NCBI RefSeq assembly: GCF_000691165.1
Contig: NZ_ASJD01000002.1
Span: 124,001-188,000, forward strand
DNA length: 64,000 nt
Direction of reading: 5' to 3'
Source of the DNA: Bacillus safensis FO-36b
GTDB taxonomy: Bacteria > Bacillota > Bacilli > Bacillales > Bacillaceae
Part shown: positions 1 through 64,000 of the stretch, piece after piece
Numbering within the stretch: the first letter of the stretch is position 1
Layout of the letters: each line of letters opens with the position of its first letter
The notes under the pieces: model-generated
Told to the model about the DNA's origin: nothing
The model's input: only the letters and a program-made list of their open reading frames with translations
Databases searched by the model: none
Translations under genes and position numbers: made by a program

Positions 1-3198
<3,198 letters not shown>

Positions 3199-4383
3199 TT
3201 ATTTATCGTTTAATGCAGTAACACCAGGAAGTTCTTTGCCTTCCATAAATTCAAGTGAAGCGCCGCCGCCTGTAGAAATATGGCTCATCTGATCGGCAAG
3301 ACCAAATTTCTCAACAGCTGCTGCTGAATCTCCACCGCCAATGACAGAATATGTATCTTTTGCTTCTGCCAGTGCTTCTGCGATAGCTTTTGTTCCTTTA
3401 GCGAATGCATCGATTTCAAATACACCCATTGGTCCGTTCCAGACAACAAGTTTGCTGTTTTTAATAACGTCAGCATACTTTTCTCTTGTCTCTGTTCCAA
3501 TATCAAGTGCTTCTAGATCACTTGGAATTTCAGAGATTGGCACAATGCTTGTATTCGCATCATTTGAAAAGTCGTCGGCTACCAGAACATCTGTTGGAAT
3601 CAGGAAGTTCACGCCTTTTTCCTTTGCACGGTCCATAAAGGATTTCGCTAAATCTACTTTGTCTTCTTCTAATAGAGATTTCCCTACTTCGTGGCCTAAT
3701 GCTTTCACAAATGTGTAAGCAAGTCCGCCGCCGATGATGAGGTTGTCCACTTTATCAAGAAGACTTTCAATCACACCGATTTTATCCTTTACTTTTGCGC
3801 CGCCGATAATCGCTGTAAATGGGCGATCAGGGTTTGAAATGGCTTTTCCTAAAACCTCAAGCTCTTTTTGCATGAGGAAGCCTGAAACAGCCGGAAGATA
3901 AGCTGCAATACCAGCTGTCGATGCATGTGCACGGTGTGCAGCACCGAACGCATCATTGACATACACATCGGCTAAATCAGCAAATGCTTTTGATAATTCA
4001 GGATCGTTCTTTTCTTCACCAGGATAGAAACGAACGTTTTCAAGCACTAGCACATCTCCTTCTTTTAAGTCAGAGATTTGCTTTTTCACGTTGTCGCCGT
4101 AAGCTTCATCTGCTTTTTTCACTTCTTTTCCAAGAAGCTCTTGCAGACGTTTTGCCACAGGTGTCAGACGCAGTTCTTCAGTAACTTGACCCTTCGGACG
4201 ACCCAAATGACTAGCTAGCAGTACCTTTGCGCCTTGTCCTGTTAAATACTCAATTGTTGGTAATGCTGCGCGGATACGAGTATCATCCGTCACTTCTCCG
4301 TCCTTCATCGGAACGTTAAAATCTACGCGGCAGAACACAACTTTACCTTTTACGTCAATGTCTTTTACTGATTTCTTATTCAT
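3199..4383 (-). CDS. pgk: Phosphoglycerate kinase
   Basis: Transfers phosphate from 1,3-bisphosphoglycerate to ADP. The start chosen is ATG 4383 ([14 protein letters not shown], 394 residues, the family length); an upstream in-frame extension to 4425 contains the Shine-Dalgarno AAAGGAGG and is therefore leader. Motifs: substrate-binding DFNVPMKDG and SHLGRPKG, nucleotide-binding [13 protein letters not shown] near the C-terminus. It follows gapA after a 213-bp gap that contains a terminator-like hairpin, so pgk and the downstream genes may be transcribed partly by read-through from the cggR promoter and partly from a promoter in the gap. I could not identify a convincing second promoter. Confidence 0.98.
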
Positions 4384-4506
4384 GCTCGTCAGGAGATCCT
4401 CCTTTATTCTGGTTTCCTTACGCATTGGACAAGACTCTCTTTATCCTTTTCCCATTTTGCCCTCATCAAAACGAGAAATCGTGCAGAACGGATAAAAACA
4501 GAGAAA

Positions 4507-4534
4507 AAGGGAAAGGGATGCTTCCCCTTCCCTT
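4507..4534 (-). terminator. Terminator-like hairpin between gapA and pgk
   Basis: On the minus strand a GC-rich stem (AAGGGAAGGG pairing with CCCTTTCCCTT, one bulged T) is followed by T-rich sequence (TTTTTCTCTGTTTTT). It lies about 60 bp after the gapA stop and upstream of pgk, inside the glycolytic operon, so it probably gives partial termination or 3'-end protection of cggR-gapA mRNA. Confidence 0.75.
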
Positions 4535-4596
4535 GTCCGTCTTCATTATATCGTGTCTCTAGGAAAGAACCAAGTGAGTTCCTTCAGTGTGAGAAA

Positions 4597-5604
4597 TTAA
4601 AGACCTTGTTTTGCAATGTAAGCTGCAAGGTCAACAACGCGGTGAGAATATCCGCTCTCGTTATCGTACCAAGAAATCACTTTCACCATGCTGCCTTCCA
4701 TTACCATTGTAGAAAGAGCATCGATTGTTGAAGAGTTTGCATTACCATTGTAGTCACCAGATACTAATGGCTCTTCGCTGTAGCCAAGGATTCCTTTAAG
4801 TTCTCCTTCAGCTGCTTCTTTAAGTGCTGCATTTACGTCTTCAGCTGTTACATCTTGGTTTAATTCAGCCACAAGGTCAACTAAAGAAACGTTAGGTGTT
4901 GGAACACGCATAGCGCCACCGTTTAATTTACCTTTAAGTTCAGGCAATACAAGTGAAACAGCTTTCGCAGCACCTGTAGAAGTTGGGATGATGTTTTCCG
5001 CAGCTGCACGAGCACGACGGTAGTCTTTGTGCGGAAGATCAAGAATTTGCTGGTCATTTGTGTATGAGTGAACAGTTGTCATCATACCGCGTTTGATACC
5101 AAATTTATCGTTAAGTACTTTTGCAAATGGAGCTAAGCAGTTTGTCGTACAAGATGCATTAGAGATGACATCGTGGCTAGCTGCATCGTATTTGTCTTCG
5201 TTTACACCCATAACGATTGTGATATCTTCTTCGTTAGCAGGAGCAGAGATGATGACTTTTTTAGCGCCAGCTTCTAAGTGTTTCGCAGCGTCTGCACGTT
5301 TTGTGAAGAATCCAGTAGATTCAACAACGATTTCTACGCCTTGTTTACCCCAGCTTAATTTCGCAGGGTCACGCTCAGCTGATACTTCGATTGTTTTACC
5401 GTTCACTACTAAGTTTGTACCGTCTACAGAAACCTCTGCATCTAGTTTTCCGTGAACAGAGTCATATTGTAAAAGGTGTGCAAGCATGTTAGCATCTGTT
5501 AGATCGTTAACCGCTACTACCTCAACTTCAGGATTATTTAATGCTGCACGAAATACGTTACGTCCAATACGTCCAAATCCGTTAATACCGACTTTTACTG
5601 CCAT
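4597..5604 (-). CDS. gapA: Glyceraldehyde-3-phosphate dehydrogenase (glycolytic, NAD)
   Basis: Oxidises glyceraldehyde-3-phosphate to 1,3-bisphosphoglycerate with NAD. 335 residues, normal length. The N-terminal Rossmann motif [16 protein letters not shown] and the catalytic cysteine in [10 protein letters not shown] are intact, with the catalytic histidine in [12 protein letters not shown] start at 5604 is preceded by AAAAGGAGG. It lies 31 bp after cggR, whose repressor controls the operon, which marks it as the glycolytic GapA and not gluconeogenic GapB. A terminator-like hairpin follows before pgk. Confidence 0.98.
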
Positions 5605-5635
5605 GATGTTTCCTCCTTTTATAGGTCACAATGTT

Positions 5636-6673
5636 TTATATTGAGGGATCAATTGACTCCCTTAATAACTCTTTTGCGGCTCCTTCGTCTGTGACGAGAA
5701 CCGTTCGGCGCGGTTTTTTGAAATAAGCTTCAATCGCCCCCGCCTTTGATGATCCACCTGCAACAGCAATGATGTGTGGAATGCTTTCTAGATCATCTAG
5801 CTGCATACCGACGGAGTGCACTTTGTGTACGACCTCACCATCACGATTAAAGTAATAGCCAAAGGCCTCTGTCACTGCGTCATGCTCATCAATCTTTTTT
5901 AAATCTTCAGCTGGTGTATTTCGTCTCATCGCCATTGTTTTTGCTTCACCAATACCATGAATAAGCATCGTGGACGATTTAATCGTTTGAAGCACTTCTT
6001 TGACGGACGGCTCTTCAATAATGGAAGAGTAAGCACCTTCTGACAGCTGCCCTGGAACAAACAGCAGTTTGTAAGTACCGGAAGCTTTTTCAGCCATGTG
6101 GGCACAAATGGTGTTTGCCTGATTTTTTACATTCTCCCCAAGACCGCCTCTCGCAGGGACAAACATCATATCGCGGTTTTTGGCATCAGGGGTCATCATT
6201 TCGGCAACGGCTTCCATCGTCGTTCCGCCAGTGACGGCGACGATATTATTTCCAGTAAACCTTTTTTTCATGCATTGGACAGCAGCTCTTCCCATTTCTT
6301 GCTTCACCCACGGGGATTCGTCACTGTCACCAGAAACGATCATGACTTCTTCCAGACCTAACTTTCTCTTTAATGTATTTTCCAAAAAGGTTAAACCTAA
6401 AACGTCCTTCATCATTCCTTCAAGCATTTCAAGCAAAGCGTGACCCTCACTCGTCAGCATCATGCCGCTCGTTTTGACATCCAGCAGATTTTGTTCTTTT
6501 AAAAACTGAACTTCAGCACGTAAGATGCGCTCGCTGAGACCAAGACTCGTCGCAAGGCTTCTGCGGCCAATTGGTTCAGCTAATCTGATGTACTGCAAAA
6601 TGTCGTAGCGTTTTTGCATAACAATGAGAAGATCTGGCAATAATTTTTTTTGAGCTTCCAATAAATGATTCAT
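5636..6673 (-). CDS. cggR: Central glycolytic genes regulator (SorC/DeoR family)
   Basis: Repressor of the glycolytic operon whose inducer is fructose-1,6-bisphosphate (family knowledge). Start ATG 6673 gives 345 residues beginning MNHLLEAQKKLLPDLL, close to the B. subtilis protein (340); 11 further codons upstream carry the Shine-Dalgarno AAAGGG and are rejected. The N-terminal winged helix is visible (RRSLATSLGLSERILRAEV), followed by a sugar-phosphate-binding domain with GGTTMEAVAE and GGSSKAGAIEAY. It is first in the operon with gapA, and its own operator lies 28-63 bp upstream of the start. Confidence 0.97.
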   Translation of the reverse strand: MNHLLEAQKKLLPDLLIVMQKRYDILQYIRLAEPIGRRSLATSLGLSERILRAEVQFLKEQNLLDVKTSGMMLTSEGHALLEMLEGMMKDVLGLTFLENTLKRKLGLEEVMIVSGDSDESPWVKQEMGRAAVQCMKKRFTGNNIVAVTGGTTMEAVAEMMTPDAKNRDMMFVPARGGLGENVKNQANTICAHMAEKASGTYKLLFVPGQLSEGAYSSIIEEPSVKEVLQTIKSSTMLIHGIGEAKTMAMRRNTPAEDLKKIDEHDAVTEAFGYYFNRDGEVVHKVHSVGMQLDDLESIPHIIAVAGGSSKAGAIEAYFKKPRRTVLVTDEGAAKELLRESIDPSI

Positions 6674-6700
6674 GGCTAACGACCCTTTCTTTTCACGTTG

Positions 6701-6736
6701 GACCAAAAACGTCCCACTGTGACAAAAAACGTCCCG
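6701..6736 (-). promoter_or_regulatory. CggR operator
   Basis: On the minus strand two direct repeats are visible: CGGGAC-N6-TGTC, then 4 bp, then TGGGAC-N6-GGTC. This matches the known CggR operator pattern CGGGACN6TGTCN4CGGGACN6TGTC with two changes in the second half. It lies about 32 bp downstream of the expected transcription start, consistent with a road-block repressor. Confidence 0.93.
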
Positions 6737-6774
6737 CCACAGCCAAAAAAAATCAATCCCTGCTTTCTTTAATT

Positions 6775-6803
6775 ATTTTAACAGGATAATCTTGCATTTT
6801 CAA
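6775..6803 (-). promoter_or_regulatory. Sigma-A promoter of the cggR-gapA operon
   Basis: TTGAAA (6798-6803) and TAAAAT (6775-6780) are separated by exactly 17 bp on the minus strand. The CggR operator follows about 40 bp downstream of the -10. Confidence 0.88.
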
Positions 6804-6932
6804 CTCTTACAAACACATTTAGACAAAAAATAGACACATTTTCAAAGATAACCTGCTTGTCATCAAGGTTCTTGCTATGATATTTCTTTTCAAAATATTT
6901 ATTTTCTTTTATATAGAATGTATTCACGATGC

Positions 6933-6969
6933 AAAATGTGCATGCTGGTGAGATCAGCATGCACATTTT
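6933..6969 (-). terminator. Bidirectional terminator after rocE
   Basis: A perfect 15-bp stem (AAAATGTGCATGCTG with its complement) and 7-nt loop, flanked by T runs on both strands. It lies 14 bp past the rocE stop and separates the roc genes from the cggR promoter. Confidence 0.9.
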
Positions 6970-6982
6970 TTTCAGGATTTGC

Positions 6983-8392
6983 TTATGTTTTTGTGATGGT
7001 TCCAAACTGTTTTGCCTCTTCTTTCGGTTTGATTTTGAGATAATAAATGATGTAACAGGCAGCCATGAACGGAATTCCGCAATAAAGACCGATCCGCTGA
7101 TCCTCGATAAAAAACAAGCTGATGAGGACAATGCCAAATGCGATAAAGCCTGCTAATGGGACAAATGGATAGAGCGGTGTTCGGAAGACGAGATCCTTTA
7201 CATCTCCGCCCGCCTTTATGAATTGTTTTCTAAAGAAATACTGGGACAAGCAAATAGACATCCACACCACAACAAGAACCATACCAGAAATAGAAATGAG
7301 CCACACATACACCGTTTTTGGTGCCACAACACTTGTCAGCAGAGATAGTGCAGATACGCCCATTGTGACCAATAGTGCATTGATCGGAATTTTACGCTTG
7401 GACAGCTTTTTCGTAAAGTCAGGTCCTTTCCCGTCTTTCGACAGTGCCCAAAGCATACGTGATGATGCATATAATCCAGAGTTTGCTACAGATAAGACCG
7501 CTGTGATGATGATAAAATTCATGATATCTGCAGCATACGGTATACCGACCTTGTCCAGCACGACGACAAACGGGCTGTCGACGGTGCCTGCTGTCTGCCA
7601 TGGAAGAAGTGCGGCCAGAACCGCAATGGATAAAACGAAAAAGACCATCGTTCTCCAAATAATATTTCGTATAGAACGAGGCAATGTTTTTTCAGGGTTT
7701 TCACTCTCTCCTGCGGCAATCCCTACAAGTTCTGTTCCTTGAAAGGAGAAATTGACCGTGACCATGGTTAATAAAATAGCAAAAACGCCGTTAGGAAATA
7801 GTCCGCCATGATCCGTCAAATGACGAAATAGAGGAGCTGGTTCTCCATCTTTCAAATGAATCATTCCGAAAATTGCGCCAATTCCAATGATAATAAATAA
7901 TAGGATGGCAGCGACCTTAATGGCTGAAAACCAAAACTCGGTTTCAGCGAAGCTGCGAGCTGAGATGGCATTCACGGCAAATAAAATCACGCTAAACGCA
8001 AGACACCACAGCCAAACAGGGATATCTGGGAACCACCTTTGGAGCAAAATGCCTGCTGACGTAAACTCCAGTCCTATTGTACATGCCCAGCTAAACCAAT
8101 AAAGCCAGCCGATCATAAAGCCTGTGGACGGACCTATATATTTGGTTGCATACTCCTGAAAGGAACCCGCTGTTGGCATCGCCACTGCTAATTCTCCAAG
8201 ACAGAGCATCACCAAATACATTAACAATCCGCCAATGATAAAGGATAGAATGGCTCCCCCGGGTCCAGCCTGATGGATAATGAGTCCTGACCCAAGGAAA
8301 AGACCAGTACCAATGACGCCGCCTAAGGCAATCATAAAGAGATGCCTGCTTTTCATGGAACGTTCTAGTTCATTATGCTGTTCTTGGTTCAA
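6983..8392 (-). CDS. rocE: Amino acid permease, RocE type (arginine/ornithine)
   Basis: A 469-residue APC-superfamily transporter with about 12 hydrophobic segments. The N-terminus (RSMKSRHLFMIALGGVIGTG) and the whole length align from memory with B. subtilis RocE (467 residues), which imports arginine and ornithine. The family motif GGVIGTGLFLGSG in helix 1 and the amphipathic GELAVAMPTAGSFQEYA are intact. It lies downstream of rocD, separated by 103 bp holding a hairpin, and is probably co-transcribed from the sigma-54 promoter upstream of rocD. In B. subtilis a rocF arginase gene follows rocE; here a terminator and then cggR follow instead. Confidence 0.88.
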   Translation of the reverse strand: MNQEQHNELERSMKSRHLFMIALGGVIGTGLFLGSGLIIHQAGPGGAILSFIIGGLLMYLVMLCLGELAVAMPTAGSFQEYATKYIGPSTGFMIGWLYWFSWACTIGLEFTSAGILLQRWFPDIPVWLWCLAFSVILFAVNAISARSFAETEFWFSAIKVAAILLFIIIGIGAIFGMIHLKDGEPAPLFRHLTDHGGLFPNGVFAILLTMVTVNFSFQGTELVGIAAGESENPEKTLPRSIRNIIWRTMVFFVLSIAVLAALLPWQTAGTVDSPFVVVLDKVGIPYAADIMNFIIITAVLSVANSGLYASSRMLWALSKDGKGPDFTKKLSKRKIPINALLVTMGVSALSLLTSVVAPKTVYVWLISISGMVLVVVWMSICLSQYFFRKQFIKAGGDVKDLVFRTPLYPFVPLAGFIAFGIVLISLFFIEDQRIGLYCGIPFMAACYIIYYLKIKPKEEAKQFGTITKT

Positions 8393-8462
8393 ATCCGCTT
8401 CCCCACTTTCACTCTTCTATTCATCATCCTTTGACAAAATTCGCTGTTCGTTGAAAGAGAAA

Positions 8463-8485
8463 GGGAGAAAGTGAAGGTTTCTCCC
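8463..8485 (-). terminator. Hairpin between rocD and rocE
   Basis: Minus-strand stem GGGAGAAA / TTTCTCCC with a 7-nt loop, followed by TTTCTCTTTC. Located 10 bp after the rocD stop. It may be a weak terminator that lowers rocE expression relative to rocD, or a stabilising mRNA hairpin. Confidence 0.55.
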
Positions 8486-8495
8486 CCTTTGACAT

Positions 8496-9689
8496 TTATG
8501 CTTGAAATAATGCTTCAATATGACCAATCGCCCAGTCTAAATCTTCTTTAGATATCGTGAGAGGCGGTGCAAAGCGGATGACGGTCTCATGGGTTTCCTT
8601 ACATAACAGCCCTGCTTGTTTCAGCTTTTCACAATAAGGTCTCGCTGCCTCTGTCAGCTCCATGCCGATAAATAATCCGCGGCCGCGCACTTCCTTGATG
8701 ACAGGACTTTGAATGCGCGTGAGTTTGTCTTTTAAGTATTCGCCAAGCTCCATAGAACGCGCTGCAAGGTTTTCGTCGATTAAGACATCCAGTGCAGCCA
8801 GCGATACCGCACACGCAAGAGGATTTCCGCCGAAGGTAGAGCCGTGAGATCCAGGGTTAAACACACCTAATATATCGCGGTTTGCGACCACACACGAGAT
8901 TGGGAATACACCGCCGCCTAAAGCTTTCCCAAGAATCAGCATATCTGGCTCAATGTCTTCCCAGTCACATGCAAACATCTTTCCTGTTCGCGCTAATCCA
9001 ACCTGAATTTCATCCGCAATGAACAGCACATGTTCCTTTTCACAAAGCGCCTTCGCTTCCTTCAAGAAGCCTTCTGGCGGCATGACAATTCCCGCTTCTC
9101 CTTGAATAGGTTCGATCAGAAAAGCCGCTGTTTGTGGTGTGATGGCTTCACGCAACGCTTCAATATCTCCGTAAGGAATCAGTTTAATGCCTGGAAGCAT
9201 TGGACCGAAACCTCTTTGATATTCTGCTTCAGAAGAAAGGGAAACAGCCGTCATCGTTCTGCCATGGAAGTTACCGACGCACGCAATGATTTCTGCGCGA
9301 TTGTCTTCGATTCCCTTGACGTCATAGCCCCAGCGTCTTGCTGCTTTGACAGCTGTTTCTACAGCCTCAGCTCCAGTATTCATCGGGAGTGCCATCTCTT
9401 TATTCGTCAGTTGACAAATTTTCTCATACCAAGGACCAAGCTGATCATTGTGAAAAGCTCTTGAGGTCAGTGTTACCCGGTCTGCCTGTTTTTTGAGCGC
9501 TTCAATAATGCGGGGATGGCGATGCCCTTGGTTCACTGCGGAATATGCACTCAGCATATCCATATATCGATTGCCTTCAGGGTCTGTCACCCAAACTCCT
9601 TCAGCCTCTGAAATCACAATTGGCAGTGGATGATAGTTTGCCGCACCGTATTGTTCGGTTTGTTGAATCAATTCATTTGTCTGTGTCAT
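8496..9689 (-). CDS. rocD: Ornithine aminotransferase
   Basis: PLP-dependent class III aminotransferase converting ornithine and 2-oxoglutarate to glutamate semialdehyde and glutamate in arginine catabolism. 397 residues, typical for the family. The PLP lysine is in [13 protein letters not shown], preceded by the aspartate in [14 protein letters not shown]; the phosphate-binding [11 protein letters not shown] is also clear. ATG 9689 is preceded by AAGGAGGAATAG. A textbook sigma-54 promoter lies 63-79 bp upstream, with RocR activator sites further up, so expression should need SigL and RocR, both encoded within the next 4 kb. Confidence 0.95.
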
Positions 9690-9751
9690 CGTCTATTCCT
9701 CCTTCTATAAGCAGCCTCTTTTTCATTAGGTTCATCTACACACATATGATA

Positions 9752-9768
9752 TGCAAGGATCGTGCCAA
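9752..9768 (-). promoter_or_regulatory. Sigma-54 (-24/-12) promoter of rocD
   Basis: Minus strand TTGGCAC-N5-TTGCA, an exact match to the conserved sigma-54 promoter core. It lies in the rocD-rocR divergent region. Confidence 0.94.
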
Positions 9769-9808
9769 CTTTCTGCCTGCATTATGGCGGTGATTGATCT
9801 GGTTTTTT

Positions 9809-9827
9809 ATGCAAAATATTTTTGCAT
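9809..9827. promoter_or_regulatory. RocR upstream activating sequence 1
   Basis: Near-perfect 19-bp palindrome ATGCAAAA-TAT-TTTTGCAT, like the RocR-binding UAS known upstream of B. subtilis rocABC and rocDEF. It is about 45-70 bp upstream of the -24/-12 promoter. Confidence 0.85.
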
Positions 9828-9850
9828 CTGCCAAATTTTTTAGAGGAAAC

Positions 9851-9866
9851 CGCAAAATTTTTCATG
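9851..9866. promoter_or_regulatory. RocR upstream activating sequence 2 (degenerate)
   Basis: Imperfect palindrome CGCAAAATTTTTCATG, 24 bp from UAS 1. It also lies directly upstream of the rocR start region, overlapping a TAAAAT -10-like hexamer (9867-9872), so binding here could autoregulate rocR. Confidence 0.6.
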
Positions 9867-9897
9867 TAAAATAGAGGTAACGTCTGGAGGTGGCGCA

Positions 9898-11337
9898 ATG
9901 AAAGAAGATTCGTATACTGCAAAGCTCGAAAATGAGATTGATCTGTATAAACAAATGCTCGATTTAATAGATGTCGGGGTTCATGCAATTGACGAGAATG
10001 GCAACACTGTTGTCTATAATAAAAAAATGATGGAGATTGAGTCTTTGAAACGCTCTGATGTTCTCCATAAAAATGTATTAGACCTCTTCGTCTTCCAAGA
10101 CGACATGCACAGTACGCTTGTCCAAGCGCTGCGTACTGGGAAACAAACCGTTCATGCAAAGCAGACGTATCATAATTACAACGGAAAAGAAATCACAACG
10201 ATTAATCATACATACCCGCTCGTTCGAGACGGCCTCATCCAAGGAGCGGTTGAAATTTCGAATGATGTGACGAAGCTGGAACGGTTGATTCATCACAATA
10301 TGAAGAAAAAAGGAAGCACGCGCTTTACCTTTGATTCCATTATTGGACAAAGCCCTGCGTTTTTAGAGGTGATTGAGCATGCAAAACGAGCGACACGCAC
10401 CTCTTCCTATGTGCTCATTGTTGGAGAAACAGGGACAGGAAAAGAACTATTTGCACAAAGTATTCATAACGGCAGCAGCCGGTCATCTGGACCATTTATT
10501 ACCCAAAATTGCGCGGCACTGCCTGATAATCTCATTGAAAGTCTGCTCTTTGGTACACAAAAAGGGGCTTTTACAGGCGCAACTGATCAGCCCGGCTTAT
10601 TTGAACAGGCGCAGGGAGGTACACTGCTGCTTGATGAGATCAACTCATTAAATCCTGGTCTTCAAGCAAAACTGCTGCGTGTATTACAGGAGAAACGTGT
10701 GAGAAGGCTTGGCAGCACAAAAGAAATCGCTGTTGATGTAAGAGTCATTGCCAATATGAATGAGGATCCTGTAGATGCAATCGCAGGCGGACGCATGCGC
10801 AAGGATTTATTTTACCGGCTGGGTATTGTCACCTTATTTATTCCGCCGCTTTCTGAGCGAAAAGAAGACATTCCTACGTTTGTCAGTCATTTTATTCAAA
10901 AATATAATGAGCTGTTTCAAATGAAGGTGAAAGCGGCTGACGAAGAGGTACTAGCCCTTTTTCAAGCGTATGATTGGCCGGGTAATGTACGAGAACTGGA
11001 GCATGTGATTGAAGCGGGGATGAATATGATGATGGATGAGGATTACTTAAGCCTGCATCACCTTCCATATCATTTTAGATTTAAGCATGGGGAAGGGCGT
11101 CCTGCAGCGCAATTACAGACGAATCCTTTGCAGCATACCGCAGCAGCTGACACGTTTATTTATACAAGCCAAGAACATACGACTGATTTTCAAACCCAAA
11201 TGGAACGATTCGAAAAACAATACATCGTCCATTACTTAGAAAAAATGGACGATAATATTTCACAGACTGCAAAGATACTGGGCATGAGCAGGCAAAGTCT
11301 GCAATATCGCATGAAAAAGCTGCATATTTCTCGTTAA
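9898..11337 (+). CDS. rocR: Sigma-54-dependent activator of arginine catabolism
   Basis: NtrC/NifA-type enhancer-binding protein, 479 residues (B. subtilis RocR 461). Domains in order: N-terminal PAS sensor (about 10-110; MLDLIDVGVHAIDENGN), central AAA+ ATPase (about 145-370) with Walker A GETGTGKE, the sigma-54-contacting loop GAFTGA, Walker B LLLDEINSL, then a C-terminal Fis-type helix-turn-helix (NISQTAKILGMSRQSLQYRM). Shine-Dalgarno GGAGGTGG precedes ATG 9898. It is divergent from rocD and responds to ornithine or citrulline in B. subtilis. The terminator at 11344 separates it from convergent lutR. Confidence 0.95.
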   Translation: MKEDSYTAKLENEIDLYKQMLDLIDVGVHAIDENGNTVVYNKKMMEIESLKRSDVLHKNVLDLFVFQDDMHSTLVQALRTGKQTVHAKQTYHNYNGKEITTINHTYPLVRDGLIQGAVEISNDVTKLERLIHHNMKKKGSTRFTFDSIIGQSPAFLEVIEHAKRATRTSSYVLIVGETGTGKELFAQSIHNGSSRSSGPFITQNCAALPDNLIESLLFGTQKGAFTGATDQPGLFEQAQGGTLLLDEINSLNPGLQAKLLRVLQEKRVRRLGSTKEIAVDVRVIANMNEDPVDAIAGGRMRKDLFYRLGIVTLFIPPLSERKEDIPTFVSHFIQKYNELFQMKVKAADEEVLALFQAYDWPGNVRELEHVIEAGMNMMMDEDYLSLHHLPYHFRFKHGEGRPAAQLQTNPLQHTAAADTFIYTSQEHTTDFQTQMERFEKQYIVHYLEKMDDNISQTAKILGMSRQSLQYRMKKLHISR

Positions 11338-11343
11338 TAATAG

Positions 11344-11368
11344 AGCTGTGCCCTTATTCGGCACAGCT
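11344..11368. terminator. Bidirectional hairpin between rocR and lutR
   Basis: Stem AGCTGTGCC / GGCACAGCT with a 7-nt loop. It touches the lutR stop codon. T runs are weak on both sides, so it may act as an mRNA 3'-end barrier for convergent transcripts. Confidence 0.6.
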
Positions 11369-12105
11369 TACTGTGGTTCTGACTCTCTTGCCGGTTCTTG
11401 AATCACGTCACTCTGCAGTTTTTCTACATTTTTTAAATGCGTGAGCATCGCTCTTTCTGCTTCTTCTGGCTGTCTTGCCAAGACGGCTTTGTAAATGTGT
11501 TCATGTTCTTTGTAAAGCTGCCGAATGGAGGCTTTTTTTGAAAACAAGACGGCTTTTCTCGTCTCACGCATCGTTTCTACCAGCAAGGTGGAGACCTGAT
11601 TCATTAATGCTTTTAATAAATCATTCTTTGAGGCTGTGGCTATGGCGAGATGGAAGGAGAGGTCTGCCTCTTCACCAGTTTCTTTATGTGCTTCTGCGAG
11701 TTTCATTTGTTCGAGTGCCTCACGCAGCTGATGAAGGTCATCGTCCGTTCGGAGCAGCGCTGCCTTTTTGACAGCACCCGTCTCAATAATGGTCCTTAAT
11801 TCAAGGAGCTGCGTGACATCATGCTGCTTCATCAAAAATGCAGGAGACAGACTAAATGTGAGCTGTTCAGGATCGAACTGCTTCACATATGTACCTTCCC
11901 CTTGCTTCATCTCTATTAATCCGATCGCTTTGAGAGCAGACAGCGCCTCTCTTACAGCAGAACGGCTGACTTGAAAGCTTTCTGAGAGCGCTTGAACCGA
12001 ATCTAATTTTTCCCCCGGAAGAAGCTCACCTGTACGAATGGATTCAATTAATGCATCCGCAATTTCTTCATATATTTTTTTCGTTTTGATTTGTTTATAT
12101 TTCAA
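11368..12105 (-). CDS. lutR: GntR/FadR-family repressor, LutR-like
   Basis: 245-residue regulator with an N-terminal winged helix (about 8-72; LSESFQVSRSAVREALSALK) and a C-terminal all-helical FCD ligand-binding domain. The start MKYKQIKTKKIYEEIADAL and the remainder match from memory B. subtilis LutR (YvfI), the repressor of lactate-use genes lutABC and lutP. Like B. subtilis, it is next to sigL, but no lutP permease is seen here, so its targets must lie elsewhere. The ATG at 12105 is preceded by GAGGTGAG. Confidence 0.85.
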   Translation of the reverse strand: MKYKQIKTKKIYEEIADALIESIRTGELLPGEKLDSVQALSESFQVSRSAVREALSALKAIGLIEMKQGEGTYVKQFDPEQLTFSLSPAFLMKQHDVTQLLELRTIIETGAVKKAALLRTDDDLHQLREALEQMKLAEAHKETGEEADLSFHLAIATASKNDLLKALMNQVSTLLVETMRETRKAVLFSKKASIRQLYKEHEHIYKAVLARQPEEAERAMLTHLKNVEKLQSDVIQEPARESEPQ

Positions 12106-12240
12106 TTGGTCTCACCTCATCACTGTTGTCTATCCCTATCGGCTCATGCCCTATCTTATACTTTACCCCAAAATTTCCGATCACACGTCTCCCCTCTTTA
12201 ATTTTCAAGAAATCTTCGGGCTGCCTTGCTTTCAACAAAA

Positions 12241-12277
12241 AAAGAAGCACGTGCCATGTTCTGGCAAGTACTTCTTT
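12241..12277 (-). terminator. Terminator after sigL
   Basis: Minus-strand stem of 12 bp with two mismatches (GAAGTACTTGCC with GGCACGTGCTTC), loop 7 nt, then eight T. It lies immediately after the sigL stop at 12278. Confidence 0.85.
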
Positions 12278-13576
12278 TTAATCGTATCGCTTCCGCAGCG
12301 TAGAGGACGGAAGATTCATTTGTTCGCGATATTTTGCAATGGTTCTGCGTGACGCCCGGATGCCAAAGGTTTGCTGAAGCAGCGTCATGATTTGCTGATC
12401 TGAATACGGTTTTTTCTTATTTTCCGTTTGGATGAGTTCTGCAATGTGCGTTTTGACAGTGTAGCTGGACGCCTCTTCTCGTGAATGCCCTTCTAATTTT
12501 GCTTGGAAAAATTGTTTCATTTCCATGAGACCATAAGGGGTTTGCACCATTTTCCCTTTTACAGTCCGGCTGACTGTTGACTCATGCACTTGCAGTATAT
12601 CTGCGATCCGCTTCATCGTAAGCGGTTTCATTTTATGTTTCCCTGTTAGGAAAAAATCTGTCTGATGTGAGATAATCTCACGAACGACATGAGTCATCGT
12701 TTGCTTTCTTTGCTTCAGCGCTTGGACAAGCCAATTGTACTGCTGCTCTTTTTCCTTTAAATACGTGTATGCTTCATGCCGCTTTTGTTCTTGAATCATG
12801 GCGAAGTAGCCTTCATTCATTTCAACGTCTGGAAAAGCGCGCTGATTCAGCTCAAATGTGATGTGATCCTGCATCACAGTAATCGTCACATCAGGCTCTA
12901 TATACAGATGCTCTTCATCATATGAGAAATGAAGGCCTGGTCTTGGTTCAAGCTGAGACACTACATCTTGTACCGCTTGGAGTGTTTTCATTGAAACACC
13001 TGTTTTCGCCGCAATTTCCTTCCAAGCCTTTCTGGCAAAAAGAAAGAAATGCTCTTCGATGATCAGCTCGGCTTCATACCAGCGTTCCTTTTTTCTTCTC
13101 AGTTGAAGGAGGATACATTCCTGCAATGATCTTGCGCCAATACCGGCAGGCTCTAGGGATTGCAGCTGATGAAGGACAGCTTCTACTTCTTCAGCTGGGA
13201 CCTCTAAGACAGCTGCCATTGCGTCAATCGGTTCATTTAGATAGCCATTGGAATCAATGGACTCAATCATAAAGTAGAAGATTCTTTGATTCTTTTCACT
13301 TAAATTTAAATCAATCGCCTGTCTCTTTAAAAACATTTGCAGGCTTTCTTTTTGATGCGTTCGATACGGCTCTGTCATTCGATCGTGTGATTTTTTATGA
13401 TAAACTGGTTGGTAGCTGTCCGTGTCTTTCCGCTCAATCAGAGGGTTCTCAAGTGCTAACTGGTCAAGATACTCGCCGAGCTCTGTGCAATTCAGCTGCA
13501 GCAGCGTAATGGCCTGCCTGAGTTCTGGTGTGAGCACCTGCTTTAATACCTGTTCTTGTTGCAGTTTAAGGCTCAT
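12278..13576 (-). CDS. sigL: RNA polymerase sigma-54 factor
   Basis: Sigma-54, 432 residues. Region I is glutamine/leucine-rich (LKLQQEQVLKQVLTPELRQAITLLQLNCTEL spans its start), which contacts activators. The C-terminal RpoN box is present as SRRTIAKYRE, preceded by the core-binding and HTH regions (ADILQVHESTVSRTVKGK). It directs transcription from -24/-12 promoters such as the one before rocD 3.8 kb away. Order lutR-sigL-yvfG-eps matches B. subtilis. It diverges from yvfG over a 70-bp gap. Confidence 0.96.
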   Translation of the reverse strand: MSLKLQQEQVLKQVLTPELRQAITLLQLNCTELGEYLDQLALENPLIERKDTDSYQPVYHKKSHDRMTEPYRTHQKESLQMFLKRQAIDLNLSEKNQRIFYFMIESIDSNGYLNEPIDAMAAVLEVPAEEVEAVLHQLQSLEPAGIGARSLQECILLQLRRKKERWYEAELIIEEHFFLFARKAWKEIAAKTGVSMKTLQAVQDVVSQLEPRPGLHFSYDEEHLYIEPDVTITVMQDHITFELNQRAFPDVEMNEGYFAMIQEQKRHEAYTYLKEKEQQYNWLVQALKQRKQTMTHVVREIISHQTDFFLTGKHKMKPLTMKRIADILQVHESTVSRTVKGKMVQTPYGLMEMKQFFQAKLEGHSREEASSYTVKTHIAELIQTENKKKPYSDQQIMTLLQQTFGIRASRRTIAKYREQMNLPSSTLRKRYD

Positions 13577-13646
13577 TGTCTCCCCTCCCTCTCATCATTT
13601 TACATGAAGATTGACGGACCGTATATACGAAATAGGAGTGATTTCT

Positions 13647-13862
13647 ATGTCTGAACTTTTTTCCGTTCCATACTTTGTCGACAACTTGAAGCAGCACATC
13701 GCCATGAACCAAAATGAAGACAAGGTTCATGCCATGAATGCCTATTACCGCTCAGTGGTGTCAACGCTTGTTCAAGACCAGCTGACCAAAAATGCGGTTG
13801 TATTGAAGCGAATTCAGCATCTTGATGAAGCCTATCAAAAGGTGAAAAAAGAAAGCGAATGA
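13647..13862 (+). CDS. yvfG: Small conserved protein YvfG
   Basis: 71-residue acidic, helical protein starting MSELFSVPYFVDNLKQHI, nearly identical from memory to B. subtilis YvfG (72 residues; structure known, function unknown). I place the start at ATG 13647 because AGGAGTG lies 8 bp upstream; a longer frame from 13611 has no ribosome site. No signal peptide or membrane segment. It is divergent from sigL and followed by a strong bidirectional terminator. Confidence 0.9.
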   Translation: MSELFSVPYFVDNLKQHIAMNQNEDKVHAMNAYYRSVVSTLVQDQLTKNAVVLKRIQHLDEAYQKVKKESE

Positions 13863-13872
13863 ACGAAAAAGA

Positions 13873-13901
13873 ACACCCTTTGTCAAGATGGCAAAGGGTG
13901 T
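13873..13901. terminator. Bidirectional terminator between yvfG and the MATE gene
   Basis: Perfect 10-bp stem ACACCCTTTG / CAAAGGGTGT, 9-nt loop; A-rich on the left (T run for the minus gene) and TTTAT on the right. The MATE stop codon (13883-13885) lies in the loop. Confidence 0.9.
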
Positions 13902-15208
13902 TTATCATATGCGAAAAGTTTCTGATCCAGCCTCGATTTATACATCATCAAAAAGCCAGACCGCCCTACAGTATAGATGATAAAAGCAAACCATAGGCCA
14001 TGATTGTGCCAAATAGGCGTGACCGCGGTTTGAACGACGATAAACAAAATCATCGCAAACAGCATCGAGTTTCTAACAGGGGCAATTTCTGTCGCACCTG
14101 TAAATACGCCGTAAATGACCAATCCGAAGCAAGCTGCAAATGGATAAAGAACAAGCCAGTCTGCATAGTGTAATGTCACATCAAGCAGCTGAGGGAGATT
14201 TGTAAACAAGCTCAATATCGGCTCTTTTAATAAAAAATAAACCGCCGCAATGACACATGCCATGACAAGTGCCCACTGCCTTGAAAGGGTTAAGGTTCTT
14301 TCATAGAGGGTGCGGTCATTTGCACCAACTGATCGGCCAACAAGGATGCTGGACGCATTGGCAAAACCATCGAACAAATAAGCCATGATGTAGTGAATTT
14401 GAAATAAGATGGCATTGGCTGCCAGCAGCTCTGTACCAAAAGAAGCACCTTTTGCGGTAAACATGTTGATGACCACTAGCAGACAGATCGTACGAATAAA
14501 CAAATCCTTATTCACATGAAACATTTTCTGCACTGCCTGTGTATCCATGATTTTCTTAATGGAAGGCATCTGGAATCCGTTTGACGAATGCTTCATGATG
14601 ATCCATGCCCCTAACACAAAAGCGGTTAGTTCAGATATCAATGTCGCAGCCGCAACTCCTTTGACTGCAAACGAAAACACATGAACAAGCAGAAATGCGA
14701 GCGCCATATTCATGACATTGATCAAGATTTGTAATGAAAGAGCTTCTTTCATTTTTGCCATCCCCATCAGCCAGCCCAATATGACATAATTCATTAAAGT
14801 AAATGGCGCTCCCCAAATGCGAATATGAAAATAGTCTGCGGCAAATTGACGGACATCAGCATCAGGAGAGATGACTAGAAAAGCAGATTGAATGATCGGC
14901 CATTGCAGAGCAATAAAACAAAGTCCGACGATGACGGCGACGAAAAAAGGTCTTAGAAAAGCAAGAACGCCTAGTTCCTCATTCTGCGCTCCGTTTGCCT
15001 GGGCGGCAAAAGCAGATGTACTGACCCGCAAAAAACCAAACAGCCAATATAATGTACTGAAAATGAGACTGCCGACCGCAACGCCTCCAATGTAAGCGGG
15101 ATTTGCGAGCTGACCGACAACCGCTGTATCAACAGCTCCAAGTAATGGAGTGGTCATCGTTGAAATTGTTAAAGGAATAGCCAAAGCCAAATACGCTCGA
15201 TGGTTCAT
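13883..15208 (-). CDS. MATE-family multidrug efflux transporter (DinF-like)
   Basis: 441-residue membrane protein with about 12 hydrophobic helices in two MATE repeats. The start MNHRAYLALAIPLTISTMTTPLLGAVDTAVVGQL is typical of the DinF branch. ATG 15208 is chosen because AAAGGAAGG is correctly spaced; the frame runs 21 codons further upstream without support. Such proteins export cationic or hydrophobic compounds with Na+ or H+ antiport. The substrate cannot be told from sequence. It stands alone, with a terminator hairpin and a repeat remnant upstream and a bidirectional terminator downstream. Confidence 0.87.
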   Translation of the reverse strand: MNHRAYLALAIPLTISTMTTPLLGAVDTAVVGQLANPAYIGGVAVGSLIFSTLYWLFGFLRVSTSAFAAQANGAQNEELGVLAFLRPFFVAVIVGLCFIALQWPIIQSAFLVISPDADVRQFAADYFHIRIWGAPFTLMNYVILGWLMGMAKMKEALSLQILINVMNMALAFLLVHVFSFAVKGVAAATLISELTAFVLGAWIIMKHSSNGFQMPSIKKIMDTQAVQKMFHVNKDLFIRTICLLVVINMFTAKGASFGTELLAANAILFQIHYIMAYLFDGFANASSILVGRSVGANDRTLYERTLTLSRQWALVMACVIAAVYFLLKEPILSLFTNLPQLLDVTLHYADWLVLYPFAACFGLVIYGVFTGATEIAPVRNSMLFAMILFIVVQTAVTPIWHNHGLWFAFIIYTVGRSGFLMMYKSRLDQKLFAYDKHPLPS

Positions 15209-15236
15209 CGCTGCCGCCTTCCTTTCATGAAAAATA

Positions 15237-15256
15237 GCCTCTTTCCTAAAAGAGGC
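15237..15256 (-). terminator. Terminator after the Fur-controlled ABC operon
   Basis: Stem GCCTCTTT / AAAGAGGC, 4-nt loop, then TATTTTTC on the minus strand. It ends the operon whose last gene stops at 15352, and directly abuts the repeat remnant at 15258-15331. Confidence 0.82.
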
Positions 15257-15257
15257 G

Positions 15258-15331
15258 CAGATTGCTCGCAAAGGGCTAAAATCTTTCTTTTCGCCCTTTG
15301 TCTTTTTTTCAGCTTGAGACCTACACGCTGA
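15258..15331 (+). repeat. Shortened copy of the terminator-associated repeat
   Basis: Begins CAGATTG and ends CACGCTGA like the two 176-bp copies at 40136 and 55034. It keeps the first hairpin in altered form (CAAAGGGCTAAAAT ... TTTTCGCCCTTTG) and the TTTCAGC arm, but lacks about 100 bp of the interior. It starts one base after a terminator hairpin, the same placement as the full copies. Confidence 0.8.
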
Positions 15332-15351
15332 GGTATTGATAAAATGAAGTT

Positions 15352-16167
15352 TTACCGAACCGGTCTGCCAATCGTTCGTGACAAAGGATGGTCTGCGAGC
15401 ATTGCATTTCTCATTTTCCGCACCGCTTCCTTTTCTGATGAAAAAAAATCATCCTTTGATTGAAACTGGGCAGCAAGCTCTCCTTGATCAAGAATCGCCA
15501 ATTGATCACATAAGTGATAGGCTGCTGTTATATCATGTGTAATAAATAAGTAAGCCACACCCAGCTCCTTCTTTAATTCTACTAATAAATCTAAAATGAC
15601 AGCCTGTGTGACCATGTCTAAGCTGCTGACAGATTCATCAAGTACAATGAGCTTTGGCTGGAGCAATAAGGCTCTAGCGATGTTGATCCTTTGCAGCTGG
15701 CCGCCGCTGAATTGGTGCGGATATTTAGACAAATCCTTTTCACCGAGCCCGACTCTTTCCAGCCAGTGAATCAGTATGTTTTTACGTTCCTTCCGGCTCA
15801 TAGATTCATAGTTTTCAAGCGGCTCAGATAAAATTTGTTCGACTGTCCACCTTGGATTTACCGCCGAATAGGAATCCTGAAACACCGCTTGCACATGCCG
15901 GCGAAAATGCTTACGTGTTGGCTGATCTGCACGATAGACATCCTGACCTTCAAAAAGAACCTGTCCAGCTCTTGGTTTCTCTAAACCAAGTATGATGCGG
16001 CCAAGTGTACTTTTTCCTGCACCGCTTTGTCCCAGCAGCCCAAGGCAGGTGCCTTCTTCAATAGTTAAATCGACGCTTTTCAGAACAGGGGCTGCGCCTT
16101 TTTTTCTCACTAGAAATGACCGGCTGTTGTATGCATGACTGACTGCTTTCACTTCTAATAAATGCAA
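15352..16167 (-). CDS. ABC transporter ATPase, OppF/NikE type (Fur-controlled operon)
   Basis: Second ATPase of a Nik/Opp-class importer, about 271 residues. Walker A GQSGAGKST, Q-loop region, signature SGGQLQRINIARAL, Walker B LIVLDESVSSLD and switch histidine in FITHD are intact. The best ribosome site (GAGGTGAG) favours a TTG start at 16167; an upstream GTG at 16179 is also possible. It follows the first ATPase after 1 bp or overlaps it. It energises the two permeases upstream together with its partner. The operon ends in the terminator at 15237-15256. Confidence 0.88.
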   Translation of the reverse strand: MHLLEVKAVSHAYNSRSFLVRKKGAAPVLKSVDLTIEEGTCLGLLGQSGAGKSTLGRIILGLEKPRAGQVLFEGQDVYRADQPTRKHFRRHVQAVFQDSYSAVNPRWTVEQILSEPLENYESMSRKERKNILIHWLERVGLGEKDLSKYPHQFSGGQLQRINIARALLLQPKLIVLDESVSSLDMVTQAVILDLLVELKKELGVAYLFITHDITAAYHLCDQLAILDQGELAAQFQSKDDFFSSEKEAVRKMRNAMLADHPLSRTIGRPVR

Positions 16168-16180
16168 GGGACTTCTCACC

Positions 16181-16987
16181 TCAAATCGGACAAACAGCTG
16201 GGATGGATGGACGAGCTGCTAATAGTTTTTTTGTATAATCATGCTTTGGTTGTTCAAAAAGTTCAAGAACTCCCGCCTTTTCAACTATTTCTCCTTGTTT
16301 CATGACGACAACTTGATCTGCCATTTCAGCAATGACACCAAGATCGTGGGTAATGAGTAAAATGGCCGTTCCATGTTCATGACGAATTTGGTTCAGATGC
16401 TGAAGCACCCGTTTCTGATTGTGTACATCTAATGCGGTTGTCGGCTCATCTGCAATGATGAGGGGCGGGTGCATACAGGCAGCCATGGCAATCATGACAC
16501 GCTGCAGCATCCCTCCGCTTAATTCAAAAGGATACTTATTGAACAGCTGGTCTGGCTGCGGCAGATTCATTTTCGCTAACGCATCTATTGCCTGTGATCG
16601 TGCCTTCCTTTTACTGACAGCAGTATGCCGGCGGATGGTTTCAACCAGCTGATGGCCGATTGTCCATACCGGCGTAAAGCTGTTCATTGGATTTTGCATA
16701 ATATACGAGATGTCTTTGCCCCGAATGGAACGCATATCCTTTTCACTTATACCGATCAATTCTCGTCCCTGTAATGTGATACTGCCAGTGACTTCAGTTG
16801 TTTTTCGATCAAGCATCCGTAAGATCGACATACTTGTTACTGTTTTCCCGCAGCCGCTCTCACCGATTAATCCAAGAATTTGACCACGCCCTACTTCAAA
16901 CGAGACTTCTTGAATAAGAGGGGTTGTCCCTTGAGGTGTTTTCGTCTGCACATGCAGGTTCTCTATTTGTAAAATGGACTCTTGCAC
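16181..16987 (-). CDS. ABC transporter ATPase, OppD/NikD type (Fur-controlled operon)
   Basis: First ATPase of the importer, about 268 residues from the preferred GTG at 16987 (AAAGGA 9 bp upstream); ATG 16996 is immediately next to that site and less likely. Walker A GESGCGKTVT, signature LSGGMLQRVMIAMA, Walker B LIIADEPTTALD and LLITHD are visible. The LSGGM variant and the PTTALD string are typical of nickel/peptide NikD/OppD proteins. It partners with the gene at 15352. Confidence 0.88.
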   Translation of the reverse strand: MQESILQIENLHVQTKTPQGTTPLIQEVSFEVGRGQILGLIGESGCGKTVTSMSILRMLDRKTTEVTGSITLQGRELIGISEKDMRSIRGKDISYIMQNPMNSFTPVWTIGHQLVETIRRHTAVSKRKARSQAIDALAKMNLPQPDQLFNKYPFELSGGMLQRVMIAMAACMHPPLIIADEPTTALDVHNQKRVLQHLNQIRHEHGTAILLITHDLGVIAEMADQVVVMKQGEIVEKAGVLELFEQPKHDYTKKLLAARPSIPAVCPI

Positions 16988-17000
16988 ATTGATCATTCCT

Positions 17001-17834
17001 TTACACACGGCGTTTGATGCCATATTTCTCTGAAAGGGCTTCTCCTAGTAAATTAAACAGAACCACCACAGCCATGATCACAAGACCTGGGTACAGCATT
17101 AACTGAGGATTCGTTTGAATGTACGACTTTCCTTCATGAATCATCGCTCCCCATTCAGGCATAGGAGGCTGAACCCCTAATCCGAGGAAAGACATCGCAG
17201 AAATGTCCATAATCGCCCAGCCCATTTCAAGTGTTCCAATGACGGCTAATGGCGGCAGAACATTTGGAATCATATGCTTTCTCATGATGTTCCAGTGCGA
17301 GGTCCCACTGATCTTCGCAGCTGCAATAAAGTTCTGTTCTTTTAAACTGAGCACCATTCCTCGGAAGACGCGCGCATAATACACCCATTGCACAAGCATC
17401 AAGGCAAGTACGACTTGAGAAAGTCCCGGACCGAAGATGCCGACTAATCCAAGGATCAGCACCAGGTTTGGAAATGCCATGACGCCGTCACAGATTCTCA
17501 TCAATACGTGATCGATCCAGCCGCCTTTGTATCCTGAAAACAGGCCGACAATTAAACCAATGAATAACGAAGAAAGAAAGATTAATAGCGCACAGCCAAG
17601 CGAAACACGCGCACCATATAAAACACGAGATAAATTGCATCGCCCTAATTGATCTGTCCCAAGAGGATACTCCCACGAAGACCCCTTTAGCTTCATCGCT
17701 AGATTGACAGCTGCCGGATCATGCGGAGCGATCCACGGTGCACATATTGTCACAATCAGCAGGAGACCGAGCAGCAAAGCGCAGATCGAGATCATCTTTT
17801 GATGAGAGAAGAGATGTTTTACTTTTGTCATCAT
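17001..17834 (-). CDS. ABC transporter permease, OppC/NikC type (Fur-controlled operon)
   Basis: 277 residues, about six transmembrane helices, with the N-terminal OppC-type segment WIAPHDPAAVNL and YPLGTDQLGRC, and the inner-membrane EAA-loop region near KISGTSHWNIMRKHMIPNVL. The start overlaps the stop of the upstream permease in an ATGA, so they are translationally coupled. It forms the channel heterodimer with the protein at 17831. Confidence 0.88.
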   Translation of the reverse strand: MMTKVKHLFSHQKMISICALLLGLLLIVTICAPWIAPHDPAAVNLAMKLKGSSWEYPLGTDQLGRCNLSRVLYGARVSLGCALLIFLSSLFIGLIVGLFSGYKGGWIDHVLMRICDGVMAFPNLVLILGLVGIFGPGLSQVVLALMLVQWVYYARVFRGMVLSLKEQNFIAAAKISGTSHWNIMRKHMIPNVLPPLAVIGTLEMGWAIMDISAMSFLGLGVQPPMPEWGAMIHEGKSYIQTNPQLMLYPGLVIMAVVVLFNLLGEALSEKYGIKRRV

Positions 17835-18775
17835 TGCTGGCGGCCTTCCTTTCTAGAAATACGGGGGTCAATGATCAGCTGAACTAAGTCAACGATCAAG
17901 CTGCTCAAGATAAAAATACAGGCCGACATGAGGACATAAAATTGAATGACAGGCAGATCCCGGTTAAAGATCGCTTCAATAAAAAAGCGGCCAAACCCCG
18001 GCCATGAGTAAACGGCCTCTACAATAATGGTTCCGGTTAACAGCTTGCCAAGGTTCACCCCTAGTCCGGTCAGCATCGGCGATATCGCCATTCTGAACAC
18101 ATGCTTGAACATGATCGATTGTTCCTTCAATCCTCTGATTCTCGCATATTGAACGAAAGGCTCTTGAAGCGCCTCACTCACACTTGACCGTAACAGCCTT
18201 GTATACGTAGCAATTAAAGGGACTGCCAGTGTGATCGACGGCAGAATGAGATGCTCCCATGTTCCAATCCCTTCAACTGGTAAGAGGTCAAGCTTCACTG
18301 AAAAAAAGAAGATGAGCAAATACCCCAAGACAAACGTCGGGATAGATGCTCCTAAGAAAGAAATGAGCCGGCTCACATGATCCACGGCACCATTTTTCCT
18401 CATGCCGCTGAAAAAGCCGAGCGGAATGCTGACACAAATAGCGATCAGCAGACTGGTAAGCGCCAATTGAATTGTCGCCGGTATTCGATAAATCACCTCA
18501 TCAACGACAGGCTGATTGGACATATACGACTGGCCGAAATCAAGGTGAATGACTTTTTCAATGGTATGAAGATACTGCATATAAAATGGCTCATCTAAGC
18601 CGAATTCACTTCGTTTTTGCGCTAATATTTCATCCGTAGGCTGAATATGAGCCGCTGCTAAATATGCCTCAGCCGGGTCAACTGGCGAGAGGTGAATCAT
18701 ACCAGTTGTGAGCAGTGTGGCTAATAAAAATACAGGAATAATTGATAGCACTCGTTTGACGATATAGCGGCCCAT
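17831..18775 (-). CDS. ABC transporter permease, OppB/NikB type (Fur-controlled operon)
   Basis: 314 residues with six hydrophobic helices; begins MGRYIVKRVLSIIPVFL, typical of the NikB/OppB N-terminal helix, and carries the EAA-like loop IRGLKEQSIMFKHVFRMA. It lies 18 bp after the binding-protein gene and overlaps the next permease by 4 bp. Confidence 0.88.
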   Translation of the reverse strand: MGRYIVKRVLSIIPVFLLATLLTTGMIHLSPVDPAEAYLAAAHIQPTDEILAQKRSEFGLDEPFYMQYLHTIEKVIHLDFGQSYMSNQPVVDEVIYRIPATIQLALTSLLIAICVSIPLGFFSGMRKNGAVDHVSRLISFLGASIPTFVLGYLLIFFFSVKLDLLPVEGIGTWEHLILPSITLAVPLIATYTRLLRSSVSEALQEPFVQYARIRGLKEQSIMFKHVFRMAISPMLTGLGVNLGKLLTGTIIVEAVYSWPGFGRFFIEAIFNRDLPVIQFYVLMSACIFILSSLIVDLVQLIIDPRISRKEGRQQ

Positions 18776-18793
18776 TTCCTTACCTTCCTTCTG

Positions 18794-20416
18794 TTACTTC
18801 AGCTTAATGCCTGTGAAAGGATGTTCATCACGATTTGCAGGGAATTCAAAGTCCTTCACAGCTTTTTGATAAACGGCTGTCTTTTTAAAATAAGAGATTG
18901 GCACAATTGCCCCTTGATCCTGTAAAGAGGATAAAACAGACGAATACAGTGCTTTGCGTTTCTTTTCATTTGTTGTGGATGGAATTTCCGTCATTTCTTT
19001 GATCAGCTTTTCCTTATTTGGGTAGGCTGAAATGGCTTCTTTGAATCCAAAACCATCTGATGAGAGAACGTTCATAAATGTATGCGGATCATACGGCGCT
19101 CCGTAGTTGCTAAAGAAGTTCATATCAAACTTATTGGCTTTAAAGCGCTGAACCTGTGTGGCCAAATCCACACCCTCAAGCTTAACGCCGACACCAACGG
19201 CTGCCCATTCTGCTTGCAGCGTTTCCGCCATCGCTTTTTGAATCGATTCCGCTGAGTCATACATCATACTAAACTCAAGCTTTTTCCCATCTTTTTCACG
19301 AACGGATTTTCCTTTTGGAAGTGTCCAGCCCGCTTCATCCAGCAATGCTTTGGCTTTGTCCACATCATATTTGAAAGACTTCACTTGAATGTGTGACATA
19401 TACGGCATGTTAGTCGGCAGGATGTGATCTGCTTCATCCTCTAAACCTGAGGTGACCCCTTCTACCATTGATTTTTTATTGAAGGCATATTGAAGGGCAT
19501 GACGCACTTTCTCATCAGACAGCTGATTCACTTTTGTGTTCATAACAAGCTGTCTCGTTGCAACAGGCTCTGACATTTTCGTTTCATACTTGCCGCTTGC
19601 CTCAAGCTGTTTGTAGGAATCAAGGCTAATGGTTCCTTCTCCGTAAAGTAAATCCACATCACCTTTTTCAAATGCCATGACTCTCGTTTCCGCATCTGGG
19701 ATGACCTTTACCTTGATTTCTTTTACCTTTGGTTTTTCTCCCCAATAATGATCGTTTCGTTCGAAAATGGCATAATCATCTTTCTTATATGTTTTTAAAA
19801 CCCAAGGGCCTGTCCCCACTGGTTTTTCAATTCCTTTTGACGTATCTCCGTTTTTAGGGAAACCTGCTTCACCTAAGAAACGAACTGGACGAACAACAGC
19901 TAATTCTTGCACAGTTGGATAATAAGGTGCTGTTAATGTGAGTTTAAATGTCTTTTTATCAACGGCTTCTGTCTTTTTGATTTTCTTAATGACACCTAAC
20001 CAGCTATGTAAATCTTTATTTTTTAAAATCGTATCGAAGTTCTTTTTGACAATGTCCGCATTAAATTTAGAGCCGTCTGAGAATGTCACTCCATCTCTTA
20101 AATGGAACGTATACACCTTGCCATCCTTTGAAACATCCCATGATTTCGCTAATTCAGGTTTCAGCTTACCATTCTTTTGATAGCTGACCAATGGCTCATA
20201 AATCATTGATTGCGCAAATAATTGTGATGGGTTGTATACGTGTGGATTCATTTCACCAATATCTCTTGGCCACGCCATTGTGATCATATCAGGATGATCC
20301 TTATTGCCTTCTGCTCCATTGTTTGTTTGAGAGCATCCTACAAGTAAAAAGAAAATAAGCAGAAATGGTAATGCTGAATTTATTTTAATTTTCGGAAAAT
20401 TTCTCCAAATAGACAT
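18794..20416 (-). CDS. Substrate-binding lipoprotein, NikA/CntA-like (Fur-controlled)
   Basis: 540-residue cluster C (SBP_bac_5) lipoprotein. Signal peptide ends at lipobox LLVGC with the cysteine near residue 28; the mature part shows the family landmarks ITMAWPRDIGEMNPH, LAKSWDVSKDGKVYTFHLRD and VTFSDGSKFNA. The start MAWPRDIGxxNPHxY and ERNDHYWGEKP are typical of nickel/metallophore binders (NikA, CntA) rather than OppA oligopeptide binders. First gene of a five-gene operon, with a Fur box on its promoter. The real cargo could be free Ni, a metal-opine complex or a short peptide; sequence alone does not decide. It resembles the protein at 45619 throughout. Confidence 0.87.
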   Translation of the reverse strand: MSIWRNFPKIKINSALPFLLIFFLLVGCSQTNNGAEGNKDHPDMITMAWPRDIGEMNPHVYNPSQLFAQSMIYEPLVSYQKNGKLKPELAKSWDVSKDGKVYTFHLRDGVTFSDGSKFNADIVKKNFDTILKNKDLHSWLGVIKKIKKTEAVDKKTFKLTLTAPYYPTVQELAVVRPVRFLGEAGFPKNGDTSKGIEKPVGTGPWVLKTYKKDDYAIFERNDHYWGEKPKVKEIKVKVIPDAETRVMAFEKGDVDLLYGEGTISLDSYKQLEASGKYETKMSEPVATRQLVMNTKVNQLSDEKVRHALQYAFNKKSMVEGVTSGLEDEADHILPTNMPYMSHIQVKSFKYDVDKAKALLDEAGWTLPKGKSVREKDGKKLEFSMMYDSAESIQKAMAETLQAEWAAVGVGVKLEGVDLATQVQRFKANKFDMNFFSNYGAPYDPHTFMNVLSSDGFGFKEAISAYPNKEKLIKEMTEIPSTTNEKKRKALYSSVLSSLQDQGAIVPISYFKKTAVYQKAVKDFEFPANRDEHPFTGIKLK

Positions 20417-20439
20417 AAGTTGTTCCTCCTAATTGATGC

Positions 20440-20454
20440 TGATAATCATTTTCA
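20440..20454. promoter_or_regulatory. Fur box of the first Nik-type operon
   Basis: TGATAATCATTTTCA, 14 of 15 matches to the Fur 7-1-7 consensus TGATAATNATTATCA. It overlaps the -10 edge and transcription start of the promoter at 20454-20482, a repressing position. Confidence 0.88.
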
Positions 20455-20482
20455 TTTTAAGGAGGAAGGCACCTGTTGTCAA
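20454..20482 (-). promoter_or_regulatory. Sigma-A promoter of the first Nik-type operon
   Basis: Minus strand TTGACA (20477-20482), 17-bp spacer, TAAAAT (20454-20459): an almost ideal promoter, held in check by the adjoining Fur box. Confidence 0.9.
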
Positions 20483-20557
20483 TATCATATTTGATACGAA
20501 ATGACAACACTTATTCCTATTTATTCCATAAATTGAGGAATTTGATAGAAAGAGAGG

Positions 20558-20583
20558 CAGGCTGCTTACGAATGAGCAGCCTG
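20558..20583 (-). terminator. Hairpin at the end of the eps operon
   Basis: 9-bp stem CAGGCTGCT / AGCAGCCTG with an 8-nt loop; the epsN stop codon (20566-20568) is inside it. The following tract (CCTCTCTTTC) is only moderately T-rich. Confidence 0.7.
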
Positions 20584-21747
20584 TGAAGAGGTAAATGTTT
20601 TTTCTCGCAGCATGTCATGGAGTATATGGATGATACGCTCCTGATCTGCATCTGTCATGCTCGTTCCAGACGGAAGACAAAGCCCCCGCTCAAATAACAG
20701 CTCAGATACAGGAGTGCCTTTTTCCGCAGTATAAAAAGGGCAATGACGAAAGAGCGGCTGCTGGTGCAGCGGCTTCCATACACGCCTTGCTTCGATTTGT
20801 TCTTTTTCTAAAGCACCAATGATATCTGCTGGAGACAATTGTGTGTCACATTCAATGGTCAAGGCCGTCAGCCAGCGGTTGGATTTCGTTTCTTGATATT
20901 CTGGCATCAAATGAAGACCCTCTGATTTTGATAAAGCGTCCTGATAACGCTGGAAAATGCGGCGCTTTTGTTCAACACGCTCGTCCAGCACTTCCATTTG
21001 AGCAATCCCGACCCCTGCTAAGAGGTTGCTCATGCGATAGTTGTATCCCATCTCTTGATGCTCATAGTGCATCGCTTGTTCTCTGGCCTGTGAAGCAAGA
21101 AAGCGGCATCGTTCAATCGCAGCTTCATCATCACTCACAAGCATTCCGCCCCCTGATGTTGTAATGATTTTATTTCCATTAAAAGAATAGATACCGAACC
21201 TGCCCATTGAGCCGCTTTTTCTTCCTTTATAAAGCGCGCCTAACGATTCAGCCGCATCCTCAATGACTGGTACATCATATGCTTCACACAAAGCCATGAT
21301 CTCGTCCATTTTTGCACTTTGCCCATATAAATGGACAACGATGACCGCGCGAGGTTTTTTACCAAGACGTTTTGATTCAACAAAGGCTTTCTCTAAAGCA
21401 AGCGGGCACATATTCCATGTCTCCCTTTCAGAATCAATAAAAACGGGCTCAGCTTGTTCATATAAAATCGGATTTGCCGTTGCAACAAACGTGAGGGTGG
21501 AACAAAAGACAATGTCTCCTTTTTGTACACCTATCAGCTTTAAAGCAAGGTGAATCGCTGCTGTTCCTGAGGATAAAGCCGCTCCTGACTTCACTCCTGC
21601 ATAGTCCGCCACTGCCTGTTCAAATTCATTCACAAGCGGTCCAAGCGGCGCAATCCAGTTGCTCTTGAAGGCTTCCTCTATTTTGAGAGACTCTTTTCCG
21701 CTCATATGCGGAGGAGATAAGTAAATTCGCTTCCTTTTTTTCATCAC
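20566..21747 (-). CDS. epsN: UDP-sugar aminotransferase of the eps operon
   Basis: DegT/DnrJ/EryC1 PLP-dependent aminotransferase, 393 residues, starting KRIYLSPPHMSGKE like B. subtilis EpsN. With EpsC and EpsM it is thought to make an N-acetylated diaminotrideoxy sugar nucleotide (bacillosamine-type) for the exopolysaccharide. The PLP lysine lies in FNGNKIITTSGGGM; SSGTAAIHLAL binds cofactor phosphate. It overlaps epsM by 4 bp and is the last eps gene here, since epsO does not follow. Confidence 0.93.
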   Translation of the reverse strand: MMKKRKRIYLSPPHMSGKESLKIEEAFKSNWIAPLGPLVNEFEQAVADYAGVKSGAALSSGTAAIHLALKLIGVQKGDIVFCSTLTFVATANPILYEQAEPVFIDSERETWNMCPLALEKAFVESKRLGKKPRAVIVVHLYGQSAKMDEIMALCEAYDVPVIEDAAESLGALYKGRKSGSMGRFGIYSFNGNKIITTSGGGMLVSDDEAAIERCRFLASQAREQAMHYEHQEMGYNYRMSNLLAGVGIAQMEVLDERVEQKRRIFQRYQDALSKSEGLHLMPEYQETKSNRWLTALTIECDTQLSPADIIGALEKEQIEARRVWKPLHQQPLFRHCPFYTAEKGTPVSELLFERGLCLPSGTSMTDADQERIIHILHDMLREKTFTSSQAAHS

Positions 21748-22430
21748 TTCCCACCTTCTCTCCGGTCTTTGATTTCAATTGCAGGAATTCCTACAGCGAC
21801 CTTATGATCATGTATATCTCTTGTCACTGCCGCTCCAGCGCCAATGACCGTCCAGCTTCCGATCGTTGTACCGGGTGTCACCACGGCACCAGCCCCAATA
21901 TGGGCACCTTCCCGCACGGAAACACCGCCAGTCAGCACCGCGCCTGGTGACAGGTGCACAAACGATTCGAGTTTGCAGTCATGCTCGACGATAGACCCTG
22001 TATTTATAATCGTATGCTCACCGATGGCTGCATCTGCTTGAACCACTGCCCTTGCCATCACGACAGTCCCCCTTCCAATGACAGCTGACGGACTCATCAC
22101 CGCCTCTGGGTGAATGAGTGTGGCAAATGCTGTATTTTCAAATGAGAGGCGTTCCTTGATAAGCTGTCTGATCTCATTTTGTCCGATCGCAATCAGCCAT
22201 TTCATATGAGGCATTGTCTCTCTCAGCTGCTCACTCATGGAGATCGGTCCATACAAAATCCCGCTTTGAGTGACCGCCTCTTCAAATTGATCATCTAACA
22301 CCGCACATAATGAGTAATCGGCATGTGCAAAAATGAGATCTTGGATGACTTTGCTATGTCCTCCGGCCCCAATTAAACCAATGGTTTTCTTCTTATATAT
22401 CGGTTCCTTTGAATTTTTCAGCTGTGGCAT
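21744..22430 (-). CDS. epsM: Sugar O/N-acetyltransferase of the eps operon
   Basis: 228-residue left-handed beta-helix acyltransferase (PglD/NeuD family). An N-terminal Rossmann-like part (TIGLIGAGGHSKVIQDL) precedes hexapeptide repeats (VIGRGTVVMARAVVQADAAIG onward). It probably acetylates the amino sugar made by EpsC and EpsN. The annotated start overlaps epsL by 38 bp; a start a few codons later is possible because GLIGAGGHSK is the usual N-terminus. Confidence 0.9.
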   Translation of the reverse strand: MPQLKNSKEPIYKKKTIGLIGAGGHSKVIQDLIFAHADYSLCAVLDDQFEEAVTQSGILYGPISMSEQLRETMPHMKWLIAIGQNEIRQLIKERLSFENTAFATLIHPEAVMSPSAVIGRGTVVMARAVVQADAAIGEHTIINTGSIVEHDCKLESFVHLSPGAVLTGGVSVREGAHIGAGAVVTPGTTIGSWTVIGAGAAVTRDIHDHKVAVGIPAIEIKDRREGGK

Positions 22431-22989
22431 GATCCGGCTGCTGCACCCCCTCTGTTTTCATGACCTTCAGCAAGGTCATCCACAAAATTTTCATATCGAG
22501 CCAAAACGATTGATGCTCGACATACCAAAGATCATAGGTGAATTTCTCCTCCCAGGTAAGCTTGTTCCGGCCGTTCACCTGTGCCCATCCTGTTATGCCG
22601 GGCTTCACAACATGACGCCTTGCTTGTTCTTCTGTATACATAGGCAAATACTCCATCAAAAGCGGTCTTGGCCCTACAAGACTAAGCTCTCCTTTGAGTA
22701 CATTGACAAGCTGCGGCAATTCATCAAGACTAAGCTTTCGAATCAAGGCGCCGGTTTTTGTTAATCGCAGATGATCTGGCAGCAGCACCCCATGTTCATC
22801 GCGTTCATCGGTCATCGTCCGAAATTTATATAGCATAAAAGGCCGGCCATACAGACCAGGCCGCTTCTGCCGAAACACCACAGGCGTTCCAATTTTCCAT
22901 CTAATCAGTCCATAGATGAGAAGAAAAAGAAGACTGCCTGCGATGAGCAGCGTCAATGCCACCGTCACATCTATCATTCTTTTCATCAT
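22393..22989 (-). CDS. epsL: Undecaprenyl-phosphate sugar phosphotransferase
   Basis: 198-residue short-form bacterial sugar transferase (WcaJ/PglC family) that starts polymer synthesis by putting the first sugar phosphate on undecaprenyl phosphate. One N-terminal membrane segment (VALTLLIAGSLLFLLIYGLI), then the catalytic core with VFRQKRPG, LYKFRTM, LSLDELPQLVNVLKGE and GPRPLL, and ITGWAQVNGRN. AAAAGGAGATG lies before the paired ATG start. It follows epsK by 17 bp. Confidence 0.94.
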   Translation of the reverse strand: MMKRMIDVTVALTLLIAGSLLFLLIYGLIRWKIGTPVVFRQKRPGLYGRPFMLYKFRTMTDERDEHGVLLPDHLRLTKTGALIRKLSLDELPQLVNVLKGELSLVGPRPLLMEYLPMYTEEQARRHVVKPGITGWAQVNGRNKLTWEEKFTYDLWYVEHQSFWLDMKILWMTLLKVMKTEGVQQPDHATAEKFKGTDI

Positions 22990-23006
22990 TGCATCTCCTT
23001 TTCATA

Positions 23007-24521
23007 TTAGCGGGAGACCGCATGTTTTACCTTACGCATCAGCTGCATCCGCTCTCGTTTCGTTCCTGCAAACAGATACAAGTAGCCCATATAGAGAATG
23101 AAACAAAGCCCGCCAATACAAAACAGCTCCCACCATGAAGTCACGTTATATACCGCCTGAATCCCCGCACAGATGCCCCAAATAAATAGCCCTCCAGCAA
23201 GTGGAACCAGAGTATGCTTGTAAAAGATAGTGCGTTTCTGATTCGTGATCCTGGCTGTATAAAATGGCAGAAACACAATATTTTTAATCAATAAAACCAT
23301 TGCCCCCGCTGATGCAATGCCATATAAACCAAGCTGCAGCATATGAGTCAATCCATAGGCAAAAAGCACATTAGAGACACCTAATATAAGGGTGACAACC
23401 GCAGGAATTTTCAATCGATTAAACACAGTCGGCACATATGTGAGCGGTAAAAACATCAAGGTCAAACATAAATAAGCCGCATGAATCATAAGAAGCCATT
23501 TCAGTTCTTCAAAGGCAGGCCCAAGCCATAAAAGCATAAGCGGACCAGCGAGACCTCCTAGAAGTGCGGCTGGGAACGCAACAAATAAGCCGCTCCACTT
23601 AATGGCGTTTGCAGCATATTGAATGAGCCCCTCTTTGTCCTGATTCGAATAAAATTTCGTGATCGTTGGTGCAAACACAACGGCCAGTGTCCCTGCCAGT
23701 GTGCGTAATAATAATGGGAACTGTAAAATTGCCGCATACTGGCCCGTCGCTTCCGCTCCAATGAGCAAGTTGGTCATCAATAAATCAATTTGTAAAAACA
23801 ACAATATCCCCATTTGCTCAAATGAATGCCAGACCCCTGATCGAACAAGAGTGAGACTAGACGATAATGAGACGTGCCGCCACTTGAACGAAAACCAAGG
23901 GATGAGTTTCTTAAAATAATAGATACCGATTCCCATAGCCGCTAAGCTTCCAATGACGGCCGCAAGCGGGATATGCCAAATGGCTGGTGTCGTCCATGTA
24001 AACAGGATGACAATCATCAGCGCCCTCAAAAACATTTGAATCGCCTGTCCAACACTTGATACATAGAGCTTATTTGCATAAAACGGTGCAGACCCAATGC
24101 CAGACATGACGAAATTGAGCATAAATAAAAGACCCCCTAAAATAAAGGCGGTCTGTGTGTCTTTCGCGAGATGAACAGGTACATGAAGCCATTCAACCAG
24201 CTGTTGAGACATGAAAAGACAAAACAAAAAGAGACTGATCGATAGTAAAAACGAACTGACGAAATAGGAAGCGAGATAGCGCTGCGCCTTCTCCATCTCT
24301 CCTTTATGAGCCGCTACAGAAAAAAATCGCACAACAACCGCACTTAACGAAGCCGTAATGACCGATAAATAGTTGATCATATTTTGTGTCAGATGGATTA
24401 AGCCGAATGCTTCCACCCCAAGCGTATGAACAATATAAGGTGTTAAACATACAGACATAAGCATCATTAGGACAAACGTGATTAAGTTCGCACTGGCATT
24501 GTAAAGAAACGCTCGATTCAT
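23007..24521 (-). CDS. epsK: Polysaccharide flippase, Wzx/MVF type
   Basis: 504-residue integral membrane protein with about 14 hydrophobic helices, the length of B. subtilis EpsK (505). It is expected to flip lipid-linked repeat units for the Wzy-type pathway. It lies only 28 bp after epsI; in B. subtilis the glycosyltransferase gene epsJ sits in between, so epsJ is missing here. No strong Shine-Dalgarno is seen before ATG 24521 (GAAAG only). Confidence 0.92.
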   Translation of the reverse strand: MNRAFLYNASANLITFVLMMLMSVCLTPYIVHTLGVEAFGLIHLTQNMINYLSVITASLSAVVVRFFSVAAHKGEMEKAQRYLASYFVSSFLLSISLFLFCLFMSQQLVEWLHVPVHLAKDTQTAFILGGLLFMLNFVMSGIGSAPFYANKLYVSSVGQAIQMFLRALMIVILFTWTTPAIWHIPLAAVIGSLAAMGIGIYYFKKLIPWFSFKWRHVSLSSSLTLVRSGVWHSFEQMGILLFLQIDLLMTNLLIGAEATGQYAAILQFPLLLRTLAGTLAVVFAPTITKFYSNQDKEGLIQYAANAIKWSGLFVAFPAALLGGLAGPLMLLWLGPAFEELKWLLMIHAAYLCLTLMFLPLTYVPTVFNRLKIPAVVTLILGVSNVLFAYGLTHMLQLGLYGIASAGAMVLLIKNIVFLPFYTARITNQKRTIFYKHTLVPLAGGLFIWGICAGIQAVYNVTSWWELFCIGGLCFILYMGYLYLFAGTKRERMQLMRKVKHAVSR

Positions 24522-24549
24522 TGTGCTTTCACGCAGCGTTTAAGAGCCC

Positions 24550-25578
24550 TCATCCAGCTTCCTCTCCCTTTTGACCGGTTGTTTTCATCAGCTGATGAAC
24601 GGCCTCTTTCACAGCTGCCTCATTTGGTTCTTTTAAAAGGGTCATAAACGGAAGGTGAGCCACCCACTCAAATCCCTCCATCACCTTATGATCAAACGAT
24701 CTAAGGACAACACACGGTGTATGAGTGATCGCACAAAAGATCATGCCATGCAGACGATCTGTCACGACGACCTGCGCTTGTTTTAACTCCGTCCACAAAG
24801 ACGTTAACTCCTCCAAGCGAGTCGTTCGATCGACTCGTCTGCCAATTGTCGTTGTGATTAAACCGACTTGATCATATGTCTCTTGGATATGCTGCTGCAG
24901 CTGCTGGCGCTCCTTCTTTGTGAGATACGCTTCTTGATCCTCACGCAGACAAAGCAAAACCCCTTCACGTGTTTCATCCTTTGATGATTCGTCTAATGAC
25001 AGCACCATATCAGGCTGTTTCCACACATCTTGATCAGGAAAATGAAGCTTCATCCATTCATAGGTTGTTTGATCTCTTGCCATGAGGAGTAGTCTTGGAT
25101 GCTGACTATACGTGTAAATGGCGCGGCGCTCCTCTCGTTTCCCTCTCTTTGTTTCTGTAAAATGTACAGTAGCAGGCAGCTGGATCATGGGATAGGACTT
25201 GAAGGTCTTGATGATAAATTGTCTCGTCCATTCTTCGTACCGGTATAAATCCCCCATATTGCCCCCGCCGATCATACAGACGATGTCTTCTGGATGCCGG
25301 CTGCGCTTTAGCGGACGGGCAAGGCGATAGATATCCTTCATGTCCACTTCTATGATGTCATAGGCTGGAAAGTGTTTCTTTAAAAAATAATAACTCGCAT
25401 AGGCAATCGCATGATCCCCTAAATTATCATGGCCCGGCAGCAGCGTGAGAATGATTTTCTTCTGATGACTCAGCTCTGGCAGCCTTTGGCGGCTCAGTCT
25501 ATACTCAAGCGGATATTTGACCTTTAAAAGCAGCCACTCTGCGGTTTTTGCCTTCAATTGCTGCACTGTCAATCCCAT
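24550..25578 (-). CDS. epsI: Polysaccharide pyruvyltransferase
   Basis: Pyruvyltransferase of the CsaB/EpsI family, 342 residues from ATG 25578 (MGLTVQQLKAKTAEW). It is thought to ketalise a sugar in the exopolysaccharide with pyruvate. Recognisable strings are LLPGHDNLGDHAIAYASYYF near the start, GGGNMGDLYRYEEW in the middle and VVTDRLHGMIFCAI near the end, all typical of the family. A longer frame to 25611 overlaps epsH and lacks a good ribosome site. B. subtilis has a second such enzyme, EpsO, which is absent here. Confidence 0.92.
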   Translation of the reverse strand: MGLTVQQLKAKTAEWLLLKVKYPLEYRLSRQRLPELSHQKKIILTLLPGHDNLGDHAIAYASYYFLKKHFPAYDIIEVDMKDIYRLARPLKRSRHPEDIVCMIGGGNMGDLYRYEEWTRQFIIKTFKSYPMIQLPATVHFTETKRGKREERRAIYTYSQHPRLLLMARDQTTYEWMKLHFPDQDVWKQPDMVLSLDESSKDETREGVLLCLREDQEAYLTKKERQQLQQHIQETYDQVGLITTTIGRRVDRTTRLEELTSLWTELKQAQVVVTDRLHGMIFCAITHTPCVVLRSFDHKVMEGFEWVAHLPFMTLLKEPNEAAVKEAVHQLMKTTGQKGEEAG

Positions 25579-25583
25579 CACCC

Positions 25584-26606
25584 CTATTTCCTTGTCTGAT
25601 ATTCGATCCATTTTTGATAGCTAGAAGCCGCGGCAGAAAGCGGATAAACCAATCGGCACTTAGCAAGAAATAAAATCATTCGCTTTCGAACCGTGAGCTT
25701 CGATAGTTCCACCTGTTTGACGGCATGCTGAAAAGCATCATGTGTGATCATTTCACGCATGTGATCAAGCTTTTCCTGAATAGAGAGATCATTTTGGCTC
25801 TTCCATTCGTTGAGCATACAATGAAGCGTATGATTGACGATAAAAAAGTCTAATGCTTTCTCATACAGAGAGATGTCATCATGCTCTTTTAAAAAAGAGC
25901 GCTGTGCATGATAAAAGCTCAGTCCATGATGAAAATACTGCTTCTGATATCGCTGCACAATAGATGACAGATGAACCCTGTAATAATAAAGGGGCTCATG
26001 AACAAAAGCGATGCTGCGTGATAAAGAAAAACAGCGCAGCGTCACATATTGATCTTCAATGTTCTCAAGTTCACCCCGCAGCGGAAATCGAATGTGGTGT
26101 TCCTCCATAAAGGCACGCCGATACAGCTTATTCCATGAGAATCCAGTCAAGTCTCCGTGTAATAACGCTTTGATTAAATCCGTTTTTTCGGCTGAGCGCT
26201 TGTCTAACAGCGTCGTTCCTATCGTTCGCTTTGACTGTTCAAATTGAATCCAATACTCGCTCACAATAAGATCTGCCCCGGTCATTTCGGCTTTTTCATA
26301 CATAGCTTCACAGTAATGAGGAGCGAGAATATCATCTGAATCCACAAAGGCGAGATACGTCCCCTTCGCTTCCTCGATGCCCCGGTTTCTCACAGCGCCT
26401 AACCCTTGATTGGGTTGATGGATTACCCGGAAACGCTCATCACGCTCAGCAAATGCTTCAAGCCATTCACCGCTGCGGTCGGTCGATCCATCATTGATAA
26501 GAATGACTTCTATATCAGAAAAGCTTTGATCTGCAATTGATTGAAGACATTGCTCCACATATTGACTCGTATTGTAAACTGCGACCAATAGACTGATAGC
26601 TGGCAT
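25584..26606 (-). CDS. epsH: Glycosyltransferase family 2
   Basis: GT-A-fold glycosyltransferase, 340 residues from ATG 26606 (MPAISLLVAVYNTSQYVEQC). The nucleotide-binding INDGSTDRSGEWL and the metal-binding AFVDSDD (DXD) are clear. It adds one sugar of the exopolysaccharide repeat. A GTG at 26621 is possible but its ribosome site would touch the codon. It lies 27 bp after epsG. Confidence 0.9.
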   Translation of the reverse strand: MPAISLLVAVYNTSQYVEQCLQSIADQSFSDIEVILINDGSTDRSGEWLEAFAERDERFRVIHQPNQGLGAVRNRGIEEAKGTYLAFVDSDDILAPHYCEAMYEKAEMTGADLIVSEYWIQFEQSKRTIGTTLLDKRSAEKTDLIKALLHGDLTGFSWNKLYRRAFMEEHHIRFPLRGELENIEDQYVTLRCFSLSRSIAFVHEPLYYYRVHLSSIVQRYQKQYFHHGLSFYHAQRSFLKEHDDISLYEKALDFFIVNHTLHCMLNEWKSQNDLSIQEKLDHMREMITHDAFQHAVKQVELSKLTVRKRMILFLAKCRLVYPLSAAASSYQKWIEYQTRK

Positions 26607-26633
26607 TACAGCATGCCCCACCTTTCTTCAAAT

Positions 26634-27737
26634 CTACTTTGTAAATATCGTTCTATACGGCAAAACCGAAGAATCAAACGGCATCAGCATGATGCTGTAC
26701 AGAATATAGCAAACAGCAATCCCTACATACATAAACACATTAGACCGCTGATCAAAAATGCGTGTGAAATATGGCAGTAAAATGAGCTGATACAAGCCAA
26801 AATAAATATGAAATCTTGCATAAATGACATCCTTCGTTGCAAGGATGCCAAACAAGAAACCAAGCAAACAAAAATTCACAATGTAATCACTCTCAGGCGT
26901 CAGCTCACGAAGTCGTTTTCGATAAAAAAAAGCAAGCAGAAGCGGCAAAATCAAGACACCGATTTTTGTCACATTCATTCCATTCGTATTCGTTGTGAGC
27001 CATTCCTCGTAATGACCATATGAACTGCCTTGCAGCATCACGACAAACACTGAGACAAAACGGTCATAAAGAGCGGTTAAGCCTAAGAACACCAGGCATA
27101 AGACCAGCATCATCCAAGACCAAGCCTTTGTTCTCACAATAAAATACACAGGAATCATGATGAGAGCGGATGAATGAAACAATGAACATACAAGGACGAG
27201 CGGAAAATACAATTTCCACTGTCCATTGATCACCAACCGGACGGCATAAAAAAGAATCGCTGCCACCATATACTGACGCATGCCATTAAATGACGCATAA
27301 TAATGAAAGGTCCCAAGAAAAAGCAGCATACTCAGCTCAAATGGACGGCCATATTGAATAAGCGTCTTGATGATAAAAAAATAAGTAATGGCTCCGACTG
27401 AGATATACATGATTTGCGGATCATGAGACAGTTGATTAAGCATCCATAAAATAAACGTAAACCCTGGATCCGTTGCGGCCTTATCCACACCGAATCCAAA
27501 TATATGCCAAGGCTTTTCGTAATTGATGGAGAACTCATACATCTGGCCATATGTGACAAAATCGGTTCCTACTTTATACCGAATACCAGCTACGATACAA
27601 AGAAACAGAAACGGAAAAAACACCAGAAGCTTATTAGGCCGCCATCCGCTTTGAATGGTATCATCACGCCTGCCGTAGAATGCGGCAAAGCTCGACCATA
27701 AATAGACCATGATCATGTTCACCAAATAAACCGCCAT
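26634..27737 (-). CDS. epsG: Exopolysaccharide polymerase, Wzy-like
   Basis: 367-residue membrane protein with about ten hydrophobic helices and the EpsG-family landmark [17 protein letters not shown] in the first extracytoplasmic loop. It should polymerise repeat units delivered by EpsK. ATG 27737 has GGAAGGAAG upstream; 14 bp separates it from epsF. Confidence 0.92.
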
Positions 27738-27751
27738 CTGCTCTTCCTTCC

Positions 27752-28882
27752 TTACAGTCCGTATAGATTCATCACACGTGTAATATTCTGTTTCACATCA
27801 AATCCTCTTTTTTCAAGCTGAGAGGTAATGGTCTCTTGAAGAGGAGGTTCTGCATGATATGCTTCAAGCACCGCCTTCATCCATTCATGCGCGGAATCTC
27901 GCAGCGACTTCCTTTTCACAAGCCCGCAGCCTAAATCTACTTCCTCTGTAATATGATCTGAAATCACACAAGGCAGACCAGACGCCTGGGCTTCCACTAA
28001 TACAAGCGGAAGACCTTCAAACAAGGAAGGCATCACAAATACATCAAATGCTTTCATATACTGCGGAACGTCTGATACGACGCCTGTAAAGACAACGTCA
28101 TCCATCAAGCCTGCCTTCTCCGCATACGATTCGACTACTTGCTTCAGCGGTCCATCCCCTACGAGGACAAGCTGAAATGAAACTCCTTGCTTCTTTAAGG
28201 TCTGTGCCAGCTCTATAAAAAAAACATGATTTTTTTGCTCATGGAACCGTCCAATATGACCAATGACCATGTTTTTTTCGCGAAGATGGAGGTGCTTTTT
28301 GATCTCCGCCTTTTCTTCTGGATTGGGCTGAAAAAAAAGGGATAAATCAATCCCATTTGGCAGCACCTCAACCTGCCCGTTCTGCATTTTTTTCTGTCCA
28401 AATAAAAAGACACCGGCATCCTCGCCGCATGCAACAAGCTGTGTAGAGAATGTAAAGATCAGCTGGCGAAACCCTTTGAGCATCATATGATCCAGCCAGT
28501 TTGGCGACGGCTTCCACGCTGTATTATGTGAATGGCAAATGCGCACCTTCACCCCCGCTAGTTTGGCAGCAAGTGCGGAGAAGCCTGTCTGAAAATCCGT
28601 ATGTGCATGCACTGCCTGATAGGGCCCTGTTTGCCTAATTGTCTTGGTCAATGTTTTCACAAAAGCAACCGGAGAGGACGCCCCAATACTTGGGACGTAA
28701 AAGATGCGTCCCCCAAGCCGGCGAATTTCCTCATCATAATCACAGACGTCCTGCCGGTGGGTAATGAAATCAAATTGAAGGACATTCCTGTCGAGTGCAC
28801 GATAAATGTTCATAATCATCGTTTCAGCTCCGCCGCGGTTCATCCCGCCCACAATATGAAGCACGCGCTTTGGCTCACTCAT
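27752..28882 (-). CDS. epsF: Glycosyltransferase family 4
   Basis: GT-B-fold enzyme, 376 residues; starts [23 protein letters not shown]. The C-terminal nucleotide-sugar site is visible as [20 protein letters not shown]. It transfers a sugar to the growing lipid-linked exopolysaccharide unit. It overlaps epsE by 8 bp. Confidence 0.92.
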
Positions 28883-29714
28883 CCCGAACCGCCCTCCTCT
28901 TCAGCATAGACGACGCCAGCTTCCGGCGATGATAAAGCTTCATGATCTTCGGTGACAAGAAGGCACGGACCACCGGCTTTAGAGCAAATAAATAGTCAAG
29001 CGGCGACAGCTTTAATAGCCAGCATGCTTTCAAAACGAGCCAGGCATTATCTATCGAATATCGAAACTTCCGCCGCTGAAAAGCCGCATCATCCTCTCTC
29101 ACCAGATATAACGGCTCTTGTAAATTAAAGCCTTTTCTCCCAGCAGCAAAAAAGCGGATCCAAAGATCGATATCTTCCATCCGCCTTGTTGTTTTCACAG
29201 AGCGATATCCATGTAAAGCCTTGTAAGCAGAAGCCCTCATCATAATGGTCCCATGACAAAAAGGAGTCCCTCTTGCCATCACCTTCCGATCGGGCTCTGA
29301 AACAAGTGCCCGTACACCCTTTGTTCCCGATTCATCAAAAACTGTCATCGCCGTACCAACCACATCATATTCAGGATATGTATCGAGGAAATGAACCTGT
29401 TTTTCTAAACGAACAGGCACAGAAATGTCGTCGCCATCCTGCCTTGCAATCAACTCTCCCCTCGCTTCAGCCAGGCAGCGATTGAGACTGGCAGCGAGTC
29501 TTTGATTTTGTTTATTGCGGATCAGGCGGATTCTTTCAGGATGTCGTTTTGTATAAGACAGCACTTTCTCATAAGTGCCATCTGTTGATGCGTCATCACA
29601 TATGATGAGCTCCCAGTTTTCATAAGTTTGATGAAGAATAGATTCAATGCTTTCTTCTACTGTTTCTTGGCAATTGTAGACGCCCATGATCATAGACACC
29701 TTTGGTTTATGCAT
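28875..29714 (-). CDS. epsE: Glycosyltransferase 2 and flagellar clutch EpsE
   Basis: 279-residue family 2 glycosyltransferase matching B. subtilis EpsE: KVSMIMGVYNCQETVEESIE, CDDASTDGTYEKV, and the acidic ARQDGDD motif. In B. subtilis the same protein also disengages the flagellar motor through FliG. The segment RLEKQVHFLD, which carries the lysine reported as needed for the clutch, is conserved here, so the dual role is plausible (inference). It overlaps epsD and epsF by 8 bp each. Confidence 0.93.
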   Translation of the reverse strand: MHKPKVSMIMGVYNCQETVEESIESILHQTYENWELIICDDASTDGTYEKVLSYTKRHPERIRLIRNKQNQRLAASLNRCLAEARGELIARQDGDDISVPVRLEKQVHFLDTYPEYDVVGTAMTVFDESGTKGVRALVSEPDRKVMARGTPFCHGTIMMRASAYKALHGYRSVKTTRRMEDIDLWIRFFAAGRKGFNLQEPLYLVREDDAAFQRRKFRYSIDNAWLVLKACWLLKLSPLDYLFALKPVVRAFLSPKIMKLYHRRKLASSMLKRRAVRDE

Positions 29715-30861
29715 GCTGTATCACCTTCTCTGCTTGATCCATATAGATTGTATAAATTTCTTCCATTGCACTGACCGTCTGCTCCTGTGCAAATGCATGA
29801 GCCATAGAGCGTCCCGCTTTTCCCATGAGGGGCAGCTGATCTTTTTTGTCGTAGAGCTGCTGCAAGTAATCAGCTAAACTATTCACATCTTGCGGTTTAA
29901 CTAAAAAACCATTGACGCCATGTTTGACAAGCTCACAATGTCCTCTATTCTCCGTTGCAATCACAGGTTTTTCTGCCGACATCGCTTCAAGCAGGTTCAT
30001 GCCGAGCCCTTCTCTCAAGCTGGTGGAAACACATACATCGCTCATATGCATCCATTCCTCCATTTGTTTGCAAAACCCAGCAAAGTGGATATGCTTTTCA
30101 AGATGGAGCTGGCGGGTAAGCTTTTCATAGTTCGGCCTCATTGTCCCTTCCCCCGCAAACACGATTTTTATATTTGGTATTTTCTTAGACAGCTGTGCAC
30201 ATGCTTTGATGAGCATCCCTTGATTTTTATTCTTATTTAATTCGCCAGCACACAGCACGATAAAATCTTCCGAGGGAAAGCCATAGGCTGCGCGAAGACG
30301 CTGCTTCTCTTTTTCATCGACAGGTGCGAACCGCTTCATATCCACACCCATACCGGGCACATAATAAACAGATGTCCGCTCTTTTGATAGACGGTCGGCT
30401 CTTTTAAAATCTTCTCCATTAATGGTGATCAGAGCGTCTGTATAGCGGGCTAGAAATCTCTCTATTGGATAATAGAACAGCCAGTTTTGAAGCGGCGCCC
30501 CCTCCCAAAAGTGAAAGCCATGTGCCGTGTAAAGAACCTTCGTTCCTTTTTTGCGCGTACCTTTGGCTGCGAGCCTGCCAATGACACTTCCCATTGGTGT
30601 GTGGCAATGGATGAAATCATAGTGCTCTTTTGCTAACAGCTTCTTCAGTTCTACATACGCAAGCCGGTTGCGTACATGAAAAGGAGAGCGCTGAATCGAA
30701 ATTGAGTGAGCTTGATTCACATAGGGCAGCTTCAGCTGGCCGTTTGCCGCTGTATGCACTTCCCATCCTTGTTCCTGAAACCACCGGAAATACGGAAGAT
30801 GAAAGGCTTTAAAGTGATAATCAACCGTTGCGCAAAACAAGACTTTTTTCTTCATTGACAA
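29707..30861 (-). CDS. epsD: Glycosyltransferase family 4
   Basis: 384-residue GT-B enzyme; KKVLFCATVDYHFKAFHLPY at the N-terminus and SLREGLGMNLLEAMSAEKP in the donor site. Start uncertain: TTG 30861 has AGGAGG at normal spacing, ATG 30855 two codons later is an alternative. It overlaps the epsC end by about 40 bp. Role: sugar addition in exopolysaccharide assembly. Confidence 0.9.
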   Translation of the reverse strand: MSMKKKVLFCATVDYHFKAFHLPYFRWFQEQGWEVHTAANGQLKLPYVNQAHSISIQRSPFHVRNRLAYVELKKLLAKEHYDFIHCHTPMGSVIGRLAAKGTRKKGTKVLYTAHGFHFWEGAPLQNWLFYYPIERFLARYTDALITINGEDFKRADRLSKERTSVYYVPGMGVDMKRFAPVDEKEKQRLRAAYGFPSEDFIVLCAGELNKNKNQGMLIKACAQLSKKIPNIKIVFAGEGTMRPNYEKLTRQLHLEKHIHFAGFCKQMEEWMHMSDVCVSTSLREGLGMNLLEAMSAEKPVIATENRGHCELVKHGVNGFLVKPQDVNSLADYLQQLYDKKDQLPLMGKAGRSMAHAFAQEQTVSAMEEIYTIYMDQAEKVIQHA

Positions 30862-32695
30862 GCGGCTCCTCCTCTCGTTTCATCTGTTCGGACGACATAT
30901 CATGTGACTCAATGGCAGCAAATAATGCTTGTCTCATTTGCTCTTCGCTCATCATGTCAAATTCATGGATAAAGCGGTTCAGCACATATGGGTCACCATC
31001 CAGCGCATGGCCGATATGAATTTTCGGGAAGATTTGCTCCTGTGCTTTTTCATGCTGGTTGAGTAATTCCTCGTACATTTTCTCTCCAGGACGAATGCCT
31101 GTGAAAGTGATCGGAATCTGGTCTGTGGTGTAGCCTGAGAGGTGAATGAGGTTTTCTGCGAGGTCCACGATTTTCACTGGCTCCCCCATATCTAAAACAA
31201 AAATCTGTCTTCCTTCTGCCAGTGCACCTGCCTGAATCACAAGCCTTGATGCTTCTGGGATGGTCATAAAATATCTTGTCATGGCTGGGTGCGTGACCGT
31301 CACCGGCCCGCCTTGCTCGATTTGTTTCTTAAAAATAGGGATGACGCTCCCTCTGCTTCCGAGTACATTTCCAAATCGAACGGCGACAAATTTTGTTTCA
31401 CTGCTTGCCCCCATTTGCATGATCAGCATTTCAGCAAACCGCTTAGTAGCTCCCATCACATTAGCAGGGTTGACCGCTTTGTCAGATGAGATGAGGACGA
31501 ATGTTTCAATGCCGTGCTCGTGTGCGGCTTCTGCGACATTTTTTGTCCCGATAATATTGTTTTTCACGGCTTCTTTCGGACTGATCTCCATGAGCGGAAC
31601 ATGCTTATGTGCCGCAGCATGATAAATCATATCCGGCTGAAATTGACCAACGATTTCACTCATTTTCTGTTTATCTTGAATATCCGCAATTTGTGGATAG
31701 AGTCTGATGCTGCCTCCATATAATTCTTTCAGCTCTAGTAAAATAGAATGAATGCTAAATTCTCCATGTCCCACAAGTACAATCGCTTGAGGAGCAAACA
31801 CACAAATTTGACGGCAGATTTCTGATCCAATTGATCCGCCTGCCCCTGTGACCATGATTGTTTTTCCCTTTAAATGAGCAGATAGACGGCTCGTATCTAA
31901 TTGAATCGGTTCTCTCCCTAGTAAATCCTCTGGCTGTACATCCCGTAATTGATTCAGCGCATGGGTTCCTTTTAAAATCTGCTCCATTTCCGGCATGATC
32001 TGTGTTTTGACTCCGGTCGCGACACATTCCTTATACAGCCCTTTTAAGGTGTGGCTGCTTTTGGACGGAATGGCGATGATGATCTTCTGAATATCCATCA
32101 TGACGACAGCTGTTTGAATTTGTTCTTTTCCTCCTATGACAGGCAGACCCATAATTTCAAGCCGATGTTTCGTCTTGTCATCATCGATGAAGGCGACTGG
32201 CTCAATATGTACATCACTCGATTGCTGAAGCTGACGAACGAGCATGGTCCCCGCTGATCCGGCGCCAATAATTAATGCCCGCTCTTTTTCTGCCTGAAGC
32301 CGTTTTGCCCCGTCATGAAATAGCCTAGAGGCCATACGAGATGCACCGATGAATAAGATATGAAAAAGCCACACGATGAATAAAAACCGAAATGGCCATG
32401 TCTGCACGAAAAGGTACAGCATCGTCATCGAAAATAAAAAAGAACACACAAAGGTCTTCATTAAAGAAAATAACTCTCTTACTCCTGTATAAGCCCATAC
32501 TTGCTTGTACACATGAAACATGCAGGCAAATATATGGTGCCCAATGAGCAGACTGAGTGAAGAAATGGCGAGCATTTCAAATGTATAAACGGTTAAAGCC
32601 GCCTCTTGGACAAATTGAAAACCAAAAAAGACGGCAACTAAGATGAGATATGAATCTAGTGCTACGATGATTGATAATCTTTGGGCGTAAGTCAA
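30821..32695 (-). CDS. epsC: UDP-GlcNAc 4,6-dehydratase, membrane type
   Basis: 624 residues (B. subtilis EpsC 598). Four N-terminal membrane helices (about 10-125), a CoA-binding-like Rossmann domain (LIIGAGSAGTMLVRQL) and a C-terminal SDR dehydratase domain with GAGGSIGSEICRQI and SSDKAVNPANVMGATKR, where Met replaces the usual SDR Tyr as in PglF/WbpM. It opens the pathway to the amino sugar finished by EpsN and EpsM. TTG start at 32695 with a very strong GGGGGAGGAG site. The 5' leader contains the EAR-like RNA. Confidence 0.93.
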   Translation of the reverse strand: MTYAQRLSIIVALDSYLILVAVFFGFQFVQEAALTVYTFEMLAISSLSLLIGHHIFACMFHVYKQVWAYTGVRELFSLMKTFVCSFLFSMTMLYLFVQTWPFRFLFIVWLFHILFIGASRMASRLFHDGAKRLQAEKERALIIGAGSAGTMLVRQLQQSSDVHIEPVAFIDDDKTKHRLEIMGLPVIGGKEQIQTAVVMMDIQKIIIAIPSKSSHTLKGLYKECVATGVKTQIMPEMEQILKGTHALNQLRDVQPEDLLGREPIQLDTSRLSAHLKGKTIMVTGAGGSIGSEICRQICVFAPQAIVLVGHGEFSIHSILLELKELYGGSIRLYPQIADIQDKQKMSEIVGQFQPDMIYHAAAHKHVPLMEISPKEAVKNNIIGTKNVAEAAHEHGIETFVLISSDKAVNPANVMGATKRFAEMLIMQMGASSETKFVAVRFGNVLGSRGSVIPIFKKQIEQGGPVTVTHPAMTRYFMTIPEASRLVIQAGALAEGRQIFVLDMGEPVKIVDLAENLIHLSGYTTDQIPITFTGIRPGEKMYEELLNQHEKAQEQIFPKIHIGHALDGDPYVLNRFIHEFDMMSEEQMRQALFAAIESHDMSSEQMKREEEPLVNEEKSLVLRNG

Positions 32696-32714
32696 CGCTC
32701 CTCCCCCTTTTTAA

Positions 32715-32835
32715 AGCATCACTATTCTTACGTAACATGGGCATCAAACCCGTCCTCACATCCCACTACTGATGACGAGCATCTAAGGCACCGGTTATGC
32801 CCACAGCAGGATCGAGTGCCTCCATTGTTAAAGAT
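32715..32835 (-). ncRNA. EAR-like processive antitermination RNA (eps-associated)
   Basis: Lies in the 165-bp gap between epsB and epsC, the place of the eps-associated RNA in B. subtilis and relatives. On the minus strand the elements AGGCAC (32821-32816), GGGCAT (32802-32797), GTGCCT (32791-32786) and ATGCCC (32744-32739) occur in A-B-A'-B' order and pair as an interleaved pseudoknot. EAR lets RNA polymerase pass terminators in the long operon. Boundaries are approximate. Confidence 0.8.
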
Positions 32836-32860
32836 TAGGAGACATCACCTATCAATCTTT

Positions 32861-33544
32861 TTAATACATATACAGCCTGCCCTTTTTCTCTTTCTTGCCA
32901 TTTAGCATAGCTCCAAGCAGTTTACTTGTTGTTCCTTCTAATACTTCTTTTGATTTCTTCACAGCAGCAATCTTTGTTTTGCCGCTTAAGACAACGAGAA
33001 TGCTCCCATCCGTACGGTTGGCCAAGATCTTTGCATCTGCAACTGGCAGAAGCGGCGTGGAATCAACAATCACCATGTCATATTGCTGTTCAATCTCATA
33101 AAAGAGCTGCTTCATCACAGAAGAGGAGAGCAGCTCAGCTGGATTCGGCGGAATGGTTCCACTCGGAAGCAGCTCTAAATGCTCAATCGGTGTCGGTAAA
33201 ATGGCTTCTTCCAAGCTGCAATTATTTAATAGCACATTCGTCAAACCGGTATGATGACTCAGGTCAAAATATTCATGGACGGCCGGCTTTCGCAAATCAG
33301 CGTCCATGAGCAGCACCCGCTTGTTCTGCTGTGCAAAAACAGCTGCTAAGTTTGCAGCCGTAAATGATTTCCCTTCCTTCGGTAAGGAGGAGGTCACTAA
33401 TATCGATTTCAGCCTTGTTTGGATCGATGTGAATTCGATGTTTGTTCGGATCGTACGGAATTGTTCCGCAATGACAGAGTGAGGATTTAATACAGAAATA
33501 CAGGATAAATCTCTCTTTTCTCTTTTCTTCCTCTTAAAGATCAA
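32861..33544 (-). CDS. epsB: Tyrosine autokinase of exopolysaccharide synthesis
   Basis: 227-residue BY-kinase of the Firmicute two-protein type. Walker [17 protein letters not shown], Walker A' [11 protein letters not shown] and Walker [11 protein letters not shown] are intact, and the C-terminus GRLYMY carries the tyrosines for autophosphorylation. It is activated by EpsA. TTG start at 33544 after GGGAGG; it overlaps epsA by 11 bp. Confidence 0.93.
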
Positions 33545-34265
33545 TGTTCTGTCCTCCCGTTATGACGGACTGCTTGTCTTTTTTGGCCCTCCTGTCTGCC
33601 TGCATCTGATAGACACTGCCAAGCGACGGCAATCCGATCTCTTCTCTTATTTGATGTGTTCGTTTTACAGTATCATCGAGTAAATTCATTAAGAAAATGA
33701 GTGTCATGCCTCCTAATAAAGAGGCGCCTAGTGCCAGAACGATATGAACGAATTTCCTTGAATTCATCAGAATCGTGTTGGACAGCTTGGCTTCAGACAA
33801 AACATTAATGCGATCCATATTCATTGTTTTTTTGATTTCTTCTTGCAGCACCTCTGTTGCGGTATTCGCAATGGCGACTGCCTTCGCGCGATCCTCATCT
33901 TGTACAGAAATATTGATGACCTCAGACTCATTTTCTGTACTTGTGGCAATTTTGTGTTTTAGTCCTTCTGCTGATTCTGTGAGATGGAGTGTTTCTTTTA
34001 CTTTTTCAATGACGATTGGGCTTTTTAATAAAACTTGAAAGGTACGTGTATATTGAAGGTTCATCTGAATATCGTTTAAATCTGCTTGTGCGTCATTGCT
34101 GCGTTTATGAACAAGAATTTGAGTGGTTGCCTGATATACAGGAGTCGAGACATAGAACTGATAATAGGCTGAAATGCCCGTTACGATCAGGACAATCAGG
34201 ATCAGAAGGGCCATTTTCTCTTTAATGACAGAAAACAGCTGCTTAAAACCTATATTCTCATTCAT
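33534..34265 (-). CDS. epsA: Chain-length modulator and kinase activator (Wzz)
   Basis: 243-residue Wzz-domain protein with two membrane helices (about 16-36 and 175-195) bracketing an extracellular coiled region. It is the transmembrane activator of EpsB and first gene of the operon. ATG 34265 follows CGGGAGGTATCC. Upstream lies the divergent slrR with SinR-type operator sites in the 257-bp gap. Confidence 0.92.
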
Positions 34266-34325
34266 GGATACCTCCCGATTTCATCATAAAAAGGTTATAT
34301 ATGGTTTCTTTTTGTTAATGATTGG

Positions 34326-34331
34326 ATTATA
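34326..34331 (-). promoter_or_regulatory. Probable -10 element of the epsA promoter
   Basis: TATAAT on the minus strand, about 60 bp upstream of epsA. The -35 at 17 bp distance (TTTTCT) is poor. Weak -35 elements fit a regulated promoter, but the call rests on the -10 and position. Confidence 0.5.
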
Positions 34332-34374
34332 AAAGATAATACCCGCAAAGAAAAATGTCATAATAGGTCTTATA

Positions 34375-34452
34375 GTTCTTTTTAAAGAACGAAATCGTTC
34401 GTTTTCTTTTGTTTACTTCCTGATTCTTACGTTTTTGAATTTTATAAAGAAC
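34375..34452. promoter_or_regulatory. SinR operator cluster between epsA and slrR
   Basis: The SinR consensus GTTCTYT occurs as an inverted pair in GTTCTTTTTAAAGAAC (34375-34390), followed by the palindrome GAACGAAATCGTTC (34387-34400) and another AAAGAAC (34446-34452). In B. subtilis SinR represses both eps and slrR from this shared gap. A TATAAT for slrR is at 34464-34469. Confidence 0.78.
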
Positions 34453-34522
34453 AATTTATTTCTTATAATGAACGAAAAGGTCGCAGAACTATTCGCCGGG
34501 GAGAAGGGAGATCATTGATCGA

Positions 34523-34993
34523 ATGATAGGCAAGGTGATACGCATTTACCGAAAGAGAAAAGGATACTCGATTCAGCAGCTGGCTGAGGATGCTCATGTC
34601 TCTAAGTCATATTTGAGCAAAATTGAGCGTGGTGTCCACAGAAATCCATCTGTCCAGTTCTTAAAAAAGGTATCCTCTTCATTAGAGATTGATTTACAAG
34701 AGCTGTTTGATGCAGAGACGATGATGTTTCATTACGCTGAGGGTAGTGAACACGAATGGCGGGAGCATATTGTGAGTGCCGTCCAATCAGGCATGCCTAA
34801 AGAAGAGCTCTATCAGCTGCTCCAAACGTACCGAAAGGAGCAGGAAGAAAAGTCGTTACATGTCACCCATAGAAAGCTGACCGATTCAAATATCGCAGAG
34901 TGGAAGCGTCTAATGAGTGAAGCGAAGGCAATTGGTTTAAGCATTGAGGAAGTAAAAGCTTTCCTCAACAACATGGGAGAACGCCGGGCGTAA
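34523..34993 (+). CDS. slrR: Biofilm/motility switch regulator SlrR
   Basis: 156 residues. N-terminal helix-turn-helix (GYSIQQLAEDAHVSKSYLSK) closely like SinR, and a C-terminal SinI/SinR-type dimerisation segment (NIAEWKRLMSEAKAIGLSIEEVKAFL). Length and sequence match B. subtilis SlrR (152) better than SinR (111). SlrR pairs with SinR to switch off motility and autolysin genes while freeing matrix genes. It is divergent from epsA, as in B. subtilis, and followed by a bidirectional terminator. Confidence 0.92.
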   Translation: MIGKVIRIYRKRKGYSIQQLAEDAHVSKSYLSKIERGVHRNPSVQFLKKVSSSLEIDLQELFDAETMMFHYAEGSEHEWREHIVSAVQSGMPKEELYQLLQTYRKEQEEKSLHVTHRKLTDSNIAEWKRLMSEAKAIGLSIEEVKAFLNNMGERRA

Positions 34994-35043
34994 GCCTTTC
35001 AGGAAGAATGATTGCGGGGAGAGGCGTTTGACGCTTCGATGAA

Positions 35044-35073
35044 AAAGAGCCTTTGATTCATGAAAGGCTCTTT
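35044..35073. terminator. Bidirectional terminator between slrR and the holin gene
   Basis: 11-bp stem AAAGAGCCTTT / AAAGGCTCTTT, 8-nt loop, TTTTTT on the right and A-rich on the left. Confidence 0.9.
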
Positions 35074-35079
35074 TTTCTT

Positions 35080-35304
35080 TTATTCTTCTTTTTTTGTTCG
35101 TGCTTTTTTCGTTATATCATTGTTTTTCCAATAGGCCCATAGTGATGTAATTCCCAGAAAAGCCAGCGTGATAAATTGCTGAACGCCTTCTTCATCAATA
35201 GGAATTGGGCTTTTTCCCGCAGCGGTTAGCGCACTGTTAACAAGCGCCAGTAAAAGCAGCACAAGCCTTGCAATTGTACCTGCACTAATTTTTTGAACCT
35301 CCAA
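35080..35304 (-). CDS. Orphan SPP1-family phage-type holin
   Basis: 74 residues; N-terminal ISAGTIARLVLLLLALVNSAL and ALTAAGKSPIPIDEEGVQQF, second hydrophobic segment LAFLGITSLWAYWKNN, then a charged tail KKARTKKEE. This layout matches holins of the SPP1/XhlB/BhlB family, which form membrane lesions that let endolysin out. TTG start with GGGAGGGG 6 bp upstream. No endolysin, antiholin or other phage gene is adjacent, so it is either a prophage remnant or a recruited lesion-forming peptide. Confidence 0.82.
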   Translation of the reverse strand: MEVQKISAGTIARLVLLLLALVNSALTAAGKSPIPIDEEGVQQFITLAFLGITSLWAYWKNNDITKKARTKKEE

Positions 35305-35405
35305 CTGTAACCCCTCCCTTTCCTCTTCTTACGGGCGGTATTGCTTGTTCTCTCTCATATGTATGCAGCCGCCGAATGAATAGAAGAACGAATCAAAAAA
35401 AGAGA

Positions 35406-35430
35406 CATCATTCCTATATGCGGAATGATG
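35406..35430 (-). terminator. Terminator of the siderophore uptake operon
   Basis: 9-bp stem CATCATTCC / GGAATGATG followed on the minus strand by TCTCTTTTTTT. It lies 18 bp after the binding-protein stop. Confidence 0.88.
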
Positions 35431-35447
35431 CCTGATTTCATTTGCTA

Positions 35448-36347
35448 TTATTTAGAAAACATCTCTTTTGCTTCATCCAATGCCATTTTATTGCCTAGAG
35501 CTGAATAATCGAGCCACGGCTGATCGGCAATCGGATAGACTTGGTTTTTCTTCACTGCTTTTAGACCCTTCCAAATCGGAGTCTTTTCTAATTGCTTGAA
35601 TGCCTGCTGCGCTTTATCATCACGGTTGACAACGACAAAGATCGCATCAGCATCATAATCAGGAAGAACCTCTTGAGAAATCACTTCAAATGGGCGCTTG
35701 CTGTCCAGCTTTTTCACACCATCGACAGGTGTTAGGCCTAAATCCTCGTATAAAATAGGACCCATTGGGCGCTTCATGCTAAATACACGAAGCTCCTTTG
35801 CTGTCACACGGATCGCCATGACTTTCCCGTTTCCAATCTTTTTCTTGATGAGCGATTTGACTTCTTTTGCTTCTTGATTGTAATTCTTAATATATTGATC
35901 CGCTTCTTTTTCTTTATTGACGTGTTTGGCGATTTTTTTCAAATGATCCCGCCATGTGCCATCATTTAAATTAAACACTTCTGTTTTAGCGATCTTTTTA
36001 TATTTCGATAAGTCTTGTCCGGCTAATTCTTCATCAACATAAATGACATCTGGTTGTAACGCAAGCAGTGATTCCATATCTGGATCGGCTGCAATGCCGA
36101 GCTTCTTCGTCTGACTCAGCTGCTTTTTCGCATGTGGAAGGAAATCTTTTAAGTCTCCTCCTACAACAGAGCCCGCCGGCTTGATACCTAGTGCTAATAA
36201 GTCATTTGTTAAATGAATAGACAAGGAAGCAATCTTTGGTGTTCCATTGGTCTTTTCATTTGTTGTATTCTTTGTTTCCTGTTGTCCGCCGCAAGCGGCA
36301 AGCAGCAAGAAACAGAGCGTTAATCCAAACACTAGTAATTTTTTCAT
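35448..36347 (-). CDS. Iron-siderophore binding lipoprotein (FecB/YfiY type)
   Basis: 299-residue class III binding protein. Lipobox LLLAACGG with the cysteine at about residue 19; then PKIASLSIHLTNDLLALGIKP and DPDMESLLALQPDVIYVDEE, which are typical of siderophore binders. By order and length it resembles B. subtilis YfiY, but cargo is uncertain. It is last in a three-gene Fur-controlled operon after two FecCD permeases. No ATPase gene is adjacent; in B. subtilis several such systems share the ATPase YusV. Confidence 0.87.
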   Translation of the reverse strand: MKKLLVFGLTLCFLLLAACGGQQETKNTTNEKTNGTPKIASLSIHLTNDLLALGIKPAGSVVGGDLKDFLPHAKKQLSQTKKLGIAADPDMESLLALQPDVIYVDEELAGQDLSKYKKIAKTEVFNLNDGTWRDHLKKIAKHVNKEKEADQYIKNYNQEAKEVKSLIKKKIGNGKVMAIRVTAKELRVFSMKRPMGPILYEDLGLTPVDGVKKLDSKRPFEVISQEVLPDYDADAIFVVVNRDDKAQQAFKQLEKTPIWKGLKAVKKNQVYPIADQPWLDYSALGNKMALDEAKEMFSK

Positions 36348-36367
36348 GATGAGTTCCTCTTTCGTGT

Positions 36368-37369
36368 TTATTTCGTTTTAGTTAATAAATAAAGAAAATA
36401 TGGGGCACCGATAAAGGCCACGACCACACCCGCCGGTATCGCATTTGGAGCAAAGATGGAACGTCCGATTGTATCGGCACTGACCAAAATCAACAAGCCA
36501 AGCAGCGCACTAACTGGTAAAAAATACTGATGCAATGAACCGACAAGCCGTCTAGCCAAATGCGGGGCGACGAGGCCTATAAAGCCAATACCGCCTGTCA
36601 TTGAAACACTTGCACTCGCGAGGCCTACCGCTAAGGTCAGCAAAAGGAGACGTTTACGCTGGACACGTACACCTACACTTGAGGCGACAGCATCTCCTAA
36701 TGTCAATGCATTGAGCGTGTTTGACTGCATCAGCGTAAGCGGCACAAGGCATACAATCCAAGGCAGAAGCGCCAGCACATGAATCCAGTCTCTCCCCCAT
36801 ACATTGCCCACAAGCCATCTTGAAGCAAACGTATATGTATCTTCATCCAGCTTCAATGACAAATATAAGGTGAGTGCACTAAATCCCGCAGCAATCGCAA
36901 TGCCAACTAAGATCAGCCGGATAGGAACAAGCCCTTCATGCCGGTCATATGCAAGAAGCACGATGACCGCTGCCGCGAGCAGTCCGCCGCCAAACGTAAA
37001 GAGCGGAATAAGAAGAGACGGATTGCCTTCAAGTGCGTGAAAATATGTCACAAACACAATTAAGCCAAATGCCGCCCCTGCATTCAGTCCAATTATCCCA
37101 GGATCGGCCAGCGGGTTACGGGATAAGCTCTGCAAAATGCCGCCAGCAATGCCAAGACCAATACCAGCTAACATCGTCACCACAATTCGAGGCAGACGAT
37201 AGTCAAACAGCACCGTTTCACTTTGAAAATCTCCAAAGCCAAATAACGTCTTGACGACCATGACAGGGTTTAGTTTCAGCGTACCGGTATTTAAACTATA
37301 CAGCACAACAGCCGCACTCAGGCAAAGCAAAACGACTGTCACGACAAGAGCACGCTGTTTCTCTCTCAT
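36368..37369 (-). CDS. Siderophore ABC permease, FecCD family (second)
   Basis: 333 residues with about ten transmembrane helices of the BtuC type. Family strings: LPRIVVTMLAGIGLGIAGGILQ and ITRNPLADPGI-like SRNPLADPGIIGLNAGAAFG, GGIGFIGLVAPHLARRLVG for the ATPase contact. It overlaps the upstream permease by 4 bp and pairs with it. Confidence 0.9.
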   Translation of the reverse strand: MREKQRALVVTVVLLCLSAAVVLYSLNTGTLKLNPVMVVKTLFGFGDFQSETVLFDYRLPRIVVTMLAGIGLGIAGGILQSLSRNPLADPGIIGLNAGAAFGLIVFVTYFHALEGNPSLLIPLFTFGGGLLAAAVIVLLAYDRHEGLVPIRLILVGIAIAAGFSALTLYLSLKLDEDTYTFASRWLVGNVWGRDWIHVLALLPWIVCLVPLTLMQSNTLNALTLGDAVASSVGVRVQRKRLLLLTLAVGLASASVSMTGGIGFIGLVAPHLARRLVGSLHQYFLPVSALLGLLILVSADTIGRSIFAPNAIPAGVVVAFIGAPYFLYLLTKTK

Positions 37370-38418
37370 GACAGGTTCCTCCCTTCTTTTCTGGCAATGT
37401 ATAAGAAGAAAGGAACACCAACAAGTGCCACCATCACGCCAATGGCAAGCTCTCTTGGCGGATTGACTGTACGGCTGGCAAGGTCTGCAAAGACAAGCAG
37501 CATGGCGCCTAATATCGCTGACATTGGAATGACGAAACGATAGTCTACACCAACAAGCTTTCGTGCAATATGCGGGATGACGAGACCGACAAACCCAATC
37601 GATCCAACTGCTGATACAGAAACTCCTGCTAATAACACAGCAGCGGCCATTCCTAGTATTCGCACTTGTCGTGTTTTCACCCCTAAATTTGCCGCTGTAT
37701 CTTCACCGAGCGATAGTAAGGAAAGTGACCGGCCTAATAGCATGGCCCATACGATCACAATCAGAATAACCGGGGCGAGAATCGTCAGCTGCGGCCATTT
37801 CACACCAGCTACCCCGCCTGCATACCAAAAAGCCAGATCCTGACTCAGGTCAAAATAAATCGCGATCCCAGAGCTGAGCGCATGAAGCAATGCAGCTACA
37901 ACCGCTCCTGCTACAGTGAGGCGCAGCGGTGTCAATACGCCGCCAGCCGCTCCAATCGCAAAGATCAGCAGCGTACTGAGCACAGCACCATTAAAGGAAA
38001 AAAACATCAGTGCTGAATAAGGCATTCCTGGGAAAAAAGCAAAACAGAGAGCGACCACAAACATCGCACCGCCATTAATGCCCAAAATCCCCGCATCTGC
38101 CAGTGGATTTCTTGTGATGCCCTGCATAAGAGCACCCGCTACGGCAAACGCCGCTCCCACTAGAGCTGCCCCTAAAACACGTGGAAGTCTTAATTCATGG
38201 ATGATCTGCTGCTCTGTGACATTTGACTGGTAGTCAAATACAGCTGTCCAAACCGTTTGCAGAGACAATGTTTTTGCACCGTATGACACAGCAAAAAACA
38301 TGGCAGCCGCTAAACCAATGACGGCGAGAAAAAATATCAAAAAGAACAGAATATGTGATGATCGTTTTTGTTGAGGTTTTCGCTTATCCTGCAAAATCGG
38401 TGTCATCCTTTTCTTCAT
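37366..38418 (-). CDS. Siderophore ABC permease, FecCD family (first)
   Basis: 350 residues, about ten helices, with LRLPRVLGAALVGAAFAVAG, TRNPLADAGILGINGGAM and GSIGFVGLVIPHIARKLVG. A cytoplasmic basic N-terminal tail (MTPILQDKRKPQQKRSS) is a little longer than usual. The start is uncertain: no good Shine-Dalgarno precedes ATG 38418 or the ATG four codons later. It is the first gene after the Fur-regulated promoter. Confidence 0.88.
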   Translation of the reverse strand: MKKRMTPILQDKRKPQQKRSSHILFFLIFFLAVIGLAAAMFFAVSYGAKTLSLQTVWTAVFDYQSNVTEQQIIHELRLPRVLGAALVGAAFAVAGALMQGITRNPLADAGILGINGGAMFVVALCFAFFPGMPYSALMFFSFNGAVLSTLLIFAIGAAGGVLTPLRLTVAGAVVAALLHALSSGIAIYFDLSQDLAFWYAGGVAGVKWPQLTILAPVILIVIVWAMLLGRSLSLLSLGEDTAANLGVKTRQVRILGMAAAVLLAGVSVSAVGSIGFVGLVIPHIARKLVGVDYRFVIPMSAILGAMLLVFADLASRTVNPPRELAIGVMVALVGVPFFLYIARKEGRNLS

Positions 38419-38436
38419 TAAAAGTCAGTTTGAAAA

Positions 38437-38451
38437 TGAGAATCATAATCA
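38437..38451. promoter_or_regulatory. Fur box of the siderophore uptake operon
   Basis: TGAGAATCATAATCA, 13 of 15 to TGATAATNATTATCA, with a second overlapping half (TGAAAATGAGAATCA). It covers the likely transcription start just below the -10. Confidence 0.83.
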
Positions 38452-38456
38452 ACAAA

Positions 38457-38485
38457 ATTATAGCCGTCAGCCTCTAAAAAATCAA
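38457..38485 (-). promoter_or_regulatory. Sigma-A promoter of the siderophore uptake operon
   Basis: TTGATT (38480-38485), 17-bp spacer, TATAAT (38457-38462) on the minus strand, directly above the Fur box. Confidence 0.88.
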
Positions 38486-38598
38486 TGTACACCCCTTTTT
38501 TTAATTAATGAAGGTATGTGCGGAGCATCGAGGTGGGAGGTTCTTTTTGCCGCTCAGTACGGCCTATCATTTTTTCTCATAGTTTAATAGGAAAATAG

Positions 38599-38628
38599 TT
38601 GACAGTTCGCATGAATATCCCCTAAAAT
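38599..38628 (+). promoter_or_regulatory. Sigma-A promoter of pdaC
   Basis: TTGACA (38599-38604), 18-bp spacer, TAAAAT (38623-38628), about 90 bp upstream of the pdaC start. Confidence 0.8.
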
Positions 38629-38645
38629 TACAAAAGTAAGTCAAA

Positions 38646-38662
38646 TGTTATAAAAATATTAC
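38646..38662. promoter_or_regulatory. Possible WalR site downstream of the pdaC promoter
   Basis: TGTTATAAAAATATTAC. The first half fits the WalR half-site TGTWAH and the spacing is 5 bp, but the second half (TATTAC) deviates. WalR represses pdaC in B. subtilis, and a site just past the start point would suit repression. Confidence 0.4.
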
Positions 38663-38717
38663 AAACAGATGTCAAACTAATAAAGAATGACCCGTCATGA
38701 GAGGAGATTTGAAAGTT

Positions 38718-40127
38718 GTGTCAGTAAAGGGAAAATGGAGTATCGTCCTATTTGCGCTTGCAGTCGTCATTGGAGCAGTTGCTTTCTTTCAAAATCAACA
38801 AGCAAGCGGTACAGAGAAGAAAAATGTAAAGCAGGATACGAACTATAAAGACGTAGAAATTGTCACTCTCGTAAATGACGGGAAATTTATGAGATATGCA
38901 GTCAACTATCCTCTTTTTCATCAAAAAGAGCTAGATGACAAGATTCAAAGCTATGCCAATTCAGCATTAGAGCATTTCAAAAAAACATTCAGTGAAGCAA
39001 AGGATATTGATGAAAATAAACGCTATGAACTGAATATTGATTATGAAATGGTGCATTATGCGAAGCAGTCTGCTGCCATTCGCTTTACGACCTATACGTA
39101 TACTGGCCAGCAAAATGGAACCACCAATCATCTCACGATTAACTTTGATTTTCAGAAAAAAGCCTTTCTTGACACCAAAGATTTATTTCTGCCTAAAACC
39201 AATTATTTAAAGAAATTATCCTATATTACATATACAGAGCTTCGGAAGGACAAAACCTTATCTAAGGATCAGCCTCTCCTTCAGAAAGGGACAGCCCCTG
39301 ATGCTCAAAACTTCAGTCAATTTGCCTTGAAAGACAAATATGTAGAATTTTATTTCCCTGCATCTCAAGTAGCCGCAGAGGATCTTGGTCCGCAAACACT
39401 CGCAATCAAAAAGACATTGCTGAAGGACATATTAAAGCCAGAATATATGGATAAACTCAAAAATAAAAATGAAATGAAAGAACCGAATCCAAAAAGAAAA
39501 GCCGTCAAGCTGCCGCAAAAATCAAAGCTTGACCCGAATAAAAAAGCCATCGCACTCACATTTGATGATGGACCGAATCCAGCGACAACCACAAAAATTT
39601 TAGATGCGCTGAAGAAAAATAAAGGACATGCCACCTTTTTCGTATTGGGCAGCAGGGTGCAATATTATCCTGGAATGCTTGCCGATATTTTAAAAGGCGG
39701 GAATGAGATCGGAAACCATTCCTACAATCACCCTTTATTAACAAGACTGTCTTTAGATGAAGCGGTGAAACAAGTGAAGGACACCCAGCAGCTGATTGAG
39801 AAAGCGAGCGGATATACACCTACGCACTTTAGACCGCCATATGGCGGTACAAATCAAGATATCAATCATGCAATTGGGATGAAGGTCACTTTGTGGGATG
39901 TTGATCCTGAGGATTGGAAAATCCGCAACAGCCAGCAGATCACAAACCGCGTTCTCTCACATGCAGCCGATGGCAGAACAGTGTTAATGCACGATATTTA
40001 TGAAAGCTCAGCCCAAGCAGCCGTAAAGATCATCCATGAACTCACCAAACAAGGCTACCAGCTCGTCACAGTGAGTGAACTTGAACAATTAAAAAAAGAA
40101 CGACATGAACAAACCCCTGTAGAGTAA
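38718..40127 (+). CDS. pdaC: Peptidoglycan MurNAc deacetylase, PdaC-like
   Basis: 469 residues from GTG 38718, which has AGAGGAG 11 bp upstream; the ATG at 38697 lies before that site and is less likely. N-terminal membrane anchor (WSIVLFALAVVIGAVAFF), a DUF4163/DUF3298 domain (about 60-235), then a NodB polysaccharide deacetylase domain with ALTFDDGPN (catalytic and metal Asp), GNHSYNHP (metal His pair), RPPYGG and LWDVDPEDW. Length and layout match B. subtilis PdaC (467), which deacetylates muramic acid and alters lysozyme sensitivity. Its terminator overlaps its last codons and is duplicated around a repeat element. Confidence 0.88.
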   Translation: MSVKGKWSIVLFALAVVIGAVAFFQNQQASGTEKKNVKQDTNYKDVEIVTLVNDGKFMRYAVNYPLFHQKELDDKIQSYANSALEHFKKTFSEAKDIDENKRYELNIDYEMVHYAKQSAAIRFTTYTYTGQQNGTTNHLTINFDFQKKAFLDTKDLFLPKTNYLKKLSYITYTELRKDKTLSKDQPLLQKGTAPDAQNFSQFALKDKYVEFYFPASQVAAEDLGPQTLAIKKTLLKDILKPEYMDKLKNKNEMKEPNPKRKAVKLPQKSKLDPNKKAIALTFDDGPNPATTTKILDALKKNKGHATFFVLGSRVQYYPGMLADILKGGNEIGNHSYNHPLLTRLSLDEAVKQVKDTQQLIEKASGYTPTHFRPPYGGTNQDINHAIGMKVTLWDVDPEDWKIRNSQQITNRVLSHAADGRTVLMHDIYESSAQAAVKIIHELTKQGYQLVTVSELEQLKKERHEQTPVE

Positions 40128-40135
40128 ACAGGGGT
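40111..40135 (+). repeat. Direct repeat 1: pdaC terminator hairpin (proximal copy)
   Basis: 25 bp identical to 40313-40337; it contains the last four codons of pdaC and the hairpin ACCCCTGT / ACAGGGGT. It is followed by CTCAG, so it has lost its T run. Confidence 0.92.
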
Positions 40136-40312
40136 CTCAGATTGTTGACAAAGGGCTAAAATGATCTTTATTTTAGCCCTTTGTCTTCTTTTCAGCGTGA
40201 TGGAAAACCTTTGAAGTCTAGGAAGGACGAGTACTGGAGCGGAGCGAATTGTACATTCGTGAGCACCGGCACGCAGGACTGACAAAGAATGCGAGGGTTT
40301 GTCCGCGCGCTG
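40136..40312 (+). repeat. Terminator-associated folded repeat, copy A (177 bp)
   Basis: About 90% identical by eye to copy B at 55034-55209. Two folding units: a 15-bp hairpin ACAAAGGGCTAAAAT / ATTTTAGCCCTTTGT with CTTCTTTT after it, and a long nested arm closed by TTTCAGCGTG / CGCGCTGAAA with inner pairs AAACC/GGTTT, AGTC/GACT, CTGG/CCGG and GCGAAT/ATTCGT. Differences from copy B often keep pairing (CCGG against CCAG). It is flanked by 25-bp direct repeats. No credible coding sequence. Confidence 0.92.
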
Positions 40313-40337
40313 AAACCCCTGTAGAGTAAACAGGGGT
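40313..40337 (+). terminator. Direct repeat 2: pdaC terminator hairpin with T run (distal copy)
   Basis: Exact 25-bp duplicate of 40111-40135, here followed by TTTCTTTT, so this copy has the T run of a working intrinsic terminator. It also faces the 3' end of the convergent ABC-F gene. Confidence 0.9.
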
Positions 40338-40343
40338 TTTCTT

Positions 40344-41903
40344 TTATGACTCCAAAGACTTTTTTTGTTTCAATAATGCTTGAAATGCCTCTTCAAGCTC
40401 TTGCGACGGCTCAATACTTAAACGGCTGAGCACTTCAGACAGCTGCATATCAATTAACAGAAGCTCCTCTTCTCGATTTGTCACAGCTGGTTTTTCTTCC
40501 TTTTGTTTATAGGCTTCATATGTGCCGTCAAAAGCTTCAATACGTTCCTCGTGAATATGGAAAATACGAGTGGCAACCTCCTCAATCAGCCTGCGATCGT
40601 GGGAAACAAACACAACGGTACCAGGGTAATCCTTCAATAGACCTTCAAGTGCTTCAACTGCCGCCAGATCTAAAAAGTTCGTCGGTTCATCCAGCATGAG
40701 AACATTGGCATCACTGACGAGTAAGGACGCAAGCATCGTCTTCACCCGTTCTCCCCCGCTTAATACCTCAACAGGCTTGTGCACATCATCCCCTCTAAAT
40801 CCTAGTCTCGCCAAAACCGTTCGAACCACTGTCTCATCTTGAACCGCCTCTTTGAGCGCATTTTGTAAAATCGATTCATCTGCCTTCAGTCCTGAAAGAT
40901 CCTGACGAAAATAGGCTAGCTTGACAGCCTCTGAACGAGTAACTCCGGGGTGTCCATTCACTAACATGCGGAGAAATGTCGTTTTTCCGCTCCCGTTCTT
41001 TCCGATAATGGCAACCTTGTCTCCGCCCCTCACTTCCACATTCGCCTGCTTCCAAAGCACTTTATCGCCCGCCTTGCCATCTACATTTTCCACTCGCAAA
41101 ATGGTACGGCTTGCTACTTCCTTCATCGTATGCTGAGACATTTGAATCGGCTGAATGTCCTTTACCTTCTCCACCTTTTCTAATTTCTCCATCCTTGTTT
41201 CAATGGATTTGGCTGTTTTTTGCAGCTTTTTTTGCTTATTTGCATAGTAGGGCTTTGCAATTTTAGGCCCTGAGGATTTCACCTTTTGGGAGGGCTTTGT
41301 CGCTTTGTCCGCCTTTTTCTTTTTCTTTTCCAGTGCATGCTCTAACTGTTTTTTCTTTTGTGTATAGGCTTCATACGCTTCCACCTGCTGACGATGTGCC
41401 AGCTCTTTTTGCTGTGCAAAATGTGTGTAATTGCCTTTGTAATGATGAAGCTTCCCATGATCCAGCTCCCAAATCTCCGTACATATTGCATCTAAAAAAG
41501 CACGATCATGTGAAACAACAATGAGAGCTCCTTGATAATGACGCAGCTTATCTTCCAGCCACTCAATATGCTCCGTATCCAAATGAGTGGTCGGTTCATC
41601 TGCTAATAAAAGAGCAGACGGCCGGCTTAATGCTCTTTCAATATAAGTCTGGGTCATTTCACCGCCACTCTGTCTGCCGTCTCCTTGTTTCAATTGAGGA
41701 AGCAGCGTACAGACCGCTGTGGCGGCAACCGTGCCGCTGTCTGGTGTTTCCTGCCCCGCCAGCACATGCAATAAAGTCGTTTTTCCGCTGCCATTTGTCC
41801 CTACAAGACCAATGCGATCACCTTGATGGATGGCGAGCTCCTCAATATCAAATAACAAGCGATCTTTTCGAAATACCTTTAACTGATTGGCTTTTAATAA
41901 CAT
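40344..41903 (-). CDS. ABC-F ribosome-protection protein, Vga-like
   Basis: 519 residues from ATG 41903 (MLLKANQLKVFRKDRLLFDI), with AAAGGAGAGG upstream; a longer frame to 42047 runs through the attenuator. Two ABC domains without membrane segments: Walker A GTNGSGKTTLL and GKNGSGKTTFL, signatures QSGGE and LSGGE, Walker B LLADEPTTHLD and LMLDEPTNFLD. A lysine-rich linker (about 190-290; ALEKKKKKADKATKP, AKPYYANKQKKL) inserts toward the ribosome. Sequence follows Vga(A) closely from memory (522 residues; FVSHDRRLIEEVATRI, EVLSRLSIEPSQELE), whose family displaces lincosamides, pleuromutilins and streptogramin A. Spectrum is inferred. Confidence 0.85.
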   Translation of the reverse strand: MLLKANQLKVFRKDRLLFDIEELAIHQGDRIGLVGTNGSGKTTLLHVLAGQETPDSGTVAATAVCTLLPQLKQGDGRQSGGEMTQTYIERALSRPSALLLADEPTTHLDTEHIEWLEDKLRHYQGALIVVSHDRAFLDAICTEIWELDHGKLHHYKGNYTHFAQQKELAHRQQVEAYEAYTQKKKQLEHALEKKKKKADKATKPSQKVKSSGPKIAKPYYANKQKKLQKTAKSIETRMEKLEKVEKVKDIQPIQMSQHTMKEVASRTILRVENVDGKAGDKVLWKQANVEVRGGDKVAIIGKNGSGKTTFLRMLVNGHPGVTRSEAVKLAYFRQDLSGLKADESILQNALKEAVQDETVVRTVLARLGFRGDDVHKPVEVLSGGERVKTMLASLLVSDANVLMLDEPTNFLDLAAVEALEGLLKDYPGTVVFVSHDRRLIEEVATRIFHIHEERIEAFDGTYEAYKQKEEKPAVTNREEELLLIDMQLSEVLSRLSIEPSQELEEAFQALLKQKKSLES

Positions 41904-41934
41904 CCAATCCTCTCCTTTCATATCAGGAGACATG

Positions 41935-41964
41935 AAAAAGCCTCCCATTCTCAGAATAGGAGGC
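41935..41964 (-). promoter_or_regulatory. Transcription attenuator upstream of the Vga-like gene
   Basis: Minus-strand stem GCCTCCTATTC / GAATGGGAGGC (one G-U pair), 3-nt loop, then TTTTTC, ending about 30 bp before the ABC-F ATG. An upstream leader string AGCCCTCCAT could pair with its right arm as an antiterminator. Such attenuators control other ARE ABC-F genes in response to stalled ribosomes. Confidence 0.8.
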
Positions 41965-42220
41965 AAAATGGTGTACAAAAATAAGCGGATTGATCCAGTA
42001 TGGAGGGCTGTTCCTATTTGAACACACACATCCCGCGTATCAATCACTTCATTTTTTGATTCCCAAGCTGTACCATCCTATTCCGAAGCTAAAAAATGAA
42101 AACGCAGCAAACATGGCAAACGGATCGTTTGCTCACTGCCTTCGTTCGTTCATTTTGCTTACAGGTCATAGGATTAGTACTTCATTGCATTGGGTCACCC
42201 TTCCGTCGTTTGTTACATAT

Positions 42221-42249
42221 ACGATAAAAGATTGGTTATTTTTTGTCAA
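42221..42249 (-). promoter_or_regulatory. Promoter of the Vga-like gene
   Basis: TTGACA (42244-42249), 17-bp spacer, TATCGT (42221-42226) on the minus strand. The -35 lies within the 3' end of the upstream ATPase gene. It gives a leader of about 310 nt, which also contains the hairpin GCAAACG / CGTTTGC near 42110. Confidence 0.72.
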
Positions 42250-43006
42250 GCTGAAATGGCATAAGTGAGTCAATTAACTGGAGTGTAAATGGATGGGACA
42301 CTTCAAACAGTTCGTCCTTTTTGCATTCTTCCACTAGGCTTCCTTCATGTAAAAATAGGAGGCGGTCACATAGATACACCGCTGCTTCTACATCATGAGT
42401 AATGAGAAGCATGGTCATGTCTAGCTCTTGTTTTAATGTCTCAAGCAGCTCCAATATTTGTACTTGAACAGAGACATCCAGTGAGTTCAAGACTTCATCT
42501 AGTATGAGAATGGCTGGATGCGTCGATATGGCTCGTGCGATGCACACTCGCTGGAGCTGACCACCGCTTAGCTGATGAGCATATTGATTCAGTACAGACG
42601 AGGGCAGTCTGACTTGCTCAAGTAATGACAAAACCTTCTGATCCAGATTCTGATTCTGCTTTAACAAACGCATCGGTTCTGCTATGATCTCTTTCACGGT
42701 AAAGGAAGGGTGAACAGAAGATAGATAATCTTGAAAGACAACACTCATTTTCCCCCGATTCACCCTCCGCCATTTGTCAGCTGTCATACCATCAATCTGT
42801 ACCTCTCCTCCATCTATTTTTTCTAAACCGAGCAGGATACGTGCCAATGTACTTTTGCCACTGCCGCTCTCACCGACTAATCCGGCACATTGTCCTTTTT
42901 CGATTTGAAACGAAACATTTGATATGCGGTCTTTTGATTTCCTTTGATTTGAAAAAAGACCTTTCTTCTCACCGTGTTTGACTAGATCGATAGCTGTGAT
43001 CATCAT
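42236..43006 (-). CDS. ABC transporter ATPase, OppF/NikE type (Zur-controlled operon)
   Basis: 256 residues; Walker A GESGSGKSTLARILLG, signature LSGGQLQRVCIARAI, Walker B ILILDEVLNSLD and LLITHD. The substitution of DEVLNSLD for the usual DEPTSALD resembles the DESVSSLD of its counterpart at 15352. It overlaps the preceding ATPase by 4 bp and is last in the operon; the promoter of the Vga-like gene begins inside its 3' end. Confidence 0.88.
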   Translation of the reverse strand: MMITAIDLVKHGEKKGLFSNQRKSKDRISNVSFQIEKGQCAGLVGESGSGKSTLARILLGLEKIDGGEVQIDGMTADKWRRVNRGKMSVVFQDYLSSVHPSFTVKEIIAEPMRLLKQNQNLDQKVLSLLEQVRLPSSVLNQYAHQLSGGQLQRVCIARAISTHPAILILDEVLNSLDVSVQVQILELLETLKQELDMTMLLITHDVEAAVYLCDRLLFLHEGSLVEECKKDELFEVSHPFTLQLIDSLMPFQLDKK

Positions 43007-43818
43007 GGAAACGCCTCCACTCTCTTCTGCTGCCGCAGTGCTTCAGTAGGGGCAGATAATCGAAGCCTCGTCTCAAGTAAATGCTTTGTTTGGGGATGCT
43101 CGGGTGATGTGAACACTTCCTTGGCTGACCCATGCTCAAGCATTACTCCTTGGTGCATAACCATCAATTCATCAGCGATTTCCTGAACGATGCCTAGATC
43201 ATGCGTTATGACGATTAAGGTAACACCCGTTTCTTCCTTTAAACTGTGTAATTGTCTGATGACTTCACGCCGATTAAAGGCATCAAGTGATGCAGTTGGC
43301 TCGTCTGCAATGATCACATCTGGAGAAAGCATCATCGTGATGCCAATCATCACACGCTGAAGCATTCCTCCAGACAGTTCATACGGATATTTTTTCATCA
43401 AATCATATGGATTTTTTAAATGGACACGTGTAAGCCCAGCCATAGCATGTGCTTTCCCTTCTTTCCCTCGTAAGCCCAAATGCTGCTGAAATGTTTCCAC
43501 CATTTGATGACCAATCGTTTCGATAGGGTTGAATGCATTCATGACATCCTGTGAGATGAAACCTATTCGTTTCCCCCGCCATTGATGCGCTTCTTGATTT
43601 GTTAATGTTTTGCCGTCAAAAATGATCGTTCCTTCCACTTCTAGCGAAGGAGCGACAAGATCAATTAACGCTTTGGCGACAGTTGATTTTCCACTGCCAC
43701 TTTCCCCAATGATGGCTAAACAGCGTTGTTGATGTAAAGAAAATGTGATATTCGTCACTATATTCTTTTGCTGCTGTGGATCATGTACGGACAGATTTTT
43801 TACGGCGATTAAAGGCAA
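43003..43818 (-). CDS. ABC transporter ATPase, OppD/NikD type (Zur-controlled operon)
   Basis: 271 residues from a TTG start (43818) preceded by AGGGGTGAGG. Walker A GESGSGKSTVA, signature LSGGMLQRVMIG, Walker B VIIADEPTASLD, switch VITHD. It overlaps the permease gene by 38 bp and the next ATPase by 4 bp. Confidence 0.88.
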   Translation of the reverse strand: MPLIAVKNLSVHDPQQQKNIVTNITFSLHQQRCLAIIGESGSGKSTVAKALIDLVAPSLEVEGTIIFDGKTLTNQEAHQWRGKRIGFISQDVMNAFNPIETIGHQMVETFQQHLGLRGKEGKAHAMAGLTRVHLKNPYDLMKKYPYELSGGMLQRVMIGITMMLSPDVIIADEPTASLDAFNRREVIRQLHSLKEETGVTLIVITHDLGIVQEIADELMVMHQGVMLEHGSAKEVFTSPEHPQTKHLLETRLRLSAPTEALRQQKRVEAFP

Positions 43819-44677
43819 ATGGCCTCACCCCTTTCTTTCTGGTATGATGCATGGCAGGATTCGCGGCATGCTGAAGGCTGTCTCCTAAAAAGCTCAACGC
43901 CATGACCACAAACAAGATGGCAAGTCCAGGCGCAAGCATATGAGCTGGATGTGTCACCATGACATTCTTCGCCTCGTTGAGCATCATGCCCCATTCTGGT
44001 GTAGGTGCACTCACACCTAATCCAAGAAAAGACAGTGCTGATATATTTAAGATCACCCAGCCCGCATCAAGTGTCGCAAAAACAGCCATTTCTCCTGAGA
44101 TGCGAGGAAATAGATGTCTCCTCAATATGTAAAGGGGTTTGCCGCCTGTCACCTTTGCAAATTGAACAGAAGGTTCATTCGCATATTGAAGGACAGACGA
44201 CCGAATCATTCTTGTATACCAGGCCCATTTCGCTAGGACATTGGCCAAAATAATATTGAATAGTCCAGGTCCGAGTATTCCCACAACCGCAAGAATCATC
44301 ACCTCTGCTGGAAAGGACAGCATGACATCACACAGCCTCATCAAAACCCCATCCACCTTTCCTCGAAAGAAGCCTGCCATGAGTCCAAGTGCGCTGCCAA
44401 TGAGCATCGTGATACACATCGTCAGCATAGCCGCAAGCATTGTTGTCCGAATGCCATATAAAAGCCGCGATAATACACATCTCCCCAGATGATCCGTTCC
44501 GAGTGGGTAAGTAAGACTGATACCGGCATATTTTTGAAGAATGTTCGTATTTGTTGGGTCATGTGGTGCTAACATTGGAGCAAACAGTCCAGCTAATGCG
44601 ACAAGCGCTAACAGCCAGATTGAAAGAATCGCCATACGGTCTTTTCTTAATTGATGCCACCCTATCATTGTTGTCAT
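43781..44677 (-). CDS. ABC transporter permease, OppC/NikC type (Zur-controlled operon)
   Basis: 298 residues, about six membrane helices; MLAPHDPTNTNILQ and YPLGTDHLGRCVLSRLLYG are NikC landmarks. The start overlaps the upstream permease stop in ATGA. The C-terminal tail (about 20 basic residues) overlaps the next gene. Confidence 0.88.
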   Translation of the reverse strand: MTTMIGWHQLRKDRMAILSIWLLALVALAGLFAPMLAPHDPTNTNILQKYAGISLTYPLGTDHLGRCVLSRLLYGIRTTMLAAMLTMCITMLIGSALGLMAGFFRGKVDGVLMRLCDVMLSFPAEVMILAVVGILGPGLFNIILANVLAKWAWYTRMIRSSVLQYANEPSVQFAKVTGGKPLYILRRHLFPRISGEMAVFATLDAGWVILNISALSFLGLGVSAPTPEWGMMLNEAKNVMVTHPAHMLAPGLAILFVVMALSFLGDSLQHAANPAMHHTRKKGVRPFAFNRRKKSVRT

Positions 44678-45603
44678 ACCTCCTTTCGCAATTGCGGATT
44701 CATGGTCATTTGCATCATATCAGCGATGAGATTGCACATAACAAACAGGAACCCCATCACAAACAAATAGGCTTGAATAATAGGGAAGTCAGCATGGAAA
44801 ATAGCCGTTACACACAACCGGCCAACCCCTGGCCAAGCAAAAAGGTTCTCAATAATGACGGTTCCCGCAATGAGCTTTGGAATAGACATGCCAAGTGCTG
44901 TTACCGCTAATTGCAGGGCATGCCTCATGACTTTCAGTTGAACGGTTCGTTCCTTTAAACCACGTGCTCTTGCATAAAAAACAAAGGGCTCGTGCTGAAA
45001 TTTTAGAATTTGATTACGTATGAGTCTCACATAGGTCGATAAGTAGCCTAATGATAATGTGACAGCTGGAAGAAGAATCGATTTGAACCCTTCCATTCCA
45101 CTCGTATTAACCCAATTGAATTTGACAGAAAAAAGCCAAATCAACAAAATTCCCAGCCAAAAACTAGGCATTGAAGCGGCGATAAACACAAAGGCTCTCA
45201 ATAAACGGTCCACCCAAGTGTGAGCAGCATATGCACAGATCCCCCCGAACAATAAACTGAGCACTATGATAAAAAAGAGCGCTGCTCCTGCAAGCTGCAA
45301 TGTCGCAGGCAGCGCCTCCATGATAAGATCAAAAACGGGCTCCTGCGTGACATAGCTCCTGCCAAAATCACCTGTTAATCCATTTTTAAGCCATGTCGCA
45401 TATCGGATGAAAAATGGCTGGTCTAAGCCTAACTCCTGCCGCATCGATTCAATCATTTCTTCTGTTGGAGTGACTTGATTCACCCGCAAAGCGACCTCTG
45501 CTGGATCACTTGCCCGCATCGTCAGCAGTACAAAAGCAAAGAAGGTGATGAAGATCATAAGCGGGAAAAGCATCATTATTCGTTTTAAGAGATAGCGAGT
45601 CAT
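44674..45603 (-). CDS. ABC transporter permease, OppB/NikB type (Zur-controlled operon)
   Basis: 309 residues, six helices, starting MTRYLLKRIMMLFPLMIF; EAA-like loop ARGLKERTVQLKVMRHAL. It lies 15 bp after the binding-protein gene and is coupled to the next permease. Confidence 0.88.
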   Translation of the reverse strand: MTRYLLKRIMMLFPLMIFITFFAFVLLTMRASDPAEVALRVNQVTPTEEMIESMRQELGLDQPFFIRYATWLKNGLTGDFGRSYVTQEPVFDLIMEALPATLQLAGAALFFIIVLSLLFGGICAYAAHTWVDRLLRAFVFIAASMPSFWLGILLIWLFSVKFNWVNTSGMEGFKSILLPAVTLSLGYLSTYVRLIRNQILKFQHEPFVFYARARGLKERTVQLKVMRHALQLAVTALGMSIPKLIAGTVIIENLFAWPGVGRLCVTAIFHADFPIIQAYLFVMGFLFVMCNLIADMMQMTMNPQLRKEV

Positions 45604-45618
45604 GTCTCTACCTCCGTT

Positions 45619-47259
45619 TTATGACGCAAAATACATACGGTCAAATGGGATTTCATACTGAGACACATGAAAACCTACGCCTTTCAGGCGCTTATTATAA
45701 ACAGCCTTTGTCACAGAATAAGAGATTGGGAGGTAGACATTTTCATCATGGATATACGTTAATATTTCTTGATACATTTGTTTCCGCTTTTGCTCATCTG
45801 GTTCTACTAATACTTCCGTAATCGTCTCGTCCAGCCACTTTTTCTTTTTCAGTCCTAATTGAGCTTGATAATCAGCATGGGATGCTACACGGAATGAAGA
45901 GACATAAGTTTGTGGATCATAAGGAAGCCCCCAAGACAGCGAGTACATCAGATCGAACTTTCCTGTTTTTTGGCGATCTAAGAATGCCTGTTTTTCTTCT
46001 CCTCTAATATCCAGCTTGATCCCCACCTGCTTGAAGTCTTGTTGAATCGATTCACTGATCGTTCTTTCCCCTGCATTATCGGAATTATAGTAAATAGCCA
46101 CACTCAGCAGTTTGCCATTTTTATAGCGATACCCGTCTTCTTTCATCCTCCAGCCTGCCTCATCCAATATTGCCTCTGCTTTCTTCTTTTGATAAGTTTT
46201 CTTTTTCAGTGGAATATCTGCGTAAGGGACAGAAGGAGCAAGCAATGTGTGTGCCACCTTTTCCGTTCCATTTAAAATGCCTTCAGTGATCATGTCCTTT
46301 TGAATGGCGTATTGAAAAGCTTCTCTTATTTTCGGATCTTTTGTGATTGTCTGGTTTGAATTAATCACAATCGATCTTGAACCAACAGGAGGGCTCATGG
46401 TGACACCATATTGCCCTGCTTCTTTTAAAGCCTGGAATGAGTCTCCATCAATCATGTCACCATCTGCTCCAAATAAAAGATCAATCTCTCCTTTTTGAAG
46501 CGCAAGTAAGATGGTTTGGTGATCCGGCATGACTTTCCATTTCACAGTTGAAATTTTCGGCTTTTGCCCCCAATAGTGGTCATTCATTTCAAAAACGGCA
46601 TATTGATTTTTCTTATGTTCCTTTAGTACATAAGGACCTGTACCTGCATAGCTTTTAACTCCTTTTGCAGTCGTTCCATCAATGAAGCTTTTTGGAGAAA
46701 TAAAACGGAAGGGGCGTGTTAAGCCCAGCTCTTCTAACGTAGGATAATAAGGCTCTTTCAACGTGAGAACAAATGTATCGTCATCTACCGCCTTTGTGGA
46801 TTTGATTTCAGATACGAGATTAAGCCAAGCGTTCTTTTCAATATTTTTGACGACAGCATCAATATTCAATTTCACTGCCTTTGCATTAAAAGGCTCACCA
46901 TCTGAAAAAGTCACACCTTTTCGAAGATGAAAGGTGTAGGTCCTTCCATCCTTTGATATGTCCCAGCTTTTCGCTAAGGCAGGCTGAACGCCCTTCTCTG
47001 TATTGACGACAAGCGATTCAAACACCATATTTTGAGCAGCCATCTCTCCACCGTATAGATGGGGATTGATGTCCCTGATATCTTTTGTACTTGCATACAC
47101 GAGCTCATCTTCTTCTCTATCATTGCTGGAAGATGCTTTGTTTTCAGAGCATGATGCCAATAAAAAACAAGCCATCACTGAAAACAGCATCAAGGTGTAT
47201 GTCACATAGGGATGCCTTTTCTCATATTTCTTTTTTATGTAAACAGGTTGATCCTTCAT
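45619..47259 (-). CDS. Substrate-binding lipoprotein, NikA/CntA-like (Zur-controlled)
   Basis: 546 residues from ATG 47259 (MKDQPVYIKKKYEKRHP), with GGGGGAAG before it; the frame extends to 47382 but that part contains the promoter and Zur boxes. An unusually long basic N-terminal tail precedes the signal helix and the lipobox LLASC. Core: DIRDINPHLYGGEMAAQ, LAKSWDISKDGRTYTFHLRK, GVTFSDGEPFNA, EMNDHYWGQKP. It is a paralogue of the protein at 18794. Zur control suggests uptake of zinc, probably as a metallophore complex (inference). Confidence 0.87.
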   Translation of the reverse strand: MKDQPVYIKKKYEKRHPYVTYTLMLFSVMACFLLASCSENKASSSNDREEDELVYASTKDIRDINPHLYGGEMAAQNMVFESLVVNTEKGVQPALAKSWDISKDGRTYTFHLRKGVTFSDGEPFNAKAVKLNIDAVVKNIEKNAWLNLVSEIKSTKAVDDDTFVLTLKEPYYPTLEELGLTRPFRFISPKSFIDGTTAKGVKSYAGTGPYVLKEHKKNQYAVFEMNDHYWGQKPKISTVKWKVMPDHQTILLALQKGEIDLLFGADGDMIDGDSFQALKEAGQYGVTMSPPVGSRSIVINSNQTITKDPKIREAFQYAIQKDMITEGILNGTEKVAHTLLAPSVPYADIPLKKKTYQKKKAEAILDEAGWRMKEDGYRYKNGKLLSVAIYYNSDNAGERTISESIQQDFKQVGIKLDIRGEEKQAFLDRQKTGKFDLMYSLSWGLPYDPQTYVSSFRVASHADYQAQLGLKKKKWLDETITEVLVEPDEQKRKQMYQEILTYIHDENVYLPISYSVTKAVYNKRLKGVGFHVSQYEIPFDRMYFAS

Positions 47260-47284
47260 ATGTACTTCCCCCAATTCAACATTA

Positions 47285-47299
47285 TCGTAATCATTACGA
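47285..47299. promoter_or_regulatory. Zur box 1
   Basis: TCGTAATCATTACGA, an exact match to the B. subtilis Zur 7-1-7 consensus TCGTAATNATTACGA. It lies about 20-35 bp downstream of the expected transcription start and 26 bp before the start codon. Confidence 0.92.
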
Positions 47300-47306
47300 T
47301 TATTAA

Positions 47307-47321
47307 TCGAAATGATTACGA
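47307..47321. promoter_or_regulatory. Zur box 2
   Basis: TCGAAATGATTACGA, 14 of 15 to the Zur consensus. Its centre is 22 bp from that of box 1, and it covers the likely start of transcription. Confidence 0.88.
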
Positions 47322-47326
47322 ATTGA

Positions 47327-47355
47327 ATATTAGCATACAGAAATGGGAAATACAA
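47327..47355 (-). promoter_or_regulatory. Sigma-A promoter of the Zur-controlled operon
   Basis: TTGTAT (47350-47355), 17-bp spacer, TAATAT (47327-47332) with an extended TGC before the -10, on the minus strand. Confidence 0.88.
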
Positions 47356-47370
47356 CGTCTTTTCATAAAA

Positions 47371-47396
47371 AAACAGACTCATGATTGAGTCTGTTT
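47371..47396 (-). terminator. Terminator of the MGT gene
   Basis: Perfect 11-bp stem AAACAGACTCA / TGAGTCTGTTT, 4-nt loop, then TTTTATG on the minus strand. The MGT stop codon is within the stem, and the -35 of the next operon starts 16 bp further. Confidence 0.92.
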
Positions 47397-48548
47397 CGCT
47401 TGTATAAATTGGTCGATCACCTTTAATGCTTTTTCTGTTCCACCTGCCGCTTGGAAGCTTTCTTCAATTTTCTCAATCCCCGCACGGTACGAGTCACTGC
47501 CTAAAACCTTCTCAACAGTTTCTCTTAGCTGCTTTGGTGTCAGCTGATCTTTATCAAGTGTACAGGCAGCAGATAATTCGGTCAGTCTTTGTGCCACCAT
47601 CGGCTGATCTTTATCGACTGGAATGACAACCATCGGAACGTGGTAATGAATACCTTCATTGACACTATTCATCCCGCCGTGCGTTATAAACACATCTGTC
47701 AGTTCGAGCACTTCAAGCTGCGGCACATAAGGCTCGATCAGAAAATGAGCAGGCGCCTCTTTTAAGAGAGAACGATCTACTTTTTCACCTGTTGCGATAA
47801 TCACTTTTCCGTCAAAGTCTTCGAAAGCATCTATACACATATTAAAAAATGCTTCTGTATCCCCAAGAACGGTGCCCATGGAAATGAAAACGACTTTTTC
47901 TTGCTCAAGTGCTTCCAGCGGGAAATCATGCTGGTCGGCTCTTTTTAGAAAGCTCGGTCCAATGAAAACAAACGAATCGTTCAATGAATCAACAGAAGGC
48001 TGGAAATATTCACTTGTATAGACGATATTCAGTTCTCCACGGTTTTTCATAAATTGCATCAAACGCGTCGGCTGAACGCCAAAACGCTCTTGTATTTTTT
48101 CTAACAGATGATCGGCTTTCTCATCCTTTCTGTATAGCGGTGTATCAAAATGTGCCTCTTGCAGCACAAAAGATGGGTTGGAACCGATGCTTGGAATGTG
48201 CAAATAATCTCGAACAAGCTCCCCTGCCCCAAACATATCAAAGTAGACCAAATCAAATGAATGCTTCTCGGAAAGTGTTTCCACCACCTCTAAAATATCA
48301 TAGGATGTTTGCAGCATGGCATGAAAGAACGGCTGCATAGAATCTAAATCTCCTTCTTCCACATGTAATGTCCGAATATAGTCTGGATGTATATGTACGT
48401 GAGCGCCTAAGCGTTTGATTCGTTCCTCATAATGTACAGTTGTGACCGCATGCACTTCATCGCCTCGATCAGCCCATGCTTTAATCATTCCTAACATAGG
48501 GTTCACATGTCCTTCAGCTGGAAACGTAATCAATAAAATCTTCGCCAC
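47379..48548 (-). CDS. UDP-glycosyltransferase, MGT/YjiC family
   Basis: 389-residue GT1 enzyme (GT-B fold). N-terminal acceptor-domain start LLITFPAEGHVNPMLGMIKA with the catalytic histidine in GHVNP; donor-site signature THGGMNSVNEGIHYHVPMVVIPVDKDQP near the C-terminus (quoted parts: THGGMNSVNEG, VDKDQP). Relatives in Bacillus (YjiC, YdhE, YojK) glucosylate macrolides, flavonoids and other phenolics. The natural acceptor is unknown. It lies upstream of the Zur-controlled operon but is cut off from it by a strong terminator. Confidence 0.88.
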   Translation of the reverse strand: MAKILLITFPAEGHVNPMLGMIKAWADRGDEVHAVTTVHYEERIKRLGAHVHIHPDYIRTLHVEEGDLDSMQPFFHAMLQTSYDILEVVETLSEKHSFDLVYFDMFGAGELVRDYLHIPSIGSNPSFVLQEAHFDTPLYRKDEKADHLLEKIQERFGVQPTRLMQFMKNRGELNIVYTSEYFQPSVDSLNDSFVFIGPSFLKRADQHDFPLEALEQEKVVFISMGTVLGDTEAFFNMCIDAFEDFDGKVIIATGEKVDRSLLKEAPAHFLIEPYVPQLEVLELTDVFITHGGMNSVNEGIHYHVPMVVIPVDKDQPMVAQRLTELSAACTLDKDQLTPKQLRETVEKVLGSDSYRAGIEKIEESFQAAGGTEKALKVIDQFIQAKQTQS

Positions 48549-48776
48549 AAGAAATTCCTCCTCATTGTCAATTCCCTTCCATGTTAATCATATACAGCAA
48601 GCCGGCTCAACAAATACGCCTGAAAAGGGAAAAAATGAGGCTTACGTCCAGTATTTCATGGAGGGACATGAACATAACGCCTTCTCATGAGCAAACATCC
48701 AATATAACCCGTTATTATTTATTTTTGTATAATTAGTCATAATATTATTTTCAGCTTCATATTGGAGGGATATTTT

Positions 48777-48959
48777 GTGAAAGACTTGGAGAAATACAGT
48801 TATTTAATCATCATTCTTTGTCTGGCAGCAATGATTGTGACAAATTTCACCGTGAATGACAATACAATAAAAAATACTGTATCAGTGATCGGAAGTATCA
48901 TCGTTCTTCTAACAATTATACCTGCGGCTATTTACAGGAAAGGCCAGAAAGGCAGGTAA
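48777..48959 (+). CDS. Small two-helix membrane protein, unknown function
   Basis: 60 residues from GTG 48777; GGAGGG lies 7 bp upstream, whereas a TTG at 48762 is part of that ribosome site. Two hydrophobic segments (YLIIILCLAAMIVTNF and VSVIGSIIVLLTIIPAAIY) separated by a short polar loop, with a basic tail RKGQKGR. I do not recognise the family. A strong terminator follows, so it is likely an independent small gene. Confidence 0.7.
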   Translation: MKDLEKYSYLIIILCLAAMIVTNFTVNDNTIKNTVSVIGSIIVLLTIIPAAIYRKGQKGR

Positions 48960-48971
48960 CTCCTTTATAGC

Positions 48972-49008
48972 AATAACCCCCATTCTTATGTTAAGAGTGG
49001 GGGTTATT
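48972..49008. terminator. Strong bidirectional terminator
   Basis: 17-bp stem AATAACCCCCATTCTTA with its complement (one G-U), 3-nt loop, then TTATTTTATT. It ends the small membrane protein gene. Confidence 0.93.
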
Positions 49009-49102
49009 TTATTATATCCGGATAGATGTTGCTGGCATGCAATCAGATCATTTTTTCACTTCCCTCACCCTAGTGAACGATAAACCCGAATGAAAACAAA
49101 AA

Positions 49103-49128
49103 AACCTCTCTCCATATGAAGAGGGGTT
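49103..49128 (-). terminator. Terminator after tRNA-Arg
   Basis: Minus-strand AACCCCTCTT and AGAGAGGTT arms followed by TTTTTTG. It lies about 40 bp past the tRNA 3' end. Confidence 0.75.
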
Positions 49129-49165
49129 CATGAAAGACCTTTAACATCGTAAGCAAGGTCAAGTA

Positions 49166-49241
49166 CGCGCTCGGAGGGATTCGAACCCCCGGCAGACGTG
49201 GTACCGGAAACCACCGCTCTATCCAACTGAGCTACGAGCGC
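49166..49241 (-). tRNA. tRNA-Arg (anticodon CCG)
   Basis: Cloverleaf read by eye: acceptor GCGCTCG / CGAGCGC, D-arm GCTCAGTTGGATAGAGC, anticodon stem GTGGT / ACCAC enclosing TTCCGGT (anticodon CCG, reading CGG), T-arm GGGGGTTCGAATCCCTC, discriminator G. CCA is not encoded (TAC follows). It corresponds in position to trnQ-Arg of B. subtilis next to clpP. Confidence 0.95.
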
Positions 49242-49425
49242 ACGATATGTTTTTTGAACGTCAGCATATCAAATTATAAGGGAAATGCTGCAAGAAAGCA
49301 ATGATTAATCATTCGTCTTGATGATGTATTTTCTTCTTTTGGATACATAGAATAATATGCTGGTTTGAAGTGGAATGATTTTGGGGAAAATGGATAGGGG
49401 TATTTGAATTTAGGTCAGCGTTTTG

Positions 49426-49442
49426 TTTGACCTTTATTGACC
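49426..49442. promoter_or_regulatory. CtsR operator of clpP
   Basis: On the minus strand GGTCAATAAAGGTCAAA, the CtsR heptad repeat RGTCAAA-N3-RGTCAAA with one mismatch. It overlaps the -35 of the clpP promoter. Confidence 0.9.
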
Positions 49443-49455
49443 AAAAATGTATCAT
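49427..49455 (+). promoter_or_regulatory. Sigma-A promoter of clpP
   Basis: TTGACC (49427-49432), 17-bp spacer, TATCAT (49450-49455). A sigma-B-like promoter may lie upstream, but I could not place it convincingly. Confidence 0.82.
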
Positions 49456-49494
49456 TGAATTACATACTTACCTAAAAGGTGAAGGAGGAACATT

Positions 49495-50091
49495 ATGAAT
49501 TTAATACCTACAGTCATTGAGCAAACAAATCGTGGGGAAAGAGCTTACGACATTTATTCTCGTCTTTTAAAAGACCGTATTATCATGCTTGGTTCTGCGA
49601 TCGATGACAATGTTGCCAACTCCATCGTGTCACAGCTGCTTTTCTTAGAAGCTGAAGATCCAGAAAAAGATATTTCTATCTACATTAACAGCCCTGGCGG
49701 TTCAATTACAGCTGGTATGGCCATTTACGATACGATGCAATTTATTAAACCAAAGGTATCAACTATTTGTATTGGTATGGCTGCATCTATGGGTGCGTTC
49801 CTGCTTGCTGCTGGTGAAAAAGGTAAGCGTTATGCTCTTCCAAACAGTGAAGTCATGATTCACCAACCACTCGGCGGTGCCCAAGGTCAAGCAACTGAAA
49901 TTGAAATTGCGGCAAAACGAATCCTTTCTTTACGCGATAAACTGAACCAAGTACTTGCTGAACGTACTGGTCAGCCAATTGAAGTCATTGAGCGCGATAC
50001 AGATCGTGACAACTTCAAAACAGCGGAAGAAGCACTTCAATACGGACTCATTGACAAAGTCTTGACCCGTAATACAGAAGACCAAAAATAA
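49495..50091 (+). CDS. clpP: ATP-dependent Clp protease proteolytic subunit
   Basis: Serine protease that forms a double-heptamer barrel and degrades proteins fed by ClpX, ClpC or ClpE. 198 residues with the full triad: Ser98 in GMAASMGAF, His123 in MIHQPLGG, Asp172 in DTDRDN. AAGGAGGAAC precedes ATG 49495. CtsR represses it, and a good terminator follows. In Bacillus it degrades many stress, competence and sporulation regulators. Confidence 0.98.
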
Positions 50092-50104
50092 TCATCACAA
50101 CACA

Positions 50105-50130
50105 AACCGTCTGTTCCTGAACAGACGGTT
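50105..50130 (+). terminator. Terminator of clpP
   Basis: 11-bp stem AACCGTCTGTT / AACAGACGGTT, 4-nt loop, followed by TTTTGTTTTC. Confidence 0.92.
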
Positions 50131-50148
50131 TTTTGTTTTCATCATACT

Positions 50149-50727
50149 TTAAGACAGCTCCGTCCATTTCTGCTGAAGAGACGGTGTTTGATAAGAAGCC
50201 ATCTGCGTGATTAGTTCCTCCGGTTCACTCGAAGCATGTAACAATTGAAGGTGTGATTCATTCGAAAACCCTTCCTGTACACTGAATTTCACCATGTCTA
50301 TGAGCGGATTGAAGTAGTCATTCACTTGATACAATCCAATCGGCTTTTGATGGATGCCGATTTGTGCCCAGCACAGCACCTCAAATAATTCTTCATATGT
50401 ACCAAAGCCGCCTGGCATCGCAATAAACCCATCGGCCAGCTCGCTCATTTTCGCTTTTCGTTCATGCATGCCTGTTACCTCAATTAGCTCTGTCAGCTCG
50501 TGATGCACGACTTCTCCTCTAAAAAGTCCCTTAGGCATGACCCCGATCACTTGCCCGCCATGTCTCATGACCTCATCGGCAATCGCGCCCATTAACCCAA
50601 TACGCGATCCGCCGTAAACAAGACGAATGCCCTGCTTCGCCATATAAGCACCCAGCTCTACAGCCTTTTGTTTGTAGACATCATTTACACCTGGATTCGA
50701 ACCAGCAAACACACAAATCGTTTTCAT
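50149..50727 (-). CDS. yvdD: LOG-family cytokinin-riboside phosphoribohydrolase-like protein
   Basis: 192 residues from ATG 50727 ([16 protein letters not shown]); a 13-codon extension upstream lacks support. The LOG signature [12 protein letters not shown] is present, with [11 protein letters not shown] and HERKAKM. Members cleave nucleoside 5'-monophosphates to base and ribose-5-phosphate. It matches B. subtilis YvdD in length and in the clpP-yvdD-yvdC-yvdB-yvdA order. It is divergent from yvdC. Confidence 0.93.
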
Positions 50728-50864
50728 CAAAACAGCTCCATCTCTCTCTATGATTTCTTCACCCACTCATTCTACTATAATGATTTGTAAAGAAACAGCC
50801 GTTTCTTCTATATATAGTGTAAAATCAAAAGAGTGAACACCATATAAGGAGCTGTATAGAGAGA

Positions 50865-51206
50865 ATGCAAACAACTGAGATGGAGAAGTGGATCAAGGAT
50901 TTTTATCAAACGAGAAACTGGACAGAATACGGACCGTTTATCCGGTTAGGCTTCTTAATGGAAGAAACGGGAGAACTCGCTCGCGCTGTTAGAGCAATAG
51001 AAATCGGACGAGACCGGCCTGATGAGCAGAGACAGGAATCATCTGAGCTTAAGAAAGAACTCATTGAAGAAATGGGAGATGTTTTAGCAAATCTCCTCAT
51101 TTTAGCGGATCAATATGATGTCACAGTAGAAGAGGTCTTCAGCGCTCATCAACAAAAACTCAACAAACGCTTTTCTGGAGAAAAAGAGCCAGTAAAAAAC
51201 ACGTGA
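50865..51206 (+). CDS. yvdC: MazG-like nucleotide pyrophosphohydrolase YvdC
   Basis: 113-residue all-alpha NTP-PPase. The Mg-binding motifs are visible as EETGELARA and EEMGDVLAN (EExxE...ExxD). It probably removes non-canonical or excess nucleoside triphosphates. AAGGAGCTG precedes ATG 50865. A long shared hairpin ends this gene and the convergent yvdB. Confidence 0.9.
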   Translation: MQTTEMEKWIKDFYQTRNWTEYGPFIRLGFLMEETGELARAVRAIEIGRDRPDEQRQESSELKKELIEEMGDVLANLLILADQYDVTVEEVFSAHQQKLNKRFSGEKEPVKNT

Positions 51207-51229
51207 CCAAGCTGTCACGTGTTTTTTAC
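51192..51229. terminator. Bidirectional terminator between yvdC and yvdB
   Basis: Perfect 16-bp stem beginning GTAAAAAACACGTGAC, 6-nt loop; A/T tracts inside the stem give a T run on both strands. Confidence 0.95.
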
Positions 51230-51232
51230 GCC

Positions 51233-52855
51233 TTAAAGATGCTGTGGTGAGATGTCATCCGTTCGTTCAAAGAAATGCTGTTTTCCGATATGATGGAATA
51301 GACCTGTTCGATGCAAAAGCTCCTTAGGCTGTGATTGAAGTCCAACGATCATCAGCTTTCCATTATGATGCTTTAACCGATTGGAGATATTCATTAGAAC
51401 CGCTTCTGCCGATGTGTCCATATAATTGACTTTATTCATAAGCAGAATGAGCGTTTTCGGTTTTGTTTGGACATGATCCAATATCGAATTTTCTAATGAA
51501 TCTGTTGTTCCGAAAAAGAGCGGCCCTTCAATGGAATACATACTGATCCCTTTCTCCTCTGTCTGTTTTTCTAAAGCAGCTGCTGTTTCCATTTGAGGAA
51601 CAGCGACATTGGTATGAATATTGGTCGTCTGGCTCATTTTTTTGATAAAGGCGATAAACGCTAAAATGAGACCAGCAGTGACGCCAATAATCAAATCACC
51701 GATGACTGTGAGCAGGAAGGTCACGACCAGTACAAGCGAATCAGCATTTTTCACTTTCAAAATATTGATAAACTCTTTTCTCTCACTCATATTCCAAGCA
51801 ACAAACATTAAAATCGGTGCCATTGCAGCAAGTGGAATCATCGACGCATACGGCGCAAATACCATTAAGATCAGCAAGACGACAACGCCATGCACCACAC
51901 CAGAAATCGGACTTGCCCCGCCATTTTTTATGTTCGTGGCCGTTCGGGCAATAGCTCCCGTCGCTGGAATTCCTCCGAAAAGCGGTGCCGCCATATTGGC
52001 AATTCCTTGCCCCACAAGCTCTTTATTGCTGTCATGCTTAGAGCCTTTCATATTATCAGCGACCATTGCGGATAAAATCGATTCCACGCCGCCTAAAAGC
52101 GCAATGACAATTGCTGGAGGCAGGAGGTATATCATTTTTTCAATCGTCAATTCAGGAAAAGCGAAGGTTGGCAGCTGACGAGGGATTTCACCATATGCAG
52201 AGCCAATCGTTTCAACTTGTCCTTGAAAAAAGAGAACGGCTAGAAACGTAGAAGCCAATAGACCTAATAGAGCACCAGGTATTTTGGGAATGTATTTTTG
52301 TGCCGCCAAAATCACGATGAGCCCGATGACGGCTGTGATGATGGCGAGACTGTTTGAGGTCCCAAGATGGACCACGATTTCTCTCATATTGAGGAAAAAG
52401 CTTTCATGTTTTTCAACACCCTTTAATCCGAGGAAGTTGGCAATCTGTCCTGAAAAAATAATGACAGCAATGCCAGCAGTAAAACCGATGATAACCGGAC
52501 GAGGAATAAATTTCATGAGCTTTCCTAGTTTGAATATTCCGAATAATACAAGCATACAGCCTGCCATAAAACCGGCAATGAGCAAGTTTTCAATACCGTA
52601 CTGGCTGACGATCCCGAATAAAATGGGAACAAACGCCCCGGTCGGCCCGCCGATCTGATACTTTGAACCACCAAACAATGAAATCAAAATGCCGGCAACG
52701 ATGACTGTATATAATCCATATTCTGGTCCGACACCAGATGCTATGGCAAATGCCATGCCTAAAGGAATTGCCACAACCCCCACGACAAGCCCAGCGATTA
52801 AATCGCGTCTAAACTTTGATGAATTGTACCCTTCAAATCTTCCATAAAAACGCAT
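51233..52855 (-). CDS. yvdB: SulP-family anion transporter (likely bicarbonate)
   Basis: 540 residues: a SLC26/SulP membrane domain (about 1-390) with FRRDLIAGLVVGVVAIPLGM and GPTGAFVPIL, then a cytoplasmic STAS domain (about 420-530). Adjacent to and upstream-coupled with the carbonic anhydrase gene yvdA, 37 bp away, which suggests HCO3- uptake; sulfate or another anion remains possible. It matches B. subtilis YvdB. Confidence 0.92.
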   Translation of the reverse strand: MRFYGRFEGYNSSKFRRDLIAGLVVGVVAIPLGMAFAIASGVGPEYGLYTVIVAGILISLFGGSKYQIGGPTGAFVPILFGIVSQYGIENLLIAGFMAGCMLVLFGIFKLGKLMKFIPRPVIIGFTAGIAVIIFSGQIANFLGLKGVEKHESFFLNMREIVVHLGTSNSLAIITAVIGLIVILAAQKYIPKIPGALLGLLASTFLAVLFFQGQVETIGSAYGEIPRQLPTFAFPELTIEKMIYLLPPAIVIALLGGVESILSAMVADNMKGSKHDSNKELVGQGIANMAAPLFGGIPATGAIARTATNIKNGGASPISGVVHGVVVLLILMVFAPYASMIPLAAMAPILMFVAWNMSERKEFINILKVKNADSLVLVVTFLLTVIGDLIIGVTAGLILAFIAFIKKMSQTTNIHTNVAVPQMETAAALEKQTEEKGISMYSIEGPLFFGTTDSLENSILDHVQTKPKTLILLMNKVNYMDTSAEAVLMNISNRLKHHNGKLMIVGLQSQPKELLHRTGLFHHIGKQHFFERTDDISPQHL

Positions 52856-52892
52856 GGTATGTGTTGGCCTCCTTCAAGTATGTGTAGATGAT

Positions 52893-53474
52893 TTAGATAT
52901 ACTGCGGGTCAATCAGTTTATCTTTCACAACGACATCCAGCTTTCCTGTTGCTGGGTGAATCACCAGTCCATGAACAGCCACATCACTTGGCATCAGTGG
53001 ATGCTCTTTCACTAATTTCACACTTTGGGCCACGCTCTCTTCAACTGAATCAAAGCCTGTCAGCCAGCCCTTTAAATCAACTCCTGAGTTTTTCACAATG
53101 CTTAAGCATTTCTCTTCGATTCCGCGTGCTTTCGCCTTTTCAAGTAAAGGGTCCGCCGCAAGACCTGCCATTCCGCATTCATGATGCCCTACAATGCATA
53201 CTTCCTCTGCCTTTAGTTCATAGATGGCTAGCAGGATACTCCGCATCACACTGCCGAACGGATGTGTCACGATGGCGCCTGCATTCTTAATGATTTTTGC
53301 ATCCCCGTTGCGCAGTCCCATAGATTGCGGCAATAATTCCAAAAGACGGGTATCCATGCACGTTAAAATAACCAGTTTTTTCTCAGGAAATTTCCCCGCT
53401 TTGTAAGGCTCATAATGTCTCTTATTCACAAACTCTGAATTGTGCCGAAGAATCTGTTCTAATTTTGACTCCAT
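52893..53474 (-). CDS. yvdA: Beta-class carbonic anhydrase
   Basis: 193 residues from ATG 53474 (MESKLEQILRHN), with GGGAG 8 bp upstream; the frame runs five codons further without a site. Zinc ligands are visible: Cys and Asp in LTCMDTRL, His and Cys in GHHECGM. It interconverts CO2 and bicarbonate and probably works with the SulP transporter in the same operon. Confidence 0.93.
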   Translation of the reverse strand: MESKLEQILRHNSEFVNKRHYEPYKAGKFPEKKLVILTCMDTRLLELLPQSMGLRNGDAKIIKNAGAIVTHPFGSVMRSILLAIYELKAEEVCIVGHHECGMAGLAADPLLEKAKARGIEEKCLSIVKNSGVDLKGWLTGFDSVEESVAQSVKLVKEHPLMPSDVAVHGLVIHPATGKLDVVVKDKLIDPQYI

Positions 53475-53585
53475 TTTGCCATCTCCCATCTTTTTTTAAG
53501 TAACGTAAGCTCGTGCCTGTCCTCCTTTTCTTTCTTGTGTTCTCAAGAATAGAGAAGAAAAATGATAGAAAAAAAAGAAAAAAAT

Positions 53586-53620
53586 GAGAAAACGATGAGA
53601 AGAAATATCATCATTTTCTC
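53586..53620 (-). terminator. Strong minus-strand terminator in the yvdA-yvcT gap
   Basis: 13-bp stem GAGAAAATGATGA with TCATCGTTTTCTC (one mismatch), 9-nt loop, then ATTTTTTTCTTTTTTTTC on the minus strand. It implies a transcript arriving from higher coordinates that is not yvcT. Confidence 0.85.
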
Positions 53621-53624
53621 TATT

Positions 53625-53828
53625 TTACGCTGCATCCCAACGGCTTCGCGGGTTTGTTTTCAATCTATTGTTCTCATCACACCAAAAGACAATAAAATGG
53701 TTTAGTAGAAAATGACCATCCCGTTTAATACATTTCAAATATAATAAATTTTCTACCAAAAAGTCTCGATCTATTTTCCAGTTTGTCAGATAATCTCTCG
53801 TAAAATTTTGCAATTTCACATGTATCAT
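53625..53828 (-). CDS. Possible small protein (67 residues), unknown
   Basis: Frame starts ATG 53828 (MIHVKLQNFTRDYLTNWKID) and ends NPRSRWDAA five bases before the strong terminator. No clear Shine-Dalgarno, no signal or membrane segment, rich in Asn, Phe and Leu. Composition is AT-rich unlike neighbours. It may be a real small gene, a remnant, or merely a frame inside a small RNA; the terminator is the only supporting signal. Confidence 0.3.
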   Translation of the reverse strand: MIHVKLQNFTRDYLTNWKIDRDFLVENLLYLKCIKRDGHFLLNHFIVFWCDENNRLKTNPRSRWDAA

Positions 53829-54027
53829 CTACTATCAGCTTATTTTTATATAGATAAAAAATGCATCAGATGGCATAAGAATCTACTTTTTCACTAAGAA
53901 AATGTCTTTCTTTACCGTTATTTCAGTATATTAAATATTGAGCTGCTAACATTCAAACGTGTTCTGCCGAAATCGTTGCTATATAATAAAAGGAGTAAGA
54001 TGACCATGTGAAAGGAGCGAATTGACT

Positions 54028-55005
54028 GTGACACCACACATTTTTGTCGCCAAACCCTTACCTGCCTCTTTTGAAGAAATGCTAAAGGAACATTGTACAT
54101 ACGAGATATGGCAATCCAAAGACCCTATTCCAAGAGACATTTTGTTTGAGAAGCTGCAGCACGCTGATGGTCTTTTAACGTCTGGAACAAAAATCGATCA
54201 AGAGCTGTTAGATCACGCACCAAAACTCAAGGTGGTGAGTAATAACTCTGTCGGCTATGACAATTTCGATATAGAAGCGATGAGGCAAAGAGGCGTGATT
54301 GGTACGCACACTCCTTATACCCTCGATCATACCGTGGCTGACCTTGCCTTTTCGCTCATTCTCTCCTCTGCGCGAAGAATCGCCGAGCTTGACCGTTTTA
54401 TCCGTGAAGGAAAATGGACGAAATTCGTACAGGAGGAAGAGATCTTTGGCATCGACGTACATCACCAAACGCTCGGTATTATTGGCATGGGACGTATAGG
54501 AGAACAAGTGGCCAAACGGGCAGCACATGGTTTTGATATGAACGTTCTTTATCATAACCGAAGCCGGAATGAAAAGGCTGAAACGGCGTATGGCGCTGTC
54601 TATTGTGCACTTGATGATCTTTTAAAACAAGCTGATATCATCGTGTTGATTACACCGCTGACCGAGGAAACATATCATATGATAGGGAAACGAGAATTGA
54701 AGTTAATGAAGCAAACGGCTTTATTTGTAAACATTTCCCGCGGGAAAACAGTGGATGAAAAAAGCCTCATTCAAGCACTTCAGGAGGGATGGATCAAAGG
54801 CGCTGGTCTTGATGTGTATGAGCAGGAACCGCTTCAAGAGGATCATCCTTTCAAAGAGATGAATAATGTCACCTTAGCCCCTCACATCGGTTCCGCTACT
54901 GAAACAACAAGGGATCTCATGCTGAAACGAGCCATTCATAATGTGATTCATGGAATAGATGGGAAGGCGCCTGTTGATGTTGTGAAGGAGCTTGCTTCAT
55001 CTTGA
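54028..55005 (+). CDS. yvcT: D-isomer-specific 2-hydroxyacid dehydrogenase (YvcT-like)
   Basis: 325 residues from GTG 54028, 10 bp after AAAGGAGCG; TTG 54022 is too close to that site. NAD(P)-binding [16 protein letters not shown], catalytic Arg in [10 protein letters not shown], Glu in DVYEQEP and His in LAPHIGSAT are intact. It matches B. subtilis YvcT, a glyoxylate/2-ketogluconate reductase-like enzyme; substrate is inferred. Its terminator is duplicated around repeat copy B. Confidence 0.9.
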
Positions 55006-55011
55006 ACAGAT

Positions 55012-55033
55012 AAGACGCAGAAACTGCGTCTTT
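55012..55033 (+). repeat. Direct repeat 1: yvcT terminator hairpin (proximal copy)
   Basis: 22 bp identical to 55210-55231: hairpin AAGACGCAG / CTGCGTCTT. Only three T follow before CAGATTG of the inserted repeat. Confidence 0.92.
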
Positions 55034-55209
55034 CAGATTGTTGACAAAGGGCTAAAATGATCTTTATTTTAGCTCTTTGTCTTCTTTTCAGCGTGATAGA
55101 AAACCTTTGCAGTCTAGGAAGGACGAGCACTGGCGCGGAGCGAATTTGACATTCGTGAGCACCAGCGCGCAGGACTGACAAAGAATGCGAGGGTTTGTCT
55201 ACACGCTGA
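55034..55209 (+). repeat. Terminator-associated folded repeat, copy B (176 bp)
   Basis: Same structure as copy A at 40136-40312: first hairpin ACAAAGGGCTAAAAT / ATTTTAGCTCTTTGT, then a nested arm closed by TTTCAGCGTG / CACGCTGAAA (a perfect 10-bp terminal pair in this copy). Inner pairs AAACC/GGTTT, AGTC/GACT, CTGG/CCAG and GCGAAT/ATTCGT. Flanked by 22-bp direct repeats of the yvcT terminator, in the same orientation relative to the upstream gene as copy A. Confidence 0.92.
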
Positions 55210-55231
55210 AAGACGCAGAAACTGCGTCTTT
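55210..55231 (+). terminator. Direct repeat 2: yvcT terminator hairpin with T run (distal copy)
   Basis: Exact duplicate of 55012-55033, here followed by TTATTTATTTCTTTT, so it retains the T-rich tail. Confidence 0.88.
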
Positions 55232-55315
55232 TTATTTATTTCTTTTAGGAGACATCAGGATAAAAGACTCATTTTAGCAAATATCCTGATTCTTTACATT
55301 TCCTTTATGTTCGGG

Positions 55316-55324
55316 TGCTATAAT
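55316..55324 (+). promoter_or_regulatory. Extended -10 of the binase gene
   Basis: TGCTATAAT, an extended -10 with no good -35 at 17 bp (TTTACA is 20 bp away), which suits activator dependence. It is about 57 bp before the start codon. Confidence 0.68.
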
Positions 55325-55381
55325 ATGAGCTAGACAAGCATCAAGAGGACGGCATCCGATTTCCTTAATAGGAGGATGAAG

Positions 55382-55870
55382 ATGAAAAGATTAAGTTCGG
55401 TTTTTACTATGTTCGCTCTGATCGCTGCTATTCTGTTTTCTGGATTTGTCCCGCAGCAAGCTCATGCAGAAACACCTCTTACACCAACAGCCACAACTGA
55501 AACTGCTTCTATTCAGCTCACGCCGGATGTGCGTACCCTTGCCGTCATTAATACGTTTGATGGTGTAGCAGATTATTTAATTCGCTACAAACGACTGCCT
55601 GATAACTACATTACGAAATCACAAGCAAGTGCTCTCGGATGGGTGGCATCTAAGGGAAATCTAGCCGAGGTGGCGCCAGGTAAAAGCATTGGTGGAGATA
55701 TTTTCTCAAACCGGGAGGGACGTCTTCCTTCAGCAAGCGGCCGAACATGGCGTGAGGCAGACATCAACTACGTTTCAGGCTTCCGCAATGCTGACCGTCT
55801 TGTGTATTCAAGCGACTGGCTCATTTACAAAACAACAGACCATTATGCGACTTTCACCCGTATTCGATAA
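55382..55870 (+). CDS. Extracellular guanyl-preferring ribonuclease, binase
   Basis: 162-residue precursor from ATG 55382 (AGGAGG 6 bp upstream; ATG 55376 touches that site). Sec signal MKRLSSVFTMFALIAAIL...QQAHA, a short propeptide rich in Thr, then a mature 109-residue barnase-family RNase beginning AVINTFDGVADYL. Catalytic residues are present: Glu in TWREADINY, Arg in GFRNADR, His in TTDHYATF. The sequence is almost binase of B. pumilus/B. intermedius, with LPDNY and GGDI as in barnase. No barstar-like inhibitor gene is nearby. Confidence 0.96.
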   Translation: MKRLSSVFTMFALIAAILFSGFVPQQAHAETPLTPTATTETASIQLTPDVRTLAVINTFDGVADYLIRYKRLPDNYITKSQASALGWVASKGNLAEVAPGKSIGGDIFSNREGRLPSASGRTWREADINYVSGFRNADRLVYSSDWLIYKTTDHYATFTRIR

Positions 55871-55874
55871 TCAA

Positions 55875-55909
55875 AAAAGACAGCCCTATTTGATCTGGGG
55901 CTGTCTTTT
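55875..55909. terminator. Bidirectional terminator between binase and yvcN
   Basis: 12-bp stem AAAAGACAGCCC / GGGCTGTCTTTT with an 11-nt loop. Confidence 0.92.
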
Positions 55910-55920
55910 CGTATGGTGGT

Positions 55921-56664
55921 TTACGGTATCAGGTTTTTCACGTAATCCTCAAAAGGAATCGGCAGCGGCTTTTTCGACACTTCTTCATGCTCATGTGTGG
56001 TGACATGATCCTCAGTAACGACCACACGTCCTGTTGGCGTGAGCTTTGAGGCAAGCGGTCTTTTGTTAAATGGAGAGGATTCATTTTCATAAATCTCGTG
56101 TCTCATTTGGGCCAATACAGCCTCGTCCACCTCGTTCAATGTGAAAGCATAGCCTGTTTCAGCGCCATCTCCCTTATCTAATTGGAGCAGATGTGTCCCT
56201 TTTTCGGTTTCCTCAGCTTTGACGCGAAACCGCATTGACCCTCCTTCCACCCAATCTCCTGTAAAAGGCACAGGTTGAAGAGGTAAATTCACACCAAATC
56301 CCGCATCAATGAGGAAGCGTTCGTTGTGATGCTTCAACATGATGGCTACATGCGTGCCATCAATGGCCCACGTACCCGCTTCTTTGTTATACACTGTGCC
56401 TTGAAGAAGCTGTACAGAGAGCCCTGCCTCTTTTAACACATAGTATAAGAGAGGATTGAGATCGTAACAAAGACCTCCTCTGTTTCCTTCAAGTAGATGC
56501 TGCTTCAACCCTTCTTGATTCAAAGCGTAGGATTGTTTGTTCAGAACAGCTCTATTTTCAAACGGAAAGGTAAAGGCCATTTTTTTTAATACTACAGGCA
56601 AGTCATCAAAGGTGATGGACTGGCCTTCATATTCGATCTTCTGTAAAAAAGCTGATTGAATCAT
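55921..56664 (-). CDS. yvcN: Arylamine N-acetyltransferase YvcN
   Basis: 247-residue NAT-family enzyme that transfers acetyl from acetyl-CoA to arylamines or hydroxylamines. The cysteine-protease-like triad is visible: Cys66 in RGGLCYDLN, His105 in DGTHVAIM, Asp120 in LIDAGFG. Position after crh matches B. subtilis yvcN. GGAGGG precedes ATG 56664; a terminator after crh lies directly upstream, so its expression depends on read-through or a weak local promoter. Confidence 0.92.
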   Translation of the reverse strand: MIQSAFLQKIEYEGQSITFDDLPVVLKKMAFTFPFENRAVLNKQSYALNQEGLKQHLLEGNRGGLCYDLNPLLYYVLKEAGLSVQLLQGTVYNKEAGTWAIDGTHVAIMLKHHNERFLIDAGFGVNLPLQPVPFTGDWVEGGSMRFRVKAEETEKGTHLLQLDKGDGAETGYAFTLNEVDEAVLAQMRHEIYENESSPFNKRPLASKLTPTGRVVVTEDHVTTHEHEEVSKKPLPIPFEDYVKNLIP

Positions 56665-56680
56665 GACATTCCCTCCTAAA

Positions 56681-56710
56681 AAAACTGAGCCTTTGAAGAG
56701 ACTCAGTTTT
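56681..56710 (-). terminator. Terminator after crh
   Basis: 9-bp stem AAAACTGAG / CTCAGTTTT followed by TTT on the minus strand; the crh stop codon is inside the stem. Confidence 0.88.
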
Positions 56711-56960
56711 CTTGATTGATAAAATCCGTTAACGCCTCAATGGCTTCTTGCTCATCCGCACCATCTGCGATCAGTGTGACAGTAACCCCAGAGCTGATCG
56801 CAAGACTCATGAGACCCATAATGCTTTTCGCATTGACTTTTTTCCCATCTTTCTCTAGAAAAATATCAGCACCAAAGCGATTGGCTTCTTGTACGAACAA
56901 AGCAGCTGGACGTGCCTGCAAGCCTGTTTTCAGCTGGATGGTGACCGTTTTTTCCACCAT
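56703..56960 (-). CDS. crh: Catabolite repression HPr-like protein
   Basis: 85 residues. HPr fold with Gln15 replacing the phosphorylatable His15 of HPr (TGLQARPAA) and conserved regulatory Ser46 (NAKSIMG), the defining features of Crh. HPr kinase phosphorylates Ser46, and P-Ser-Crh is a CcpA co-repressor; Crh also binds methylglyoxal synthase and GlmR in B. subtilis. It lies in the yvcI-rapZ-yvcK-whiA-crh operon, 26 bp after whiA. Confidence 0.97.
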   Translation of the reverse strand: MVEKTVTIQLKTGLQARPAALFVQEANRFGADIFLEKDGKKVNAKSIMGLMSLAISSGVTVTLIADGADEQEAIEALTDFINQEN

Positions 56961-56986
56961 ATGATCTGCCTCCCTTTTTCATTCTC

Positions 56987-57937
56987 CTATTTGAGTGTAA
57001 CAGCTTGTCCGTTTCGTAATTGTTCTGCGATTTGATCTAGCTTTCTTAAACGGTGGTTAATCCCTGACTTGCTGATCTTGCCGCTTTCTACCATTTCCCC
57101 AAGTTCCTTCAGCGTGACCTCTTGATAGTCGACTCGCAGTTTGGCAATTTCACGAAGCTTTTCCGGCAGGGCATCAAGTCCAATTTTTTCATCAATGAAT
57201 TGAATGTTCTCGACCTGACGCAGTGATGCACCAATCGTTTTATTCAAGTTTGCTGTTTCACAATTGACGAGCCGGTTGACGGAGTTCCTCATATCTCGGA
57301 CGATCCGCACATCTTCAAAGCGGAGCAGTGAGTTATGAGCGCCCACAACACTTAAGAATTCCGTGATTTTTTCTGCTTCCTTCATGTACGTAATGTACCC
57401 TTTTTTGCGCTCAAGTGTTTTACTATTGAGATGAAATTGATTCATCAGCTCACAAAGGGCATCATTATGTTCTTTATATAGTGAAAAAATTTCAAGGTGA
57501 TAGGAGGACGTTTCTGGGTTATTCACAGAACCGCCTGCTAAAAAAGCACCTCTCATATAGGAGCGCTTGCAGCATCTTTTCTTCACAAGCTCTTCTGAAA
57601 TATTGCGCTCAAATACAAATTGCTCACCTAATATTTTTAAATCCTCTAAAATGGTTCTCGCTCGTTCTACCAGTCTGACAATATACACGTTATTCTTTTT
57701 CAATCTCATTTTTTTACGGACGAGCAGTTCGACTGTCACATCGTATTTCTTCTTGAGCAGCGTATAAATCCGTCTTGCAATGGCTGCGTTCTCTGTCTGT
57801 ATATCTAAAATCAATTTTCGATTAGAGAAAGATAATGAACCGTTCATACGGATGAGGGCAGAAAGCTCTGCTTTTGTGCAGCAGTCCTTCACGTCCAGAT
57901 TAGTCAGCTCTTTTTTTGTTTCGGATGCAAATGACAT
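56987..57937 (-). CDS. whiA: WhiA-family cell-division/sporulation regulator
   Basis: 316 residues from ATG 57937 ([12 protein letters not shown]). N-terminal LAGLIDADG-like degenerate homing-endonuclease fold ([20 protein letters not shown]-type segment), C-terminal HTH ([20 protein letters not shown]). It corresponds to B. subtilis YvcL, involved in division and chromosome segregation. GGGGGTGG precedes the start; 17 bp after yvcK. Confidence 0.95.
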
Positions 57938-57954
57938 CCTTGCCACCCCCATTC

Positions 57955-58914
57955 CTATTTTTTCTGATGCAGCAGGTCGACAAGCAGCGAGGCTACTTTC
58001 AGCGTGTCATGACGAATGACATGCTGGTCATATGTAATGATTTCTCCAGGAATCACTTCTAGTCCCATTGCTTTCAGTGCATCTGTGTCGAATTGGACAG
58101 GCTGTGCCTGTTCTTCTGCATATTTTGCTTTGATTTCTTCTGGAATTTCTTTATTGTTCACAAAAATCGTATCGATAAATGGACGATCCATATGATCATT
58201 TAATGCCTGAACATGATCAGCTGCACTGTAGGAAAGCGTTTCCCCCGGCTGCGTCATGACATTGCAAATATATACTTTTTTCGCCTTAGAGCGAATCACT
58301 TCTTCTCCAATATGCGGGACAAGCAAGTTTGGTAAAATACTTGTATACAGGCTGCCGGGCCCAATGACGATCAAATCCGCCTCACGAATGACTTGAATGG
58401 ATTCTGGCAGCGGTTCAATCGTATCGGGTGTGAGGAACACTCGTTTGATTCGCTCACCATAGGTGGGAATTTTCGATTCTCCTGTCACCATTTGCCCATT
58501 TTCTAATTCAGCATGAAGAACAACACTTGAATTTGCTGCTGGCAATACTTTTCCTCTCACATTTAAAACCTTACTCATTTCAGTGACGGCATGAAAAAAA
58601 TCACCGGTTATATTTGTCATGGCCGCAAGAATGAGGTTGCCGAGTGAGTGGCCTGTTAAGTCATTCCCTTTGTTAAAACGGTGCTGAAATAGATCTTCTA
58701 CTAGCGGTTCCACATCAGAGAGAGCCGCAAGGACGTTTCGAATATCTCCTGGAGGGGGAATATTCAAATCATGCCGCAGTCTGCCTGAACTGCCCCCGTC
58801 GTCAGCAACCGTTACAATAGCGGTAATGTCCACTGGCTTCGTTTTAAGCCCTCTGAGCAAAACAGATAAGCCAGTGCCCCCGCCAAGAATGACCACCTTT
58901 GGTAGTGTCGTCAT
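57955..58914 (-). CDS. yvcK: YvcK/GlmR regulator of cell-wall carbon flow
   Basis: 319 residues of the CofD-like/YvcK family. Nucleotide-sugar-binding motifs [17 protein letters not shown] and [14 protein letters not shown] are intact; [15 protein letters not shown] follows. It binds UDP-GlcNAc and stimulates GlmS-dependent amino-sugar synthesis in B. subtilis, where it is also called GlmR. Directly adjoins rapZ. Confidence 0.95.
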
Positions 58915-59802
58915 CTATTTTCTGCTTCTCTTTTCAATGTCCCGGTGAGTGACATGTGTATAGTAATCGTTTTTAAAATACTCCGATAAATAGTTGGCCA
59001 GTGTCACAGATCGATGCTGTCCGCCTGTACAGCCGATGGCAATCACAAGCTGGCTTTTTCCTTCCCGTTTATAGGACGGAAGCATAAAGCTGAGGAGATC
59101 GATTAATTTCTCTGTGAATTTTTGCGTTTCACTCCATTTCATCACATAGGAGCGCACTTCTTCATCGTTTCCAGTCTGTGGACGCATGCTCTCAATATAG
59201 TAAGGATTCGGCAGGAATCTCACGTCAAAGACAAGATCAGCATCAATCGGCAGGCCGTATTTAAAACCAAAGGACATCACATTTACTGTAAACACCTGTC
59301 CTTGATTGGTGGCAAAATGCGTGACAATTTTTTCTCGCAGCTGTTTCGGTTTTAAATCCGATGTATCAAAAATCATTTGAGACCGGCCTTTTAACTCCTC
59401 TAACAGCTCGCGCTCCATTTCAATTCCTTCGAGCGGCAAACCTGTTGTCGCAAGGGGATGCGAACGTCTCGTTTCTTTGTATCTTGAGACAAGCACCTTA
59501 TCATTTGCATCTAAAAATAGAATTCTTGGCGTAATCCAGTCAAGATCACTCATTTCATCTAAGGCGGCAATTAAGCTGTCAAAAAATTCGCGTCCGCGCA
59601 AATCCATCACAAGAGCGACCTTGCTCATCTTGGAATTCGATTCCTTCATGAGCTCTAAGAACTTCGGTAAAAGTGATGGCGGCAGGTTATCAACACAAAA
59701 GTAGCCTAAATCTTCAAAGCTTTGAATGGCGACGGTTTTCCCCGCACCTGACATTCCTGTAATAATCACAAGCTGAATATCTTCTTGTTTGTGTGTATTC
59801 AT
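58915..59802 (-). CDS. rapZ: RNase adapter/nucleotide-binding protein RapZ (YvcJ)
   Basis: 295 residues from ATG 59802 ([16 protein letters not shown]), the length of B. subtilis YvcJ; 12 further upstream codons contain the ribosome site. P-loop GMSGAGKT, a central DLRGREFF region and the C-terminal [10 protein letters not shown] phosphate-binding motif. It hydrolyses GTP and in B. subtilis affects competence; in enterobacteria it controls glmS RNA turnover. Confidence 0.95.
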
Positions 59803-59841
59803 GCCTGCTTCCTCTCCTTCTTTATGAAAACGGTTCATGTA

Positions 59842-60306
59842 TTATTCTCCCTGAGGATCTAACCGATAAGCAATCAGCTCAAAGTCGGGTGTATACGTAA
59901 AAGTGCCGTGCAGTAGTCCTTTTCCTTTAAGCATGAAATCAAGAATATGGGAATCTCCTGGGGCCATCGGCAAATCAGGCACATCCTTTACGTCATGCCA
60001 TTTTAAAACGCCTTCCTCTGACTCTGTTACGTTTTTTCCGGTAAATGAATCTGCCATGAAGGTGAACATCATCCACTCTTGAACGATTTGATCGCCTTCT
60101 TTTATGATAAAGGTAAAAACACCTTTCAGCTGCGGATTTAAAATATAAATACCTGTTTCTTCTCTATATTCTCGAACGACTGAATCCTTGACCGATTCTC
60201 CGCTTTCCATTTTGCCGCCCGGTGCTACCCACCAGCCCCGTCTTGGCTTTTGCAGCAAGAGAACTTGATCTTCGTGATGCAGCACACAATTGGTTACTCG
60301 TTGCAT
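59842..60306 (-). CDS. yvcI: Nudix hydrolase YvcI
   Basis: 154 residues with a complete Nudix box: GGKMESGESVKDSV followed by VREYREETGI. Family members cleave nucleoside diphosphates linked to another moiety; substrate unknown (8-oxo-dGTP-like cleansing is possible). First gene of the operon continuing with rapZ, yvcK, whiA and crh; a good promoter lies 34-62 bp upstream. Confidence 0.93.
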   Translation of the reverse strand: MQRVTNCVLHHEDQVLLLQKPRRGWWVAPGGKMESGESVKDSVVREYREETGIYILNPQLKGVFTFIIKEGDQIVQEWMMFTFMADSFTGKNVTESEEGVLKWHDVKDVPDLPMAPGDSHILDFMLKGKGLLHGTFTYTPDFELIAYRLDPQGE

Positions 60307-60339
60307 CAGCTGTCACCTACTCTTTTATGTCTTTAACTT

Positions 60340-60368
60340 ATTATACAGGTTCAACCTGACTCCCACAA
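60340..60368 (-). promoter_or_regulatory. Promoter of the yvcI-rapZ-yvcK-whiA-crh operon
   Basis: TTGTGG (60363-60368), 17-bp spacer, TATAAT (60340-60345) on the minus strand. Confidence 0.78.
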
Positions 60369-60374
60369 TGAACA

Positions 60375-60428
60375 TGCCCGTTCTTCCCCGAAAACAGACC
60401 GGTTTTCGTTTGGATCGTGTAACGGGCA
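60375..60428. repeat. Two-tier inverted repeat upstream of the yvcI promoter
   Basis: Outer pair TGCCCGTT / AACGGGCA (60375-60382 and 60421-60428) enclosing an inner pair CGAAAAC / GTTTTCG (60389-60395 and 60402-60408). No T run on either side. It lies between the trxB terminator and the yvcI -35, so it could be a DNA-binding site or a remnant. Confidence 0.6.
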
Positions 60429-60510
60429 ATTTCTCTACTCTTTATTTTACAGCATCTAATGGTTCTCCATGCGTCATTTGTGAACATCTCGTGAATTTCT
60501 CATTTCAGGC

Positions 60511-60541
60511 AAAAAAAAGGACACGGATTCACATCCGTGCC
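60511..60541 (-). terminator. Terminator of trxB
   Basis: Minus-strand stem GGCACGGAT / ATCCGTGTCC, 4-nt loop, then TTTTTTTT. It is about 120 bp after the trxB stop. Confidence 0.9.
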
Positions 60542-60663
60542 AAACATGTATTCCTTATAAAAGGGGGTCAATTACTAGTTTCATCATAACGGAAAATTAT
60601 TTCACCCGTGTTACATTCCAGTTAAAAGCCCATGACGCTATATTAAGGATTTACGACAGCCTT

Positions 60664-61650
<987 letters not shown>

Positions 61651-61791
61651 TTATTAGAATGCCCTTGGGTGATGCTTCCATTCATGACAGAGAGCATCAT
61701 TTCCACTCTTAGCTTTTATTCCTTACCCATATCCTATTAAATCTGCGGGGAATAAGCGAATCATTTGCTCATATCTTCAAAAAAGAAAAAG

Positions 61792-61819
61792 CTTCCTTAA
61801 ACTGCTGTTTAAGGAAGCC
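61792..61819 (-). terminator. Terminator of cwlO
   Basis: Perfect 12-bp stem GCTTCCTTAAAC / GTTTAAGGAAGC, 4-nt loop, TTTTTCTTTTTTG after it on the minus strand. Confidence 0.94.
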
Positions 61820-61847
61820 TGTTTACGGTTATATAAAAAGTAATGAT

Positions 61848-63233
61848 TTATTCAACGACTCTTCTTACAACGCCATTGAAAGCTTTTTTCCAGTATACGT
61901 TGTTCATTGAGTCAACTGAAACACCGCGAGAGCTGTTGTCGTTCAAGAATGAACCGTTTCCTAAGTAAATACCAACGTGTCCATTTACTTTATACGTATC
62001 AAAGAACACAAGGTCTCCGCGTTTCATGTCAGATGCACTTACAGCTCTTCCTTTACCTACAAGCGTATCTGTTGTTGTACCGCCAACTGGTCCAAGGTTG
62101 ATGCCTGCTGATGCAAATGCCCAGCGAACGAATGAAGAACAGTCAAAACGACGTGCGTCAATATCGGCTTGTGATCTGCCGCCGCCCCATTTATATGGAG
62201 ATTGTCCAACAATCGTAGAACCTGTGCTGATCGCACCTTCAATTCCGCCTACGTTACTGCTGACAGGTGATCCACCGCCAGAAGATGGCTTCTTGCTTGG
62301 TGAACTGCTGTTGCTGTTATTGTTGTCATTAGATGATCCACTGTTACTTGAAGACGGGCTGCTATCGTTATTTGAGCTGTTGTCTTCCGCTTGAACACTA
62401 GCTTGACGCTGCTGCTGTTGTCTTTGCGCTTTTTCTTCTTTTGCTTTTTGAGCTGCTTCTCTTGCTTCTTTTTCAGCTTGTTTTTGTGCAGCGATTGTTG
62501 CGTCTTTTTCAGATGCAATGCTGTTAGCCTCACTGTTTAACTCGCTGATTTCAGAAAAAGCACTTCCTTTTTGCTTTTTCACTTGCTTGAATAGCTTGTC
62601 TTTTTCATCAAGCTGTTTATTCAAGTCTGATTGAAGCGTTTCAAGCTTTGCAAGTGTGTTTTGCACATTTTCAAGCTTTGTGTTTAATTCGTTTTCAGAC
62701 TTTTGAAGTTCTGCTTTGTCTTTTTCCTGCTCTTTAATGATTTCACTGTCTGCGTTGATCAGTGTAGATACTGCACCTGCACGGCTGATGAAATCGCTAA
62801 AGCTTTTTGCTCCTAGTAATACATCTATGTATTTCGTAGAACCGCCGCTCTCTTGAAGGGCACGTACACGCTTTTTCAAGAACTCGTTTCTTTCTTCAAT
62901 ACGTTTTTCTGTATCGGCAATTTCTTTTTTCAGTGCTTTGATTTCTTTTTTTGTTTTTTCATTTTCTTTTTGTTTTTCTTCGATTTGATCACTTGTTTTT
63001 AAAGCTTTCTCATCAATATCCTTAAGCTTTTGTGCAAGTGCCTCTTGTTTTGCTTCAAGCTTTGAAAGCTCTTCTTTTTTCTTTTGAAGATTCTTGTTTA
63101 CCTCAGACTGCTTGCTGTCTAGTTCTTGTTTCTTTTGTTCAAAGTTCTGTGCGTTTGCTTCATGCGTAAATGGAATAAATAAACCGCTCGCTCCGATCAC
63201 CGAAGCTAAACCGAAAGTAATAAACTTTTTCAC
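61848..63233 (-). CDS. cwlO: D,L-endopeptidase autolysin CwlO
   Basis: 461 residues from GTG 63233 ([17 protein letters not shown]), with AAAGGAGG upstream. Signal peptide to about residue 28 (HEANA), long coiled coil (about 30-225), Gln/Ala-rich and then Ser/Asn/Gly-rich linker (about 270-335), and an NlpC/P60 domain at the C-terminus with Cys in [10 protein letters not shown], His in GHVGIYLG. In B. subtilis CwlO is one of two elongation hydrolases, needs FtsEX, and is WalR-controlled with an unstable leader mRNA; the leader here is about 185 nt. Confidence 0.95.
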
Positions 63234-63426
63234 GAATAGTTCCTCCTTTGACAATTTCCCAAGCGACATTAGAAAGCAGCAAATTCTCTGCGACCAATCT
63301 GTGCTCTCTATGTCTTTCTTCCTGATTGTTCAGTCAGATGTTGACCAGATTGTTTCTATCACTAGGTGTTTCATTATGTATAGTAAAATATTTAAATATC
63401 TATCTTTGTTTTAATCCACGATTTTC

Positions 63427-63471
63427 ATTATACATGAGACATCGACAAAATGAGCTAATATTTTTATTACA
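63427..63471 (-). promoter_or_regulatory. cwlO promoter -10 with an upstream WalR-like motif
   Basis: TATAAT at 63427-63432 with no good -35, and TGTAATAAAAATATTAG (63455-63471) about 22 bp upstream on the minus strand. The first half matches the WalR half-site TGTWAH; the second deviates. The same motif shape occurs after the pdaC promoter. Confidence 0.55.
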
Positions 63472-63543
63472 TTTATGTTTCAAAAACATGTCGTGATTGT
63501 CATACTTCGCCAATTCCTTGCAAATCACACCTTTTTATCCAAG

Positions 63544-63570
63544 AAAAAAGCATGACCTTTTCGGCCATGC
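63544..63570 (-). terminator. Terminator of the yvcD-like gene
   Basis: Minus-strand stem GCATGGCC / GGTCATGC (one G-U), 5-nt loop, then TTTTTTC, about 28 bp past the stop at 63598. Confidence 0.9.
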
Positions 63571-63597
63571 TGGGATGTTCTGAATCTATTTACCTAT

Positions 63598-64000
63598 TTA
63601 ATCGATTAACGTACAGATCTTTCGTTCGTATTTAAACAGTGTTTGAACACTGATCTGAAAAGCGGACGCAACGTCTTTTTTGCTGACAGCTGCTTCTTCT
63701 TGTTCATTCATCCATAGATAATAAGATGCTGCTGCCCAGGCAGGCGCATTTTTCTTATCAATACCAGAAGCACGTGCCTGCTGAATAATATGGAATAACC
63801 AAAAATAAGGCATATGGCTGTCAGGCTGAACCGCTTCCTCCAGACTGGATGCCGCCTGTTTTGCAAAAACAGCATCTTCTGAAAAAGACTTTTCTTTCAT
63901 TTCATCTTCATACAAAAGCAGTTCTATAAATTGCTGTTCAAAGGCCGTTTTCGCTGCGCGTGCATCAAGGACAGACTGCAGTACGTCACGTTCCCCTTTT
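63598..64000 (-). CDS. yvcD: YvcD-like protein, C-terminal part (5' end outside window)
   Basis: The frame is open from the window edge (…KGERDVLQSVLDARAAK) to the stop at 63598, giving about 133 residues of a longer protein. Helical, acidic, ending KKDVASAFQISVQTLFKYERKI, which looks like a short helix-turn-helix-like segment. B. subtilis has yvcD, a TPR-repeat protein of about 480 residues, upstream of cwlO at this place; assignment rests mainly on position. No membrane segment is seen in the visible part. Confidence 0.75.
   Translation of the reverse strand, partial: KGERDVLQSVLDARAAKTAFEQQFIELLLYEDEMKEKSFSEDAVFAKQAASSLEEAVQPDSHMPYFWLFHIIQQARASGIDKKNAPAWAAASYYLWMNEQEEAAVSKKDVASAFQISVQTLFKYERKICTLID

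Follow-up and report, generated by a model that had tools for sequence, protein, structure and literature searches.

As a rule, the target duplications left by transposons are short and constant in length. The YPAL repeats of Yersinia, elements of about 170 bp in other hosts than the one studied here, often lie at terminators with target duplications, and Bacillus subtilis 168 carries intergenic repeats of about 190 bp, similar in size to the Bacillus element described below. IS1272 and TnSha1, staphylococcal members of the IS1182 family, target stem-loops, several of which have been confirmed as terminators; in the sections of these reports that were available, IS1272 shows no specificity for primary sequence and hit single hairpins repeatedly, and three of its copies had non-hairpin targets (PMC5678879, PMC4923244). 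Duplication of a whole stem-loop, with the ends joining at the 5' feet, is drawn as possible pathway b in the available part of one of them (PMC5678879). Short repeats that are over-represented between convergent genes, namely SPRITE, RUP and BOX of Streptococcus pneumoniae, are known from the accessible text of another study (PMC3049150). Some IS1182 members target palindromes according to a review cited in the available part of PMC4923244, so a prior description elsewhere is possible; in the open-licence full-text literature, as far as its texts were accessible, we found no description of hairpin duplication by IS1182 or of the present MITE. The same literature yielded nothing relevant on MITEs of B. 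pumilus or on the 190-bp repeats.

Here we analysed a 64-kb window (the whole stretch of DNA under study, 64,000 nucleotides) of Bacillus safensis FO-36b, in which a repeated element lies at the 3' end of pdaC. What we describe is a MITE that targets terminator hairpins and is flanked by hairpin-sized duplications; the fold kept on one strand and the orientation relative to the replication fork were unexpected.

The element at the 3' end of pdaC

The pdaC gene (ORF 38697-40127; Pfam domains Polysacc_deac_1 and PdaC) ends in an exact 25-bp direct repeat that flanks the element (40111-40135 and 40313-40337), each copy being a hairpin. The features of the window that concern the element are the following.

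40111-40135, + strand: proximal copy of the duplicated target hairpin, overlapping the final codons of pdaC and its stop
40137-40313, + strand: 177-bp MITE, TCAG...CTGA (family HMM positions 2-177, envelope 40137-40313)
40137-40152, + strand: left terminal inverted repeat TCAGATTGTTGACAAA, containing TTGACA
40147-40185, + strand: left-end hairpin with a T-rich tail, terminator-like (both-side changes in 8/14 pairs, 60 copies)
40192-40313, + strand: long right arm, a nested hairpin closed by TCAGC/GCTGA (from fold and covariation)
40298-40313, - strand: right terminal inverted repeat (family consensus on the - strand TCAGCGTGTAGACAAA; compared by eye)
40313-40337, + strand: distal copy of the duplicated hairpin, with a T-rich run behind it at 40338-40345
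55033-55209, + strand: second intact copy of the element, between copies of another terminator hairpin, AAGACGCAGAAACTGCGTCTT
15257-15331, + strand: remnant, decayed and internally deleted, that keeps both end motifs (the left matches the family model, the right was judged by eye)

A preliminary description of this stretch had seen a folded repeat bracketed by exact 25-bp copies of the terminator hairpin, the proximal one without its T run, and both observations hold. The proximal hairpin runs directly into the element, while the distal one is followed by TTTCTTTT and retains the T-rich run at 40338-40345. Since the left repeat copy starts within the last pdaC codons, the pdaC reading frame is complete. 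The limits of the element share a one-base ambiguity with the repeat (40136-40312 or 40137-40313), and the family model favours the latter, with the termini TCAG...CTGA.

The right terminal inverted repeat, compared by eye, agrees with the left at 13/16 positions in the family consensus and at 11/16 in the pdaC copy, and the TTGACA of the left repeat is exact in 231/265 element copies. The T-tailed hairpin and the long nested arm described earlier are both present, the former with a perfect stem of 16 bp (40147-40162 / 40170-40185) rather than the 15 bp first given; in the right arm, both-side changes occur in 2/3 pairs of helix 4 and 5/7 of helix 8. The element region has a folding energy of -111.1 kcal/mol, compared with -66.5 (sd 5.2) in shuffles (z -8.6). 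A terminator pattern scan of the + strand returned two sites, the left hairpin of the element and the distal host hairpin; the proximal hairpin was not found.

At 177 bp the element is well within the size of MITEs (<500 bp), and it is multicopy and non-coding, with one mechanical 76-aa ORF crossing it on the - strand. No Rfam family matched it at gathering or at permissive thresholds. The gene that converges on pdaC (40344-42047, - strand) encodes an ABC-F protein near the Vga family (708.3 bits; model cut-off 725); elsewhere in the window are an epsC leader RNA (Rfam RF01735; 32738-32850, - strand) and a tRNA (49166-49241, - strand).

Distribution, target hairpins and empty sites

The element occupies at least 40 distinct places in its own genome, some truncated (40 of 69 candidates were scored), and a conserved-core pattern allowing up to 3 mismatches found 37. 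The remnant in the window adjoins a hairpin. Across the genus, 38/44 genomes gave a match at E 1e-4; among the matches listed, the hosts include B. pumilus, B. altitudinis, B. safensis, B. xiamenensis, B. zhangzhouensis, B. australimaris, B. stratosphericus and B. glycinifermentans. A record labelled as a B. subtilis plasmid (NZ_CP035408.1) matches at 80.6% over 76% of the query, and no copy was found in a phage collection at E 1e-5. Three PLSDB records labelled as Stutzerimonas or Klebsiella plasmids (NZ_CP078511.1, NZ_CP078512.1 and CP063894.1) contain copies at 78-94%, perhaps because Bacillus DNA was entered under the wrong organism name.

Flanking repeats were scored in two sets, in which orthologous insertions of related species may count more than once. 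Set 1 held 79 loci (40 from the own genome, 39 from other species), of which 73 were two-ended and 6 truncated ones were dropped. Set 2 came from 105 named stretches with 117 family-model hits: 36 were dropped (27 left-truncated, 4 right-truncated and 5 at edges), and 3 of the remaining 81 shared a 30-bp flank with set 1, leaving 78 copies. Ungapped direct repeats abutting the element (score at least 10) flank 56/73 copies in set 1, where the repeats, 55 of them distinct, are 18-31 bp long, and 63/78 in set 2, compared with 1/724 and 1/763 in mispaired-flank controls. An earlier control run gave 3/720, with a top match whose score was that of L117 paired with L129; these are two element copies 1.4 kb apart in G010 that have the same hairpin. 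Allowing gaps (score at least 11) added 11/17 and 6/15 of the rest (controls 4/336 and 2/294), most of them as expected after an indel in the loop or stem, and 6 of the 73 and 9 of the 78 copies had no detectable repeat even then.

The ungapped flanking repeat is the target hairpin. In rebuilt empty sites the centre of the best unconstrained stem falls within 2 nt of that of the repeat in 55/56 cases in set 1 and 59/63 in set 2, and at 120 nt away a stem scoring at or above the site median occurred in 0/55 and 1/62 stretches. A palindrome profile anchored on repeat edges had been blurred, and the unconstrained stem test was clearer. Repeat length and stem-loop length are moderately correlated (r 0.60 and 0.32 in the two sets), perhaps because A/T tracts extend the stems.

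Crude ORF calls placed 80 of the 151 copies between convergent genes and none between divergent ones, with 9 lacking a call on one side; among 140 copies in four complete genomes, divergent calls numbered 4. Where a single gene faces the element, its end lies on the right in 46 cases and on the left in 16. The earlier placing of the element in the pdaC 3' UTR is correct by position here. At sites with one facing gene, however, the element is more often antisense to that gene (26:9 and 20:7), and it therefore does not appear to be there to serve the host transcript.

Some hairpins were used more than once. At L327 (G018), two head-to-tail elements are interspersed with three copies of one hairpin; L145, on a B. 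zhangzhouensis contig, has the same plan, with the first element cut by the contig end and two hairpin copies seen. At L054, one terminator is present in three copies, separated by a MITE and an IS1182 element (hairpin-MITE-hairpin-IS-hairpin). An insertion, as these tandem arrangements show, recreates its own target.

Orthologous loci gave the state before insertion. Among 17 orthologous pdaC 3' ends (13 further loci, four distant matches and nine paralogue-like, were left out), the element is present in the own genome alone, and the other 16, from related species, have one hairpin (judged by eye) followed by a T-rich stretch. At the second site in the window, 16 of 25 loci were compared: the element is present in 3 (the own genome, L256 and, up to a contig end, L258) and absent in 13, which have one hairpin by eye, weak in L260. 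Because G043, the nearest relative by this stretch, is empty there, the terminator at this second site has probably been hit by independent insertions. The preliminary description had proposed insertion with duplication of the target terminator, and had looked to the flanks of other copies and to related strains as the places where that proposal could fail; it survived in both, since most other copies do have flanking duplications and the 16 related species compared at pdaC have a single hairpin and no element. With target duplications and empty sites, the element shows these traits of a MITE as well.

IS1182 relatives, fold and orientation

A search of the genus with model NF033551 found full-length IS1182 transposases in several species; the own genome, a 37-contig draft, gave one weak match (E 1.3e-5). 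The first 11 representatives are all bordered by hairpin-like direct repeats. A family-wide search added 30 loci, 8 of them repeating known places, for 33 distinct places in total, with 19 loci (L061-L079, mostly partial) left out. Clear hairpin repeats of 16-31 bp are present at 19/33; the 14/33 with no clear repeat are mostly fragments, pseudogenes or cut by contig ends. Two loci have long open frames: L276, whose left-hand hairpin has no counterpart on the right, and L297, which abuts another IS copy on the left. L272 and L298 are each truncated at one side.

The likeness extends to the ends. The L056-type IS (G021, G022) has a transposase with DDE domains that scores 480.5 bits against the NF033551 IS1182 model (cut-off 270). 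Its ends read TCAGCTTGTAGACAAAG (left) and AGGGTTTGTCTACGGTCTGA (right), those of the MITE consensus TCAGATTGTTGACAAAG and AGGGTTTGTCTACACGCTGA; the left ends are identical at 15/17 positions and the consensus right end shares AGGGTTTGTCTAC, a short match. In L273, L274 and L275, IS1182 loci of another genus, the left ends CAGATTGT[C/A]GACAAAAG lead into a hairpin, the same plan as in the MITE. The element therefore resembles IS1182 sequences in its ends and in its targeting of hairpins. Its interior does not appear to derive from the L056-type IS, the one type compared, with which it gave no significant alignment (best E 0.094).

The fold was followed in 60 copies chosen for diversity, whose relatedness inflates the counts. 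In all, 97.9% of cells conform to the two-hairpin fold, and both-side changes were found in 15/46 pairs, or 125 cells; shuffles gave 34.6 such cells and slid controls no more than 27. Because G.U on one strand is A.C on the other, selection on a single strand is expected to enrich one of the two. Among the 43 pairs that are most often Watson-Crick, G.U occurred in 66 cells and A.C in 14, while unpaired columns had 68 G.U-type and 125 A.C-type changes. All 265 copies gave 201 G.U and 62 A.C paired cells; counting pairs with at least 3 such cells, 20 had G.U and 8 A.C, as against 17 and 30 unpaired columns (Fisher p 0.004), and the effect was weaker at a threshold of one cell (30 pairs and 23 pairs). 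A strand mutation bias is not supported as the source of the G.U excess, as unpaired columns lean the opposite way. Since G.U exceeds A.C in pairs and the reverse holds in unpaired columns, it seems from these alignments that the left-to-right (+) strand is kept folded, either in RNA or in single-stranded DNA. The hexamer TTGACA matches the -35 box perfectly and is the start of one promoter-like site; that the element gives rise to a short transcript of the + strand is thus possible, if speculative.

Orientation relative to replication was scored in six genomes in which dnaA was located, with the terminus assumed to lie opposite the origin. Of 232 copies, 166 are oriented against the fork (166:66, p 4e-11; the best 34-41 copies per genome, with shared ancestral insertions counting more than once), and the excess is present in each genome, that in G022 not being significant (25:15, p 0.15). 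In four of the six, 140/152 regions (L300-L439) were read for their gene context: the bias is 57:15 at convergent sites and, at tandem sites, 41:11 where the gene runs along the fork and 5:6, on few sites, where it runs against it. Transcription as the sole cause is not favoured, as convergent sites are biased too. IS1182 copies have no fork bias (25:22; like-ended type 5:2), so it was not seen as a general trait of IS1182 insertion; because only the MITE shows it, the two may insert differently, or selection on them may differ. Either insertion at forks or later selection could have caused the orientation of the element. Fork-linked orientation has been described for Tn7, IS200/IS605 and several IS families, in the part of that source available (PMC5371812).

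Proposed mechanism and comparison with known systems

Many copies, hairpin duplications, empty sites at two loci, and IS1182 elements that show the same duplication, one type of them with matching ends, lead us to regard the element as a MITE that is probably mobilised by an IS1182-type transposase. We are fairly confident that it is non-autonomous, with an IS1182-family DDE transposase using its ends in trans and choosing hairpin targets by their fold, and that the hairpin is duplicated in the process. The targets would be intrinsic-terminator hairpins, selected by fold rather than sequence, and the form recognised may be either a cruciform or a single-strand hairpin. On each strand, one 3' end of the element would be joined to the 5' foot of the hairpin; the two joints would then be offset by the length of the hairpin, and gap repair would copy the whole hairpin onto both sides. 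At pdaC the distal copy keeps the T run and is likely the working terminator, and the proximal copy keeps the end of the gene; insertion would therefore be nearly harmless while the target is re-created. What the sequences record points to a transposition enzyme that would recognise target DNA by shape. It may even be that the length of the duplication is set by the target hairpin while the mobile DNA is partly a folded single strand at the fork, a tentative reading that we hold to be rather doubtful. If true, it would explain both the one-strand covariation and the orientation against the fork, and would amount to a hybrid of DDE double-strand and fork-coupled single-strand transposition.

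The same orientation (166/232, p 4e-11; 57:15 at convergent sites) and the fold favoured on one strand could be taken to mean that insertion is single-stranded and coupled to replication, as in IS200/IS605, with the hairpin recognised in the lagging-strand template and no double-strand DDE joining. We consider this unlikely: inverted repeats at the ends and duplicated targets are characteristic of DDE transposition, the like-ended IS carries the gene for a DDE transposase, and IS1182 copies are without fork bias (25:22; like-ended 5:2). The covariation (15/46 pairs, 125 cells against 34.6 in shuffles), the G.U excess over A.C on the + strand and the T-rich tail of the left hairpin would also suit an RNA element of the 3' UTR owned by the host, a terminator, stabiliser or regulator multiplied by its usefulness, to which the flanking hairpins were secondary; at the 80 of 151 sites that are convergent, the left gene could read its + strand. 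Yet it is absent at 16/17 and 13/16 orthologous loci of the two sites, the host would read the other strand at 46/62 one-facing-gene sites, and the fold could equally be kept for transposition, which makes such an origin quite improbable in our view. Direct repeats alone do not prove transposition, and the terminators could in principle have been tandem already, the element arising between them by recombination. This is contradicted by the empty sites, as the 16 other pdaC loci have one hairpin, and many unrelated sites have the same pattern, so that we give it hardly any credence.

Insertion of a MITE by an IS1182-type transposase, with duplication of the hairpin, would mean that each hairpin-spanning repeat naturally preserves the positions at which the two strands were joined. 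It also suggests a route to filling a compact genome with little harm, namely to land in terminators, leave a complete terminator behind and recreate the target. For the annotation and 3'-end mapping of B. pumilus-group strains, doubled terminators are to be expected at many genes.

Among the systems known, SPRITE is terminator-like and found close to the 3' ends of genes, as the element is, but the accessible text establishes no target duplication for it and describes no doubled host terminators (PMC3049150). Within the IS1182 family, ISCaa15 and ISPse1 have terminal repeats of similar length (18 and 16), whereas in the available parts of these sources ISCaa15 is listed with a 4-bp direct repeat (PMC3196728) and ISPse1 shows a 4 that is apparently the direct-repeat length (PMC3281130). 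IS1272 and TnSha1 are closer: their transposase family is that of the like-ended Bacillus IS, and they too target stem-loops and hit hairpins again. They differ, as far as the accessible sections describe them, in replacing or partly deleting the hairpin without duplication, whereas the Bacillus element duplicates the whole of it; replacement of the IS1272 type, with the hairpin removed and no duplication, is not what we observe, as most element copies have the hairpin on both sides. The Bacillus elements fit pathway b of PMC5678879, as drawn in the part available, and their copies would support at scale what the IS1272 authors drew as a possibility. With duplicating members in Bacillus and deleting ones in staphylococci (IS1272), the choice between the 5' and the 3' foot becomes testable within one enzyme family.
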